Of a DNA stretch of 64,000 nucleotides, positions 1-64,000 are shown piece by piece. This DNA is from Candidatus Alloenteromonas pullistercoris (GTDB lineage Bacteria; Bacillota_I; Bacilli_A; RFN20; CAG-826), in the NCBI GenBank assembly GCA_017694295.1, contig JADINA010000019.1, positions 62,001 through 126,000 on the forward strand, given 5' to 3'. How positions within the stretch are numbered: position 1 is the stretch's first letter; every line of letters begins with the position of its first letter. A model generated the notes under the pieces. That model was given only the letters and a program-made list of their open reading frames with translations, was not told the origin of the DNA and did no database searches. Made by a program: the position numbers and the translations under genes.

Positions 1-173
1 AATTACCGTTACTACGATATGGACGACACCATCCTCGCGGCCTTTGATTTAGCCTCCTCGCTTGGCCTTCTTTGAGGAGGTTTTTCGCGCTTAGGCGGCA
101 ATAGCTGACGAAAGGGCTTGCGCCATTCCCCAAATAGTCCTATATTATGCGGGCCGAAACAATTCGGCCATCT

Positions 174-250
174 CGCGGGATAGAGCAGTCCGGTAGCTTG
201 CCAGGCCCATAACCTGGAGGTCGGTGGTTCAAATCCATCTCCCGCAACCA
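174..250 (+). tRNA. tRNA-fMet (initiator, CAT), CCA encoded
   Basis: Acceptor CGCGGGA / TCCCGCA+ACCA with C1:A72 mismatch, anticodon loop CCCATAA, T-arm GGTTCAAATCC. Confidence 0.93.
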
Positions 251-259
251 AGATAATCC

Positions 260-286
260 GGCGCCTAGGAATAGGCGCCTTTTTTG
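260..286 (+). terminator. Rho-independent terminator after tRNA-fMet
   Basis: GGCGCCTA-ggaa-TAGGCGCC followed by T6. Confidence 0.85.
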
Positions 287-401
287 CATAAACCAAGCCA
301 CTGTCCGCCATTTATACCCTATGGTCTCACTTTCATATAAAACTTTGTTAATAACTATAAACAACCCTTTCCCCCGGTGCTAAAATCGCCTCGGATCGAA
401 T

Positions 402-638
402 ATGAACGTCAGCGAGCTTAGGATCGGCGAGAAAAGGAAAATCGCCAAAGTCGGAGGGGTGGGGGTAGTCCGCCACCGCCTCTTGGAGATGGGCATCATC
501 CCCGGAACGCAGGTCTCGGTCACCAAGAAAGCCCCGCTAGGCGACCCCATCCAAATCCACATAAGGGGTTATGAGCTTAGCATCAGAAAAGAAGATGCCT
601 TATTGATTGAGCTATCCGAAGAGGAGGAGAAAAGATGA
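402..638 (+). CDS. feoA: Ferrous iron transport protein A (FeoA, SH3-like)
   Basis: 78-aa ORF MNVSELRIGEKRKIAKVGG...RRLLEMGIIPGT-like motif; overlaps feoB. Confidence 0.9.
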   Translation: MNVSELRIGEKRKIAKVGGVGVVRHRLLEMGIIPGTQVSVTKKAPLGDPIQIHIRGYELSIRKEDALLIELSEEEEKR

Positions 639-2797
639 GGGTCGCGCTTGTCGGCAACCAAAACTGCGGGAAGACGACCCTATTCAATTGCCTCACCGGC
701 TCCTCCCAGCGGGTTGGCAACTTCCCCGGGGTGACGGTGGATAGCAAAATCGGGACCATCAGGGGAGTGAAGGAGAAGATCGAGGTCGTCGACCTCCCCG
801 GCATCTATTCCCTTTCCCCATATTCGAACGAGGAGATCGTCACCCGCGATTTCATTTTGCATAACGACGTCGACCTCATTTTGAACATCATCGACGCGAC
901 CAACATCGAAAGGAACCTGTATTTGACGCTTCAGCTTATGGAGCTTGGCAAGCCGATGCTATTGGCCGTTAACATGATGGACGAGGTCAGGAAAGCCGGC
1001 AACTCCATCGACCAAAACAAACTCGAGGACGAGCTTGGCATTGAGCTTTGCTCCATCTCGGCCGCCAAAGGCGAGGGGATAGGGGAGCTTATCGAGCACA
1101 TAAAGAAGATCGGGACGTCTGGCGAATTGCCGAAAAAGCAGGACATTTGCCCAACCGATTCCCCGGTCCACCAGGCCATCCACGCGATGATGCACCTGCT
1201 TTCCGACCATTCCTCCCGTTATCATCTGCCGATCCGCTACTTGGCCTCCCGGATCGTCGAAGGCGACGCCTTGCTTGAGGATGAGGCACAGCTAAGCGAC
1301 AACGAGAAGGACATGGTGGGGCATATCGTCAAGGAGATGGAGAAGGATTGCGGGCTCGACCGCGAAGCGGCCGTCATCTCGATGCGCTACGAATACATCG
1401 ACAAGGTGTGCGCCGACTGCGTCAAGCGGGTTAGCGAGCTGACCGAAAGCCAAAGGAAATCGCAAGCCATCGACAAGGTCTTGACCAACAAATGGGCCGC
1501 CTTCCCGATATTCATCCTCATCATGGGGCTCGTCTTCTATTTGACATTCGGCCTTATCGGCAAGTATTTGAGCGACTGGCTCGACATGGGGATAACGGCC
1601 TTGGTCGAATTGACGGAGGGGGCCATGGAAAGCGCGGCGATAAACCCGGTCGTCGTCTCGCTTGTCTGCGACGGGGTGATGGGCGGCATCGGCTCCGTCC
1701 TTTCCTTCCTCCCGACCGTCGTCACCCTTTTCTTCTTCCTCTCACTTCTTGAGGATTCCGGCTATATGGCGCGGATCGCCTTCATCATGGATAAGCCGCT
1801 TCGCAAGCTTGGCTTATCGGGGAGGAGCTTCGTCCCGATGCTCATCGGCTTCGGCTGCTCGGTCCCGGCGGTTATGGCCAGCCGCACCTTGACTAGCGAC
1901 CGCGACAAGAAGCTAACCATTTTCCTAATCCCATTTATGTCCTGCTCGGCGAAGCTGCCGGTTTTCACGCTTCTTACCGCCGCCTTTTTCGGCGTCTATT
2001 CGCCTTTGGTCATGATCGGCCTTTACTTGCTTGGGATAGCGGTGGCGGTGCTTGCCTCGGCCGCCTCCAAAGCCCTCGTCAAGGGCAAGCCATCGCCTTT
2101 TATGATGGAGCTGCCGACTTATCGTCTGCCGGGAGTGAAAACGACTTTGCGCCTAATGTGGGATAAGGCCGTCGACTTCATCAAGAAGGCCTTCACCGTC
2201 ATCTTCGTGGCGACCGTCATCGTCTGGTTCCTCCAGTCCTTCGATTATCGCCTTAACTTCGTGACCGACAACGAGCAAAGCCTGCTTTCCTACATCGGCC
2301 GCTTCCTCACCCCGGTTTTCTACCCCTTTGGGGTCACCGATTGGCGGGTAAGCAGCGCCATCCTCACCGGGCTTACGGCCAAGGAGTCGATCGTCTCGAC
2401 CCTCGATTTGCTTTTATCCGGAGAAAGCATCCAATCGGTCATGAACGGGCTGCAGGCGTTTGCCGTCTTGGTCTTCGTCTTGCTCTACATGCCCTGCGTC
2501 GCCACCTTCGCCGCGATGCGCAAAGAATTGGGGAAGACTTGGATGGCCGTGCTTTATATGTTCTTGCAAACCCTCATCGCCTATCTTCTCGCGACCCTCA
2601 TCTATCAGCTTGGCAACCTCTTCCTTTCTCCCTCTTGGCTTGATTACCTAATCCTTAGCATCGTGCTTGTCCTCTTCGCCTGCGCCGCCATTTATTTGCT
2701 TTTGCGCGGCGGCTGCCGGAACAAGGAATGCGAAGGCTGCGCCCTCGCCTCTTCCTGCCATAAGGCCAAGAAAGGGACGGGGCGAAAGAAGAAATAG
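635..2797 (+). CDS. feoB: Ferrous iron transporter B (FeoB GTPase/permease)
   Basis: GNQNCGKTTLFN G1 motif, DLPGIYSL G3, Gate domains, Cys-rich C terminus. Confidence 0.97.
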   Translation: MRVALVGNQNCGKTTLFNCLTGSSQRVGNFPGVTVDSKIGTIRGVKEKIEVVDLPGIYSLSPYSNEEIVTRDFILHNDVDLILNIIDATNIERNLYLTLQLMELGKPMLLAVNMMDEVRKAGNSIDQNKLEDELGIELCSISAAKGEGIGELIEHIKKIGTSGELPKKQDICPTDSPVHQAIHAMMHLLSDHSSRYHLPIRYLASRIVEGDALLEDEAQLSDNEKDMVGHIVKEMEKDCGLDREAAVISMRYEYIDKVCADCVKRVSELTESQRKSQAIDKVLTNKWAAFPIFILIMGLVFYLTFGLIGKYLSDWLDMGITALVELTEGAMESAAINPVVVSLVCDGVMGGIGSVLSFLPTVVTLFFFLSLLEDSGYMARIAFIMDKPLRKLGLSGRSFVPMLIGFGCSVPAVMASRTLTSDRDKKLTIFLIPFMSCSAKLPVFTLLTAAFFGVYSPLVMIGLYLLGIAVAVLASAASKALVKGKPSPFMMELPTYRLPGVKTTLRLMWDKAVDFIKKAFTVIFVATVIVWFLQSFDYRLNFVTDNEQSLLSYIGRFLTPVFYPFGVTDWRVSSAILTGLTAKESIVSTLDLLLSGESIQSVMNGLQAFAVLVFVLLYMPCVATFAAMRKELGKTWMAVLYMFLQTLIAYLLATLIYQLGNLFLSPSWLDYLILSIVLVLFACAAIYLLLRGGCRNKECEGCALASSCHKAKKGTGRKKK

Positions 2798-3042
2798 AGT
2801 TTTCGCCTTCTCAAAGAGCGATTCTCTTTTTTGGAGAAATGGGGAATTTTTGGGTTTTGCCAAGTTTGGCTTTTGGGCTGATAAACCCGCAAAAAGGCTC
2901 TTTTCCATGTCGGAGACCAATTCGCCTACATACGCAAAAGGAGCGAGAATCGGCTGATTTTGCTTAGATTTTGCACTCATTTGCCATTCACCTAAAACCT
3001 TTAACTAGGTGATTTGGTTTGCTACAATGCGACCCGGAGAAA

Positions 3043-4233
3043 ATGAGTATGGTAATCACCTTCGTCTGCGACGTCCTGGGAAAAGAGAACAACGGGACGA
3101 CAATCGCGACCATGAACGTCATCAGGTCGCTAAGGAAGAAAGGACACGAGGTCCGGATCGTCTGCCCCGACAAGGATAAGGAAGGCGAGCCCGGCTACTA
3201 CATCGTCCCTTCCATGCGCTTTGGGCCCTTCAACGGGTATGTTAGGAAAAACGGCGTCAACCCGGCCTCGGGGCGCGATCTAAGCAAGGTAAGAGAGGCC
3301 TTAACCGGGGCCGACCTCGTCCATTTCAACTTCTGCGGCATGCTTTCTCCCAAGGTCGTCGACCTCGCCCGCGAGATGGGCATCCCCTGCACGGCGAGCC
3401 TCCATACCCAAGCCGAGAACTTTACCAACCATTTCGGGCTTGAGAACAGCCCCGTTGCCAATAAGGCGGTGTACACCTGGCTTTACCGTTCCCTTTTCAG
3501 CAAAGTCGACGCCATCCATTACCCTTCGCAGTTCATCCACGACCTTTTTGAAAGGACCAACCATTTCCATTCGACCTCATATGTCATCTCCAACGGGATC
3601 CAAAAGAAGTTCCGCCGGCTCCGGGTCAACCGGCCCGAAAGCCTTAAGGGCAAGTTCGTCATCGTCTACACGGCCCGTTACTCGACCGAGAAGGACCATA
3701 AGGTTTTGCTTAAGGCCATGAAGTATTCCCGCCACCGCGACGACATCGTCCTCATCCTCCCCGGGGCGGGGCCGCTTGAGAGGAAACTGCGCCGCGAGGC
3801 GAGGAAGTGGTGCGCCAATGAGCCGATATTCGGCTTCCACCCCCACGAGGAGATGGTCAAGATCCTCAACATCGCCGACCTTTATTGCCACGTTGGGACG
3901 GTCGACATCGAGCCCGTTTCCTGCCTTGAGGCGATTTCCGTCGGCATCTGCCCGGTGCTCACCGATTCCCCGCGCAGCGCCGTCGGGGGATTTGCGACCG
4001 GGAAGATGAACCTCTATAACCACCGCTCGGCCAAAGACCTCGCCGACAAGATCGACTATTGGTTCGAGCATCCAATGGAAAGGGAGGAATGCGCCAAAAC
4101 CTATTCGGGCTTGGCCAGCCACTTCGATTTCCAAACCTCGATGGACAAGATGGAGCGGATGTTCGCCCAAACCATCAAGGACTACCGGGTCAAGCAAGCC
4201 GAGAGCCTGCCCCTATTAGAGAAGAAAGCCTAA
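3043..4233 (+). CDS. Glycosyltransferase family 4 (glycolipid synthase-like)
   Basis: GT-B fold sequence with ARYSTEKDHKVLLKA and SCLEAISVGICPV motifs; ATG at 3043 preferred over TTG at 3019. Confidence 0.85.
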   Translation: MSMVITFVCDVLGKENNGTTIATMNVIRSLRKKGHEVRIVCPDKDKEGEPGYYIVPSMRFGPFNGYVRKNGVNPASGRDLSKVREALTGADLVHFNFCGMLSPKVVDLAREMGIPCTASLHTQAENFTNHFGLENSPVANKAVYTWLYRSLFSKVDAIHYPSQFIHDLFERTNHFHSTSYVISNGIQKKFRRLRVNRPESLKGKFVIVYTARYSTEKDHKVLLKAMKYSRHRDDIVLILPGAGPLERKLRREARKWCANEPIFGFHPHEEMVKILNIADLYCHVGTVDIEPVSCLEAISVGICPVLTDSPRSAVGGFATGKMNLYNHRSAKDLADKIDYWFEHPMEREECAKTYSGLASHFDFQTSMDKMERMFAQTIKDYRVKQAESLPLLEKKA

Positions 4234-5034
4234 ATGAAGCCGATTAAGACGGTTTACTACACCGATCCGCTTAACGACGAGTTCTCCGGCAACAAGATCG
4301 AGCGTCGGCCTTTGCCGAAAAACTACAAATACGTCCACCGCAACATCTTCTACCGGGCGGCGGCCTGGTTTGTCTATTACCTGATCCTCTATCCGATTGC
4401 CGTCATCATCTACCGGCTTTTCCTCCATTACAAAGTCGTCGGCAACAAGCGGATAAAGGGGATAATGAACAAGCCCGTTTTCTTCTATGGCAACCACACG
4501 ACCATGTGGGATGCCGGCATCGCCCAGTTTTTGGCCTCAAGGGGCAAAAGGACCTACATCATCACCAACCAGGACACGACCTCGATAAAGGGCATCCGCT
4601 GGCTCGTTTCCATGCTTGGGGCCATCCCCATCCCGGAAAACGCCGAGCAGCGGGCCAAGTTCGTCGATTGCTTGAAATACCGCGTTAAGCAAAAATGCGG
4701 CATCTCCATCTTCCCCGAGGCCCATATTTGGCCCTATTCGACCCATATCCGGCCCTTCAAGGACGATTCCTTCGTCTATCCCGCCGAATGCGGGGCCCCG
4801 GTCGTGGCCATGTGCACGACGTATCGGGAAAGGCGGTTTAGGAAGAATAAGCCCCCCTTGCCGGTCGTCCACATCTCCAAGCCCTTTTTCCCCGACATGA
4901 GCAAATCGCTCACCCAAAGGAAGCAGGAACTGCGGGCCCAGGTATACGATTATCTGGTTGACGTCGCCGGAAGCGCGGAAAACGTCGAATACATCTCCTA
5001 CGTCAGGAAGAAGGAAGAGGGGGGCGGGCAATAA
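4234..5034 (+). CDS. 1-acyl-sn-glycerol-3-phosphate acyltransferase-like (PlsC family)
   Basis: NHTTMWD (HX4D) and FPEAH motifs. Confidence 0.85.
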   Translation: MKPIKTVYYTDPLNDEFSGNKIERRPLPKNYKYVHRNIFYRAAAWFVYYLILYPIAVIIYRLFLHYKVVGNKRIKGIMNKPVFFYGNHTTMWDAGIAQFLASRGKRTYIITNQDTTSIKGIRWLVSMLGAIPIPENAEQRAKFVDCLKYRVKQKCGISIFPEAHIWPYSTHIRPFKDDSFVYPAECGAPVVAMCTTYRERRFRKNKPPLPVVHISKPFFPDMSKSLTQRKQELRAQVYDYLVDVAGSAENVEYISYVRKKEEGGGQ

Positions 5035-5047
5035 CCCCCTCTTTTTT
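5016..5047 (+). terminator. Rho-independent terminator
   Basis: AGAGGGGG ... CCCCCTCT followed by T run. Confidence 0.7.
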
Positions 5048-5134
5048 ACTTTTTTCTTCTCGGGCATCCGCCTTCCTTAATTGCTCCCAAAAGGCTATAA
5101 TGGCTTCGTTGCCTAAATAGAAAGGAAAAAGACA

Positions 5135-5674
5135 ATGGAACTAAAAGGATCAAAAACCGAGAAGTGCCTCCAAGAGGCCTTCGCCGGGGAATCGCAGGCC
5201 CGGAACAAGTACACCTACTTCGCCTCGAAAGCCAAGAAGGATGGCTATGAGCAAATAGCCGCCATCTTCCAGGAAACCGCCGACAACGAAAAGGAACACG
5301 CCAAGCTTTGGTTCAAATACCTCGAGGGTGGCGAGATCAAATCGACCGTCGAAAACCTCGAAGCCGCCGCCGGTGGCGAGAATTACGAATGGACCGAGAT
5401 GTATCCCTCCTTCGCCAAAATCGCCGAGGAGGAGGGGTTCCTCGAAATCGCCGCCAAGTTCCGCATGGTCGCCGAGATCGAGAAGCACCATGAGGAGCGT
5501 TACAAGAAGCTGCTTAATAACGTCAAGGAAGGCGTCGTCTTCGTCGGCACCGACCTCGCCGTCTGGAAATGCCGCAACTGCGGGCACATCGTCGTCGGGA
5601 AATACGCCCCCGAGGTTTGCCCGGTGTGCAAGCACCCGAAGGCCTATTTCGAGCTCTCCGTCGTCAATTATTGA
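5135..5674 (+). CDS. Rubrerythrin
   Basis: Ferritin-like diiron domain plus C-terminal rubredoxin CxxC...CPVC. Confidence 0.96.
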
Positions 5675-5688
5675 TCGGCTTGACCATT

Positions 5689-5714
5689 GAGGCCCCCTTG
5701 TGGGGCCTCTTTTG
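5689..5714 (+). terminator. Rho-independent terminator after rubrerythrin
   Basis: GAGGCCCC...GGGGCCTC TTTT. Confidence 0.8.
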
Positions 5715-5753
5715 TTTGCCTTATGCCTCGGGCTAACTTAAACTAATGGGGCT

Positions 5754-7049
5754 ATGGATATCCTGTTTTACGTGCTTTCCGCCCTTATGGGCCTCATCCT
5801 CCTTTTCCTTTTGTTCCTATTGCTTTTCCAGTTCCTTTTCATCGCCTTCGCCCCTTTGAAGCCAAGGAAGTTCAAACCCGACCCCAATCTAAGGAAATTC
5901 GCCATCATCATCCCCGCCCACAACGAGTCCTCGGTCATTAAGGGGACGGTTGAGCATCTGCTAAGCAAGCTCGATTACCCAAGGGAGCTTTACGACGTCT
6001 TCGTCTGCGCCGACAACTGCACCGACGATACCTTCGACCTCGCCAAGCAAGCCGGGGCCATCTGCTATAAGCGCTTCGAGGAGGATCCAAGCAAACGGAA
6101 GGCCTCCTACCCGATAAAGCTATTAATCGACGAGGTCTTGAAATCGGATAAGGGGTATGACGCCGTCATCAAGTTCGACGCCGACAACATCCCCTGCGCC
6201 TCCTATCTGCGCGTTATGAACGACGCCCTGGGGGAGGGAGTGGAGATCGCCAGGGCCCACGAGGCCCCATCCAACATGGGGCAAAACGTTTGGACCTCGG
6301 TGTCTTCCTGCTATTACGCCCGCGATTCGCGCCTAGCCTGCAATTTCCGCGAAAGGGTCGGCTGGAACTCGATGCTTTCCGGCGCCGGGATGATGGTCTC
6401 GACCAAGGTGCTAAGGGAAACCGGCGGTTGGGACGCGATGGGCGGAATCGACGATAGCGAGTTCACCATCCGCCGCCTCAAGGAACGCCGCCACATCAAT
6501 TACGTCGCCGACGCCATCGTCTACGAAGACCAACCTTCAAGCCACGCCGATTCCAGCGCCCGCAACGCCAGGATGGCCAACGCCTTGGCTAAACTATATC
6601 GAGAGGATGCCTTCAACCTCCTTGGGCTGTTTTTCAAAACCGGGAAGCTCACCTACCTCGACATGTTCGCCCAGCTTAGCTTCGTCCCTTTGCCGTTGTT
6701 GCTTGGCATCTCGATTCCCCTCTATCTTGTTTTCTTCTTCGTTACCTTTGGATTAGAGGCCGGCGGCATCGACGTCTATTCCTTCCTTTCGCAATCTATG
6801 GCCATCAATTCGATGATCGGGGTTGCCACCACGGCGGCCGCCTTCTTGCTTTTCTATTATTGCGTCTGGACCTATCAAAGCTGGATTGGGGTTTACCTGG
6901 ATCGCGAATACCTGGGCAAGGATTGGTATAAGCAAGCGAAAAAGGGGATTTGGCTTGGGGCGTTTGTCATGCTTAGCTACGGGGCTTCCGTCTCCGAGGG
7001 GACGAGGAAAAGGAAAGTCGCCTGGAAGCAGATAAAGCGCAACCGCTGA
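5754..7049 (+). CDS. Glycosyltransferase family 2, membrane-associated
   Basis: IIIPAHNESSVI, DADN, GGIDDSEFTIRR; C-terminal TM helices. Confidence 0.9.
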   Translation: MDILFYVLSALMGLILLFLLFLLLFQFLFIAFAPLKPRKFKPDPNLRKFAIIIPAHNESSVIKGTVEHLLSKLDYPRELYDVFVCADNCTDDTFDLAKQAGAICYKRFEEDPSKRKASYPIKLLIDEVLKSDKGYDAVIKFDADNIPCASYLRVMNDALGEGVEIARAHEAPSNMGQNVWTSVSSCYYARDSRLACNFRERVGWNSMLSGAGMMVSTKVLRETGGWDAMGGIDDSEFTIRRLKERRHINYVADAIVYEDQPSSHADSSARNARMANALAKLYREDAFNLLGLFFKTGKLTYLDMFAQLSFVPLPLLLGISIPLYLVFFFVTFGLEAGGIDVYSFLSQSMAINSMIGVATTAAAFLLFYYCVWTYQSWIGVYLDREYLGKDWYKQAKKGIWLGAFVMLSYGASVSEGTRKRKVAWKQIKRNR

Positions 7050-7053
7050 CCAT

Positions 7054-8346
7054 TTATCGCGGCAAATCCTGGTTATCTTTTCCGCTTTGTGCTTCTATAG
7101 ACGATTCATTTGGCGAGTCGATGCTTTCGATTTGCCGCATTTCCTCAAGCAGCTCGGCCTTCCTGGCCTCGGCGGTTTTCTTGTCTTTCCTAAGCTTTAT
7201 CTGGAACCCCGATTCGAAGACGACGACCGAGGCGAAGGAAAGGATTACGACGAAATAGAAAGTGAGCATCCGCCAAAGCAAGGCGACGACGTTGGCTTGC
7301 GCATAAGGCACCCCGATGGCCCCGATGGCGATGGCAAATGCGAATTCGATGCCCCCCGTCCCACCCGGGGTCGGGACCCAGCAGACCGATCCGGAGGCGA
7401 AAGCCGCGATGAGCCCGACCTCGGCGAACTTCGACCAGCTCACATCCTCCCCGACGGCCCGTAGGATGAAGTAGGGCAAAGAGAAATAAAGGGCATAGAC
7501 GAGTATCTTCACCAAGAAGGCCCCGGCCACCGCCTTTTTGTGGGCGAACAAGGCCTTGGTCGTGGCTTGGACGTTATGGCAATAGCTCTCGAAGCGGGGG
7601 ATCTTGGGCCCGAGGAATTTGTTTATCCATTTGGCCTTGCAAAGCCATTTGGCGACCCGGATGAGCCAATCCGCCATCCTTTTCGATACCCCAAGGCAGA
7701 CGACGGCCGCCAAAAAGCCCAGGTTGAAGACATAGCCCAAAACGGCCAAGCACCAGATGAGGACGTAGTTGGTGTAGTTGCCCCCGGCGAAGTTGTAGAT
7801 GGCCGCGTCGATGTCCTTTACGAAGATGAAGGCCAAAACCTCAAAGGCGTTCAAGACGATGAGGTAGATCATGAAGTTGCTTAGCACGAGGCCCGTCGCC
7901 AAGCTCGAATCCATCCCCTTTTTGGAGAATTCGTATATCTGGACCGGCTGCCCCCCGGCGGCGAATGGGGTGACTCCATTATAGAAATGCTCGCTCGCGC
8001 CTATGAAATACCCATCGGCCGCCGAGGCTTTTTTGTCGTATGACCTCGAGAGGATGACAAGGGGTATCGGGTAGATGAGGAAGAAGAGGATGGTGAGGGC
8101 GATGGCCAAAATGAGCCAAAGGTAGTTTTTCCCATGCGATATCTCAATGAAGGTCGAGGAGATGTCGCCGATCTCGTTGGTGTTGAGGATGACGGTGATG
8201 ACGACGGCCGCCATCGCGATAAGCAAAACGACGCCGGATATGATGTTCCTTTTGCTGGCTTTGCTTTTCGGGTCGCCGAGTTTGGCGAGTTCCTGGCTTA
8301 TTTGCTTCTTGCGTTGCTCGGTTGTCTTCTTGTCGTCTTCTTCCAT
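7054..8346 (-). CDS. Flippase-like / lysylphosphatidylglycerol synthase TM-domain family protein
   Basis: Polytopic membrane ORF with PTPGGTGGIEFAFA motif typical of the LPG_synthase_TM/UPF0104 family. Confidence 0.85.
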   Translation of the reverse strand: MEEDDKKTTEQRKKQISQELAKLGDPKSKASKRNIISGVVLLIAMAAVVITVILNTNEIGDISSTFIEISHGKNYLWLILAIALTILFFLIYPIPLVILSRSYDKKASAADGYFIGASEHFYNGVTPFAAGGQPVQIYEFSKKGMDSSLATGLVLSNFMIYLIVLNAFEVLAFIFVKDIDAAIYNFAGGNYTNYVLIWCLAVLGYVFNLGFLAAVVCLGVSKRMADWLIRVAKWLCKAKWINKFLGPKIPRFESYCHNVQATTKALFAHKKAVAGAFLVKILVYALYFSLPYFILRAVGEDVSWSKFAEVGLIAAFASGSVCWVPTPGGTGGIEFAFAIAIGAIGVPYAQANVVALLWRMLTFYFVVILSFASVVVFESGFQIKLRKDKKTAEARKAELLEEMRQIESIDSPNESSIEAQSGKDNQDLPR

Positions 8347-8442
8347 GGCTAGGGCAATTCTAACCTTTTAATGGACATTTGCTAAGTCCGACCCTCTTTT
8401 TTTGCGTCAACTGTTTTGCCTTTTAGGCCCGAATCGTCCCAG

Positions 8443-8481
8443 GTTTAACGTCATTTTACCTACCTTTTACATTGTTTTACC
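8443..8481 (+). promoter_or_regulatory. Candidate Pho box (PhoP-type direct repeats)
   Basis: TTTAACG/TTTTACC/TTTTACA/TTTTACC at 8444, 8454, 8465, 8475 (10-11 bp period) upstream of pstS. Confidence 0.6.
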
Positions 8482-8577
8482 CTCCCTTAGTTGAACTTAA
8501 CCCCCTTTTGCAAGAAAGTTTTGTTGCCTAAAGAGCTCAAGGCAAGAAAACGACCCGGATATGGCCGGGGATAGCAA

Positions 8578-9453
8578 ATGAACGCAAACAAACTACTGAA
8601 AAGATCATTCATCGCCTTAATGCCCTTCGCCCTCGTTTCCTGCGGGCCCAAGGAATTCGACGTCTCCCACAGCGTCTCCATCATCACCCGCGAAGACGGC
8701 TCCGGCACCAAATCGGCCTTCATGGAGCTATTGGGGCTTAAGGGGAAAGACGACCCGGAAGAGGCGACCATCCAAAACGGGACCGCCGCCGTCTTGGCCG
8801 AAGTCGAGAACAACATGTACGCCATCGCCTACGATTCGCTTGGCTACGTCACCGAGGACGTCAAGCTGCTGCAGGTCGATGGGGTTGAGCCGACCATTGA
8901 GAACATCAAAACTGGCGATTACGCCATCTCCCGCCCGCTTAACGTCGTCTACAAAACCGCGGACATCGAGGGCAGCCCGCTTTATTCGGATTACCTATCT
9001 TTCCTCTCTTCCTCCCAGGCCCAGCAGATCATCTCCGAGGAAGGCTATGTCTCGATCGTCGACGGCGCAATAACCTACGCCGCCCCCGAAACGCCCCTCT
9101 CTGGCACCATCCAGATCTCGGGCTCGACCTCGCTTCAGCCCCTTATGATCCTGCTTGCCGAGGCCTATGAGCAGCTTAACGGGAATGTCTCGATCGAAGT
9201 CGCCGGCGGCGGATCGGGGACCGGATACGAAAACGCCGAAAACGGCGTCTCGGCATTTGGCATGATTAGCGAGGAATTCAACTCGGAAAAAGCCCCAAGC
9301 TGCGTTTATTCCACCGTCGCCAAAGACGGCATCGGCATCATCGTCAACCTCGATAACCCGGTTGAGGACATAAGCTTGGAAGACCTTTCCCGCCTCTACG
9401 ACGTCGACGCCTCGCCCGCCATCTCTTCATGGAGCGAATTGATTACCGAGTAA
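8578..9453 (+). CDS. pstS: Phosphate ABC transporter substrate-binding protein
   Basis: Signal peptide with lipobox VSC; SGTKSAF and ISGSTSLQPL / GGGSGTGYENA motifs; pst operon context. Confidence 0.92.
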   Translation: MNANKLLKRSFIALMPFALVSCGPKEFDVSHSVSIITREDGSGTKSAFMELLGLKGKDDPEEATIQNGTAAVLAEVENNMYAIAYDSLGYVTEDVKLLQVDGVEPTIENIKTGDYAISRPLNVVYKTADIEGSPLYSDYLSFLSSSQAQQIISEEGYVSIVDGAITYAAPETPLSGTIQISGSTSLQPLMILLAEAYEQLNGNVSIEVAGGGSGTGYENAENGVSAFGMISEEFNSEKAPSCVYSTVAKDGIGIIVNLDNPVEDISLEDLSRLYDVDASPAISSWSELITE

Positions 9454-10316
9454 AGGACGCGAAAGGAAAGGAAGCCTTCGTCAAATGGGCGCTGCTTATC
9501 TGCGCCCTTTTTGGCGTTTTAGCCCTTTTCTCGATCGCCATCTTCCTTTTCGCCACCGGCACCCCCTTCATCTTCAAAACCGGCTTCTCCTCCTTTTTCT
9601 TCTCCTCCGACTGGAAGCCGATTAACGGGCGTTATGGGATATTGTCGCTATTCACCTCGACGATGCTCGTCACCCTTTTCTCGACTTTGCTAGGCGGGGC
9701 GATCGGGCTATTCGCCGCCATCGCCCTCTTCCGCTTCGTCCCCAAATCCTTTAAAAAGCCTTGCTCCTTCGCCATCTCCGTCCTCTCCGGCATCCCCTCG
9801 GTTATCTATGGCCTATTCGGCATTGACTTCATCGTCCCCTTCATCCGCGATTACGTGGCGACGGATGGCTCCGGATACGGCATCGCCGCCGCGACTGCCG
9901 TCTTGTCGATAATGATATTGCCGACGATGGTGAGCTTCACCCTCGACGCCCTCAACGCCGTCGACCGTTCTTATTACGAAGGCGCCCTCTCCCTTGGAGC
10001 GAGCCGGGAAATGGCCCTTATGAAGGTGGTGGTCCCGGCCGCTAGAAGCGGCATCTTCGCCGCCTTGGTGTTAAGCAGCGGAAGGGCGATGGGGGAGACG
10101 ATGGCCGTCATCATGGTCATCGGCAACCGGCCGAACCTGACCATTGATCCGTTTCAAAGCACCTTAACGCTCACCGGCGCCATCGCCCTCGGGGCGACGG
10201 AGTATTCAGACGACGCGAAAACCTCGCTTATCGCCGTCGGGGCCGTCTTGTTCGCCCTTACCTTCATCGTCAACCTCGTTTTCGCCATCATTAAGGGGAG
10301 GGACAAAAAATGCTAA
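9429..10316 (+). CDS. pstC: Phosphate ABC transporter permease PstC
   Basis: Permease, SGIPSVIYGLFG, EAA motif; operon context. Confidence 0.93.
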   Translation: MERIDYRVKDAKGKEAFVKWALLICALFGVLALFSIAIFLFATGTPFIFKTGFSSFFFSSDWKPINGRYGILSLFTSTMLVTLFSTLLGGAIGLFAAIALFRFVPKSFKKPCSFAISVLSGIPSVIYGLFGIDFIVPFIRDYVATDGSGYGIAAATAVLSIMILPTMVSFTLDALNAVDRSYYEGALSLGASREMALMKVVVPAARSGIFAALVLSSGRAMGETMAVIMVIGNRPNLTIDPFQSTLTLTGAIALGATEYSDDAKTSLIAVGAVLFALTFIVNLVFAIIKGRDKKC

Positions 10317-11167
10317 GCGTCGAATCGTTTAAAAGGCGCCGCATCGCCTACTATGGGTATCGGGCGGGGAGCTATTTAAGCCTATTCATCTCCCTCGCCG
10401 CCTTGCTTGGCCTTGTCCTTTACATTGCCATCCAAGGGGCCCCGGAGCTAAGCTTCTCCCTCCTTTTTGGGGAGTATAGCAGCGCCCATCCTTCCCTTGG
10501 CCCGGCCTTCCTTGGGACGCTTTACCTCATTCTCATCTCCTTAGGCGTTGCCACCCCGATCGGGATGATGTCGGCCATCTTCCTTTCCGAATACGCCAAG
10601 GGCAATTCGATCTACGTCAAGGTCATCCGCATCGCCATCGAGACGCTTTCGGGCATCCCCTCAATCGTCTATGGGCTTTTCGGCTACTTGCTTTTCGTCT
10701 ATTACCTTGGCTGGGGGTATAGCCTGCTTGGCGGCTCGTTCACCATGGCTTTGATGATACTTCCCGTCCTTGTGCGCGGGATCGAGGAAAGCCTCCGCTC
10801 CGTCCCCTCCTCCATCCGCGAGGCGAGCTTCGCCCTCGGGGCCGGGAAGGCCGACACGACGTTTAAGATCGTCTTGCCCTGCGCCATCCCTGGCATCATC
10901 ACCTCGATCATCCTCTCGGTGGGGCGGGTGCTAAGCGAATCGGCGGTATTGCTCGTCACCGTTGGGATGGTCGTCAACAAAGTCCCATCGACCCCCCTTT
11001 CCTCGGGCACGAGCCTCGCCCTCGACATTTATTACTTCTCCTCCTACGGCTACCGCGAGGAAGCCTCCGCCACCTCCTTCGTCTTGCTCCTATTGGTACT
11101 TTTGCTCGATGGGTTGGCGTTGCTTCTTGGGAAACTTCTTTCGAAAGGAAAAGGCTATGAGCGATAA
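10310..11167 (+). CDS. pstA: Phosphate ABC transporter permease PstA
   Basis: [15 protein letters not shown]-loop; overlaps pstC. Confidence 0.93.
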
Positions 11168-11921
11168 AAAGGAACTTATCAAAGTAAGGGGCCTCGACTT
11201 GTTCTATGGCGAGAAGCAGGCTCTGAAAGACATCAACATCGAGGTTTTCGACAAAGAGGTGTTGGCCCTCATCGGCCCTTCCGGATGTGGGAAGTCGACT
11301 TTCCTTAGGACCCTTAACCGAATGAACGACCTCATCGACGATTGCCGCATAAGCGGGTCGATAGTCTTCGACGATCAGGAGATAACCGGGAAGAAGGTCG
11401 ACGTCAATCTTCTCCGGAAAAGGATCGGCATGGTTTTCCAGCGCCCCAACCCCTTCCCGAGCTCGATTTACGATAACATCGCCTTCGCCCCCCGCCTTTT
11501 CGGGGTGAGGAAAAAGGAGGAGCTAAGCCAAATCGTCGAGAACAGCCTTAAAAAGGCCTCGATTTGGGATGAGGTGAAGGACCGCCTTAAGGAACCGGCC
11601 CTCTCCCTTTCCGGCGGGCAGCAGCAGCGGCTTTGCATCGCAAGGGCCCTCTCCGCCGACCCCGAGATCCTGCTTATGGATGAGCCGACCTCGGCCCTCG
11701 ACCCCATCTCGACGGCCAAGATCGAGGAGCTTATCGCGAGCCTAAAGAAGGAGATGAGCATCGTCATCGTCACCCACAACATGCAGCAGGCGACCCGGGT
11801 CGCCGATAGGACCGCCTTCTTCTTGATGGGCGAGCTCATCGAATGCAACGACACCGAGTCCCTCTTCTCCTTGCCCAAAGACAAGCGAACGCTTAATTAC
11901 ATTACGGGAAGATTCGGCTAA
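11157..11921 (+). CDS. pstB: Phosphate ABC transporter ATP-binding protein
   Basis: [36 protein letters not shown]; start refined to ATG overlapping pstA. Confidence 0.96.
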
Positions 11922-11935
11922 AATAGGAGGAACAT

Positions 11936-12580
11936 ATGGAAAATCGCGTCGAAAAAAGCCTGCTCTCCATCCGCGGCCAATTAACCAAATTGGCCTTTGC
12001 CTCGGTTTCGGCCCTCAAGAAATCGAAGCAAGCCCTCAAAACCCTCGACAAACCCCTTTGCCGGCAGATCATAGACGGCGACGCCGAGATCGACGCCATG
12101 GAGGAGGCCTTGGAGAAGGAATGCTTCTCGGTGCTTTTGCTCGATTCGCCCTTCGCCGCCGACTTCCTCTTTGTCTCCTCCTCGCTTAAGATGATCACCG
12201 ATTTGGAGCGGATAGGCGATTACGCGGTCGACGTGGCCGAGGAGGTGTTTTACCTCCCCGAGGGGCAAAAGCTCCACCTCGACGACCTCGAGCTGCTTTT
12301 CGATTACGTCCTCGATTTGCTTTCCGTCGCCGTCGACGCCTTCTTGAATTCGGATTTGGAGAAGGCCCGTTCCCTTTCGCGGCTCGACGACAAGATCGAT
12401 CGCCTCTTCGTCAAAGTGAGGCAAGACATCGCCAAGGGGCTTGGGGAGAAATCGATCGACCCGGAGGAGGGGATAGTGGCCTCGCTTATCGCCAAATACC
12501 TTGAGCGGGTCGCCGACCATGCCGTCAACATCGGCGAGTGGGTCGATTACGCCAAAACCGGGGCCCATCAGAACAGCTGA
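11936..12580 (+). CDS. phoU: Phosphate signalling protein PhoU
   Basis: Repeated three-helix motif, LERVADHAVNIGE. Confidence 0.93.
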   Translation: MENRVEKSLLSIRGQLTKLAFASVSALKKSKQALKTLDKPLCRQIIDGDAEIDAMEEALEKECFSVLLLDSPFAADFLFVSSSLKMITDLERIGDYAVDVAEEVFYLPEGQKLHLDDLELLFDYVLDLLSVAVDAFLNSDLEKARSLSRLDDKIDRLFVKVRQDIAKGLGEKSIDPEEGIVASLIAKYLERVADHAVNIGEWVDYAKTGAHQNS

Positions 12581-12582
12581 CC

Positions 12583-13254
12583 ATGGAAGAGGGGAAACTC
12601 ATTTACTGCGTCGATGACGACGCCGACATCCGCTCGGTCTACGAATGCGCCCTCCCACTTGGGGGGTTCCGCTTCAAGACATTGGCTTCGGGCTCTGAGC
12701 TTTGGGCGGCCCTTTCCGAGGGGAAATGCGATTTGCTTTTGCTCGATTTGATGCTTCCCGGGGAAGATGGGTTCGATTTGCTTTCCCGTCTTAAGCAAGA
12801 CGCCCGCTACCTCGACATCCCGGTCATCGTCGTCTCCGCCAAATCCGGCGAGACCGACACCGTCAAAGGGCTTGACCTTGGGGCCGCCGATTACATCGAT
12901 AAGCCTTTCAAGGTGATGGAGCTTTTGGCCAGGATTAAGGCGAATCTGCGCAAAAGCGGCCCTTCTTCCGCGATTTCCTATAAGGGGATATCCTATGACC
13001 CATCGCGGAAAAGCTTTTCCGCCAACGGGGAGAACATGAAGCTCACCAACAAGGAAAGGCAAATCCTTGAGCTGCTTTTCTCCTTCCGGGGGAAGCTCGT
13101 GAAGAAAGATGATCTGGTCAAAGCCGTTTGGCCCGATGCCGTTGACATAGAGACCAGGACGGTCGACGTCCACATCTCGATGGTCCGCCGCAAGCTCAGC
13201 CCCCTTGGCATCGACATCAAGACCATCCGCTCATTGGGGTATATCCTTGAATGA
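12583..13254 (+). CDS. phoP: OmpR/PhoB-family response regulator
   Basis: Receiver domain LLLDLMLPGEDGFDLL, winged-helix C-term TRTVDVHISMVRRKL; ATG at 12583. Confidence 0.92.
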   Translation: MEEGKLIYCVDDDADIRSVYECALPLGGFRFKTLASGSELWAALSEGKCDLLLLDLMLPGEDGFDLLSRLKQDARYLDIPVIVVSAKSGETDTVKGLDLGAADYIDKPFKVMELLARIKANLRKSGPSSAISYKGISYDPSRKSFSANGENMKLTNKERQILELLFSFRGKLVKKDDLVKAVWPDAVDIETRTVDVHISMVRRKLSPLGIDIKTIRSLGYILE

Positions 13255-14894
13255 GGAAGGGAAGGAAAAGAGCTTTAATCGTCTCTTGCCTGCTTGCGCT
13301 TGGTTCCGTTTTCGTTTACGGCTCCTCTGTTTTCCTTTATGGCTCCTCGATCTTCGATAGGGCAAGCGAGCAAGCCGATTCCTTGGCCTATAGCCTTGCC
13401 TCCTCCTATGCCGAATCCGGGCTTTCCGCCCTCCCTAATGTTAGCAATGGCGAATACGCGATCCTAAACGCCGATGGGGAGCCGCTGCTTGAATACGGGG
13501 ACGGCTTGCCTTCCTCCTATGGACTTTATGCGTTGGCCGGTTCGACCTTGGGCGAAGGGGAGATCGGACATAGCAGCCGCGGGGGGCTTTCCTCCTACCG
13601 GGCCATCTCGATGGTCAAAGCCGAAGGCGAACAGGAGGCTATCATCGTCTACGCCGAGACGGAAGCCGGCCTTTTTGGGCCTTCGTTCACCCGTTTCGCC
13701 ATCATCCTCCTTTTTATCGTTTTATCCTTTTCGGGTATCGAAATCGCGGTGTCCGGATATTTCCTTTCCTCCTTGGGGTCCGTCATGTCGGCTTCGGCTA
13801 GGCGAATCGACGAACTCGCCTGCCAAAAGCCCCTTACCCCGTTGCCCAAATGCAAAGACCCCGAGCTATCCTCTTTTTGCGAGCAGCTCGACGAAGCCTC
13901 CTTTGCCTTGCTTAGGCAACGCCGCTACTTGGAGGATTCCGAATCGGGGGTGAGGAGGATATTGGATTCGGTAAGCGACCTCATCGTTTTGCTGGAAGAG
14001 GATGGGAAGGCCACCTTCTTGAACCTATCCGCCGCCAAGGCCTTTCACCTCGATCAGGGCAAGCCCCATGATATTTCCTCCTTCGGCTTCCCCGATGAGA
14101 TCGAGAAGAAGATAAAAGCCGGGGAAACCCTTGAGACCGTCTATCCCCTCGAGCAGAGCCATTACGCCCTCCGCGGCTACTCCACCCCGGCCGGATACGT
14201 CATCGCCATGGCCGACATCGACTTCGAGGTCAACATGGAGAAGGTCAGGCAAAGCTTCTTCGCCTCGGCCAGTCACGAGCTGAAGACCCCCTTGACGGCG
14301 ATACTAGGGCAAGCCGAGATCCTTTCCTTGCTTCCCCATGAAAAGGAACTCGACAAAGCCATCGATTCGATCTCGTCCTCGGGGAAGAGGATGCTTCGGC
14401 TCATCGAGGACATGCTTTCCCTTTCCCGCATCGAATCCGGGCACCGCGAGGTAAGCGGGCCGATAAGCCTGGCCAAGGCCGCCTTTGAGGCGCGCGATTC
14501 GCTTTCCCTTCTTATGAAGGAAAAAGGGGTGGAGGTGAGCGTCAAAGGCGATTTGCTCTACCCCATAAACTACGATGACGCCTATGCCCTTATTCGGAAC
14601 CTATTGGAAAACGGGATCCGATATGGAAAGAAGGACGGCCACGTCGAGATAAGCTTTTTCGAATCCGGCTTCCAGGTCAAAGACGATGGGATCGGCATCC
14701 CAAAAGAGGACCGGGACCGGGTGTTTGAGCGCTTCTACCGGGTTGAGAAGAGCCGCTCGAGCAATCTTGGCGGGACCGGGCTTGGACTTGCCATCGTCAA
14801 GCACACGATGCTTAGCTATGGCGGGGAGGTTAGCGTTTCCTCTTCCCTAGGCGAGGGAAGCGTCTTCACCTGCACCTTCAAAAAGCCTAAGTGA
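13251..14894 (+). CDS. phoR: Sensor histidine kinase (PhoR-like)
   Basis: TM segments, PAS-like domain, ASHELKTPLTAILG H-box, NLLENGIRYG N-box, GLGLAIVKH G-box. Confidence 0.92.
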   Translation: MRKGRKRALIVSCLLALGSVFVYGSSVFLYGSSIFDRASEQADSLAYSLASSYAESGLSALPNVSNGEYAILNADGEPLLEYGDGLPSSYGLYALAGSTLGEGEIGHSSRGGLSSYRAISMVKAEGEQEAIIVYAETEAGLFGPSFTRFAIILLFIVLSFSGIEIAVSGYFLSSLGSVMSASARRIDELACQKPLTPLPKCKDPELSSFCEQLDEASFALLRQRRYLEDSESGVRRILDSVSDLIVLLEEDGKATFLNLSAAKAFHLDQGKPHDISSFGFPDEIEKKIKAGETLETVYPLEQSHYALRGYSTPAGYVIAMADIDFEVNMEKVRQSFFASASHELKTPLTAILGQAEILSLLPHEKELDKAIDSISSSGKRMLRLIEDMLSLSRIESGHREVSGPISLAKAAFEARDSLSLLMKEKGVEVSVKGDLLYPINYDDAYALIRNLLENGIRYGKKDGHVEISFFESGFQVKDDGIGIPKEDRDRVFERFYRVEKSRSSNLGGTGLGLAIVKHTMLSYGGEVSVSSSLGEGSVFTCTFKKPK

Positions 14895-15032
14895 TGGGGG
14901 TGAGCGCAGCCGGCGATTTGCTAGGTGGGGCCTATGGTAAAAGCCTTTTCCTCTTTCCGGCGGCTCGGGCGAAATTACCTCTTGAAATAGCTGCGCCATC
15001 TCATAATAATATACGGGCGTCGTTGACGCAGT

Positions 15033-15109
15033 GGACCATTGGTGTAGCGGCCTAACATGCTTCCCTGTCACGGAAGAGACCACGGGTTCGAATCCCGTAT
15101 GGTCCGCCA
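15033..15109 (+). tRNA. tRNA-Asp (GTC)
   Basis: GGACCAT/ATGGTCC acceptor, CTGTCAC loop, CCA. Confidence 0.95.
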
Positions 15110-15112
15110 CTT

Positions 15113-15188
15113 GCCTCGGTAGCTCAGTCGGTAGAGCAAGGGACTGAAAATCCCTGTGTCGGCGGTTCGATTCCGCCCTGAGGCACCA
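15113..15188 (+). tRNA. tRNA-Phe (GAA)
   Basis: GCCTCGG/CTGAGGC acceptor, CTGAAAA loop, CCA. Confidence 0.95.
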
Positions 15189-15561
15189 TATTGAAAGGCC
15201 ATGTCTGATACACTCCGTGCCTAGGCTGGGGTGGTCAGGCATTTTTCTTTTTCGCCGATAGATTCGGCATTTTTTGAATAAGCGGCGTATAGCAATGGTT
15301 GGATGTCCGGCCTTTTTGCCCGCTTTTCGCAAGGCTGACGCGCACGGAAGGAGCTTATTGTTATACGGCGCACGATTGTTACACGCCGCCTTGCACACCC
15401 CTTTGCCTAGCCTCTCATATATCGAATCCGCTTGCCGTCCGGTCCTTGTCCGCTGGGCGGCTTTTTTCATTTTTGGTTCCTCGGACTCCTGTCAAAAGGG
15501 CTTCTTTTTCGCCAAATAACGAGAGGGGCATTTCTCCCTTCTCAGACAAGGAGGAAGAAGC

Positions 15562-15840
15562 ATGAGACACAAGCTGAAGATCGGCGTCCTCAAGGGCGCG
15601 CCACGCGACATGGTCGTGAGTTGTAAGAAGGCGCGCCTCAGCAAGAAGCTCACCGACAAGCTCTTCGGGAGACGCGACGAGGTGGTGATTATCGTCCTGG
15701 GGGTTTTCGTTGGCGAGGTCGCCATCACCGAAGTCGGGGGCGAGGCCGTGGGACGCATGAGTGATCCCGACATCTCCATGGAGGAGCTTGGGCAGGACGG
15801 GGCCGAGGTTGAGATCTACGAGGACTTCGGACATTCTCGA
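15562..15840 (+). CDS. Small hypothetical protein, probably phage-derived; reading frame runs into remnant sequence
   Basis: MRHKLKIGVLKGAPRDMVVSCKKARLSKK..., RBS AAGGAGG; lies directly upstream of TerL remnant. Confidence 0.4.
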
Positions 15841-15841
15841 C

Positions 15842-16252
15842 GGGTCTCAAAAAGACTTCAGTTTGGTCACCCAATGGTTTAGGTTGATGATCGATAAGCA
15901 TGACCTTCGTCCTTTATGGGTCGGCTACGATCCTTGAAACTTGCAGTACTGGGTGAAGGAGATGGAGGACATTGGCTTCGAGATGGAGAAGATAAGGCAA
16001 GGCGCCTACACGCTTTCCGAACCGATGAAGCAGCTAGAAGTCGATATCAGGAACCATGCTCTTAATTACAACAACAACCACATCGTCAAGTGGTGCCTTG
16101 CCAACACCCAGGCCAAGGTCAACGTGAACGGGAACATCCAACCGTCGAAGCTCAACTCAAGGCTAAAAAGAATCAAGGGAACGTCGGGGACCATCATCGC
16201 CTATGCGACTTTACAAAGATACAAGCTGGACTACGAAGCGATGACAAAATAG
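15842..16252 (+). pseudogene. Phage terminase large subunit (C-terminal nuclease domain) remnant with in-frame TGA
   Basis: Frame reads ...VTQWFRLMIDKHDLRPLWVGYDP*NLQYWVKEMEDIGFEMEKIRQGAYTLSEPMKQLE..., typical TerL nuclease region; TGA at 15938-15940. Confidence 0.75.
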
Positions 16253-16327
16253 TGCGCATTTTATCGAAATTATTGACTTTGTTCGGGGGTGGGTAAAATA
16301 ATTTCATAGAATAAGGAGGTTGATTGT

Positions 16328-16519
16328 ATGAGCAATTTCAATGTTGGTAGCGTAAAAGTTAAGCTGAGAAAAGGCGGTTCCACAATGACTACGTCATTCA
16401 CTCCGCCCCTTGGGAAGTCCTTTAGAACAGAATATGAAGCTCAAAAAGCAGTGGAACAATACATTGCAAAAAGGTATCCGGGCTACGACATTGCTGATAT
16501 GAGTATTTCCTATAAGTAA
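16328..16519 (+). CDS. Small hypothetical protein preceding GIY-YIG gene
   Basis: 63-aa ORF with AAGGAGGT RBS; stop overlaps next start (TAATG). Confidence 0.6.
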   Translation: MSNFNVGSVKVKLRKGGSTMTTSFTPPLGKSFRTEYEAQKAVEQYIAKRYPGYDIADMSISYK

Positions 16520-17373
16520 TGGAAGCCATAAAACTGAACGATTTGCTGCGCATCGATGCAAACAGCGATGATTTTTGGCACGGCAGAGTCACCTTAAACA
16601 CCAACCATCTTGAACAATGGCTGAATCGGAAGGACTATGAGAACCAAATTGGCCCTGACTTTTCTTTCTGGGCCAAAAACACGACCGGATCGAAAACACA
16701 TCTTCACGAAAACGACCTCGTAGTAGTGGCCGTTCAAATGTATAGCAGGGATACATGGCTGCTCGCTTCCGTATGCCGTGTGACCAAAATCAATTTCGAC
16801 AAGCCTTGTGAACGGATTGCGGAAGACAAATATCGGAAGTGGTTCAACAGGGTCGTTTTCAAGCTTAGTAAATCTGCGCAAGGCTATAACTTCAAGCTAT
16901 CGACTTTCCTTGACAGATGCGAAGTCGTCGAGGTTTTGGATAAGCCCTTTGGCGGCAAGCCGTTTCCCGGTTACTACAACCTAAATGAGAAGATGCGCGA
17001 TTTGATGAACTATATCCAAAACACGAATTTAGGCGAGGACTGGAAAAAAGAGCTGAAGGCGGTTAAGGCCGTCTATTGTTTGAACAACCACGATGAGCGC
17101 AAAGTTTACATCGGTTCCGCATATAACGACAATGGATGCCTGCTAAGAAGATGGGAGGATTACTTCGATATCATTCATGGCGGCAACGTTGAGCTTAGGA
17201 AGCTTTTCGAAGCGCATAAAAACAATCCCGATTACTTCAAGGACAACTTCTACTTCTCAATTCTGGAAGTCTTGCCGACGTCGGTCAGCGATGAAGATGT
17301 AATCAAACGCGAGCATCATTGGATGGAAGTCTTCAATTCAAGAGACCCAAAGTCTGGCTATAACAAAAACTGA
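16519..17373 (+). CDS. GIY-YIG nuclease-domain protein
   Basis: C-terminal VYCLNNHDERKVYIGSAYNDNGCLLRRWEDYF...KREHHWMEVF...GYNKN. Confidence 0.8.
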   Translation: MEAIKLNDLLRIDANSDDFWHGRVTLNTNHLEQWLNRKDYENQIGPDFSFWAKNTTGSKTHLHENDLVVVAVQMYSRDTWLLASVCRVTKINFDKPCERIAEDKYRKWFNRVVFKLSKSAQGYNFKLSTFLDRCEVVEVLDKPFGGKPFPGYYNLNEKMRDLMNYIQNTNLGEDWKKELKAVKAVYCLNNHDERKVYIGSAYNDNGCLLRRWEDYFDIIHGGNVELRKLFEAHKNNPDYFKDNFYFSILEVLPTSVSDEDVIKREHHWMEVFNSRDPKSGYNKN

Positions 17374-17449
17374 AGGTAAAGCATCTGCAAAACTGGGACT
17401 CCTAATCGAGTCCTTTTCTTTTGTGCAAAGTTCAGAAAAAGGAGGAGAC

Positions 17450-17690
17450 TATTTGATTTTCAAAAGAAAGAAGAAGAAACTGGAGAATTTCGACACCATC
17501 GGGCTCATCAACGACCTGGCCCTTCCTCTCACGCCGTTCGTGGACAGGATAACGACTCGGACGTGGTGCTCATTTGCATCGACGGGATTGCCAGCCAATG
17601 CGCGAAGCTCAAGGGCCGGTGCATCAAGCGGAGCGAGGACGGCATTATCACGGAGAGGCGAAGCGACCACACAGACAACAGCAAACCCCG
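17450..17690 (+). pseudogene. Probable HK97-type phage portal protein N-terminal remnant (frameshifted)
   Basis: LENFDTIGLINDLALPLTPFVD in one frame continuing as DNDSDVVLICIDGIASQCAKLKGRCIKRSEDGIITE in another. Confidence 0.5.
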
Positions 17691-17706
17691 TAGAACCGAT
17701 TATTTA

Positions 17707-17754
17707 TTGCACCTTTTTGCAACTTATCTCCGTAATTGTTTGCACCTTTTTGCA
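17707..17754 (-). repeat. Two 15-bp direct repeats TTGCACCTTTTTGCA, 33-bp period
   Basis: Identical copies at 17707-17721 and 17740-17754; reverse complement TGCAAAAAGGTGCAA. Confidence 0.8.
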
Positions 17755-17993
17755 GTTTTGTTCCACTTTAAGGGTTTAAACCTGGTTGCCTTCTTCTTTT
17801 TTCTTTTCGTCTATATTTGGAAAGAGCACTTTGAACAAGAAAAGGAAAGAGCCGAATTTCGCTTATGTTTTATGATACGAAATCTAACAAACCTAACAAA
17901 AATGGTTTTACGGGCTTTGTCGCGTTCTGCGCGCCATCGCCTTTTGGTATTGGCTTTCCTTCGGCTGCTTTCCTTGCAGAAAATCTTAAAAAT

Positions 17994-18076
17994 GCGCAAT
18001 GTGATTTTTGCTGAAATCTTGAATTTGCGCAAAGTCAAAAATACAAAAATCTTCAAATCGCGCAAAGTGATTTTTC
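17994..18076 (+). repeat. Three iteron-like repeats GCGCAA(A/T)GTGATTTTT, exact 33-bp period
   Basis: Starts at 17994, 18027 (partial), 18060; intervening AAATCTTNAAAT also conserved. Confidence 0.8.
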
Positions 18077-18400
18077 AAAAAGCCAGGAAAATTCGTGTTT
18101 GTATAACCGCATATCTGATATTGCCTTACGAGTTGTTGAGTTTGGCCTAATCGCATTTTCCATGGGCCGGTTGGCCAGCCGATTTGAGGTGACGGGGTTT
18201 TGCAAGCCGCGGTAGGGCGAATCGCATTTATCTATTCCTGACCTAGCCAATTTTCTCCTTCGCGGAAAAACAAAAAGCAATTTGTCTCCCGCGTTTCCAA
18301 ACAAAGCCTTAGTGCATCTTCCAATCATTTTATCTGGTCGGCATTTGTGTATCACGCCCTTGTAAAATATGAATTTTACTCGGTTTTTGGAGTCAGCAGA

Positions 18401-18526
18401 CTAACAAACCTAACAAACCTAACAAAAAATGAAATCTAACAAACCTAACAAACCTAACATAGTAAGCGTTGTCTTTTTTCACCAAGTCATGCGATAATAC
18501 TAACAAACCTAACAAACCTAACAAAA
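18401..18526 (+). repeat. Three blocks of 9-bp tandem repeat CTAACAAAC
   Basis: Blocks at 18401, 18436 and 18500, each three units; further block at 17884. Confidence 0.9.
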
Positions 18527-18562
18527 AAATGAGGTCCAACAAACAAAGTCCGGAGGTTGCAT

Positions 18563-19597
18563 ATGGATAACAAAGGGTTCACTTTGACTTTCGGGAAGAT
18601 GCCTTCCAATTATATCGAAAGAGGCGACGTCGCCGAAAAAATCAAGGATATGCTTTCTTTCGATTACCCCTTATCGCATTCGGTAGTGATAACCGGTGTA
18701 AGAGGATCTGGAAAGACCGTTCTTTTGACCAAAGTCGCCAAAATGATGTCGGCTATGAAAGAGTGGATCGTCATCGACGTCAACCCCAATAGGGAGGTCC
18801 TTTCCCAAGTCGCCGCCGGTTTATATGAGAGCAAGAGAATCAAGCAAATTTACCTGAAGTCCTCGATTTCCCTTTCCTTCAAGGGCTTTGGGATAACGAT
18901 CGAGGGCAAACAGAAGGCCTCCAACATCGAGACGGTTGTCGCCAAGCTTTTGGATATCGCGGTGAAAAAAGGGCTGAAAGTGCTCATAACCCTGGATGAG
19001 GCCGCCAATAATCCCCATATACGGTCGTTTTTGCACGATTACCAAGCCCTTCTGCGCGACGACTATCCGCTTTATTTGCTTATGACGGGGCTAAACGAAA
19101 ACGTTTTTTCCTTAAAAAACAGCAAAAGCCTCACTTTTTTATATCGTTGCCCCAAAATCGAATTGGGACCGCTTGATCTTACGCTGATAAAGGAGGAATA
19201 CGAAAAAGCCTTCAACGGCATAGGCGAGCAGGAGGCTGCCGATTTGTCTAATTTAACGAAAGGGTATGCCTTCGCCTATCAAGTGGTTGGCATTCTCTAT
19301 GCCAAATATCGCGACTTAAACAAAATGATCGGGGAATTCGATCAATATATGTCCTTATTCGTTTACGACAAGATTTGGGAAAGCCTTCCGGAAAACGAAA
19401 GGAAGGTCCTTTTTGCCTTTTCCAAGGAAAACGAGGGCACGGCTTCGTTAAGGCAAAAAGCGGGGCTAGGGCAAAAGGAGTTTTCCGTTTACCGTGACCG
19501 ATTGCTTAGACGCGGCCTGCTCGATGGCTCGAAGCGGGGGCAATTGTCTTTCGTCCTTCCCAGGTTTTTCGCCTTTGTCGCAAGGCAGATAGATTAA
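18563..19597 (+). CDS. Solitary AAA+ ATPase (Orc/AAA_16-like)
   Basis: ITGVRGSGKTVLL Walker A, LITLDEA Walker B; GGAGG RBS before ATG at 18563. Confidence 0.75.
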   Translation: MDNKGFTLTFGKMPSNYIERGDVAEKIKDMLSFDYPLSHSVVITGVRGSGKTVLLTKVAKMMSAMKEWIVIDVNPNREVLSQVAAGLYESKRIKQIYLKSSISLSFKGFGITIEGKQKASNIETVVAKLLDIAVKKGLKVLITLDEAANNPHIRSFLHDYQALLRDDYPLYLLMTGLNENVFSLKNSKSLTFLYRCPKIELGPLDLTLIKEEYEKAFNGIGEQEAADLSNLTKGYAFAYQVVGILYAKYRDLNKMIGEFDQYMSLFVYDKIWESLPENERKVLFAFSKENEGTASLRQKAGLGQKEFSVYRDRLLRRGLLDGSKRGQLSFVLPRFFAFVARQID

Positions 19598-19660
19598 TCG
19601 AAATGGGTTTGCGAAGCCCCTTTCCCATTTCCAAGGGCGAGTTTGCTAGAATAGATATAT

Positions 19661-20443
19661 ATGAACACCTTGCTTAGCCAAATCACCCCCTCGCGGAGCT
19701 TTAACCTGACTTTCGTCCTCATCGACATCGCCTTCCTCCTCGTCTTAGTCACCTTGCTTTTATATAAGAGGCGTTACCAAACTTGCCTATTTGGGCTTTT
19801 TGGCGGGATCCTCTACACCATCGTCGATTACTGCGGCTTCTATTTGCTCGCCCATTCAAGGGAGATCTACCTTTCCGGGGAGCTTGCCGATCCGCTTATG
19901 ACGTTTTGGGTGCTTCTTTGGATGAGCATGTCCTATGGCTTCACCAACTTCGCCTTCATCTGGCTTTGCCTTTCCAAAGACAAATACCTGGCCCTTTGGC
20001 TTTCCTTGATAGTCGGGTGGTGGCTTGTGGCCCCAAGCATCGCCTCGCTTGGCGGGGAGGCCACCATATTCACGACCAGGACCACCAACGAATACCACGG
20101 GATAATGGGGGTGTTCCTCGCCGTCTCGTATTTGGCCCTTATCGCCTTGATGCTTATAAAGAGGCGTCAGTTCGTCAACATACTGCTGCTTAACCTAATC
20201 GGCATCTCCGTCCAGTTCGGCTGGGAGTTCGCTTTGCTTATCAACGGCATCCGGCCGATGAACGAGCTATCCATCCAAACGCTTCTTGTCAATTCGTTTA
20301 TGGAGACCAACCTCGGCATGCCGGCGATACTTGGGATTTTCTACCTCGTCAGGAAAAAGAAAGACGAGGACCTTAAGCCCTCATCTGGCCAATTTGGCAT
20401 ATTGCGGATACTCCGGGAAGAAGAAAACTTAACCGGCGAATAG
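19661..20443 (+). CDS. Hypothetical polytopic membrane protein
   Basis: 260-aa ORF with multiple hydrophobic segments. Confidence 0.7.
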   Translation: MNTLLSQITPSRSFNLTFVLIDIAFLLVLVTLLLYKRRYQTCLFGLFGGILYTIVDYCGFYLLAHSREIYLSGELADPLMTFWVLLWMSMSYGFTNFAFIWLCLSKDKYLALWLSLIVGWWLVAPSIASLGGEATIFTTRTTNEYHGIMGVFLAVSYLALIALMLIKRRQFVNILLLNLIGISVQFGWEFALLINGIRPMNELSIQTLLVNSFMETNLGMPAILGIFYLVRKKKDEDLKPSSGQFGILRILREEENLTGE

Positions 20444-20548
20444 CCCTTTGTTTTTGCCTCTTGCTTTGATTTTGCTTAAGCTTTTTCGTTAATGATTTGA
20501 AAAGCCCGCAAAACCCATCATTAAAAAGCAAAATCAGATTTCCGCGTT
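20280..20548 (+). repeat. ~270-bp direct repeat, copy 1 (3' end of membrane protein gene plus downstream)
   Basis: Near-identical to 22320-22588; coding part differs at only a few positions. Confidence 0.95.
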
Positions 20549-20650
20549 GTCATTATCACGTTATTTGTTTCCACCTGATTTGATCTTGACCGCGTACTGT
20601 CTCCAGGGATGATTTGGGCCTGGATGTACTTCGGCCTCCCCTTTGGGTTC
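20549..20650 (-). pseudogene. Relic shared with 54005-54100 (3' end of IS30-like/unknown element ORF)
   Basis: CATTATCACRTTATTT...GATCTTGACCGCGTACTG..CCA..TGATTTGG shared with 54009 region; minus-strand reading PNHPWRQYAVKIKSGGNK vs PNHNWGQYAVKIKPNGK. Confidence 0.45.
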
Positions 20651-20873
20651 GGCTTGGGCCGCCTCGAAGGAGAAAGGCCTCCTGCCGAAGGAAATCGCCG
20701 CCGGGTCGAGGAAGCAATATTGCAAGGGTAGGACCGAGGAGGACGTCGCCGAGATACTCGACTACTATTTTTCGCTGGATTTGAGAGGCGCCCGGCATTT
20801 GCTGCCTTAAGCAAACTTCTGTCAATGGCGAAACTGGACTTCCAGCCGTATCCTTTTTCTTCAAGGTTTTCTT

Positions 20874-20958
20874 TGCGAAATCTGTGACCATGAGCACTTT
20901 TTATACTGCGAAAACTGCAATATTTGATTGATTCACGACTGCGAAAAATGTAATATCG
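20874..20958 (+). repeat. Three iteron-like repeats TGCGAAA..TG, 33-bp period
   Basis: TGCGAAATCTGTGACC (20874), TGCGAAAACTGCAATAT (20907), TGCGAAAAATGTAATAT (20940). Confidence 0.75.
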
Positions 20959-20962
20959 CTGT

Positions 20963-22294
20963 GTGGAACAATTCGAGAGAAAGATATACCAACGGCTGGT
21001 CGACTGGAAAAAAGGCTCTGCGGGACAGACGGCCTTGTTGATCGAAGGTGCCAGACGCGTCGGCAAGACAACCATAGTCAAACATTTTGCGGAGAAGGAA
21101 TATGTCTCTTGCATCTTTATCGACTTCTCCACAGCCGGAGAGGAGGTAAAAAGCCTCTTCGACAACCTGTTGGACTTGAACTATCTCTTTCTTCAGCTCC
21201 AGCTGCTCTTCCATGTGAAGCTGGAGAAAAGAAAATCCCTGATCGTCTTCGATGAGGTTCAGTTCTGCCCGAAAGCCAGGCAGGCGATAAAAATCTTGGT
21301 GGCAGACGGACGATATGACTACATCGAGACCGGATCTTTGATATCCATCCGTCAGAACGTGAAGGGCATCCTCATTCCCAGCGAAGAAGAGAAGTTGAGA
21401 ATGCACCCGATGGATTTCGAGGAATTCCTCTGGGCCATGGGAGACCACTCAACCATCCCTTTCCTGAAAGAGGCTTTCAAGTCTTTGAAAGGGATAGGAG
21501 AAAGGGCGAATAGGGAGGTCCTGCGTCTGTTTCGTTTATACCTTTTGGTCGGAGGGATGCCACAGGCAGTCTCAGCCTATATCCGAGAGAACGATTTTCA
21601 GTCGGTTGACAAGGAGAAACGCAACATCCTTTCCCTTTACCACGACGACTTTCGAAAACTGGATCCGCGGGGCAGATTGTCCTATCTCTACGATTTGATT
21701 CCGGCGCAGCTTAGCTCCGGAAAAACCTTTTTCGTCGATAGAGAAAGGAAGGCCACCAAAAAGAAACTTCTGGAAGAACTTCTTCCGGATCTCATTGATT
21801 CTAGAACCGTTCTGCCGAAATACGACTGCGACAACCCTGAAGCTGGTATGAGCAAATATAGGGACTCCGACAAGTTCAAACTCTATCTTGGTGACGTGGG
21901 TCTGTTTGTCGCGGAGGCTTTCGCCGATAAGGAATTCACGGAGAACGTGCTTTACCGAAAGCTTCTAAGCGACAAGCTCAGTGCGGATTTGGGTTATCTT
22001 TTCGAGAATGCAGTCGCACAGATGCTTTCCGCCTCGGGCTATACGCTTTTCTACAACGTCTTCAAGGACGAGACCGCCCATCGTTACTACGAGACCGACT
22101 TCCTTATCCCTAAAGGCGACAAGCTTTGCCCAATAGAGGTCAAGTCCGGAGAATACCGAAGCCACCGCTCACTTGACATGTTCCAAAAGCGCTATTCCAA
22201 AAAAATCCTCCGTCGCTATCTTTTGACGACGAAGGATCTCCATAAGGATGGGGACATCATTTGCCTCCCCGTTTACATGGCCATGTTCCTTTGA
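20963..22294 (+). CDS. Solitary ATPase, AAA_14 + DUF4143
   Basis: LLIEGARRVGKTTIVKHF Walker A, IVFDEVQ Walker B, YETDFLIP...CPIEVKSG nuclease-like C-term. Confidence 0.9.
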   Translation: MEQFERKIYQRLVDWKKGSAGQTALLIEGARRVGKTTIVKHFAEKEYVSCIFIDFSTAGEEVKSLFDNLLDLNYLFLQLQLLFHVKLEKRKSLIVFDEVQFCPKARQAIKILVADGRYDYIETGSLISIRQNVKGILIPSEEEKLRMHPMDFEEFLWAMGDHSTIPFLKEAFKSLKGIGERANREVLRLFRLYLLVGGMPQAVSAYIRENDFQSVDKEKRNILSLYHDDFRKLDPRGRLSYLYDLIPAQLSSGKTFFVDRERKATKKKLLEELLPDLIDSRTVLPKYDCDNPEAGMSKYRDSDKFKLYLGDVGLFVAEAFADKEFTENVLYRKLLSDKLSADLGYLFENAVAQMLSASGYTLFYNVFKDETAHRYYETDFLIPKGDKLCPIEVKSGEYRSHRSLDMFQKRYSKKILRRYLLTTKDLHKDGDIICLPVYMAMFL

Positions 22295-22302
22295 GCCGAT
22301 GC

Positions 22303-22485
22303 CAGCGGGAAGGCTTCCAAGCGCTTCTTGCCAATTCGTTTATGGAGACCAACCTCGGCATGCCGGCGATACTTGGGATCTTCTACCTCGTCAGGAAAAA
22401 GAAAGACGAGGACCTTAAGCCCTCATCTAGCCAATTTGGCATATTGCGGATACTCCGGGAAGAAGAAAGCTTAACCGGCGAATAG
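22303..22485 (+). pseudogene. Duplicated C-terminal fragment of the 19661-20443 membrane protein
   Basis: LANSFMETNLGMPAILGIFYLVRKKKDEDLKPSSSQFGILRILREEESLTGE nearly identical to parent C-terminus. Confidence 0.95.
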
Positions 22486-22588
22486 CCCTTTGTTTTTGCA
22501 TCTTGCTTTGATTTTGCTTAAGTTTTCCGTTAACGGTTTAAAAGCCCGCAAAACCCGTCAATAAAAAGCGAAATCAGATTTCCGCGTT
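22320..22588 (+). repeat. ~270-bp direct repeat, copy 2
   Basis: Matches 20280-20548, ending in CAGATTTCCGCGTT in both. Confidence 0.95.
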
Positions 22589-22641
22589 TCACAAAGAAGC
22601 GTTTTTGCTTTATTCTTACGTGTTCAAAGGGAGGAAGCGAA

Positions 22642-24126
22642 ATGGGAAGGAAAGCAAAACTCGGGCGTTTACTTGGACTTGCCTTTATCTCGGTTTTCCT
22701 TAGCGGCTGCGATGGCTTGCTTGCCTCCTCCCCTAGTGATTCCTCCGGCGAGGCATCTTCGTATGAGGAATCCTCCGACCTCCCATCCTCGTCCTCTTCC
22801 CCATCAAGCGAATCCTCCTCTTCCGAATCGCCTTCTTTCTCGCTTCGCCTAGACGGAGCCGAATACGCGGTTGTGGGGGAGGAATATGAACTCCTCCTCG
22901 ATTATCAGGGGGAAGACGAATTCGATGAAGACGCGGTCGCTTTTTCCCTTTCTGGCGATTCGAAGGGGACAATATCGGGCAACGTGTTCCTTCCTTCCCT
23001 TTCCGGGACGGCTAGGATATGCGCGACCTACCTTGGCGCGTCCTCCAATGAGTTGGAAGTCGAGGTCTACGATTTCGGGATGTCCCTCCCTTCCTATACG
23101 GTGGAGGTTGGGGATAGCCTCGTCATCGATTTCACCACCTCCGATTCCTCTTTCCTAAGCGCTGCCGAGCCGGTCTTCTCGGAAGAGGGCATCATCGACG
23201 CCTATTTGACGCCTTTTGGCCAGTACCGGGTCCGCGGGCTTTCCGTCGGGCAGGCCTCCTTTTACCTAACTTCTGGCGATAAACGGACCAATGAGCTTTC
23301 GGTGACCGTCGCCGGTGATCCTTATCAAAACGTCGACCCAGATGAGTTTTACGCCGACTACTCGGAGGCCACTTCGTTACTAGACGCCAAATACCGAAGC
23401 GAGCATTACCTGATGTCTGGCGGCATCGTGACCCCGGATCAGGAACCCGAGATCGCCTCCAAGCAGCCTTCTAGCGGATCCTCTTTGATCCACAACAGCG
23501 AAAAGCTCTACGAAGACGGGGGCGACACCTACGTCGTCCTCGATTGCTTTGGGGAGGAGGCCTTCCGGGTGTATTGGGGCGGGGCCTATATCGGGTTGGA
23601 GGAGGTCGCGGCCTACGTTTACGCCTTCGGGGAGCTACCCGTTAACTACGACCCCGACAAAGACGCCGAGCCGACCGATTCCCCTTGGGGCGAATACCTC
23701 CGGCTCAACAACTCGACCTTTTACGGCAACACCCATTCCTACCCCTATGAGCCTGAGCTTCCCGACATCTCCGGATGCGGAGGCAACCTCGTCTATTACG
23801 AAATCGACATCGGGACGACCGGCACCGACTGCGACCCCAATTACCGCGCCGACCTTTATAATGACGGCTACGAGATAACTCGCGGGGCGGCCAGGATCGT
23901 CTATTCGCGTTATTATGCGAATTCAAGGAGGGAGGTCGAGGACGAGGACCGCTACGTCTTCTACACCTACAACCACTACAACGACTTCCAGGAATACCTC
24001 AATTACGAAGGCGGGTGGGGGAAGATGTTCGGCAACATAACCGGCGGAGGCGTTATCTCGAGCCGCGACCCCGACGAATGCAACCCAACCCCCTACGTAG
24101 AAACCGTTAGGGCGCCGATCGCCTAA
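22642..24126 (+). CDS. Surface lipoprotein with Ser-rich linker
   Basis: Signal peptide with LSGC lipobox, poly-Ser region, Ig-like repeats. Confidence 0.75.
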   Translation: MGRKAKLGRLLGLAFISVFLSGCDGLLASSPSDSSGEASSYEESSDLPSSSSSPSSESSSSESPSFSLRLDGAEYAVVGEEYELLLDYQGEDEFDEDAVAFSLSGDSKGTISGNVFLPSLSGTARICATYLGASSNELEVEVYDFGMSLPSYTVEVGDSLVIDFTTSDSSFLSAAEPVFSEEGIIDAYLTPFGQYRVRGLSVGQASFYLTSGDKRTNELSVTVAGDPYQNVDPDEFYADYSEATSLLDAKYRSEHYLMSGGIVTPDQEPEIASKQPSSGSSLIHNSEKLYEDGGDTYVVLDCFGEEAFRVYWGGAYIGLEEVAAYVYAFGELPVNYDPDKDAEPTDSPWGEYLRLNNSTFYGNTHSYPYEPELPDISGCGGNLVYYEIDIGTTGTDCDPNYRADLYNDGYEITRGAARIVYSRYYANSRREVEDEDRYVFYTYNHYNDFQEYLNYEGGWGKMFGNITGGGVISSRDPDECNPTPYVETVRAPIA

Positions 24127-24138
24127 ACGCCTTGCCTT

Positions 24139-24168
24139 GGCCCCGATTTGGCTCTTGGGGCCTTTTTT
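24139..24168 (+). terminator. Rho-independent terminator
   Basis: GGCCCC...GGGGCC TTTTTT. Confidence 0.8.
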
Positions 24169-24201
24169 GCTACAATTTTGGAAAATTAAGGAGGTTTTGC
24201 A

Positions 24202-24708
24202 ATGGAAAAGAAATTGCGGAAGATCGCTTTGGGGGACTTGGAGCAGCTGCAGACCCTCCTTCGCGATTTTTGGGCCACCCAGCTGGTGCAGGCTAGCGAC
24301 GAGGACATACTCGAGGACATACGGAAGATGCTTAGCCCCAAAACCCCGGGCTACCTCATTTGCCTTGACGATGAGGTGTGCGGGTTTATATACGCGAACG
24401 AGAAATACGGCTACTTCAACAACATCGAATACCTTTACGTCAAAAAGCAGAAGCGGGGCCTTGGCCTAGGATCATTTGCCCTTTTGGAGCTGAAGAAGAT
24501 CCTGTTCGCGAAAGGCGAAACCCGGGTCCAAATCGAGGTCAACCCGTCCAACCTCGCCGGGATAAGGTTTTACCATTCCCTGGGCTTCGATAACATCGAT
24601 ACCATCACCCTTTCAACCGAGATAGTGGGCAAGACCGAGGTCAAAAACCTCTTTGGGCTCGACTTCAAGATCAATGACATAAGCCTATTCTCAAGAAGGA
24701 AAAAATGA
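24202..24708 (+). CDS. GNAT family N-acetyltransferase
   Basis: QKRGLGLGSFAL acetyl-CoA binding motif. Confidence 0.85.
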   Translation: MEKKLRKIALGDLEQLQTLLRDFWATQLVQASDEDILEDIRKMLSPKTPGYLICLDDEVCGFIYANEKYGYFNNIEYLYVKKQKRGLGLGSFALLELKKILFAKGETRVQIEVNPSNLAGIRFYHSLGFDNIDTITLSTEIVGKTEVKNLFGLDFKINDISLFSRRKK

Positions 24709-24763
24709 AACTCGCGCGACCTTTTGGCCCCGTGTTCCGTCAATATAGGCGAAGGGTGGGTCG

Positions 24764-25303
24764 ATGAGCCAACTCGAGAAGCTGCGTCACGCCCTTCTTC
24801 GGGGCGATAAGGAAAAAGTCGATAAGGCTTTCGCTTTGCTCTATGGCGAATACAAAAACCTCGTCATCTACGTCCTTTCCGGATTGCTAAATAGGAAAGA
24901 GGACATCGAGGACTGCCTAAACGAAACCTTCCTTGAGCTCTACAAAAAGGCCTTCGAGGTCAAGGGGTCGGTCAAATCCTTCCTTGGCACGGTGGCGAAA
25001 AACAAGGCGCTCGATCTATTGAGGAAGCGCAAATACGAATGCAATCTCGAGCTGCAAGAGGGGAAGGATGAAGGCGACCTCGCCATCGACCAGAGCCCCT
25101 CGAATTCGTATTTGGCCTTTCGCGAGTATTGCCTATCCATCGTCGGTGAGGAAGACCTCTCCATCATCGAAAGGCATCTTCAGCTCGGCGAGGGATTTGC
25201 CGAGATCGCGTCTAGCCTTGGGTTAACCGAATCCGGGGCCAAGACCAGATATCATCGGGCCCTTAGAAAGATTAGGGAAGATAGCGAGGAGGAAGGGAAA
25301 TGA
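24764..25303 (+). CDS. ECF-type RNA polymerase sigma factor
   Basis: DIEDCLNETFLELYKK region 2 and region 4 HTH FAEIASSLGLTESGAKTRYHRALRKIRE. Confidence 0.88.
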   Translation: MSQLEKLRHALLRGDKEKVDKAFALLYGEYKNLVIYVLSGLLNRKEDIEDCLNETFLELYKKAFEVKGSVKSFLGTVAKNKALDLLRKRKYECNLELQEGKDEGDLAIDQSPSNSYLAFREYCLSIVGEEDLSIIERHLQLGEGFAEIASSLGLTESGAKTRYHRALRKIREDSEEEGK

Positions 25304-27615
25304 GGAAAAAGGACGACGAGAAGCGCTTTCTTTCCCTCCATGCAAAGAAAATCGGCATGGGGGAGACGGAATTCGACTATTCGCAGCTAGAGGTCGTTAA
25401 ACCTGCTAAGCGCAAGAAGGCGCTTTGGCTTTTCCCCTCCTTGGGGGGCTCCTCTGCCGCCATGATCATCTTGGCGGTCGCCCTTCCCATTTCCCTTTCC
25501 GGCAACTCCTCAAGCGGAACCAACCAGGGCCAAGCCTCGGTTCCGGCGATAAGCGATGGGGAGGAAGACCAAGACGCCGAAAACGAAAACACCCAGGTCC
25601 CCGGCGACCCGCTTCCCCCTTTACCAAGCGGGAAAAGGGAACGGATAGGCGATTTTGAAAACGTCCAGGTCGAATACGAATCGAATCTTTATTTCGTTTC
25701 CGATGGGCTTACACTCGATTACATGGATGGCTCGGGGCGGCTTGTAAGCCAAAGCGACGTTGAGGTCGATTATGAGGAGTTTTCCGCCGGGGTGCCGGGT
25801 ACCTATGAGATAAAGGTATCCTCCGGCGAGCATTCCGCCTCCTATTCGGCCAATGTCATCGAATCCGAGGTCACCTTGATCTCCGTTTCCTTCGACAAGG
25901 GTGCCTATTATGGGGAGGAAAAGCCCCTTCCAAGCGACTTCACCATCACCAAAACCCGAGACGACGGCTCGACTTCCATCTCGAAAAACTCCGAAGTCGG
26001 GCTTGATCTTTCCGCCTTTGAGCAAGGGGAGGTGACGGTTTACCTGAAGTCGAACCCCGAGTTCCGCGAGGTCGTCTTGACCCCAAGATTGCCCATAGAG
26101 GAGGTTTCCTTTTCCGGGGAGTGGGGCTGGAAAGAGGATTTCCACGATTACGGGATGCCCTTCGTCTTGGCTTTCACCGTCAATCCCGATAATGTCTTCT
26201 CCATTTCCTATTACGACATCTTCCTTTCCGGGACCCCGGCGATGGAAGAGGATGGGGGAAGGCTCCATCTAAGCTTCGCCTCCACGACCCAAGACGCCTA
26301 TTACGATCCCGCGACCAGGGTAATGTCCGTCACCGGGATCGCCGGGGATCCGCCGCTAGATTGCTTTATGGTCCCCCCGGGATCGACTTCTTTCGAGGTG
26401 TATTCGAGCGAGCACGACTCAAGCCGCGACTACGTGGCCTTGGGCGGGTATATGGACGAGGAGACTTATAACCATATCCTCTATGCCTTCGGCGACCTTT
26501 ACCTCGATTCCGAGTTCGCCACCCCCTTCACCCTCGACACCCCGATACAGCAGGGGCAGATCTTATTCGGCAAAGCCGGGGGAAACGGGTCGTATAACGC
26601 CTATTTCCAAGGCTATTGGAGTTCATCGGTCGATTCGCCCTTCTCGGAAATCCGGCTTTACGTCGAGGGCGGGACCTTCGTCACCTCCTCATTCAAAAAT
26701 GAAAGGCCCTATTCGTATTCGCTAACCCCGACCGACCTCATACTCCGGCTTGGCGTGGGGCAATGCTATTTCCTTTCCCAAGACGGGCAAAGGCTCGAAT
26801 CCCGTTACCAAGGGGAGACGGTTTATTCCCTATCGAAGGTCGACTTGAGCGAAAAGGCGATTGTCACCTTCCTCCCCGACATGCAACGTTACGCCTTAAC
26901 CAAAGGGGAAACCCTCCCCGCCTATACGGTAGATGATGACGGCAAGTCGATGGAAATATATAACTATGGGGATTATGACGGCTCGCCGATATATGCCGAC
27001 GCCTCCTTTTCCTGTTTCGTCTCGAGGGTCGACGTCTACACATACCTCGGCCATTATGGCGACGCGAAGGATTTCTATCTCATCGGCTCAGGCTTAAGGT
27101 ATGGGCTAAGCGACTCCCATGGCGAGTATTACGTAATCCGCTTCGAGGATTACAAGATGGTGGATTACGCCAAATTCGCCTTCAAGGGCCGCGAAGGTGA
27201 TAAAAACGCCCTTAGCCTTGATTTTGCCATTTCGGGGGAAAAGGAAGCCTATGTCTACTATTCCTCCGGCTCCAGCTTTTTGGAAATAGATGGGCAGGCC
27301 ACCAAATATAACCACGATTTCCTTTCCGGCTACCCCTTCGTTGGGACCTACCATACCAAGGAGGGGGAAGAAGCCAAGGTTACCGATTATGGCACCATCG
27401 AGATAAAGCAAACCGATTCGACCGGCTACGAGTACGTCCATTCGATTTCCTTTTTGCTCACCTCCTACGACGAACTTAGCGGCAACGCCGGGCTAAGATG
27501 CTCCCACGAGGTTGGCTATGACGGGGGGATCGAGGTGTTCGAAACCGCTTTGACGATAGAAGATGGGCGTTATGCCTTCTCTTGCCTTGACAAAACCTAC
27601 TTTCAGGATAAATAG
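25300..27615 (+). CDS. Single-TM extracytoplasmic protein co-encoded with ECF sigma (putative anti-sigma/surface sensor)
   Basis: Short cytoplasmic N-term, one TM helix, large extracellular part; ATGA overlap with sigma gene. Confidence 0.6.
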   Translation: MRKKDDEKRFLSLHAKKIGMGETEFDYSQLEVVKPAKRKKALWLFPSLGGSSAAMIILAVALPISLSGNSSSGTNQGQASVPAISDGEEDQDAENENTQVPGDPLPPLPSGKRERIGDFENVQVEYESNLYFVSDGLTLDYMDGSGRLVSQSDVEVDYEEFSAGVPGTYEIKVSSGEHSASYSANVIESEVTLISVSFDKGAYYGEEKPLPSDFTITKTRDDGSTSISKNSEVGLDLSAFEQGEVTVYLKSNPEFREVVLTPRLPIEEVSFSGEWGWKEDFHDYGMPFVLAFTVNPDNVFSISYYDIFLSGTPAMEEDGGRLHLSFASTTQDAYYDPATRVMSVTGIAGDPPLDCFMVPPGSTSFEVYSSEHDSSRDYVALGGYMDEETYNHILYAFGDLYLDSEFATPFTLDTPIQQGQILFGKAGGNGSYNAYFQGYWSSSVDSPFSEIRLYVEGGTFVTSSFKNERPYSYSLTPTDLILRLGVGQCYFLSQDGQRLESRYQGETVYSLSKVDLSEKAIVTFLPDMQRYALTKGETLPAYTVDDDGKSMEIYNYGDYDGSPIYADASFSCFVSRVDVYTYLGHYGDAKDFYLIGSGLRYGLSDSHGEYYVIRFEDYKMVDYAKFAFKGREGDKNALSLDFAISGEKEAYVYYSSGSSFLEIDGQATKYNHDFLSGYPFVGTYHTKEGEEAKVTDYGTIEIKQTDSTGYEYVHSISFLLTSYDELSGNAGLRCSHEVGYDGGIEVFETALTIEDGRYAFSCLDKTYFQDK

Positions 27616-27702
27616 GGCAAAGCATGCAAGTCATGGTTTTGTTTTGCCCATAAAAACGAAGGAAGCATATAATATGGGCGAAACAAGGAGGCAAAGCGCG
27701 CA

Positions 27703-28518
27703 ATGGCTGTGCTCGAGGCTAATTTCTTCTCTTCGTGTCTAAAACGGACGGTGACCATGATGGTCATTTTGCCCGTGGACAAGTTCTCCTCTTACGACGA
27801 GGGGCTTGGAAAGGTTAAGCCCTTCAAGACCATCTATCTCCTCCATGGCCTATTGGGGGATCACCGCGATTGGCTTGATAACGGGGCGATACGCCGGCTG
27901 GCCGAGGACCACGACCTCGCCGTCATCATGCCCTCCGGGGAAAACGCCTTTTACGTCGATTCAAGCGGGTTCGGCCATGACTATGGGGAATTTATCGGCA
28001 AGGAGCTCGTGCAGATGAGCCGGCGGATGTTCCCCTTGTCCCATAAAAGGGAGGACACCTTCATCGCCGGGCTATCGATGGGCGGCTATGGAGCGGTGAG
28101 GAACGGCTTTAAGTATCTTAAGACGTTTAGCTACATCGGCTCCTTCTCCGGGGCCCTCCATTTCTTTGAGACTGCCCGGGAAAGCCCATTTGGGGCCAGC
28201 GATTCCTACATCGATAGGAAGAAGGCGGAGAAAAGCGACCTCAACCCCAAGGTTTGCTTAGACAAATTGCTTAAATCGGCCAAAGGCGACAAGTCGCTTT
28301 ATCCCCATGTCTACCTTTCCTGCGGCGAGGAAGACGATTTGATGGAGGCCAACGTCATTTACCGCGATTACTTAAAGCAAAAGGGAATCGATGTCAAATG
28401 GCACACGATGCCCGGGGGCCACGAATGGGATGTTTGGCGCGCCGAGATAAGGAATTTCATCGATTTCCTGCCTCTTGGCCAAGCCAAGGCCGGAATCGGA
28501 TCAGGCAACGTCAAATAG
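27703..28518 (+). CDS. Alpha/beta-hydrolase esterase (tributyrin esterase/EstA-like)
   Basis: TIYLLHGLLGDHRDWL, AGLSMGGYGA nucleophile elbow. Confidence 0.88.
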   Translation: MAVLEANFFSSCLKRTVTMMVILPVDKFSSYDEGLGKVKPFKTIYLLHGLLGDHRDWLDNGAIRRLAEDHDLAVIMPSGENAFYVDSSGFGHDYGEFIGKELVQMSRRMFPLSHKREDTFIAGLSMGGYGAVRNGFKYLKTFSYIGSFSGALHFFETARESPFGASDSYIDRKKAEKSDLNPKVCLDKLLKSAKGDKSLYPHVYLSCGEEDDLMEANVIYRDYLKQKGIDVKWHTMPGGHEWDVWRAEIRNFIDFLPLGQAKAGIGSGNVK

Positions 28519-28525
28519 CCTCTTT

Positions 28526-28568
28526 GCCCGTAAAAGACGGTTATCCTTCCCTCTTTTGCGGGCTTTTT
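28526..28568 (+). terminator. Rho-independent terminator
   Basis: GCCCGTAAAAGA...TCTTTTGCGGGC TTTTT. Confidence 0.75.
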
Positions 28569-28859
28569 GTTTAGGTTTGCATTGTTTTTTTGATTAGCGC
28601 AATATCCGAACGGTTTTTAATATCTTGGCAAAGGGGATGAAAATTGCACCTAATACTGCTCAAAGCCTTTTGCGTATTCAAACGGCCGCGCCTAGCTTAA
28701 TGGAAAAGGAAAGGCAATGGGCCACCAAAGCGATTTTGGTTAATATCCAAATGGTTTCCTTTCGCGTTGATTCAAATGCCTAATGCCTATTAAGCGAAAC
28801 TTGGCCGCCAAGGCTTCGAATGGCGGCAACCCATGTCTAAACCTTTGGACTATTTGAAT

Positions 28860-28971
28860 GGAAAAATGTGATAATTGCCTGCGTTAACCCAGGAAAAATG
28901 TGATAATCACCAATGATTAGGTAGGAAAAATGTGATTTTTAATTAAATTTTGTTTGGAAAAATGTGATAAT
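28860..28971 (+). repeat. Four iterons GGAAAAATGTGATAAT with exact 32-bp period
   Basis: Starts 28860, 28892, 28924, 28956; 11-bp core GGAAAAATGTG invariant. Confidence 0.95.
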
Positions 28972-28995
28972 TGTCATAACTTGGAGGGCTTGCCG

Positions 28996-30378
28996 ATGCT
29001 GAAAAGGAAAATCGACGACGTATTGCTTAACTGGAAAAAAGGGGAAGAAAGACTGCCTTTGATCGTTAAGGGGGCTCGGCAAATCGGCAAAACGTTTTCC
29101 ATACGCCGCTTCGGGCAAACTTCCTATAAACGGTTCATTGAGGTGAATTTCATTCTCCAAAGGCAATTTCGCGACATATTCAACGACGGCTTTGAGGTCG
29201 ATTCCATATTGCGCAACATGACTTTGCACGACCCCACCCTTTCTTTCGATGCCGGTGAAACCTTGATTTTCTTCGACGAAATCCAAGCTTGCCCCGATTG
29301 CGCGACGAGTTTGAAATCCTTCAAGCTTGATGGCCGATTTGACGTGATCTGCTCCGGTTCCCTTATGGGATTGAACTACTCCCAAATCGAATCCAATAGC
29401 GTCGGCTACAAGCAGGATTACCTCATGCAATCTCTTGATTTTGAGGAGTTCCTTTGGGCAAAGGGTTATAAGGATGAGATCATTGAGGACATGTATGCGT
29501 CCATGGTGGAGGTAAGGCCGCTTTCAAAGGTCTTGCTCGAGGTCATGGCGGAAAACTTCCGGGAATATATGGTGCTAGGGGGGATGCCTTCGGTCATCGA
29601 TTCCTTCATCGAAAAGCGGAACTTTTCCGGCGCGTTGGCCATTCAACGCCAATTGCTTCTTGATTATGAGGAGGATATAACCAAGTACGCTTTGGGTCTT
29701 GACCATGGGAAAATCTTAAGCGTCTACCGGAAGATACCGGTTTTCCTTGGGAAGGAGAATAAAAAATTCCAAATTACCAAAGTCGCCCACGGCGCCCGCC
29801 TTCGCGAATACGAAGGAGTCGTTGATTGGCTTAAGGATGCCGGCATCGTCAACGTTTGTCATTGCCTTTCCGAGCCGAAATTGCCCTTAAAGGGAAATTA
29901 CCGACCCGATGTTTTCAAATTGTACTTTGCCGATACCGGGCTTCTCATCGCCTCGCTTGACGACGAAGCCCAGGATGACCTTCGAAACAATAGGAACTTC
30001 AATACGTATAAGGGCGCGATTTACGAAAACGCCATCGGCGAGGCGCTTTCAAAACAAGGGTATGGGCTATACTTCTATCGAAACGAAAAATCCACTTTGG
30101 AAATCGACTTCCTGCTCCGCGACGCCTCGTCCCTCGTTCCGGTTGAGGTCAAAGCCAACGACGGGCCGACTGCCTCTTTGAATAAGCTAATCGATTCTCC
30201 TTTGTTCGAAGACGTCGAATACGGGATCAAGCTTGGAAACAAGAACATCGGCTGGAACGGCCGCTTCTTCACCTTCCCTTATTTCCTTTCCTTCTTGCTT
30301 AAGCGTTTTCTGAAGCAGGGGCAAAGCGTATATAATCGCTTGGAGGATGGTTTATGGATTGCTACGAAGAATCGTTAA
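28996..30378 (+). CDS. Solitary ATPase, AAA_14 + DUF4143
   Basis: LIVKGARQIGKTFSIRRF, LIFFDEIQACP, LEIDFLLRDASSLVPVEVKA; ATG preceded by GGAGGG. Confidence 0.9.
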   Translation: MLKRKIDDVLLNWKKGEERLPLIVKGARQIGKTFSIRRFGQTSYKRFIEVNFILQRQFRDIFNDGFEVDSILRNMTLHDPTLSFDAGETLIFFDEIQACPDCATSLKSFKLDGRFDVICSGSLMGLNYSQIESNSVGYKQDYLMQSLDFEEFLWAKGYKDEIIEDMYASMVEVRPLSKVLLEVMAENFREYMVLGGMPSVIDSFIEKRNFSGALAIQRQLLLDYEEDITKYALGLDHGKILSVYRKIPVFLGKENKKFQITKVAHGARLREYEGVVDWLKDAGIVNVCHCLSEPKLPLKGNYRPDVFKLYFADTGLLIASLDDEAQDDLRNNRNFNTYKGAIYENAIGEALSKQGYGLYFYRNEKSTLEIDFLLRDASSLVPVEVKANDGPTASLNKLIDSPLFEDVEYGIKLGNKNIGWNGRFFTFPYFLSFLLKRFLKQGQSVYNRLEDGLWIATKNR

Positions 30379-31514
30379 AGCGGCATAAGGAGTGGGGCGG
30401 GAAGATCGAGACGAAGGTCCGTTCTCCATTAAATTCCCAGGAAGAGCTTTCCCTCGCCTACACGCCCGGGGTCGCCTCCAGCTGCCTTTGTATCGCCTCC
30501 GACCCGAAGATGGCCTACTCGCTTACCAGAAAATGGAACAGCGTCGCCGTCATCACCGACGGCTCGGCCGTATTGGGGCTAGGCAACATCGGAGCGCTGG
30601 CGGCCATGCCGGTGATGGAGGGGAAATGCGCTCTTTTTAAGCGCTTTGGGGGAGTAGACGCCATCCCCATCTGCCTTTCCACCCAGGATAGCGAGCAGAT
30701 CATCTCATCCATCAAGGCCATCGCCCCGAGCTTTGGGGGCATAAACCTCGAGGACATCGCCTCCCCGCGCTGCTTCGAGATCGAAAAGGCCCTTCAGGAG
30801 CAGCTTGACATCCCCGTTTTCCATGACGACCAGCACGGCACGGCCATCGCCGTGGGGGCCGCTTTGCTTAACGCCCTTAAGCTTGCCAAAAAGCGGCTAG
30901 AGGACGTTAAAATCGTCATTAACGGCCCCGGGGCGGCCGGGACCGCGATCGCCATCTTCCTGCTTTCCCTTGGGGCGAGGCATATCCTGGTCTGCGGATT
31001 AAACGGCATCCTTAGCCCCGATGATCCAACGCTCAGCCCATCCGCCCTTAACCTTGCTCAAAAGACCAACCCCGAATGCCGAAAAGGCGATTTGGCCAAG
31101 GCAATGCGGGGCTCCGACGTCTTCATCGGCGTCTCCGGACCCAACTGCGTTACCCCCGAGATGGTTAAAAGCATGAACGGCGAAAGCATCGTCTTCCCCC
31201 TGGCCAACCCCGTCCCCGAGATTTCCTTTGAGCAAGCTAAGCTATCCGGGGCCTATATCGTCGGGACCGGCTCAAGCGCCTATCCAAACCAAATAAACAA
31301 CGTCTTGGCCTTCCCTGGGCTATTCAGGGGCGCGCTTGACGCAAGGGCGAAAAGGATAAGCGAAAGGATGCAAAAAGCCGCTTGTTTGGCTCTTTCCTCC
31401 TATTTGGAGCCGAGTATAGACCGAATTTTGCCTAGCCCCCTTGATGAAGGCGTCCATAAGGCGGTCGCGAAAATGGTATGCGAGGAGGCGAAGAGGGAGG
31501 AAAAAGGCGATTGA
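30354..31514 (+). CDS. NAD(P)-dependent malic enzyme
   Basis: AYTPGVA, VFHDDQHGTAI, IFPLANPVPE. Confidence 0.93.
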   Translation: MDCYEESLKRHKEWGGKIETKVRSPLNSQEELSLAYTPGVASSCLCIASDPKMAYSLTRKWNSVAVITDGSAVLGLGNIGALAAMPVMEGKCALFKRFGGVDAIPICLSTQDSEQIISSIKAIAPSFGGINLEDIASPRCFEIEKALQEQLDIPVFHDDQHGTAIAVGAALLNALKLAKKRLEDVKIVINGPGAAGTAIAIFLLSLGARHILVCGLNGILSPDDPTLSPSALNLAQKTNPECRKGDLAKAMRGSDVFIGVSGPNCVTPEMVKSMNGESIVFPLANPVPEISFEQAKLSGAYIVGTGSSAYPNQINNVLAFPGLFRGALDARAKRISERMQKAACLALSSYLEPSIDRILPSPLDEGVHKAVAKMVCEEAKREEKGD

Positions 31515-31561
31515 CCTTGAAGCGACCTTAAAGAATACAATCCGCCCAGGAGGTTAAGGAC

Positions 31562-32176
31562 ATGAAGGCAATATTGATCAACGGTAGCCCCCGGATCGGC
31601 GGGAATTGCTCAATTGCCCTAAGCCAAGCAAGGCAAATATTCGAGCGCGAGGGCGTTGAGGTCAAACTTTATGAGCTTGGGGGAAAAGACATCCACGGCT
31701 GCATCGCCTGCTCTTCCTGCCGCAAAAGCGGATACTGTGTCTTCAACGACTTGGTAAACCAGATCGCCGACGACTTCAAAGACGCCGACGGGATGCTAGT
31801 CGCCTCCCCGGTTTATTTTGCTTCGGCCAACGGGTCGCTTTTGTCGCTAATGCAACGGCTATTCTACTCCACCCCCTATAGCAAGAAATTCAAGGTCGGG
31901 GCCGGAGTCGCCGTCGCCAGGAGGGCCGGGGCCGTCTCCACCTTCGAGCAAATAAACCGCTTCTACTCGATTTCCGAGATGCCAATCGCCACCAGCAACT
32001 ACTGGAACGACGTCTTCGGGCGGGAAAAGGGCGAGGCGAAGGAGGATAAGGAAGGCATGGCCGTCATGGATAACCTCGCTCACAACATGGTTTACCTAAT
32101 GCGGGCCATAGCCGAGGAAAAGAAGCGTTCAAAGGTGCCTCAGACCAAGCGGGCAACGACCAATTTCATTCGTTAA
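31562..32176 (+). CDS. Flavodoxin-fold NAD(P)H-dependent FMN reductase family
   Basis: INGSPRIGGNCSIAL, CIACSSCRKSGYCV, GMLVASPVYFA. Confidence 0.9.
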   Translation: MKAILINGSPRIGGNCSIALSQARQIFEREGVEVKLYELGGKDIHGCIACSSCRKSGYCVFNDLVNQIADDFKDADGMLVASPVYFASANGSLLSLMQRLFYSTPYSKKFKVGAGVAVARRAGAVSTFEQINRFYSISEMPIATSNYWNDVFGREKGEAKEDKEGMAVMDNLAHNMVYLMRAIAEEKKRSKVPQTKRATTNFIR

Positions 32177-32251
32177 AGTAAAGTTGTAAGATTAGTTCCA
32201 ATCGGGGTTTTGTGGGAAAAAATAGGTGTTTGACAAGCGCCTTATTCCTGC

Positions 32252-32395
32252 TAACCTATACTTGCCGAAGGGCAGCCTCAACCCGTGATTATCCTCGATA
32301 CCCTCGGCCGTTAGTGGCAGCGAGTTTGCGGACGCACGCTTGCTGCTTGCACTAGCCAAAAGACGGATTTCCACCAAAAATGGAAGTCCGTTTTT
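32252..32395 (+). ncRNA. Candidate structured non-coding RNA with own terminator
   Basis: TTGACA at 32230; stems 32064-type GCCGAAGGG(32264)/CCCTCGGC(32301), TAGTG-GCAGCGAG(32312)/CTTGCTGC-CACTA(32339); terminator hairpin 32363-32391 + T run. Confidence 0.4.
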
Positions 32396-32422
32396 CGTTA
32401 TCGGGGATAAACCTACTTGGCC

Positions 32423-33400
32423 TTAACGCTTTACCTCGATCGCCTTAGCCCCGGCTTGGGTCAGGATGTCGATGAGCTCTTTGTTGCTGCTGATAAGCAG
32501 GAAATTGACGCCGATATGGCGGTGGAGGCTTGCCAATAGGTCGGCTAGGCGAATCAGCCCCTCGCCTTCTAAGCCAATCTCCGGGTATTCGCAATAGACG
32601 TAGCCGCCTTTTTCCATTGCTTGGCTGCGGAAGGCCTTAAGCAAGGCGAAGAAGGTCTTATCCCCTTCAAAGAGGGCCTCCAAAGGCAATTCCTCGTCAT
32701 TAAGGCAGGCCGCCCCGGATTCTGAGACGGCAAAAGGGGTCGAGAGTTTGAACTCGCGCTCAATATCCTCGCTTCCATAATGGCCATAGCCTTCCCCTTC
32801 TTTTGCTTGGAAATAGGCTTCAACCGGGGAGACGGCCCCTTCGTTCCTAAAGGAGGCAAGATCGATGACCTTCCCGACCACCAAACCGCTTTCGCCTTCG
32901 CGACTTGGGTAGATAAGCGCCTTTTTGCCGCGAATATCAATCGCGATGCGCGTATTCTTCGTCAAGGCAAGCCTGGCTTTGGGCAAGGACTTAAGCGTTT
33001 TCTCGAAAAGCGAGTCGAAGCTCCAAAGGGACTCGATGTCGGAAGAAAAAAGAAGGGAGAGGGCCTGCTCGAGCTTAGCCTCGTCAAGGAAACCCACCTC
33101 GGATTCCTTAATCGCCCTACCAAAATCCTTTTCCCCGTTTGCTTGGAGCAGAAAGGAGTCGCTTGCCTTCCGTAAGGCCTTTAAGTCGCCCTTGTCCTTG
33201 GCGTAGTAGTGGACCAAGGCCCTAATGGCCTGCAGCGAGGCAATACGACGCTTCCCCGCTTCGTCAAATAGGCTATCGAGGGAGGCTTTGGCTAGTTGCC
33301 CAATCGCCTCCTTGCCTCCCTCCCCATGGAATATGGAGATTCCGCCAAGATCATAAGTAGCTTCGTCTAAGAAGCTTAGGGATTCGACTTTAAGTTCCAT
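32423..33400 (-). CDS. Hypothetical protein resembling a degenerate AAA_21/ABC-type ATPase
   Basis: FHGEGGKEA in Walker A position, GYVYCEYPEIGLEGEGLIRLADLLA in Walker B position, LLISSNKELIDIL. Confidence 0.4.
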   Translation of the reverse strand: MELKVESLSFLDEATYDLGGISIFHGEGGKEAIGQLAKASLDSLFDEAGKRRIASLQAIRALVHYYAKDKGDLKALRKASDSFLLQANGEKDFGRAIKESEVGFLDEAKLEQALSLLFSSDIESLWSFDSLFEKTLKSLPKARLALTKNTRIAIDIRGKKALIYPSREGESGLVVGKVIDLASFRNEGAVSPVEAYFQAKEGEGYGHYGSEDIEREFKLSTPFAVSESGAACLNDEELPLEALFEGDKTFFALLKAFRSQAMEKGGYVYCEYPEIGLEGEGLIRLADLLASLHRHIGVNFLLISSNKELIDILTQAGAKAIEVKR

Positions 33401-33495
33401 GCGCTTTGTCCGTTTCGTTTCCGCTAGATTGTACTATAGAAAAGGAAACAATGGGCAAACAATTGCAAGATTCCTTCTATATTGGAAGAAACCTT

Positions 33496-34887
33496 TCAAT
33501 TTGCCTTTTGCCTTTTGGCAAGCCTTTTGGATAATAGGGCAACGAGCAAGGTGAACCCAAAGAAGGTGAAGAAGATGGCGACGTAAGCCAAATAGAGGAG
33601 GATGAGGTAAAGGAAATCGACCTCGCATTCCCCGATATTGACGGTCAAAAACCCCGGCAAATCGATTGGCAATGGGCAAATCTGGGTGAAGGCGAAGTTG
33701 AGGTAAAGCAATTCGCTGAGATGCTCCCCGGAGTTGGTTACCCAGGTCGCGGAGAGATTGGTGATCAAAACCGAGGTGAAGGTCGCCACCAAGATGACGA
33801 AGGCGTAGTAAACCAAGGGGATTTTGACGTCTTTGACCTTAAATTCGCTTAATCCCAACATAACCGGCAATACCGAGAGGAGGAAAAGAAGGAGGTGGGT
33901 GAGGGTGAAATAGGCAAAGGAATAGTCAATGACCGCCCCGAAGTTCTGAATCCGCCCGAAATAGAAGAAGACGGTGACGGCCCCGGCGGAATGGACGAAG
34001 AAGGCGATGTCGTAAAGCCTTTTTTTGTTTAGGAAGAGGGCGAGGAAGACGATGATCTTCCCGATGTCGCAGATGAATAGGGGGATGCTGGAAAGGGCGA
34101 TGTTGTATATGTTGTAGCCATCCCCTATGAGCATCGAGTCCTTCCCGGCGAAATGGATGAGAAGGACGATGGCCATGACCCTTAGCCAATATAGCTGCCT
34201 TTCCTTCGTTTTCCTTTTTAGGATGAGGTAGGCAAGCAGGGTGAAGATGGGCACCAACGCCAAAGAAAGGAAATGCCAGAAGGAGAAGTTCTCGAAGCGG
34301 AGGAAGTCGCTTAGCCAGCTTGGGGAAAGAGAAAGCGGGTAGCTAAGCACGTTAAGCGGGAGGCAGACTAAGACGAATAGGGGGAGGAAAAGAAGGGAAC
34401 GGAAATCCTTTTTGCCTAAGCCATCGCGCAAAAGCAGATGGGCGCAAAGAAGGAGCAGGGCAAAAGATTGCAAAGCGTAAAGTGCCCAGATCATCCCCTT
34501 TGGGATAAGCTGGTTGATCGAATCGTATATCTCCATCGTCACCGGGTCGAGGTTGTTCCGATTCGGCGTGTTTTCCATCGTCTTTTCCATCGAACAGTAC
34601 TCGGCTGTCCCTAAAAGCGAGAACACGGCCACCAGGGGATAAACTATCTTCAATGTCGACTTGGCCTTTGCCGAATTGAGGAAAACGGCCATCGGGACGA
34701 GTAGATACCCCGCCATCTTAAGCAATTCGCAAATGTAAAGCATGGCCGAGAAGTCAAGCGGCCTGGAGAAAACATGGAACTGGTTGAAGGTGAAAGACTC
34801 AATCAAGCCGAAAAGCAAATAGGCGGCGGAAAGGAGTGCCGCCACCCAACCCAACTTATTAGGCCGTGTGGAAAAGGAGGTCTCCAT
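33496..34887 (-). CDS. Hypothetical polytopic membrane protein
   Basis: Multiple TM segments across 463 aa; internal ATG METSF as likely start. Confidence 0.7.
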   Translation of the reverse strand: METSFSTRPNKLGWVAALLSAAYLLFGLIESFTFNQFHVFSRPLDFSAMLYICELLKMAGYLLVPMAVFLNSAKAKSTLKIVYPLVAVFSLLGTAEYCSMEKTMENTPNRNNLDPVTMEIYDSINQLIPKGMIWALYALQSFALLLLCAHLLLRDGLGKKDFRSLLFLPLFVLVCLPLNVLSYPLSLSPSWLSDFLRFENFSFWHFLSLALVPIFTLLAYLILKRKTKERQLYWLRVMAIVLLIHFAGKDSMLIGDGYNIYNIALSSIPLFICDIGKIIVFLALFLNKKRLYDIAFFVHSAGAVTVFFYFGRIQNFGAVIDYSFAYFTLTHLLLFLLSVLPVMLGLSEFKVKDVKIPLVYYAFVILVATFTSVLITNLSATWVTNSGEHLSELLYLNFAFTQICPLPIDLPGFLTVNIGECEVDFLYLILLYLAYVAIFFTFFGFTLLVALLSKRLAKRQKAN

Positions 34888-36976
34888 AGCTTGGCACCGG
34901 CCATTCCCTTTTGTCGACGAGCAGCTCAAGCTCGTCGATCGCCTGCCTTAGCCGCCCCATGTCAAGGCGGAGCCTGCAGGCGGCGAAATAGGCGAGGTCC
35001 CGGCCCTTTTTCGCGTTTGCCTCCTTCAGGCTTTGCTTTAGTTTTTCATTGGCCTGGTAGGCTTCGTCGATCTTGCTTGAAAGCTTTTTCGCCAAATCCG
35101 CTAGGCAAGAGGGCTTTGGCCCGCTTGGGAGGCTAAGCTGCTCAAGCAGGCGCTTGGAATAGGACAAGCAGGCGGGCAGGAAAAGCTTGCTCGCCATATG
35201 GACCATCGTTTTCGCGTCCAAGGTCGCCTTGTTCCCGTATTCGGCGTATTTGACCTCAACCCGGGATTGGAGCTCCCTTTCGCTCAGGACGTTGGCCTTC
35301 CCATATAGGTCTTTGGCCTTTTGGCTTTCCAAGCTAGCGATCCCCTCGACGGCGTTATGCAAATGGGGCAAGCCGCGCCTTTCTGCCTCCTTTTCCCATT
35401 CCTTGGAATACCCATCCCCGGAATAGAGGATTCGCTTATGCTTTTTTAGCTTTTCGACAAGCAATTCGGCGGCGGCTTCCTTCTTGTCGGGGTTGGATGA
35501 GGCTTCTAGGGCGGAAGCGAAATCGGAAAGGGCCCGGCCGAGTATCACGTTCAAGGCGGTGGAGGATTCGGCGATCGGGGCGCTTGAGCCGACCATCCTA
35601 AACTCGAACTTGTTGCCGTTATAGGCAAATGGGCTCGTTCTGTTCCGGTCGCCGGCGTCCTTGTATATGTAAGGCAGCGTCTTGACCCCGGTGTCGATGA
35701 TGCCCCTTTCCCGCTTCTCGCCTTCTTTTCCTTGCAAAAGCCTTTCGACCAAGGCCTCGTTGTCCTCCCCGATGAAGGCCGAGACGATCGAAGGCGGGGC
35801 TTCCTCCCCGCCGAGGCGGAGGTCGTTGGAATAGGAGCAGCAGGAGGCGAAAAGCTCCTCCCCGTATTCGTCTATCCCCTCAATCATGGCGGAAAGGAAG
35901 ACGGGGAAATAGGGGCAATCGCGGGCGAAGAGGTTGACCCCCTTGTCGGTCGAAAGGGAGAAGTTGTTGTGCTTGCCAGAGCCGTTTATCCCCTGGAAGG
36001 GCTTTTCGTCGAGTAGGCAGACCAAGCCATGCTTTTTGGCAATTTTCTTAAGCAGCATCATCACCAGCTGGTTTTGGTCGGCGGATATGTTGGAGGGGGC
36101 GTAGATGGTGGCGAGCTCCTCTTGGCAGGGGGCGACCTCGTTATGCTCGGTCTTGCTTAGCACCCCAAGCGACCAAAGCGCCTCGTTGACCTCGGCCATG
36201 AAGGAGGCGACCCGGTTGTTGATGGGCCCAAAATAATGGTCCTCAAGCTCCTGCCCCTTCGGCGGCTTGGCCCCGAAGAGGGTGTGGCCGCAGTAGGCGA
36301 GGTCCTTCCGCTTGGCGAATTGGGATTCGTCGAGGAGGAAATACTCCTGCTCGGGGCCGCAATAGGAGATGACGCGGCTCGATTCTTCGTCCCCTAAAAG
36401 GCGGAGCACCCTGATGGCCTGCTTGGACACGTAATCCATCGAGCGGAGCAAAGGGGTTTTCTCGTCTAGGGCCTCGTTGGTGTAGGAGCAAAAGGCGGTC
36501 GGGATATAGAGGACGGCGCTTTCGCCCTCTTTGATGATGAATGCCGGCGATGTCGGGTCATAGGCGGTGTAGCCCCTGGCCTCGAATGTTGCGCGGAGTC
36601 CGCCATTGGGGAAGCTTGAGGCGTCTGGTTCGCCTTTAATAAGCTCCTTGCCGGAAAAGTGGAGGATCGCGTGGCCATCCCCGTCTTTGCCGGAAAGGAA
36701 GGAATCGTGCTTTTCGGCCGTCGCCCCGTTTAGCGGCTGGAACCAGTGGGTGTAGTGGGTGGCGCCGTTATCTAAGGCCCACCTCATCATCCCATCCGCC
36801 AAACTTGAGGCGATCTCGTCGGGCAGGCTTTCCCCGTCTTCGGATGTTTTGCTTAGCTTTTGGCAAACGTCCTCGCTTAGGTAACGGCTTATCTTCTCCC
36901 CGGAGAAGGAATAGATGCCAAAACGGCCGCGCAGCCCGTTTTCCATCACGGCTTTGTCGTTCCCGCTTTTTTCCAT
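34859..36976 (-). CDS. glnN: Glutamine synthetase type III
   Basis: GPEQEYFLLDE, FGAKPPKGQELEDHYFGPI, GSGKHNNFSL, NRTSPFAYNGNKFEFRMVGSS. Confidence 0.95.
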   Translation of the reverse strand: MEKSGNDKAVMENGLRGRFGIYSFSGEKISRYLSEDVCQKLSKTSEDGESLPDEIASSLADGMMRWALDNGATHYTHWFQPLNGATAEKHDSFLSGKDGDGHAILHFSGKELIKGEPDASSFPNGGLRATFEARGYTAYDPTSPAFIIKEGESAVLYIPTAFCSYTNEALDEKTPLLRSMDYVSKQAIRVLRLLGDEESSRVISYCGPEQEYFLLDESQFAKRKDLAYCGHTLFGAKPPKGQELEDHYFGPINNRVASFMAEVNEALWSLGVLSKTEHNEVAPCQEELATIYAPSNISADQNQLVMMLLKKIAKKHGLVCLLDEKPFQGINGSGKHNNFSLSTDKGVNLFARDCPYFPVFLSAMIEGIDEYGEELFASCCSYSNDLRLGGEEAPPSIVSAFIGEDNEALVERLLQGKEGEKRERGIIDTGVKTLPYIYKDAGDRNRTSPFAYNGNKFEFRMVGSSAPIAESSTALNVILGRALSDFASALEASSNPDKKEAAAELLVEKLKKHKRILYSGDGYSKEWEKEAERRGLPHLHNAVEGIASLESQKAKDLYGKANVLSERELQSRVEVKYAEYGNKATLDAKTMVHMASKLFLPACLSYSKRLLEQLSLPSGPKPSCLADLAKKLSSKIDEAYQANEKLKQSLKEANAKKGRDLAYFAACRLRLDMGRLRQAIDELELLVDKREWPVPSYGDLLFHTA

Positions 36977-37041
36977 GGCTCCGATTATATGCTTCGCTCC
37001 CCCTTCTAAAAAAGGGGAAAGTTGGCTAGACTTGCTTCGCT

Positions 37042-38385
37042 ATGGAACCAAAAGACGCCTTTGCCTCGCTTCGAGGACACGAAAACCCGCCCGCTAGAGT
37101 AAGGAAGGCCCGGCTTAGGGCGCTACGCGAATCGCTATGCCGGCATGAAGGCGAATTGCTTTCCGCCCTTAACCAAGATCTTGGCAAAAGCCCCGAGGAG
37201 GGCTACATGACCGAGCTTGGGCTCGTTTACGATGAGCTTTCCTATTGCCTAAGGCGTCTTAGCCGGTTTTGCAAAGGGGAAAAAGCCAAAGTCGGGCTCG
37301 CCAATTTCCCAGGCAAAGGGAAAGTCATCCACGATCCCTATGGGAGGGTTTTGATCCTCGCCCCTTGGAATTACCCCGTCTTGCTTTCGCTTCAGCCGCT
37401 TATCGGGGCCATCGCCGCCGGGAACTCGGTCGCCATTAAGCCAAGCGAGCTTTCCCCCTCTTGCTCATCGGCCATCCGCAAAGTCGTCGAGTCGGCCTTC
37501 GATAAAGACGTCGCCATTTGCCTTGAGGGCGGGGTGACGACGGCCAAAGCCCTTTTGTCACTCCCCTTCGACATGGTTTTCTACACCGGCTCGACCAAGG
37601 TTGGGCGGGAAGTGTATTCCTCGTGCGCGGAAAAACTCATCCCCTGCGTCCTTGAGCTTGGCGGGAAAAGCCCGGTTTTGGCTTTGCCTAGCGCCGACTT
37701 AAACTTGCTCGCCCGCCGCCTGGCCTTTGGCAAATGCCTTAACGCTGGGCAAACCTGCGTCGCCCCCGATTATTTGCTTTTGCCTAAAGGGAAGGCAAAG
37801 GAATTCACCATTGCCTTCGAAAAGGCCGTCTCCTCCTTTTACCCGCCTTCTCCCCTATCCTGCCCCTTTTACCCGCATATCGTCTCTAAACGCCACTTTG
37901 ACCGCTTAAAAGGGCTTTTGGACGGAGAAAGGCCGCTTTATGGCGGGGAGGACGACGGGCGGCGGATCGCCCCGACCCTTTTACTTTCAAATTTTGAGTC
38001 GAAGGCGATGGGGGAGGAGATATTCGGGCCGATTTTGCCCCTCATCGAATACGACGACCTCGATTCCGCCTTATCCAAAATTGCCTCTTTGCCGACCCCA
38101 CTGGCCTTCTATTGCTTTGGAAAGAAGAAGGAAGCGGAGCGCATCGCCAGTATGGTTGACTGCGGAGCCGCGGTGATAAACGACACCGTCATGCACCTTT
38201 CCTCCCATAGCCTTCCCTTCGGGGGGAAGGGCGGAAGCGGGCTTGGCTGCTACCATGGCCCTTATAGCCTGCTTTGCTTTTCCCGACCAAAGGCGGTTCT
38301 AATTAAGGGGAAGGTTGACGTAAAACTCCGCTACCCACCGTTCACGAAAAGGAAAGACTACATAATAAGAAAAATTGTCCATTAA
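37042..38385 (+). CDS. Aldehyde dehydrogenase family protein
   Basis: LAPWNYPV, FYTGSTKVGREV, LELGGKSP, NAGQTCVAPDY. Confidence 0.94.
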   Translation: MEPKDAFASLRGHENPPARVRKARLRALRESLCRHEGELLSALNQDLGKSPEEGYMTELGLVYDELSYCLRRLSRFCKGEKAKVGLANFPGKGKVIHDPYGRVLILAPWNYPVLLSLQPLIGAIAAGNSVAIKPSELSPSCSSAIRKVVESAFDKDVAICLEGGVTTAKALLSLPFDMVFYTGSTKVGREVYSSCAEKLIPCVLELGGKSPVLALPSADLNLLARRLAFGKCLNAGQTCVAPDYLLLPKGKAKEFTIAFEKAVSSFYPPSPLSCPFYPHIVSKRHFDRLKGLLDGERPLYGGEDDGRRIAPTLLLSNFESKAMGEEIFGPILPLIEYDDLDSALSKIASLPTPLAFYCFGKKKEAERIASMVDCGAAVINDTVMHLSSHSLPFGGKGGSGLGCYHGPYSLLCFSRPKAVLIKGKVDVKLRYPPFTKRKDYIIRKIVH

Positions 38386-38481
38386 CTTTTGGGGTGCCTT
38401 TTAATATATAATTCCCCGGCTTGGGGTGGTATGCTCTATCTGGTATTCGATACTAGGTAGTAACTACAGGAGGTAACTATC

Positions 38482-39309
38482 ATGCGTCACATAATCGTCG
38501 ATTCCGGCTCCTCGATAAAGCCGGAGGAAGCCAAAGCCCTCGGATTGGACGTCTTGCCCATCCGCATCAACATCGGCGGAAGGGAATATAGTGATGGGGT
38601 CGACATCGACTCGAGCTCTCTTTACAAACTGATGGAGGAGACAAAGCAATTCCCCAAAACCGCCTTGCCGCGCCTTGATTTGGCCGAAGAGCTCGTCAAA
38701 GGCTATGTTGAGAAGGGGGATGAGGTGCTCATCCTCCCGATCTCGAGCGCCCTTTCCGGCACCTATTCCTCCCTTTGCAGCCTTCTTTCTCCCTATAAGG
38801 GGGTCAAGGTGTTCGACACCAAGCAGGCGGCCGGGGGCATTAGGATATTGGCCCTTGAGGCTTTAAAGCACGCCGACATGGACCTCGATTCCCTTTGCGC
38901 CCACCTTGAGCAACTGCGGAGGCGGATATCCCTCATCTCCTTGCCCGAGACCCTCGATTACCTACTCAAGGGTGGTAGGCTGAAGAAGGCGGCCTGGATG
39001 CTTGGGACCCTTCTTCGCATCCTCCCCGTCATCTCCTTGGGGAAGGAAGGGGAGGTCATTTCCAGCGCCAAGGTGCGCGGCCTCCATAACGGCATCAAGT
39101 ATTTGTCGGAAAAGCCCATCGAGGAGGGGATAGACACCTCCTACCCGATCGTGGCGAGCTATACCAAATCGCGGGAGAACCTCGATAAGGTGATGGCCTT
39201 GCTTAAGGAAAAGGGCATCGTCACCGATTGCTATGACGACCTCACCGCGACCCTCGCCGCCCATTGGGGCCCGAATGCCTTTGGCCTTTTCTACGTTAAA
39301 AAAGCCTAA
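38482..39309 (+). CDS. DegV family protein (fatty-acid binding)
   Basis: IIVDSGSS..., LPISSALSGTYSS, YLLKGGRLKKA. Confidence 0.93.
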   Translation: MRHIIVDSGSSIKPEEAKALGLDVLPIRINIGGREYSDGVDIDSSSLYKLMEETKQFPKTALPRLDLAEELVKGYVEKGDEVLILPISSALSGTYSSLCSLLSPYKGVKVFDTKQAAGGIRILALEALKHADMDLDSLCAHLEQLRRRISLISLPETLDYLLKGGRLKKAAWMLGTLLRILPVISLGKEGEVISSAKVRGLHNGIKYLSEKPIEEGIDTSYPIVASYTKSRENLDKVMALLKEKGIVTDCYDDLTATLAAHWGPNAFGLFYVKKA

Positions 39310-39381
39310 TCGGTTTTATTGAACTAAATCCATCTGCGAATGCCCCCTTTGTTTGGGGCATCCTTTTTCGTTATCTTGGGT

Positions 39382-40092
39382 TTACCCTCTTTGCTTGGAA
39401 AGCTCGTAAAGCCCGATGGAGGCGGCGTTATCGAGGTTAAGGGAATCAAGGCTATGGGATATCTTGATTAATAGCGGCGTCCCGACCTCAAGGAAAGAAG
39501 GGTCAAGCCCTTTGGCCTCGTTTCCGAAAACCAAAGTCGAGGGACGGGGAAAATCCACTTCGCCTAAATGCGTTTTGGCTTGGAGCATGAAAGGGTAGAG
39601 GGCGCGATCCCCAAATTGGGCGCGGTAGGATTCGAAATCCTTGTATCGGGTCAGCCGGAGGGAGAAGAAAGCCCCCATCGAGGAGCGGATGACTTTGGGG
39701 TCGAATGGGTCGGCGCAAGGCTCGACCAAGGCGAGGTCAGTTACCCCAAAGGCCAGGCAACTACGCATTATGGTGCCGAGGTTGCCCATGTTCATCGGGT
39801 TGACCAATAGGCAATGGTCCTCATAAGGGTTTAGCGCCTTTTCCATCTTTTCGAATTCGGCGATGGCCATGACGTTTTCCTTCCCCGAAAGCGAAGCGAA
39901 AACCTTATTGTTGTTGGAAATGACCATTATTCCTTTTTCCCTCGCCTTCGCGATTAGGCGGGATTTCGTCTCGCCCTCCGCCAAATCGGGGGAAAGGTAA
40001 AGGCGGAGGCAACTCGCCTTCTCCAAGGCCTCAAAGGCCAAGGTCAGGCCCAAGGCGAAGGAAGTCGGGCCCTTTTTGTCGTATTTGAGCAT
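39382..40092 (-). CDS. TrmH/SpoU-family RNA 2'-O-methyltransferase
   Basis: NPMNMGNLGTIMRSCLAFGV, VFGNEAKGLD, SLNLDNAASIGLYEL. Confidence 0.93.
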   Translation of the reverse strand: MLKYDKKGPTSFALGLTLAFEALEKASCLRLYLSPDLAEGETKSRLIAKAREKGIMVISNNNKVFASLSGKENVMAIAEFEKMEKALNPYEDHCLLVNPMNMGNLGTIMRSCLAFGVTDLALVEPCADPFDPKVIRSSMGAFFSLRLTRYKDFESYRAQFGDRALYPFMLQAKTHLGEVDFPRPSTLVFGNEAKGLDPSFLEVGTPLLIKISHSLDSLNLDNAASIGLYELSKQRG

Positions 40093-40150
40093 TTAGTCGG
40101 TGACCATCCCTTCTTTTCCCCCTATTTGCATTGCAGGAGGCATTTTAGCG

Positions 40151-40558
40151 ATGGACGAGGGAAAAGGGAAGGCAAGCGGCGACTTGCTGCTTACCAGACT
40201 AACCAAAAAGCGGCTATCCGAGCTTGGGCTTAGGCTAAGTGGGGATTCCGGGCTTTACATAGAGGGGGAGCTTTTGGACCAGCTCGCCAGAAGCGACCCC
40301 GAGGGCTATTTAAGGCGGATAGCGAAGATAAAGAAGGCGGTGCTCTCCGCCGAATTCCTCAGCTCCCCCAAAACCCACCTTGGGCCGATTGGCTTTGCCA
40401 AGGCCTTTGAGGTCAGTGACGGGATCGGATTGCTGCGGATCGAATTCACCCCAAAGGGGAAGCCAAGGCGTTATTGCCTAAGCCTATGCAAGGCCTTGGG
40501 GCCGCTTCGGCTTAGTGGATTTGCCCGTTGCGCAGGTAAAAGAAGCGCCTCTTCCTGA
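40151..40558 (+). CDS. Hypothetical protein
   Basis: ORF with ATG after GGAGG-like upstream; no family recognised. Confidence 0.45.
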   Translation: MDEGKGKASGDLLLTRLTKKRLSELGLRLSGDSGLYIEGELLDQLARSDPEGYLRRIAKIKKAVLSAEFLSSPKTHLGPIGFAKAFEVSDGIGLLRIEFTPKGKPRRYCLSLCKALGPLRLSGFARCAGKRSASS

Positions 40559-41174
40559 AGGAGAGGACGTTGTTTAGGGCCACTAGGGCTAGGTCGGTCA
40601 AAAGGAAGGAGAGGAGGAAAAGGAAGACCCCGGCCCAGGTGAGGTCGCTTCCGGTCGCGAAGAAGGAATAGGCGTATTGGGAGCCTTCGTAGAATAGCGA
40701 TTCCGGGAACACGTAGGGCCTTACGTAGATGTAGAGGACGTAGATGAGGGGATAGCAGAAGGAGGTGAAGGCGATGTAAAGCCTGACCGTCCCCTTCTCC
40801 TCGAAGAAAAGGTATTCGAGGAAGGGCAAAAGCAAGAGGGCGAGGTGGAAGTAAAAGCCCTCCGCCGTCCGGTCCAGCCGCATCTGGAAGAAGAAATAAT
40901 ATAGGGCCCCCAATAGGCAAGCCCCAAGCAAGGGCAAGCCAAGGCGCATGTTCATCCCGGCCGGAATGCCCCGCAAACCCCGCTTCAAATCGATGGCATT
41001 TGCCAAGATGGCGATGAATAGGCATAGGCAATAGAAGCCCCCGGCTTGGACGCTTACGAAGCAAAAGGGGTGGTAGGGCCAGCAGGAATGGAGGTAGAAG
41101 ATCAGCCCGGTGAGCAGCAAGGTGAGGATCGCGATCCTCGATAGCAGGGCGATAAGGCGGTTACGGGCGATCAT
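40512..41174 (-). CDS. Hypothetical membrane protein
   Basis: Six hydrophobic segments. Confidence 0.65.
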   Translation of the reverse strand: MIARNRLIALLSRIAILTLLLTGLIFYLHSCWPYHPFCFVSVQAGGFYCLCLFIAILANAIDLKRGLRGIPAGMNMRLGLPLLGACLLGALYYFFFQMRLDRTAEGFYFHLALLLLPFLEYLFFEEKGTVRLYIAFTSFCYPLIYVLYIYVRPYVFPESLFYEGSQYAYSFFATGSDLTWAGVFLFLLSFLLTDLALVALNNVLSFRKRRFFYLRNGQIH

Positions 41175-41225
41175 GGCGAGCCCTAATATATCACGATGCC
41201 GCGATTCGTGTTAACATATCGGGCC

Positions 41226-41753
41226 ATGAAGCTTTCCCTTAACCTCAAAGACGACCAATACCCCTTTTCCGGGATAACCGAGGTTCGCCGCGTCTCCCGC
41301 GTCATCGCCTTCGACTCATTGGGCCGGATCGCCATCCACACCGTAAGCCGCGACGACGCCTTTGGCTGCCAAACGTATTTGGAAACCCCCGGGGGCGGGG
41401 TCGATGAAGGCGAGGATTACCAAATGGCCGCCATACGGGAGGCCAAGGAGGAGCTTGGCGACGAGGTCCAATTGCTTGAGTGCCTTGGCGACTGCGTCGA
41501 CGCCTATAACCTCATAAAGCGGAAAAACGAAAACCGCTTCTTCCTCGCTAGGATAAAGAAGGAGGGGCTTTCGAAGCATTTCGTCTCCCAAGGTGACCTT
41601 TATATAAAGGAAACCCGCCTGCTCACCCCAAAGGAAATCGAGGAAGGCTACGCGGCTATGCCGGAACAGGGGGTGTCGCTGCTGGTGAAACGAAGGGAAT
41701 TGCCCTTCCTCCGCCTCGCCTTTTCCCGTCTCCCGCATTACCTTGGCAAATAG
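41226..41753 (+). CDS. Nudix hydrolase
   Basis: Nudix box GGGVDEGEDYQMAAIREAKEELGDE. Confidence 0.92.
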   Translation: MKLSLNLKDDQYPFSGITEVRRVSRVIAFDSLGRIAIHTVSRDDAFGCQTYLETPGGGVDEGEDYQMAAIREAKEELGDEVQLLECLGDCVDAYNLIKRKNENRFFLARIKKEGLSKHFVSQGDLYIKETRLLTPKEIEEGYAAMPEQGVSLLVKRRELPFLRLAFSRLPHYLGK

Positions 41754-41814
41754 CCAAGTCCTCGCCAAATTGGGCCTTGATGGGGGATAGGGCGAAGTAT
41801 ATAGTATTCCCGCT

Positions 41815-41891
41815 GGCGCGATTGGTGAAACGGTGAACACATCCGGCTGTGAACCGGACATGAACGGGTTCGACTCCCGTATCGCGCCCCA
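41815..41891 (+). tRNA. tRNA-His (GTG), with G-1:C73
   Basis: 8-bp acceptor GGCGCGAT/ATCGCGCC, CTGTGAA loop, CCA. Confidence 0.93.
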
Positions 41892-41907
41892 CACTGGCTC
41901 ATAGGTA

Positions 41908-41932
41908 AGTCCCGATGATTCGGGATTTTTTG
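41908..41932 (+). terminator. Terminator after tRNA-His
   Basis: TCCCGA-tgat-TCGGGA TTTTTT. Confidence 0.8.
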
Positions 41933-42092
41933 TTTCTTTGGACATGCTTTGATAGGGCATTCGGCACGTTTCTATCAAGAATACAAAGCTTTTGCGGGCT
42001 TAAGCCTTTCAATACGATTCTATGGGTGTTAGCCTGATTCAATAACCCGATTATCCAGATTGTTTTAAGCGGTGAAAAGTGAAAGTTTGGGT

Positions 42093-42150
42093 CATTTCTT
42101 CGACTAACTGCTCGCCATTTCTTCGACTAACTGCTCGCCATTTCTTCGAT
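42093..42150 (+). repeat. 23-bp tandem repeat CATTTCTTCGACTAACTGCTCGC, 2.5 copies
   Basis: Perfect copies 42093-42115 and 42116-42138 plus 12 bp of a third. Confidence 0.97.
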
Positions 42151-42190
42151 TTCGGTTGTTAACTTCATCGTTTAAACATGAAATGGCGGC

Positions 42191-42376
42191 ATGAAAAAGA
42201 GAGCATTTGCCGCGTTTTTTGATGAAGTACTTGACTTTTCCTTACAAAGCAAAGGCGCAGTTTTGGTTGTCGGGCCAAAGTGGTGCGGAAAGACGAGAAC
42301 GTGTTCCCAACACGCCAAAACCATCATTGAAATGTTGCCGTTGGACAAAAGAAGGCAAAATGTGCTCTTCGCCTAA
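42191..42376 (+). pseudogene. Truncated AAA_14/DUF4143 ATPase N-terminus
   Basis: VLDFSLQSKGAVLVVGPKWCGKTRTCSQHAKTIIEML then stop; no C-terminal domain. Confidence 0.8.
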
Positions 42377-42564
42377 AGCCGCTACGCCTATAAAAAGATA
42401 GCGGGGTATACGTCGTCCCACTGGCGAACCAACGCAATTGTTGTGGCTATTGAGCCCAAACCCAAGGATATTCGTTTTATTTTGCATAGCATTCATCCGC
42501 GGTCCATTTTAATTCGATAGACTATCGCCATTGAGGCTTATCGATGATTCAAGTTATCGACACG

Positions 42565-42640
42565 TTGGCATATTCATTGATCCGGATACCGCCGTTTTGG
42601 CACATGTCGATGATACATCATTGCCAATTTGGCATATTCC
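42565..42640 (+). repeat. Three repeats TTGGCAYAT, exact 32-bp period
   Basis: TTGGCATATTCATTGAT 42565, TTGGCACATGTCGATGAT 42597, TTGGCATATTCCAT 42629. Confidence 0.75.
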
Positions 42641-42802
42641 ATCTGAAAGGCTATGCCAAAAATGGCCTACTTTGCGTTTGTTCTTGCGTTTCCCCGCTTG
42701 TTAACGGCACCCCTTAAGGCGATTTGGGGCAATAGCGGATCCCAATCCCGGATTTGCCTCTTCAACGGTTCCACGTCAAATTCGATTGGATAGCCGCCTT
42801 AT

Positions 42803-42836
42803 TTCACAAAATGTCGGTCAACCGAATTTTTGTTAA
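42803..42836. repeat. 34-bp imperfect palindrome, copy 1
   Basis: TTCACAAAATGTCGGTCAACCGAATTTTTGTTAA. Confidence 0.9.
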
Positions 42837-43041
42837 ACAGATGTCCCCACTTTGTAACATTGTCAATGTCGGATCACGGATGAAAAGACTTGGCAGATCA
42901 AGCAACGATCGGTGAAGATTAAGAGCATGATTTGAATGTTTTTATCGAATTAATTTGGGGTAATACGATTGTTGTCGGCAGAGAAATCGCTTAAAGAAAG
43001 CTTTTGACGCATCGCATTTTCGCTAGACGTGGTATTATTAA

Positions 43042-43075
43042 TTCACAAAAAGGCGGTAAACCGGATTTTTGTTAA
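43042..43075. repeat. 34-bp imperfect palindrome, copy 2, immediately upstream of DUF4143 gene
   Basis: TTCACAAAAAGGCGGTAAACCGGATTTTTGTTAA. Confidence 0.93.
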
Positions 43076-43089
43076 TTAGGAGGTAGGGC

Positions 43090-44379
43090 ATGAAGGAAAT
43101 ACAACGTGACTTATATCTGAATCAATTGAAGAAGAAGATGGGAAACGGGCTGGTTAAGGTCATCACCGGCATCAGGCGTTGCGGGAAGAGCTACCTCCTT
43201 TTCAAATTGTTCCGTGACTATCTGCTTAGCGCCGGCGTGAAGCCCGAGCATATCATCGCCCTTTCCCTTGAAGATGACGAAAACGATGAATTCCTCGATC
43301 CCGCGAGGCTATCCGCATATTTGAAATCAAAAATCGGGGACGATCAGGAGACTTACTATATTTTGCTAGACGAAGCCCAGCTCGCCATCACCGAGGCTGA
43401 GCGGCGCGGCAAAGGGACGATCAAGCTCTATGGGATTTTGAATAGCCTCATGAAGCAGGGCAACGTCGATGTTTACGTCACCGGCAGCAATTCCCGCTTC
43501 CTCTCATCCGACATCCTGACCGAGTTTCGCGGCCGCAGCGACGAAATCCGGGTCCATCCCCTCTCCTTTGCCGAGTTCATGTCCGCTTATCCGGGGGATG
43601 TTTATTCCGGGTATCGCGAATATTCCATTTACGGGGGCCTTCCTTACGTCTTGGCTCTTGGCGATGCAGCCGAGAAAGAAAATTACCTAAGCAGGCTTTC
43701 TAGCCACGTATACCTAAAAGACATCATCGAACGGCATTCCCTAAGGGGCGATGTGGTTATGGATGCTTTGGTCGATGTCCTTTCCTCCGACATCGGGGCC
43801 CTCACCAACCCGACGAAGCTCGTCAAAACGTTCGCTTCCAATTCGATGAAGACGAACGTCAACACCATCGCCACCTACATCGATTACCTCATCGATGCTT
43901 TCATCATCTCGAAGGCCAAGCGATTCGACATCAAAGGGAAAAGATACATAGGCTCGCCTTACAAGTATTACTTTGAGGACATCGGAGTTCGCAACGCCAG
44001 GCTCAGCTTTCGCCAAATAGAACCGACCCACGCGATGGAAAACATACTCTATAACGAATTGGCGATCCGCGGGTTCAACGTCGATGTCGGAATCGTCGAG
44101 AAATACGGCAAAAACGATAGGGGGCAGAACACCGTCGCGAACCTTGAGGTCGATTTCGTCTGCAATAGGGGAAGCGAACGTTGCTACATCCAATCGGCCT
44201 ACTCGATTCCCGATCGCGAGAAGATGAGGCAGGAGCAGGCCTCCTTCGATCGGATCGGGGATTCGTTTAAGAAAATCATCGTCGTCCAAGACAACGTCTC
44301 CCCCTGGCATAACGAAAAAGGCTATTTGATCATCAACATATTCGACTTCCTCCTCAATCCCGATAGTTTATCCCTATAA
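43090..44379 (+). CDS. Solitary ATPase, AAA_14 + DUF4143 (subfamily 2)
   Basis: VITGIRRCGKSYLLFKLF, YILLDEAQ, NLEVDFVCNRGSERCYIQSAYSI. Confidence 0.9.
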   Translation: MKEIQRDLYLNQLKKKMGNGLVKVITGIRRCGKSYLLFKLFRDYLLSAGVKPEHIIALSLEDDENDEFLDPARLSAYLKSKIGDDQETYYILLDEAQLAITEAERRGKGTIKLYGILNSLMKQGNVDVYVTGSNSRFLSSDILTEFRGRSDEIRVHPLSFAEFMSAYPGDVYSGYREYSIYGGLPYVLALGDAAEKENYLSRLSSHVYLKDIIERHSLRGDVVMDALVDVLSSDIGALTNPTKLVKTFASNSMKTNVNTIATYIDYLIDAFIISKAKRFDIKGKRYIGSPYKYYFEDIGVRNARLSFRQIEPTHAMENILYNELAIRGFNVDVGIVEKYGKNDRGQNTVANLEVDFVCNRGSERCYIQSAYSIPDREKMRQEQASFDRIGDSFKKIIVVQDNVSPWHNEKGYLIINIFDFLLNPDSLSL

Positions 44380-44444
44380 AGCCACGAACGTTTCGCGCCT
44401 CCTCTATTGCGTTTTTCAGCGTATTGGGCCGCTTATAGATTCAA

Positions 44445-44494
44445 TTCCAAATACAATTTCCGACAAAAGCGGATTTGTATTCCGGATTTGTCCG
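44445..44494. repeat. Palindromic/direct repeat cluster upstream of DUF4143 gene
   Basis: TTCCAAATACAATTTCCGACAAAAGCGGATTTGTATTCCGGATTTGTCCG. Confidence 0.7.
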
Positions 44495-44523
44495 TGATAA
44501 TGTTTTCCCAGGACGGTTAGCAT

Positions 44524-45756
44524 ATGATCAAACGCACCATCGAAGGAAGAATCAAAAACAGCGTCGCCTCCCGGCCGGTCACCTTGATAACGGGGGCCCG
44601 CCAAGTCGGGAAAACCACCTTGGCGACGGCTTTCAGGGAAAATGGGTTCGGGTATGTCTCAATCGACAACACGAACGACATGGTCACGGCCCAAGAAGAC
44701 CCTGAGCTTTTCCTGCAGCTGCATCCTTGCCCGCTTATTATCGATGAGGTCCAGAACGCCCCGGGTCTATTTCTAGCCTTGGAGCATTCGGTCAATTCAG
44801 CCAAACTCGAGAACGTCAGGAATTATGGGATGTATATCCTCACCGGTTCGCAAAGCTATTCGATGATGAAGGGGATAACCGAATCGATGGCCGGACGCGT
44901 CTCCATCATCGAGATGTCCCCGCTTAGCCGGAGCGAGATCCTCGGGCGCGATGAAATCCCTTTCTCCCCCAATGACCTCCCCGCCTTGCAGAAGCGGGCC
45001 AACGAATGCCCATTGTCGGCAAGCGACTTATTCTCCAACATAGTTCGCGGCAGCTTCCCTGAGCTTTACGATAACCCCAAATTGTCCAGATCCGATTTCT
45101 ACGAGTCTTACGTTAGGACCTATATGGAAAGGGACGTCTCCTCCTTATTGAAAGTCGGCTATGTTTCCGCCTTCCGGCGTTTCTTGGAGGCCATTGCCTC
45201 CTTGACCGGGCAAGAGCTCGTTTACGATACTTTGGCGAAGGCGGTGGAAGTGGACGAGAAGACCATCGCGAGCTGGGTGAGCATCCTCGAGGCCGGGCAT
45301 CTGATAACGTTGTTGCGCCCCTATAACGAGACCTCGGTCGTCAAAAGGGTGAGGAAACGTCCGAAGATGTATTTTTGCGATACGGGGCTGGCCTGCCATT
45401 TGGCCCGGATCGATTCCCCGGAGACTTTGTCGGCAAGCTATTTCGCCGGCCGCTTCGTCGAGACCTACGTGGTCAATGAGGTCATCAAGTCATATAAGAA
45501 TGGCGGAATCAACGCCGGCTTCTACTATTACCGGGACAAGGAGCAAAACGAGATCGACCTCCTGATCCTCCATGACGGGACCCTTTACCCAATTGATATA
45601 AAAACCGGGACGAGGTTCGATGCCAAGGCCGTCAAAAGCTTCAAGAAGCTGGAAGGCTCCAAATACCGGATTGGCCCTGGGAGCGTCCTTTGCAACGCGG
45701 ATGCCGTCTATCCGGTTTCCGGTAACGCCTACGCCATCCCGATCTCCTGTTTGTGA
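44524..45756 (+). CDS. Solitary ATPase, AAA_14 + DUF4143 (subfamily 3)
   Basis: LITGARQVGKTTLATAF, LIIDEVQNAPG, YMERDVSSLL, YYYRDKEQNEIDLLI...YPIDIKTG. Confidence 0.93.
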   Translation: MIKRTIEGRIKNSVASRPVTLITGARQVGKTTLATAFRENGFGYVSIDNTNDMVTAQEDPELFLQLHPCPLIIDEVQNAPGLFLALEHSVNSAKLENVRNYGMYILTGSQSYSMMKGITESMAGRVSIIEMSPLSRSEILGRDEIPFSPNDLPALQKRANECPLSASDLFSNIVRGSFPELYDNPKLSRSDFYESYVRTYMERDVSSLLKVGYVSAFRRFLEAIASLTGQELVYDTLAKAVEVDEKTIASWVSILEAGHLITLLRPYNETSVVKRVRKRPKMYFCDTGLACHLARIDSPETLSASYFAGRFVETYVVNEVIKSYKNGGINAGFYYYRDKEQNEIDLLILHDGTLYPIDIKTGTRFDAKAVKSFKKLEGSKYRIGPGSVLCNADAVYPVSGNAYAIPISCL

Positions 45757-45793
45757 TCGAAGGAATGGGGTGACCCTCCATCGACAATCCCGA

Positions 45794-45827
45794 TTCACAA
45801 AAACCCGGTAAACCGAATTTTTGTTAA
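45794..45827. repeat. 34-bp imperfect palindrome, copy 3
   Basis: TTCACAAAAACCCGGTAAACCGAATTTTTGTTAA. Confidence 0.93.
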
Positions 45828-46169
45828 ATAGGATTTTGGCAATAAGGTGCCCAGTTGTTTTAAGCTGCTGAGGTAACGACCAAGAAACTTTCGGAAATCA
45901 GAAAACATTTATGGCCGAAGTTGCTCGGTTTTCATTTGTCAAAACGCCGTTTTGCAGCCTTTTCGGTTTTTAAAGACCTGGATTCCCTTGATGCGCGATT
46001 TCCTTTCTTTAATCCTATTTCTGCGGGCAAATCAGCCGCCTGCTCTACCAATGACGGCAATCGCCTACCTCTCTTCCCGAGGTGGCGGAGGATGGCCTAA
46101 AAGAGGATACCGTCGCCTTTATCGACTCGCTCGCCTGGCGGGGGAACGCTTTTGGATCATTTGATAAAG

Positions 46170-46237
46170 GTCCACCCCTAAGGGTCTTGGGGGAGAATGA
46201 GTCCTCCGCCGTCATTTACAAAAGGTTTTGGATACTC
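46170..46237. mobile_element. Solo IS256-type terminal relic
   Basis: CCTAAGGGTCTTGGGGGAGAATGAGTCCTCCGCCGTCATTTACAAAAGGTTTTGGATACTC resembles 57722-57785. Confidence 0.65.
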
Positions 46238-46856
46238 CCTCAGTCAAAACTTACTTATGTAAATTTACAGAAGTAACTTTTTTATAATTTTGAAAGCATT
46301 GGGATATATCCACGAAGTTAGGCTATTCGGTTAATTTCGACGTGGAAGCCGTCTGCGAGTGCTACCGCCTTAGCGAAGCGAGTTCGCCAAGAAGCTCGAC
46401 GGGGGCGACATCACCTTGCTTTCCCTTAACGTGGATGAGGCTTTTTCTCGATAATAGAAGAATTCGGGGAATCCTCCTACGGGAAAGATAAATATCCGGC
46501 CGAGGCTCTTTATTGGGTCGGTTACCTAACCCGTTATATCGCCTATACCAGGGGATGCAGCTCGCTTATGGTCTTTAAGGCTTTCCCGATGAAGCTTTTG
46601 ATCGATAGCTATCACGCCTACCACACCCAAGGCGATGAATGGGTCATAGCGAATCTGCTTGAGAAAGTCGGGAAGGACGAAAGCTATTTCGATCCCAACG
46701 CCCGGCTTAAGGAAATCCTTAAGCGAAGGATGAGAAGGAAGTATTCCTAATTCCTTGCTATGCGTGGCCGCTTTAAAGGCCTAGATCATTTTTCATCGCC
46801 TATATTTCGAGTAGTTTTGAATTTATCGGCAGTTTTTGCTTTCATCTAATACAAAG

Positions 46857-46931
46857 TGTATAAAAAATACAGTGACTCTTGAATAATTCGGGGACTATAT
46901 TGATAATTGAGCTGTATAAAAAATACGGTGA
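46857..46931 (+). repeat. Two 19-bp repeats TGTATAAAAAATAC(A/G)GTGA
   Basis: 46857-46875 and 46913-46931; core GTATAAAAAATAC. Confidence 0.9.
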
Positions 46932-46940
46932 GGCCATGAA

Positions 46941-48083
46941 ATGCTGAAAAGGATCGTCATCAACAACGTGAATTCGATTAAAACCTGCGAGATCGATTTC
47001 ATCAAAGGCAACTACAAATTTTCCGAGGACAATGTGCTGGGCAGCCTGGTGAACCCAATTGCCATCTATGGCCATAACGGCTCAGGTAAGTCTTCGCTTC
47101 TGAATGCGGTTCAGCATTTTATCTCCCTTATGGTTTTACCGACCGAATCGCTTATGCCGTTCACGGTCAACAACTTCCTTTTCGAGCAATTCCGCAAGGT
47201 GGAAGAGGAAATGTATTTGCAAGGGGATATCCTCCTTTCCTTCGATTTGGGCGATAAGTCTTACGAGTATTACCTGGAAACCAGCCGATTCGATAACCGG
47301 ATCAGCAAGGAATACCTTAAGGCGGACGGCGAAATCTATTTTGAGAACGAAGGCGGGAAATATCGTTACCAAGGGAAGGGCTATCGTCCGGAGAATCACC
47401 AGATTTCGAAAATGGTCCCCCTCATAAGGATCTTGGGGTCCTCGGAGATCGTGGATCCTATAGTCCAAACCGTCTTTGCATATTTTCGGTCTTTTACCCA
47501 CGTTAACGTATCGTTCATCAATCGAGGGGCGTTCGTCACCTCAAGCATTTTCAACAATACCAATATCTTCGATTTGCTGACTGGCAAATCCGATGAGGTC
47601 AAGGAAGTCCTGAAGGAATATGATAACTTCCCGGTTTATTCGATAGTCAAAGACGACAAGTTGTTGCCGAACGGCTTCGTTCAGCCTCAGTACAACGTGG
47701 TTTTGGAAGACGACGGCTTCAAAGGCAAATTGCCATTCCAAATGATTTCGACAGGCATGCAAAACCAAAGCGTTCTGCTTTCGCTAGTTCTGTCGATGCC
47801 TAAAAACAGCGTTTTGTTCATAGATGAACTTGATATCGCTTTACATCCGTCCGCTTTGCAGTCGTTTATCGAAGTAATTAAAAAGAGAAAAGTCCAAGTT
47901 GTCGTGACCCTTCACAATACGAATGCGATGCAATACCTAAGACCCGATCAAATCTATTTCGCCAAGTGGTCAAAAGGTTTTTCAACGTATCATCGCCTAT
48001 CGAAGATCTACCCAAATATCAGGGAGGTTAACAATATAGAGAAGATGTATTTGTCTACGTTGTTCGATGGGGCCATGGAGTGA
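46941..48083 (+). CDS. AAA_15/AAA_21-family ATPase (RloA/AbiL/PARIS-type defence ATPase)
   Basis: GHNGSGKSSLLNAVQ Walker A, SVLFIDELDIALHPSALQSFIEV. Confidence 0.8.
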   Translation: MLKRIVINNVNSIKTCEIDFIKGNYKFSEDNVLGSLVNPIAIYGHNGSGKSSLLNAVQHFISLMVLPTESLMPFTVNNFLFEQFRKVEEEMYLQGDILLSFDLGDKSYEYYLETSRFDNRISKEYLKADGEIYFENEGGKYRYQGKGYRPENHQISKMVPLIRILGSSEIVDPIVQTVFAYFRSFTHVNVSFINRGAFVTSSIFNNTNIFDLLTGKSDEVKEVLKEYDNFPVYSIVKDDKLLPNGFVQPQYNVVLEDDGFKGKLPFQMISTGMQNQSVLLSLVLSMPKNSVLFIDELDIALHPSALQSFIEVIKKRKVQVVVTLHNTNAMQYLRPDQIYFAKWSKGFSTYHRLSKIYPNIREVNNIEKMYLSTLFDGAME

Positions 48084-48084
48084 C

Positions 48085-48870
48085 ATGGCGAATAGGATTT
48101 TGATTTTGACCGAAGGGAGTGTCGATGAGCAAGACGTGTTCTTTTCCGCGTTCAATAAATACGGCATCGATGCTATTGCTTCATCTGAACGAATCATTGA
48201 AATTGACGCAGTTAAGTTTGTCGAATCTAGCTATTCCGGTGGAAACACAACGATTTTTATAATCCAAGGACCGAGGAACAGAATTCATGGTTTCTTGAAA
48301 TTCGTGGACGACAAGAACATGAGCATCGAAAAATCGCTTGGTTTTCAATTTGGCTATTTCTCCAAGATATTTCTTATTTACGACGTCGACCATAACGATT
48401 GCGATGATGTCTTGAGAATGTCCTCCTTGTTTAAAGATGAGACCACCGGAATGCTTTTGCTTAGTTCACCATGCATAGAAGTCTTGGCGGATTTCAATCG
48501 CGACCGAAAAGAGTTTAGATGTCAACGTTTGAGGGAATACAAAAAAGAAATCAACGGGCATTATCACGGTTCGGCGAAGAAGTTTATCGCCGATCACTTT
48601 GACGAGATAATGCTGCATTTCCTAGAAAAGAACTATCGGGACTTCAAAGAAAGAAACATCATGGAACACCCCAATCTCATCGTTGGGAAGATCAACGAGC
48701 TGAATATTCGCGTGAATTGCAAGGACAAGTCGGCTTCCTACGTGCTATGCCGATATTTCTCAACGGTCGTGTATGTGGCGATTGCGGATGCCCTTTCTCT
48801 TACGGTGCAAGTCGATAATTATGAAACCGTTAAGTCCTTCTTTGAATCGCAATTAAAGCGAAACAACTGA
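48085..48870 (+). CDS. TOPRIM-like (RloB/AriB-like) partner protein
   Basis: ILTEGSVDEQDVFF and IFLIYDVDHND motifs; start 1 nt after ATPase stop. Confidence 0.6.
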   Translation: MANRILILTEGSVDEQDVFFSAFNKYGIDAIASSERIIEIDAVKFVESSYSGGNTTIFIIQGPRNRIHGFLKFVDDKNMSIEKSLGFQFGYFSKIFLIYDVDHNDCDDVLRMSSLFKDETTGMLLLSSPCIEVLADFNRDRKEFRCQRLREYKKEINGHYHGSAKKFIADHFDEIMLHFLEKNYRDFKERNIMEHPNLIVGKINELNIRVNCKDKSASYVLCRYFSTVVYVAIADALSLTVQVDNYETVKSFFESQLKRNN

Positions 48871-48959
48871 TTTTTGGCGTTCAGGATTAGCATATGTTTT
48901 GGTAGACAATCCCCAAAAGCAAGCAAGCTGAATTAAGGCTGCTCTATATTAGATTTGCG

Positions 48960-49007
48960 GTGACACACGCAATGCCATTAGGAGTGACATCTGCAGTGCC
49001 ATATTTG
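48960..49007 (+). repeat. 24-bp tandem imperfect repeat, 2 copies
   Basis: GTGACACACGCAATGCCATTAGGA / GTGACATCTGCAGTGCCATATTTG. Confidence 0.7.
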
Positions 49008-49369
49008 CTATTTGCCAGGGGCTACCAATGATCGTCAATCTAGGAAGGAATCGGAGAACGCCGAATTCAAGGCGAGCACGGGCGAATTGCCCGAAGCCCC
49101 TGAGTCGATTGCGGCCATGTCGAACAAGCGGGTTTTGGCGAGCTTTATTTCGGTGTTCTCGACAACGGCGAGGCCGTGGTGAGGGCCTTCCCTTAGTAGT
49201 AGCCGTTCCTCAGGCGATAGGCGAGATAATGCCATGCGGGGCGACATTTTGACATAGAGGTTTTAAACATTATATCTTTTATATGTCCGTTATTCGGAAA
49301 AAGCGTGTCTAGACACGGAAAAACCGATTAGCATGATCGCAAGGGGCAAATACGGACGAAACGTCCGCT

Positions 49370-49601
49370 GAAAGCTCGAAGTCGACTTCTTCGCCGAAAA
49401 GGGCATCAGGCAATATTACGTTTAGGTATGCGCGGATGCGGGAAGCCAACAGGCGATGCTTCGGGAGATAAACCCTACATCGCCTTAAATGACCAGATAA
49501 CCAAGATATTGGTCATCCCCGAGGCGATGGGGGAATGCCGCGACAAGAACGGATACACCATCATCGGGGTATCCGATTTCCTGCTCCGCTACATCAAATG
49601 A
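49370..49601 (+). pseudogene. Decayed DUF4143 ATPase C-terminus
   Basis: KLEVDFFAEKGIRQYYV*VCADAGSQQAMLRE... and NDQITKILVIPEAMGECRDKNGYTIIGVSDFLLRYIK* in different frames. Confidence 0.7.
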
Positions 49602-49839
49602 TTTAAGGCGAGGGCGAAGCGAAAACAACAGGTTAAGGGAACTATTTGGCCGAATTCATCAAAACCCCATAACAGGCTATCTTCGTTTGACAATGTCTTT
49701 GAGCCATTCATGGCGGACCTTTTGCATCATCGCGAGGAGCATTTTAAAATGATCGGGGTTTTTGTGGCGCCGGCTCCATCTTCATTGCCGCAGCAAATCT
49801 TATTTGCTTTCAGCTTTCTTCCGCCTATTGCGGGCGATG

Positions 49840-49894
49840 TGTTCACTTGCCGAGTGAACACTTAGTGAACATGGTCCGCTTTTGAAAGTGAACA
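49840..49894. repeat. AGTGAACA repeat cluster with inverted copy
   Basis: TGTTCACT 49840; AGTGAACA 49853, 49864, 49887. Confidence 0.75.
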
Positions 49895-50292
49895 TGATTT
49901 AAACTCGTTCCCAAAACTTTAATAATTTTTGACTTTTGGGGATAGGCCGTTATGAATGCGATATTCGCAGAGCTCCCTATGTTTGAATAAACCGCCACTC
50001 TCAATCCCTTCCGGCAGTAAGAAAAAACGTTGTCCAAAAGAGACGACATCAGCATGTTTATGCGTTATAAACTCAAAATTATTTGAAGAAAATAACACAT
50101 ATCCCTTACGGCGGTGGAACCCTCTTCTTTGAGCAAAAGTCATGGGGTTTTGAAACGAAAATAGAAAAAATCGGAATCTCGCAACTATGTTGCGGCCCCC
50201 CTAAACCCTATCAGGGCACCTACCAATCCATTGAATTTGGCTCTAAGATAATGGTCGACGTCAATCTCTATGGATGAAAAGGAGGATTTGAA

Positions 50293-52149
50293 ATGGGAAA
50301 AACGAAGATAGCGCTTTTGGCCGCGGTTTTGCTTTTGCCGTTAGCTGGCTGCGATGGGGGCGGGGGAAGCCAAGTGTCCTCCTCCGCACCCGATTCCTCC
50401 AAGGATGGGGGCAGTTCCTCTTCCTCTTTGCCTAGCGGCGAGCATATCCATGAATATGGAGAATGGGAAGTAGTGGAGGAAGCGACTTGCCTAGAGGAAG
50501 GGCTAAAGGAAAGGGTTTGCCCCTGCGGCGACAAACAAGAGGAAGCTATCCCCGCGCTTGGCCACGAGATGGCCCTATTCAAAGGCACCCCGGCCACTTG
50601 CTTAGCCGACGGGAAGCGCGACTATTACCAATGCGGTCGCTGCGAGCTTTATTTCCTTGACGAAGAAGGGAAGGAGCAAATCGAAGGGCCCGAGGACGAA
50701 AGGCTATTCATCGCCAAAGGGGCCCATGCGATCGAAAACCCGACCATCGATTACTATACCCACGGTGGCGCCTGCTCCACCTGCGGCGAGGAGATATCCG
50801 GACACCATGTCTTCAATACCGGCAACACCTGCTCCGAATGCGGCTATTCGATAGAAGCCACCGCCATAGAGGACATCGAAGGCATCGACTTCACCGTCTA
50901 TGCCGAGGGGACGGCCTATGCCAACATCGATTTGTCCCTTTTCCAGGAAGAGGAGCTCATCCTCCCTTACCATTGCTACATGGGCAAATACGAAGGCTGG
51001 GTTAAAAAGGCCATCTTCACTAACGCCGACAAGGCCAAAACCAAGAGGATCGTCTTCCCGGATGGCATGCAGACATTCGACGGCACCGCCGGGATGGTAA
51101 GCCTAGAGGAAGTCAGCTTCGGCGGAAACGTCGTCAACATCGGCGGGGCCCTCTGCGATACCTTTGAGGGCTGCCCCAACTTAAAAAGCATCGACCTAAG
51201 ATATGCCGATAAGCTAAAGTACATCGGCGAATCCGCCTTCAAAGACACGGCGTTGACTAGCATCGAGATCCCCGCAAGCGTCACCACAATCGGCGAAGAC
51301 GCCTTCTATGGCTGCGAGAAGCTAGCCAATGTCGCGTTCAAGGGGAACGGCATAAAAAAGCTTTCCGACCGCTGCTTCGCCTATTGCACCTCCTTAAAGG
51401 AGATAACCTTGCCTGAGGGCCTAACCTCCGCCTCTCCTTTCAGCGGCGATTACTCCCCCTTCTATGGCTGCAGCGCTCTTGAATCCATTTCCTTCCCTTC
51501 GAGCTTCGATTGCTCGGTTGAGCACGACAACCTGCTTTCTGGCTTAAAGGACCTTAAGCACCTTTACATCGATTCGCCCACCGTTGACCTCGAATTGGTC
51601 CATGACTGGTTCTACGATTCCTTCAATGCCTACAAAGACGATTACTTCGTCTCCTCGCCGCTTACGATCCACATCGGGAAAAACGTCAAGACGATGGAAA
51701 ACTACTTCCTCGACGAGAACTACGTCCTCGACTACGAGGAGGGGGCTGAGCTTGAGGAGGTAAGCGGGTTGGCCCAGTATTGGAACAAGATAAGCCTATT
51801 CCAAAACCCGAATCAGGAATCCTATGAGATACATTTCCCCGACAAGGCCAAGCTAGTTAAGGCCGAGGCAGTGAAAATCGGTTTCCCGCCCAAATACCAA
51901 GATCCCTTCATCCCCGAAATAAACATCTACATCCCCTCTGGCGTGGAAACGCTAGAAAGCCAGGCGATCTACTTAGACATCGTCCAAGACGAGGTCATGG
52001 ACCAAAACGTCTATGTCAATATTTATCTAGAAGAAAGCGAAGCCCCCGCTTCCTGGCCAAGCGACTGGTATTACGTTAACAAAGGGACCGACCACGAATT
52101 CACCTACGACAAGACGCTTATCCGGGTTTATACCGGGCAAGCGATGTGA
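50293..52149 (+). CDS. Lipoprotein with BspA-type leucine-rich repeats (LRR_5)
   Basis: LAGC lipobox; IGESAFKDTALTSIEIPASVTTIGEDAFYGCEKL repeats. Confidence 0.88.
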   Translation: MGKTKIALLAAVLLLPLAGCDGGGGSQVSSSAPDSSKDGGSSSSSLPSGEHIHEYGEWEVVEEATCLEEGLKERVCPCGDKQEEAIPALGHEMALFKGTPATCLADGKRDYYQCGRCELYFLDEEGKEQIEGPEDERLFIAKGAHAIENPTIDYYTHGGACSTCGEEISGHHVFNTGNTCSECGYSIEATAIEDIEGIDFTVYAEGTAYANIDLSLFQEEELILPYHCYMGKYEGWVKKAIFTNADKAKTKRIVFPDGMQTFDGTAGMVSLEEVSFGGNVVNIGGALCDTFEGCPNLKSIDLRYADKLKYIGESAFKDTALTSIEIPASVTTIGEDAFYGCEKLANVAFKGNGIKKLSDRCFAYCTSLKEITLPEGLTSASPFSGDYSPFYGCSALESISFPSSFDCSVEHDNLLSGLKDLKHLYIDSPTVDLELVHDWFYDSFNAYKDDYFVSSPLTIHIGKNVKTMENYFLDENYVLDYEEGAELEEVSGLAQYWNKISLFQNPNQESYEIHFPDKAKLVKAEAVKIGFPPKYQDPFIPEINIYIPSGVETLESQAIYLDIVQDEVMDQNVYVNIYLEESEAPASWPSDWYYVNKGTDHEFTYDKTLIRVYTGQAM

Positions 52150-52162
52150 CCGCCGATATCCT

Positions 52163-52822
52163 TTAAGCGCCATCCCCTTCTTTAAACGCCTTCCTGTAGG
52201 CCGCGGCGTTTTCCACAAAGTGGAATGCGTCGTTGATTATGTAGGTGTAATCGAGGTAGCTTTTGGCGCGGCGGTAGCGGCTTTCCCCGTATTCGGCCAT
52301 CTCGGCGACGCGGAGGTTGTCTTCCAAATCGAGCAGCTTCACCAAAGCAGAGGTGGGGTTGCCTAAGCAAATCGCGATGTATGCTTGGTAACTGACCGCC
52401 TTATCGTGGGTGATGCGCCGCAACGCGTCTTGCATATACAGGCGAAAGTGAACCCCGAAACCGCATTCGCCGTATATGTCCTTTATGTCGTCGATGGTCA
52501 ATTCGCTATCCTCGATGACGTCGTGGAGCAGGCATACCTCCTGCACTCCCTCAAAGGGGATATGATGGGTTTCCAAAAGCTCTTTATCCAGGCAAAAGGG
52601 GTCATCTGGTTTTATGCCGACCAGCCTCCGGTAGTTTTCAAGCACCCTAAACGGGTGGTTGGAGTAATTCTCCCCGTTTTCCCTTTTTTGGCCGCGGTGG
52701 GCGTAAGAGCATATTTCCATCGCGAGGTAGACGGAATGGCGGTCAAGCTCATCCACCTCTTTTTCCCCCATTCCCATTTCGGCCATCATGTAATCGTGGA
52801 TCTGCTTCAGTTTGGCGTTCAT
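52163..52822 (-). CDS. HD-domain phosphohydrolase (RelA/SpoT hydrolase-like)
   Basis: HPFRVLENYR..., VCLLHDVIEDSELT HD motif. Confidence 0.8.
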   Translation of the reverse strand: MNAKLKQIHDYMMAEMGMGEKEVDELDRHSVYLAMEICSYAHRGQKRENGENYSNHPFRVLENYRRLVGIKPDDPFCLDKELLETHHIPFEGVQEVCLLHDVIEDSELTIDDIKDIYGECGFGVHFRLYMQDALRRITHDKAVSYQAYIAICLGNPTSALVKLLDLEDNLRVAEMAEYGESRYRRAKSYLDYTYIINDAFHFVENAAAYRKAFKEGDGA

Positions 52823-52897
52823 GCTTTTACCTTCCTTTTCCTTCGGTATTCTAGTGGTTAAAAATGGGGAAAAGGTCAAACGCGATTTGACAATTGG

Positions 52898-53290
52898 CTA
52901 AATAAGCAATGAATCGCCGTATCCGTTTGCCTCCAGAAGCGCGTTTACCTCGGATAAGGCATATATTTTGTTTTCGATGGCGTAGCGGATTATCAAAGCG
53001 AACCTATTTGACGAAGTGAGGGTGTATCCGGCCTTTTTTAGAAGGTATTTGCATTCGCGGTTGCTCGTTTTTAGCGACAACGCGATCTTCAAGCAGGCGT
53101 TTAGGGATGGATGGGACTTCCCTGAGACGATTGAGGACCACAGTTGCCTTGATATGTTGGCTTTGCCGTAGACCTCGGCGGGGTTTTCAATGCCGCGTTT
53201 GTCCATCAGCCAATAAAGGTATTCGGCGAAAGACGAGGATTTCTCCTTATTGCCCTGGTGCCTTTTGATGTATTCATGAAGCGTTTCCAT
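52898..53290 (-). CDS. XRE-like HTH protein
   Basis: GKANISRQLWSSIVSGKSHPSLNACLKIALSL helix-turn-helix. Confidence 0.7.
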   Translation of the reverse strand: METLHEYIKRHQGNKEKSSSFAEYLYWLMDKRGIENPAEVYGKANISRQLWSSIVSGKSHPSLNACLKIALSLKTSNRECKYLLKKAGYTLTSSNRFALIIRYAIENKIYALSEVNALLEANGYGDSLLI

Positions 53291-53598
53291 TTCGCTTATA
53301 TCTTACAGCAATCTTCCTTATGTTGGCGATTTGGCGGATGGGCTTATCGTTTGTACGACATAACTCCGCGGTAGCGAAAAGCGTTCCTGTCCACCGCATT
53401 TTTATATCGAAGATATATGGTTTATTTGCCCTTAAGCGTGTCCGAAAACCCTTGATAACGCCTATTGAGCCATCGATAATACCCTCGTATCCATAGAGAG
53501 AGCAGCGAGGGACAAGCCCATTGACCTGCCGGCAACCTACCCCAAACATGGGGCAAGGTGCCAAAGCTTGAACGATGGGAGAAAAACGACAATTCGGC

Positions 53599-53625
53599 TC
53601 CCTTCGTCGCGATGGGAGCCTTTCT
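53599..53625 (+). terminator. Hairpin GGCTCCC...GGGAGCC with T-rich tail
   Basis: Perfect 7-bp stem just upstream of 53661 ORF. Confidence 0.5.
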
Positions 53626-53660
53626 TCTCTCCTTATGGCCGAGCTGAAAGGAGAACAAAC

Positions 53661-53978
53661 ATGAACAAAACATTCGAAGAGCAGCTAAGCGAAGCGGAAA
53701 CCAAGGCCAGGGAAAAAGGAGGGATCGTGGCGCTTTTCCAAAACGACGCAGGCGACCAACCCGCCTTCGTCGCCCTCGTCCTCGGAGACAGAAAGGGAAT
53801 CGAGGCCATAATCGGGGAAAGCGATGGCCAAGCGATATCCATTCGGCTGCGTGAGGTGTGGTATTGGCTTTTGCTTGGCGAAGAGGGCTTCCTCCTCTTC
53901 AGGAATGGCGAGCGCGGACCGGAGAACGCCAATTTGGACGACCTGAATGCCGTCAGGTACCTCTCGACCTTGATTTGA
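53661..53978 (+). CDS. Hypothetical protein
   Basis: 105-aa ORF with AAAGGAG RBS. Confidence 0.55.
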   Translation: MNKTFEEQLSEAETKAREKGGIVALFQNDAGDQPAFVALVLGDRKGIEAIIGESDGQAISIRLREVWYWLLLGEEGFLLFRNGERGPENANLDDLNAVRYLSTLI

Positions 53979-54004
53979 CCCGCCCCAATCAGCCATCGAG
54001 TTCT

Positions 54005-54452
54005 GCCATTATCACATTATTTTTCCCATTTGGCTTTATCTTAACCGCGTACTGCCCCCAATTGTGATTTGGCCGCGGGGCGCACTTCCGCCTCTCCTTG
54101 GTCTCGGGGTTCGCCTTCAATGGGCTCGCGCTGCCCAAGTTCGCGTGCCTGAGGTATGCCGGCCCGGCCTTCGCGTAGGCCTTCCCGATCCCGTTTGTGG
54201 GGTTCGTAAGGGTTTTCTAGGAAAGGGTCGGTCGAAAATGTAGGCACCCCTCTTTTGAGGTAAATCTTCGCGAGATCGTCTCCCTTTGGCTTCCGGCGAT
54301 GTGTTTCCAGAGCGCGCCCATATTGAATGTCATCCATTTCTTTAGTAGGGAAACGGAGACGTTTTGCTTTACGGTCGGGTTATTCCAGGACTTATTGCAG
54401 TTTTCGGCGAGGAAGTTGACTTAAGTTCTGGAATTCTCAGTTGATAAAGAAA
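54005..54452 (-). mobile_element. Internally deleted IS30-like relic
   Basis: Contains N-terminal stretch and end sequence shared with 58030-58165 (TTCCAGGACTTATTGCAGTTT...GAAGTTGACTTAAGTTYTGGAATTCTCAG) and 3' piece shared with 20549 region. Confidence 0.55.
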
Positions 54453-54774
54453 ACTTGGTCGAGTCCAAATTGGGAATCTATGATCTTTTAAAATCCGATA
54501 AGAAATTAACCAACGAGGAAGAGAAAACGATTAAATTAGCCGCGAAAATCTCTACTTAAAAATTAAGGAAAACAATGAGAGACTATTGGCGATGGACTGG
54601 TACAAGGACGAGCAACCTATGATAAGTGTCAGAATTGCCATTGAAGAAGAATTAGATAGAGACTTATCTTTTTACTCGTCGGCAAAACTGTCCAGGTCAT
54701 TCAGAATTTTATTAATGGAGGCTAACTATGATAGATACGATTCGTCTCGACAAAACAAGAACAATAGAAATTAA
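54453..54774 (+). pseudogene. Type I restriction HsdR C-terminal remnant (frameshifted)
   Basis: VESKLGIYDLLKSDKKLTNEEEKTIKLAA... then ENLYLKIKENNERLLAMDWYKDEQPMISVRIAIEEELDRDL. Confidence 0.65.
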
Positions 54775-55405
54775 TAAGCCAAACACTTGCCCTCACTGTG
54801 ATAAAGGCATGGCTCCTGTTGTAGTTGGGTGCATTCGTTTTGAGTCGTTTCAGCAACCATTTATTTACGTTTGTTTTGAATGTTCAATTTGTGAGCAAGT
54901 GTTTTTTGCTAAATATAGCATTCCTACATATGATGAATTTACGTATTCATACGAGGAAAATGTCATTGGTTATTGCGAACTTTTAGGCGGTCACGGCTTA
55001 ACCAGAGAATTCCCAAAAGAAATTAATGATGTTAGCCCTAATTTTGTTTCTTTATACAATGACGCTTATAAAGCTGAGCAACATGGTCTTCAAGCAATTG
55101 TTGGAATTAGCTATAGACTAGCGTTTGAATACCTGATTAAAGATTATTGCATTAAAAACAATGATGACAAAAAAGATGAAATTTTAAAGAAAAGTTTGTC
55201 GCAATGTATCAATGAATATTTAGATGTTGATATTAAAGATATCGCCAAAAGGGCAGCGTGGTTGGGAAACGATTATGCTCACTACGAATCTAAACACCTA
55301 GAGATGAATGTAAACGATTTGAAAAGCGTTATAGATATTTGTGTCACAAAAATTGAAGCTAAAATCAAAGAAAACAACTACATAAAAAATATCAAAAAAG
55401 TGTAA
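54728..55405 (+). CDS. Zinc-ribbon + DUF4145-like protein
   Basis: TCPHCDKG...ECSICEQ; IVGISYRLAFEYLIKDYC..., AAWLGNDYAHYE. Confidence 0.7.
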   Translation: MIDTIRLDKTRTIEINKPNTCPHCDKGMAPVVVGCIRFESFQQPFIYVCFECSICEQVFFAKYSIPTYDEFTYSYEENVIGYCELLGGHGLTREFPKEINDVSPNFVSLYNDAYKAEQHGLQAIVGISYRLAFEYLIKDYCIKNNDDKKDEILKKSLSQCINEYLDVDIKDIAKRAAWLGNDYAHYESKHLEMNVNDLKSVIDICVTKIEAKIKENNYIKNIKKV

Positions 55406-55417
55406 GGACAAATAACT

Positions 55418-56091
55418 ATGGGAACTAAGTCACAAGGCGTAATCTACATTCTTACCAACCCATCCTTTCCTGATTACGTAAAAATCGGATATGCGGATGA
55501 TGTTCAAAAACGTTTAAAAGAGCATAATAGAAGCGAGTGTATTCCATTTGCCTTTAGACTTTACGCTTACTATGAAGTTCCTAGAAGACTAACTGATATG
55601 AAACTTCATCAAATGATTGATAGACTTAATCCTAACTTAAGATCCATTGAGGAGTTTGATGGCAAGACTAGAAGAAGAGAGTTTTACAACATGTCTGCAG
55701 CTGATGCATATTCTATTTGAGAAACTATCGCTCAAATCAATGGATTAGAAGAGAATCTGCATTTGGTTAAACCTTCTGAAAAAGAAATGGAAGAGGAAGA
55801 AACTGCCGAAGAAAACAGAATCCTGGCAACAAATAGGCATCATTTTAAGAATATTGACTTCACGAGTAGTTTAACTGGTCATACTTACAAGTCTTCTACA
55901 AACGAAAAAGGACTCTATCAATTTTTGATGTGACGATAGGTGAAGAAGTGCCGAATAACGCTAATCCATCTAAAAGAGAAATAGTAAGAGTTGCACTCAG
56001 TGATTTAACAAAAAATGATGAAGACGGAACCCTTTACCAATTGATGCATAGGTTAGAAAAACTGATAGCAGTTAATAAGTTTCTAACATAG
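55418..56091 (+). pseudogene. T5orf172-type GIY-YIG protein with in-frame TGA and frameshift
   Basis: GVIYILTNPSFPDYVKIGYADDVQKRLKEHN...; TGA at 55718-55720 followed by continued homology-like frame (ETIAQINGLEENLHLVKPSEKE). Confidence 0.65.
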
Positions 56092-56117
56092 AATTTATAT
56101 ATAAGGAGGTTTGGTTA

Positions 56118-56441
56118 GTGACTAAACGTAATGATGATTTTTTCAAATCCAAGAAACCTTGGTCTGAAACGAAAGATGCTCTTTTAGGTTGCTATTTAAA
56201 ACCATATTTTGAAAAGATTAAAACATTGAAAACACCTATTTGTTATATAGATGGTTTTGCTGGAAAAGGGAAATTTGATGATGGTAAAGATGGTTCGCCA
56301 AGAATTGCCCTTCAAGTTATTAGGGAGTCCATCGTAGGGTCTAATCCTTTCTCAAAACCAATAGTTAATTTTTACTTCGTTGATTTAAATTACGAAGACG
56401 AATTAAAGAAAAATCTTGAGAGTGTGCGGAATCTTGTGTAA
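56118..56441 (+). pseudogene. Three-Cys-motif partner (TcmP)-like protein truncated by IS256
   Basis: DDFFKSKKPWSETKDALLGCYLKPYFEK...YIDGFAGKGKFDDG; ORF ends inside IS terminal sequence. Confidence 0.7.
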
Positions 56442-57785
56442 ACGATTCCCGTAAGACGTTCGAATTCTAATCACTTCGACTCATAATAGGCAACAATTTC
56501 CCTCCAACACCTCACCTTCCTTTTCCCTATCCCCTCGTTGTAGTGGAGGAACATCGAGACCAGCCTCTTCTCCAACGCCTCCTCGGTGACGAACTGTATC
56601 TGCTTCTTGATCATCCTCTTAATCTGCTTGTTGAAGGACTCGATCCGGTTGTTCGTGTAGACGAGCGCGCGCAGTTCCCTAGGGAACTCATAGAAGGTGA
56701 GCATGTGCTCCGTCCTCTCCGACCATATCTCGAGCTTGGGGTATTTCCCCTTCCATGCGGCGACGAAGTCGTCCAGGGCCTTCTTCCCCGATTCGGCGTC
56801 CTCTTGCCTGGCTATCGACATGAAGGCGTCGGCGACCTCCCGCCTGTCGGCAACCCTGACCTTGGAGCATGCGTTCCGGAGGAGGTGGACGAAGCACCTC
56901 TGCCTTTTCGCCTTCGGATACGACGAGGATATCGCCTCGTCGATGCCCTGGAGGCCGTCCGTAACGGCCACCTCCACCTCCTCGAGCCCCCTCGATTTGA
57001 AGTCGGCGAGCAGCTCGCCGTAGGCCTCGGCCGATTCCTGCGGCGTTATGGAATAGCCCACCACGATCGGCTCGCCGACGTCGGTTACGCCGAGGGCTAT
57101 GTTCACGGCCTCCTTCGCGACCGTGTCGCGCCTAAGGGGCACGTAGGTGGAATCCAGGAACATGGCGAACAGCCGCCTTGGGAGGGGCCTCTTCGAGAAG
57201 CCCCTGACGTCCTCCATGACCGCGTCGGTGATCGACGAAATGGTCGATTTGGAGCAATGGGCCTCGTATATCGAGCCTATGGCGAGCCTCATCTCCTCGT
57301 CGGTCATGCCGGAGGAGTAGAGCTTAAGGACCGTCGACGTTATCAGGTCGGTCCTCCGTTGGTACCTTGGGATGGCGATGGGCTTGTATTCGCCGTTCCT
57401 GTCCCTTGGCACCTCCACCGAGATCGGCCCGAACGACGTCTGCAGGGTCCTCTCGTACGTCCCGTTCCTCGAGTCTCCGGAGTTCTTCCCGGAGGGGTCG
57501 TATTTGCCGTAGCCGAGGGTCGCCCCTATCTCAGACCTCAGCAGCGATTCGACCGTCTGCTTCGCCACGATGAGCACGGCCTTCCTCATCGCCGCCTCGA
57601 GGCTTTCGCCTTTTGCTATCGCTTCCTTGATTAATTCGCTAAAATTATCCACGCAGGACTCCTTTCGATTGTGGCAAACAAATCTTACTAGGAATCCTGC
57701 CTTTTTCGTAGGCCGTCGCCGACCCCTAGGGGTCTGAGGAGGGAATGACTCCTCCGTCGTCATTTACACAAGATTTCGGTTACTC
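56420..57785 (-). mobile_element. IS256-family (Mutator) insertion sequence
   Basis: Transposase plus inverted ends sharing AATCTTGTGTAAA (left 56430, right reverse-complement at 57764-57776). Confidence 0.85.
56471..57763 (-). CDS. IS256-family transposase
   Basis: VEVPRDRNGEYKPIAIPRYQRRTD, AMFLDSTYVPLRRD, QRCFVHLLRN, YTNNRIESFNKQIKR. Confidence 0.96.
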   Translation of the reverse strand: MTTEESFPPQTPRGRRRPTKKAGFLVRFVCHNRKESCVDNFSELIKEAIAKGESLEAAMRKAVLIVAKQTVESLLRSEIGATLGYGKYDPSGKNSGDSRNGTYERTLQTSFGPISVEVPRDRNGEYKPIAIPRYQRRTDLITSTVLKLYSSGMTDEEMRLAIGSIYEAHCSKSTISSITDAVMEDVRGFSKRPLPRRLFAMFLDSTYVPLRRDTVAKEAVNIALGVTDVGEPIVVGYSITPQESAEAYGELLADFKSRGLEEVEVAVTDGLQGIDEAISSSYPKAKRQRCFVHLLRNACSKVRVADRREVADAFMSIARQEDAESGKKALDDFVAAWKGKYPKLEIWSERTEHMLTFYEFPRELRALVYTNNRIESFNKQIKRMIKKQIQFVTEEALEKRLVSMFLHYNEGIGKRKVRCWREIVAYYESK

Positions 57786-58165
57786 CCACGCTTTTTGCCT
57801 TTTTGGTATTAAAGTCAATTGGTTTTTTAGCTTGCGAGCGAAGGCAAAACGTCGGGCGTCAATAGGGCATTCCCCATCGCCCAGCTTCGTCTTGGACCGG
57901 TTCCTCCTGATCTCCCTGGAGAGGGCGGTCGGGTGCAGCCCGAGGGCCTTGGCGATCTCCTTGAGCCTGTTGCCGTGGGAGAGCATCCGCGAGATCGTGT
58001 TCCTTTGGGTTTTCGCCGATGCGTTTCCAGTGCGCTACCATATTGTATGTCCTCCATTTCTTTGCTTGGGAAACGGAGGCGTTTTACTTCATGTTCGAGA
58101 TATTCCAGGACTTATTGCAGTTTCCTGTTGGGAAGTTGACTTAAGTTTTGGAATTCTCAGTCTAA
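57786..58165 (-). mobile_element. IS30-like transposase N-terminal relic
   Basis: Minus strand RNTISRMLSHGNRLKEIAKALGLHPTALSREIRRNRSK HTH; shared end sequence with 54290-54452. Confidence 0.7.
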
Positions 58166-58217
58166 TATCTCTTTCCAAAGGAATGGAGATTTTGTGGTAA
58201 AGTAATCAAGTTCTGTT

Positions 58218-58544
58218 ATGGATAAGCTCGATAACCTCAATCAAGAAATAAAAGCCTTCGTTGACGAACGGGATTGGAATAAGTTCCATAGTCCCGCCAA
58301 TCTTGCGAAATCAATTTCCATCGAAGCCAACGAATTGCTCGAATGCTTCCAATGGGACGAGGATCATTACGATTTGGATGATGTTAAGGATGAGCTGGCC
58401 GATGTCATCAATTATTGCATTCAAATGGGGCAAGTCCTAAATCTGGATTTATACGATATCGTTCTGGATAAACTTGAGAAAACCAAGAAGAAGTATCCGG
58501 TCGAGAAATGCAAATCCATCGCCACCAAATACAATAAACTATGA
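58218..58544 (+). CDS. MazG-like nucleotide pyrophosphohydrolase
   Basis: IKAFVDERDWNKFHSPANLAKSISIEANELLECFQW, DELADVINYC. Confidence 0.9.
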   Translation: MDKLDNLNQEIKAFVDERDWNKFHSPANLAKSISIEANELLECFQWDEDHYDLDDVKDELADVINYCIQMGQVLNLDLYDIVLDKLEKTKKKYPVEKCKSIATKYNKL

Positions 58545-60415
58545 TTGTCTACGAGGGATTGATACGCGATTTCCATAAAGACGTCATCAACGGGGTCATC
58601 GCCGACCGCGTGGAGGAAGGGTTCCGCGCGCATGGGTTTGAGCATAATAACCCCGGCGAGCACCGGGCTTTTGAAAACTCGTTGCCTCAGCTAGACAGCA
58701 TTTTCGATCAATCGTTTGGCATTAACCAGGATTTGACCATCGCCATCGAATTCCAAATCCCCTCTACCGCGAAAAGAATCGATTTCATCATATGCGGCAA
58801 AGACGAAAACGACCGGAAAAACGCCGTGATCATCGAATTGAAGCAGTGGGAGGACATCGAGTTAAGCAAAAAGAAGGACATCGTCATCACCTATGTCGCT
58901 AGGGCGTATCGGGAGGAAACGCACCCTTCTTATCAAGCCTATAGCTATGCCAGGACGATAGAGAATTTCAACGAAGCGGTCCAAAGCGAACACATCAAGA
59001 TGGTGCCATGCGCCTTCTTGCACAATTTCAAGGAAAGCAATCGCGGCAAAATCGAAGATGCCCGTTATAGCGATATCATCAAGGAAGCGCCCGTGTTTTT
59101 GCAGCGCGACCGCCAGAAATTGGCCAATTTCATCAAGAAGTATGTCGTTAAGCCCGACGGCGGGAAGATCCTTTACGAGATAGAAAACGGCAAGATCAGG
59201 CCATCGCTTTCCTTGCAAGATGAGCTTGAGCGGATGATGAAGGGCAACGACGCCTTCAATTTGCTCGATGAGCAGAAAGTCGCCTACGAAACGATATTGG
59301 AAGTGATAGGCGAGCATATCCGCGACGGCTCAAAGCATACCCTAATCATCCAAGGCGGCCCCGGGACCGGGAAATCGGTCATCGCCATCAAACTTCTATC
59401 CTCATTGATCCGCCAAGGGTTCAACGCCATCTACGCCTCAAAGAACCAAGCGCCCAGGGAAGTGTATTTCCGCAAGCTTACCAATAGCGATTTCCGGAAA
59501 AGCTATTTGAAGAACCTATTCAAGGGAAGCGGCACGTTCATCGAATCGAATAGCAACGACTTCGATTGCATCTTGGCCGATGAGGCCCATCGTCTTATGG
59601 CCCATTCCGGCATGTATGGGAATCTTGGCGAAAACCAGATAAAGGAAATAATAAACGCCGCCAAGATAAGCGTGTTCTTTATCGACGAGGATCAGCGGGT
59701 CACCTCCAAGGACATCGGCTCGATTGAGGAAATAGAGAAGTGGGCCAAGCAGCTTAATTCGACCATCCATATCGGCGATAACCTTAAGCTATCCTCCCAA
59801 TTTCGCTGCAATGGCAGCGATGCCTATCTGGCCTTTTTGGATAACCTTCTTCAAATCCGCCCAACGGCCAATAGGACCTTCGACATAAAGGATTACGACA
59901 TCAAGGTTTTCAATGATCCAACGGAAATGATGGAGGCCCTTAGGGTCAAGAACAAGGTCAACAACAAGTCGAGGATGCTCGCCGGATATTGCTATGACTG
60001 GATAAGCAAGAAGGACCCATCGGCCTTCGACATCCAGCTCGAAGGCGGCTTCAAGGCCCAGTGGAACTTCGCCAATACGTCGACTTGGGCAATCGATGAG
60101 GAATCATTTGACCAAGTTGGCTGCATCCATACTTGCCAAGGGCTTGAATTCGATTACGTCGGGGTGATCATCGGCAAAGATCTGATTTACAAAAATGGCC
60201 AGGTCGTCGCCGATCCCAATGGTAGGGCAAGGAAGACCGATAAATCGCTTTCGGGCTTCAAAAACGATCCTAACCACAAAAAAGACTGCGAGATAATCAT
60301 AAAGAACACCTATCGGACCTTGCTTAGCCGCGGACAAAAGGGCTGCTATATCTATTGCGAGGACAAATCTTTAAGCGAGCATATCAAGAAAATGCTCACG
60401 ATTGACCAAGATTAA
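58541..60415 (+). CDS. DUF2075-type helicase/ATPase with N-terminal nuclease-like region
   Basis: IIQGGPGTGKSVIAIKLL Walker A, DCILADEAHR Walker B, VGCIHTCQGLEFDYVGVIIG; ATGA overlap with mazG-like gene. Confidence 0.88.
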   Translation: MIVYEGLIRDFHKDVINGVIADRVEEGFRAHGFEHNNPGEHRAFENSLPQLDSIFDQSFGINQDLTIAIEFQIPSTAKRIDFIICGKDENDRKNAVIIELKQWEDIELSKKKDIVITYVARAYREETHPSYQAYSYARTIENFNEAVQSEHIKMVPCAFLHNFKESNRGKIEDARYSDIIKEAPVFLQRDRQKLANFIKKYVVKPDGGKILYEIENGKIRPSLSLQDELERMMKGNDAFNLLDEQKVAYETILEVIGEHIRDGSKHTLIIQGGPGTGKSVIAIKLLSSLIRQGFNAIYASKNQAPREVYFRKLTNSDFRKSYLKNLFKGSGTFIESNSNDFDCILADEAHRLMAHSGMYGNLGENQIKEIINAAKISVFFIDEDQRVTSKDIGSIEEIEKWAKQLNSTIHIGDNLKLSSQFRCNGSDAYLAFLDNLLQIRPTANRTFDIKDYDIKVFNDPTEMMEALRVKNKVNNKSRMLAGYCYDWISKKDPSAFDIQLEGGFKAQWNFANTSTWAIDEESFDQVGCIHTCQGLEFDYVGVIIGKDLIYKNGQVVADPNGRARKTDKSLSGFKNDPNHKKDCEIIIKNTYRTLLSRGQKGCYIYCEDKSLSEHIKKMLTIDQD

Positions 60416-60510
60416 AGCCTTCTTGCCTCAATTTGAGGTTTTCTTTGTCAAGCAAGTGGCAATACGCACTTGCGTAAACCGATTGTTCTGGATTTTGCCA
60501 AATTTTAGAA

Positions 60511-62679
60511 TCAGAAGTCGAAATCGATCTTTAAAGTTGGGAATGCGTCTTTGAAGAAGGACCAATTGTCCTCGCCCCAGAATAGCGTTGCCACGTAGAG
60601 CTCTTCTTCATAGGTCAATTCCGTCGCTTCCCCTACATAGGTTTCGGCGATGCAATTGTAAAAGGAGTTCAATATCGTCGGCGTGTGGATATACGATGTT
60701 CCCACAATGGAATTTGATGCCAATCCGGTTATTTCTCCAAAGACCGCTGAGTCAGATATAGAACAATATAAAGAGTAGCCAATTAACCCTCCTGCAATAG
60801 TTGTTCCCTCAATTACGCCGTTTGAATAGGCTCTTAAAGTTTCGAAAGAATTATATACGGTTCCGGCAAGCCCGCCGGCGTTTTCCCCAGAGATGTTCGC
60901 GTTGTTGTAAACGTCGGTGCAGGAGATGCTCCAAGCTGCTCCAATCAATCCTCCGGCCCCTATCATCTTGACGTTTACGCTCGAAGTGACATTGCCTTCG
61001 TTGCCACATAATTCGAAAATCACGATATCAGAAAGACTTACTTCTGTCGTATTTAAAAGCGTTGTCCCAACTATACCGCCGCAATAGTAAACGGAGCTGA
61101 CATCTCCGAAATTGACCGAGTTATCGATGGACAAATCCAACGGAGCGTAAGCGACAATTCCTCCGGCGACGTAGTTGGAACTGACGTTGCCGGAGTTCTT
61201 CAAATGCGATAGCGATAGCTCTTCGCCTTCGGTTACGCCAATGACCCCGCCTACTATTCTATGTCCGTAGACGTCGCAATTGTTTATGGCTTTGTCGATG
61301 GTTGAGTTCGTACTGCCGACGATTCCGCCGACATATGAGTTGAAGGACGCGCTATGGTCTGCCAATTTGACTATGCCGGATGCCTCGACGCACTCAATGA
61401 GGCCTTCGTTTTTCCCACACAAAGAACCGATGTAGACGTCGGAGTCGATATTGGCGATGTTTATGTCGACGTTTTCGAGCTTAAGGTTTTTTATGGTTCC
61501 CGAGGATTGTCCGAATAAACCGACCAATGGTTGCCCTTTGGTTATCGATAGATTCTTTATCGAGTAGCCGTTGCCGTCGAATATGCCGGTAAAGCACTCT
61601 TCCGCGGCCAACGGTTCCCATTCGACTCCAGTCAAATCGATGTCGTTGACCAATATATAATGCCCGTTAAGCCCACTATCGACGCTTTTCAAATCCTCGA
61701 TTGTCGAAATTTCGGCAATCCAAGGTGTCGTAAAGGTTTTGCTTTCGGTGAATGACCAAGGCTCCAAAGAGTTCCCGTTTTCGTCTGTCAGCCTCCTCCC
61801 TTCGCAATACCACCCAGTGAAAACGCCGAAATCGTTTTCGGGAACGGGCAATGAATAATCCTCTCCGAATGTGACGGCGACGGAAGCGGTTTCCAACGTG
61901 CCTCCGTTCGGGTCGAGCGTGATCGTATACTTGTTTGCCGTCCACACTGCTTCCAGCATCACATCGTCTGCGATGTTCCAAAACCCGCTGTTTTTGAGTA
62001 TTTTGCCTTTGTATTCCCATCCGCCGAATGTGAAGCCAGGCATTTCCAATATCGGCAACTGGTAGACCCTATCATATGTCGCCTGAAGCGGATCCGGGTT
62101 TGGCAATGAATTGTTCGATTCGAATGTTATTGTGTATTCGTTGGGCTTCCACTGGGCTTTCAAGGTCATGCTGTTCAAAACGACATGAGAATTGAAATCC
62201 CATTCCTCGCCATTGCAAAACCAGCCGATGAGCGTGTATCCCTCCCGATAGACGGTAGGCCGCATAACCTTGTCGCCGTCTTTTATTTTTTGAGGCTGGA
62301 ACTCTTTGTCGTATCCCGTGTTAAATGACACAGTCCAGATCTCAGTCGCCTTTATGGTGGTTGTTTTTCCGTTTATGACGTAATAGCCATCCTTAGAGAC
62401 GGTTATTTCCGATATTTCCGACAATAAATCAAAGCCAATGTCCGTCGTAAGCCCGTTTATGACAAAATAACCAGCGTCGTTGATTTCCACTGAATTGACC
62501 CCGTTTACTATTTCCTCTTCGAAATCGCCGACGATTTGCTCGGTTCCGTCCTCGTAATACACAACGAGGTTCCCTTCATCGTCCAATCCGTAATTGATTA
62601 TCTCCGGCTCATCGGAAGCGCAGCCCGTTATGCCTATTGCCAAAAATGCGCTTGCTAAGGAAAACAACCTCTTATTCAT
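60511..62679 (-). CDS. Surface lipoprotein with InlB B-repeats and GLUG-like repeats
   Basis: ITGC lipobox; WTVSFNTGYD..GYTLIGWFCNG, AQWKPNEYTITF; GGIVG..., AGGLIG repeats. Confidence 0.85.
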   Translation of the reverse strand: MNKRLFSLASAFLAIGITGCASDEPEIINYGLDDEGNLVVYYEDGTEQIVGDFEEEIVNGVNSVEINDAGYFVINGLTTDIGFDLLSEISEITVSKDGYYVINGKTTTIKATEIWTVSFNTGYDKEFQPQKIKDGDKVMRPTVYREGYTLIGWFCNGEEWDFNSHVVLNSMTLKAQWKPNEYTITFESNNSLPNPDPLQATYDRVYQLPILEMPGFTFGGWEYKGKILKNSGFWNIADDVMLEAVWTANKYTITLDPNGGTLETASVAVTFGEDYSLPVPENDFGVFTGWYCEGRRLTDENGNSLEPWSFTESKTFTTPWIAEISTIEDLKSVDSGLNGHYILVNDIDLTGVEWEPLAAEECFTGIFDGNGYSIKNLSITKGQPLVGLFGQSSGTIKNLKLENVDINIANIDSDVYIGSLCGKNEGLIECVEASGIVKLADHSASFNSYVGGIVGSTNSTIDKAINNCDVYGHRIVGGVIGVTEGEELSLSHLKNSGNVSSNYVAGGIVAYAPLDLSIDNSVNFGDVSSVYYCGGIVGTTLLNTTEVSLSDIVIFELCGNEGNVTSSVNVKMIGAGGLIGAAWSISCTDVYNNANISGENAGGLAGTVYNSFETLRAYSNGVIEGTTIAGGLIGYSLYCSISDSAVFGEITGLASNSIVGTSYIHTPTILNSFYNCIAETYVGEATELTYEEELYVATLFWGEDNWSFFKDAFPTLKIDFDF

Positions 62680-63075
62680 TTCCGCTTTATCCTTTCATTC
62701 GCTGTCAACATACGTTAATTATATTCGCATAATAACTCCCTTTGTAAAATGTCGATGAAACCCTTGTTTCGGTTCATTGGGTAATTCAGCGCGTTTTTAT
62801 GTCGAAGCCGTCAATGTTTCAATGTCATGAACAAGGCGCCATAATTTATCGAAATGCGCAAATACGGCATTGCTTCACTTAATGGAAGCGCGAAATCCGA
62901 GGTGGGGGAATGACAAAATTCCCTATTTAATTGACATAAGACATATACGGTTTGATTTATTGGAACTGGAGGCGTGGTTGGAGTTTAATATAGCGGCGTC
63001 ATTAAAGACTGCAGAGGTTTCGCACCTATTGCCTGCGGCCGTTACTTCGCGCATCAAAAGTCGAAAGGAACACCT

Positions 63076-63261
63076 ATGTACTGGGAATATAAAACCATTA
63101 ATCTATATATTTTCTTTAACACCGGCAGCGGGGTGGCGGAAAAAGTTCAGGAAGCATGTGACGAACAAGGCAAGTTTGGATGGGAGCTGGTGAACTTTCA
63201 GTGCTACGACCTTTCCACAAAATGCCTTTTGGTTTTCAAAAGGCAATATGGCGAGAAATAA
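63076..63261 (+). CDS. DUF4177-like small protein
   Basis: WEYKTI...FGWELVNFQ...LLVFKR. Confidence 0.7.
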   Translation: MYWEYKTINLYIFFNTGSGVAEKVQEACDEQGKFGWELVNFQCYDLSTKCLLVFKRQYGEK

Positions 63262-63403
63262 TAGCTTTTCCCGTTTTGCTTGAGAAGGTTTGGCTTCGGC
63301 GAGCCTTCGTTTCAATTTGCATCGTCGCGCTTTTGGGGTTTAGCCGCAGCGCCGAAGAAGATCAAACATTAAAATCAAAAGCGGCCAATCCGTTAATTTT
63401 CGA

Positions 63404-63430
63404 TTGACGCTTCAGGGGGGGGGTTACTAT
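63404..63430 (+). promoter_or_regulatory. Candidate promoter with G9 homopolymer in the -35/-10 spacer
   Basis: TTGACG 63404-63409, G9 63415-63423, TACTAT 63425-63430, 15-bp spacer. Confidence 0.5.
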
Positions 63431-63459
63431 TTAGCGCATCAAGGAGGGCTGGCTTGAAT

Positions 63460-63822
63460 ATGCCTTTGAAAAAGTGCCCGGAATGCAATAATGCGGTGAG
63501 CAATACGGCGGCGACTTGCCCCCATTGCGGTTACCAATTCAGGACGGTCAATTACTCCAAACCATCCCCGAAGCCCACTTACCATATATATGACAGTAGG
63601 GCATCGAAGACCATTGAACGAGATCTCAATATCAAATGCATTATTGGGCTTATCGGCAGCATAGTTGGGATTATTGCGGCCATTGTGTTCATTGTCTTGG
63701 CTTTCGTTGGTCCGAAAGTGCCCGCGGCCTTATTTTGGTTTGCCTTGCTAGGCGGCTTAGCCGCACTCATAGTTGGCATCTTCGGCCTCGTTTGGTACAT
63801 CTACCGCCTAAATACCTACTGA
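63460..63822 (+). CDS. Zinc-ribbon membrane protein
   Basis: KKCPECNNAVSNTAATCPHCGYQF followed by two TM helices. Confidence 0.8.
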   Translation: MPLKKCPECNNAVSNTAATCPHCGYQFRTVNYSKPSPKPTYHIYDSRASKTIERDLNIKCIIGLIGSIVGIIAAIVFIVLAFVGPKVPAALFWFALLGGLAALIVGIFGLVWYIYRLNTY

Positions 63823-64000
63823 TAGTCGATTCAAAGAAGCCTATAGGCCTTTCCATAATCCCTCTGTTATCTCTTATTTCTTGCCTTTCTCTTCGGTTTT
63901 GGTGTAGCGTTACGCCGGTTGATGAAGCGATGATAGCCAAGCAAAACATCCCTTGGCTATGGCGAGTCAACATAAACCCATTATGAAAAAGACACTGCAG

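What the first reader, a model, noticed from the sequence alone, without database searches (positions are those of the whole stretch)
28860..28996. Four GGAAAAATGTGATAAT iterons with an exact 32-bp period before a DUF4143 ATPase
Copies start at 28860, 28892, 28924 and 28956. The 11-bp core is invariant while the spacers are unrelated, and the last copy sits ~25 bp before the start codon. Exact three-turn phasing implies cooperative protein binding on one DNA face, as in plasmid iterons or operators.
Basis: seen in the sequence. Interest (0 to 1): 0.75.

Follow-up and report, generated by a model that had tools for sequence, protein, structure and literature searches.

The report
Self-operator repeats of DUF4143 defence ATPases
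Four identical short DNA signals in front of this gene are its own private on/off switch, and almost every member of a huge, unexplained family of probable anti-virus genes carries its own differently worded switch with the same fixed spacing, which gives a handle on how these genes work.

Summary
Confirmed: four GGAAAAATGTGAT(AAT) copies at 28860/28892/28924/28956, exact 32-bp period, 24 bp before the ATG of an AAA_14–DUF4143 ATPase, and nowhere else in the genome. The array is real and conserved. About nine in ten of 76 orthologues (55–73% identical; several phyla) carry copies of this motif, same strand, only upstream; 129 of 139 spacings are 32 or 33 bp. The protein is PADLOC "PDC-S01", a very common, untested defence candidate (AAA+, winged helix, intact PD-(D/E)XK nuclease). 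The genome has about 28 paralogues, most with their own, differently worded repeats. Geometry follows protein clade while wording is private: period 32/33 (or double) in 91% of one clade, 23/46 in 89% of another, inverted repeats in a third, none in a fourth (shuffles 4–6%). Motif similarity tracks the winged-helix recognition region better than any other protein segment (family-wise p about 0.002). In 15–16 orthologues the last copy fills the −35/−10 spacer. Best explanation: a self-encoded operator that the ATPase reads cooperatively to switch off its own promoter. Binding, repression and the defence role are inferred, not shown.

The parts
28860..28875 (+). operator copy 1, GGAAAAATGTGATAAT
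28892..28907 (+). operator copy 2, GGAAAAATGTGATAAT
28924..28939 (+). operator copy 3, GGAAAAATGTGATTTT
28956..28971 (+). operator copy 4, GGAAAAATGTGATAAT, merged with a probable extended -10
   Evidence: in 15-16 orthologues the last copy fills the -35/-10 spacer
28963..28971 (+). predicted extended -10 element TGTGATAAT of the ATPase gene
   Evidence: read from sequence by analogy with orthologue promoters TTGACA-N17-TATAAT; a good -35 is not evident here; inferred
28979..28986 (+). ribosome-binding site region (cttggagggc contains GGAGG)
   Evidence: sequence
28996..30378 (+). AAA_14-DUF4143 ATPase (PADLOC PDC-S01), presumed reader of the array
   Evidence: Pfam; PADLOC; AlphaFold2 pLDDT 89
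29692..29931 (+). winged-helix domain (residues about 233-312)
   Evidence: AlphaFold2 secondary structure; Foldseek hits to Cdc6/Orc1 on origin DNA
29746..29835 (+). residues 251-280 (helix 2 and recognition helix), the segment whose variation best tracks motif variation
   Evidence: partial Mantel scan, family-wise p 0.0015-0.0035
29932..30330 (+). PD-(D/E)XK nuclease domain (E344, D371, E384, K386)
   Evidence: residues invariant in 67 orthologues and kept in clades 2-4
20872..20954 (+). second, differently worded array of the same clade geometry (TGCGAAAA..TG, period 33, about 3 copies) before another DUF4143 gene
20963..22294 (+). DUF4143 ATPase paralogue (L028, GTG start chosen by script)
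43090..44379 (+). DUF4143 ATPase paralogue of clade 1 (L034)
44524..45756 (+). DUF4143 ATPase paralogue of clade 3, which lacks repeats (L010)

Best explanation
The array is a self-encoded operator. The DUF4143 ATPase made by the gene binds each 13-16-bp copy with its winged helix. Neighbouring protomers touch at a fixed 32-33-bp step, and the last copy overlaps the promoter, so the bound protein switches off its own transcription. Shown here: conservation, strand and step of the array across phyla; its overlap with the promoter in Bacillota orthologues; private wording with clade-fixed geometry; covariation with the recognition helix; the array being part of the acquired unit. Inferred: physical binding, AAA+-driven cooperativity, repression, and relief of repression when the protein is titrated or changes nucleotide state, for example during phage infection.
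For: Cross-phylum orthologues keep motif and step, so whatever reads the array must travel with the gene. Geometry is a clade trait. Motif similarity rises with protein identity and peaks at residues 251-280; the same region is the top window in the period-23 clade, though not significant there. The last copy fills the -35/-10 spacer in 15-16 orthologues. AAA+ plus winged helix resembles Cdc6/Orc1 on origin DNA and MalT. The 13-mer is unique in the genome. Filled versus empty queH-rpsB locus: array plus gene is the inserted unit.
Against: No binding or expression data. The covariation is modest (partial r about 0.23), and label permutation does not fully remove phylogeny. The clade-4 replicate is not significant (family-wise p 0.23). 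In the window gene itself the -35 is weak. The sign of regulation is inferred from position only. Clade 3 has no repeats, so self-operators are not universal in the family. Nine of 76 orthologues have no copy of the core by the strict regular expression, though several carry a diverged repeat.
Confidence: 0.75

Rival explanations
1. The array is the end of a one-gene mobile element: the ATPase-nuclease recognises it for its own insertion or homing, and promoter control is secondary.
For: The array lies at the 5' edge of the inserted unit, with ATAAAAT on both sides. Family counts are patchy, 2-28 per genome in one genus. Internally deleted relics keep the array plus only the last 44-49 codons in two genomes.
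Against: Copies occur only upstream and on one strand; the downstream side has 0.08 copies per gene. No transposase. The 13-mer array is single-copy in the genome. One empty site only, with the flanks at 76% identity.
Confidence: 0.12
2. The sites belong to a host CRP/FNR-type regulator (AAATGTGAT resembles a CRP half-site).
For: The wording AAATGTGAT resembles the CRP half-site (own knowledge). A Fusobacterium homologue has TGTGA-N6-TCACA.
Against: No inverted partner half-site in the window or most orthologues. Paralogues use unrelated wording at the same step. The sites follow the gene across phyla.
Confidence: 0.03
3. The gene product binds the array to activate rather than repress, or holds itself there as an inactive sentinel that is released by phage.
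For: Upstream copies could serve an activator; STAND relatives such as MalT are activators. The protein is a PDC-S01 defence candidate.
Against: The last copy occupies the -35/-10 spacer, where bound protein normally blocks polymerase.
Confidence: 0.08
4. The repeats act in RNA as a leader or attenuator.
For: In Bacteroidales the array reaches to about 14 nt from the ATG, so some of it is probably transcribed.
Against: No Rfam match; one-strand direct repeats with a DNA-like fixed step; covariation with a winged helix.
Confidence: 0.02

Closest known systems
PDC-S01, phage defence candidate (PADLOC; PMC12988326)
   Same: The protein matches PDC-S01 models over its full length (E 2e-147): ATPase fused to a PD-(D/E)XK nuclease.
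   Different: No operator or regulation found described; activity untested in the literature held.
arCOG03166-type AAA+ ATPase fused to HTH and RecB nuclease (PMC4158269)
   Same: Same domain order; suggested there to be a defence or plasmid gene.
   Different: No upstream repeats found in the passages read; membership of this protein in arCOG03166 was not tested.
ParR/parC partition iterons and other autoregulatory direct-repeat operators (own knowledge)
   Same: Direct repeats overlapping the promoter of the gene whose product reads them.
   Different: ParR is a ribbon-helix-helix protein with ParM; here an AAA+ nuclease with no partner, and wording that differs in every paralogue.
Plasmid replication iterons
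   Same: Phased direct repeats next to a DNA-binding protein gene; the fold is initiator-like (Cdc6/Orc1 hits).
   Different: Chromosomal contig, promoter position, no Rep gene nearby.
Cdc6/Orc1 and MalT (structural neighbours)
   Same: AAA+/STAND ATPase plus DNA-binding domain.
   Different: Added PD-(D/E)XK domain; about 11-14% identity; top PDB match is an uncharacterised Pyrococcus ATPase (2qen).

Membership tests
AAA_14-DUF4143 ATPases | Pfam AAA_14 and DUF4143 above cut-off | tested here: met
   PF13635 115.7 bits (cut-off 28.1) and PF13173 77.5 bits (cut-off 27)
PDC-S01 (PADLOC) | match to PDC-S01 models over the whole protein | tested here: met
   E 2e-147 over residues 1-438
PDC-S01 (PADLOC) | protects against phage | not testable with these tools
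   candidate by genomic embedding; validation pending for most such candidates (PMC12988326)
active PD-(D/E)XK nuclease | E, D and ExK residues kept | tested here: met
   E344, D371, E384, K386 invariant in 67 orthologues; clade 1 paralogues have QxA instead
self-encoded operator | sites travel with the gene and sit on its promoter | tested here: met
self-encoded operator | gene product binds the sites | not testable with these tools
   indirect only: winged-helix covariation
plasmid replication iterons | replication initiator (Rep) gene and origin next to the repeats | tested here: not met
   neighbours are a sigma factor, esterase, malic enzyme and FMN reductase in a 151-kb contig
CRP/FNR operator | inverted half-sites TGTGA-N6-TCACA | tested here: not met
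   sequence of the array
transposon ends | matching sites at both ends of the unit | tested here: not met
   2.7 copies upstream on + against 0.08 (+) and 0.03 (-) downstream

The most novel reading that the evidence does not exclude
A single-gene defence or selfish family in which every copy writes its own address: private operators of clade-fixed geometry keep dozens of related ATPase-nucleases from cross-regulating each other, hold each one as a repressed or inactive filament on its own promoter, and let competing DNA (phages carrying look-alike arrays) titrate or trigger it.
Probability: 0.25. Interest if true: 0.92.

Novelty: new variant of a known kind. Interest (0 to 1): 0.8.

Why it matters
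PDC-S01 is reported as the fourth most common defence system across prokaryotes, with nearly 40,000 instances counted (PMC12988326), yet I found no described mechanism. A private, promoter-embedded operator in front of most members of three of its four clades in this genus gives each protein a known DNA target, separates its DNA-binding from its nuclease function, and offers a natural set of orthogonal protein–operator pairs (32/33-bp, 23-bp and inverted geometries) for structural and regulatory work. It also raises the question why a 1.4-Mb genome keeps about 28 of them.

Tried and rejected
Chance or simple tandem duplication: rejected. Rfam RNA element: none. Plasmid DNA similarity to the array: only weak hits, best E 0.5. 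Empty site at the malic-enzyme locus of the genus: gene order differs in the 13 relatives, uninformative. Phage decoy arrays: motif pairs without any DUF4143 gene occur in several viral contigs, but the looser pattern is no commoner than its reversed control (10 against 8 contig stretches); only the GGAA form exceeds it (6 against 1), so this stays a lead. The neighbouring TTCCGTYATAT array of one phage was not found in 395 class genomes. A regulon was not searched with mismatches genome-wide; the exact 13-mer has no other site. Literature: DUF4143 occurs in one held paper, PDC-S01 in three; none found on upstream repeats.

Full report
OBSERVATION. Three are identical over 16 bp; the third ends TTTT, so the invariant core is the 13-mer GGAAAAATGTGAT. 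It occurs four times in the 1.42-Mb, 40-contig genome, all here. A shuffled window gives 0.74 matches at up to 3 mismatches against 6 observed.

THE GENE. 28996–30378 encodes AAA_14 plus DUF4143. PADLOC calls it PDC-S01 with E 2e-147, a phage-defence candidate reported as the fourth most common defence system across prokaryotes, with 29,494 bacterial and 9,986 archaeal instances and validation pending for most such candidates (PMC12988326). AlphaFold2 (67 orthologues, pLDDT 89) gives an AAA+ core, a helical lid, a winged helix at about 233–312 and a PD-(D/E)XK domain at about 313–445. Foldseek's best PDB matches are an uncharacterised Pyrococcus ATPase, then Cdc6/Orc1 on origin DNA; MalT and STAND proteins follow. 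Nuclease residues E344, D371, E384 and K386 are invariant in the orthologues.

ORTHOLOGUES. Eighty relatives at 55–73% identity come from Bacillota, Bacteroidota, Elusimicrobiota, Fibrobacter, Spirochaetota and Actinomycetota. Their upstream regions carry [G/C/T]GAA(A/T)n TGTG(A/T) repeats. In 76 measured genes, 67 have at least one copy and 64 have two or more; mean 2.7 upstream on the gene's strand, 0.07 on the other strand, 0.08 downstream; 129 of 139 spacings are 32 or 33 bp. In 16 genes the last copy overlaps TTGAnn–spacer–TAnnnT promoters, in 15 of them with the motif filling the 17-bp spacer, such as TTGACA-AGGCGGGAAAAATGTGA-TATGAT.

UNBIASED TEST. Scanning 395 genomes of the class for a motif pair, without reference to any gene, found 8 genomes; the reversed pattern found none. 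Four carry an intact orthologue right behind the array, two a C-terminal remnant of 44–49 residues, two none. Those last four genomes have no intact orthologue elsewhere (best 29–36% identity). At the queH–rpsB locus one species has array plus ATPase, a relative has only the array, and a third has neither. The inserted unit starts a few bases before the first repeat, with ATAAAAT on both sides. Array and gene thus move as one unit, and the gene can be lost alone.

A FAMILY-WIDE SYSTEM. The genome holds 28 DUF4143 matches (27 full genes and a fragment), and genus members hold 2–28. Most of the paralogues here have their own repeats, and cores are not shared beyond single chance-like matches. 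In 124 genes, mostly of the genus plus nine plasmid homologues, protein clades predict geometry. Clade 2, with the window gene: best period 32/33 or 64–66 in 91% of 64 genes (shuffles 6%). Clade 4: 23/46 in 89% of 27 (shuffles 4%). Clade 3: nothing (2 of 20 beat all shuffles). Clade 1: inverted repeats, often 40 or 73–76 bp apart, and proteins that have lost the ExK nuclease residues. Controls: 47 other genes gave 5 nominal positives and 6% at those periods. Homologues at 24–57% identity on plasmids of Segatella, Glaesserella, Bacteroides, Criblamydia, Vibrio, Agathobacter and Collinsella also have their own roughly 32–33-bp arrays.

WHO READS IT. Across 104 clade-2 genes motif similarity rises with protein identity. 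In 58 orthologues, scanning 20-residue windows with total identity partialled out, the three best of 88 windows cover residues 251–280, helix 2 and the recognition helix (partial r 0.21–0.23, family-wise p 0.0015–0.0035). In clade 4 the best window is the equivalent region, but it is not significant (p 0.23, n = 24). The permutation does not fully remove phylogeny, so this is good but not conclusive evidence.

MECHANISM. The protein binds its copies in a row at a fixed step and covers its promoter. The step is 3.05–3.14 turns in clade 2 and 2.19 turns in clade 4, so contact between neighbouring protomers, rather than exact same-face phasing, best explains the constancy (inference). Position over the −35/−10 spacer points to repression. 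What lifts it, and whether the nuclease then attacks phage DNA, is not shown.

NOVELTY. The domain architecture and the defence candidacy are known (PMC4158269, PMC12988326). I found no description of the repeats, but the library holds only open-licence papers and no preprints. Self-operators are a known kind; a paralogous ATPase-nuclease family with private wording and clade-fixed geometry is, to my knowledge, a new variant.

Noticed in passing
L163 1254-1470 (and L166 190-400): A phage contig without any DUF4143 gene carries two GGAATTTTGTGAT copies 32 bp apart beside an array of TTCCGTYATAT repeats: possible decoy sites.
   Followed up: partly
L184 920-1010 (250-kb viral contig): Three GAAAAATGTG copies at 33 and 32 bp in a mostly non-coding stretch of a large phage with no DUF4143 gene, followed by CCACAATATATAGTGG-like palindromes.
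   Followed up: partly
L183, L188, L190: The same short leader (two AAAAATGTGAT copies, then a ribosome site) stands before different genes in three viral contigs; looks like a dispersed phage promoter element.
   Followed up: no
own paralogues L021-L024, L027, L029-L034: Clade 1 DUF4143 proteins have QxA in place of the nuclease ExK and go with inverted-repeat operators: probably nuclease-dead regulators or a different activity.
   Followed up: partly
L193, L197: Two independent relics keep the array plus only the last 44-49 codons of the ATPase, i.e. similar internal deletions.
   Followed up: partly
30330-30378: The ATPase reading frame runs about 20 codons past the usual end of its orthologues, through a TATAAT and ribosome site of the downstream malic-enzyme gene (start 30354), as if the gene had been placed against that promoter.
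   Followed up: no
L163 2026-2098: ARAGORN predicts a tRNA with anticodon tta (stop suppressor) in this phage contig.
   Followed up: no
L207 (19.5-kb stretch), L211: A relative has five DUF4143 genes within 18 kb (L207), and another has several in 28 kb (around L211): clusters rather than scattered singles.
   Followed up: no
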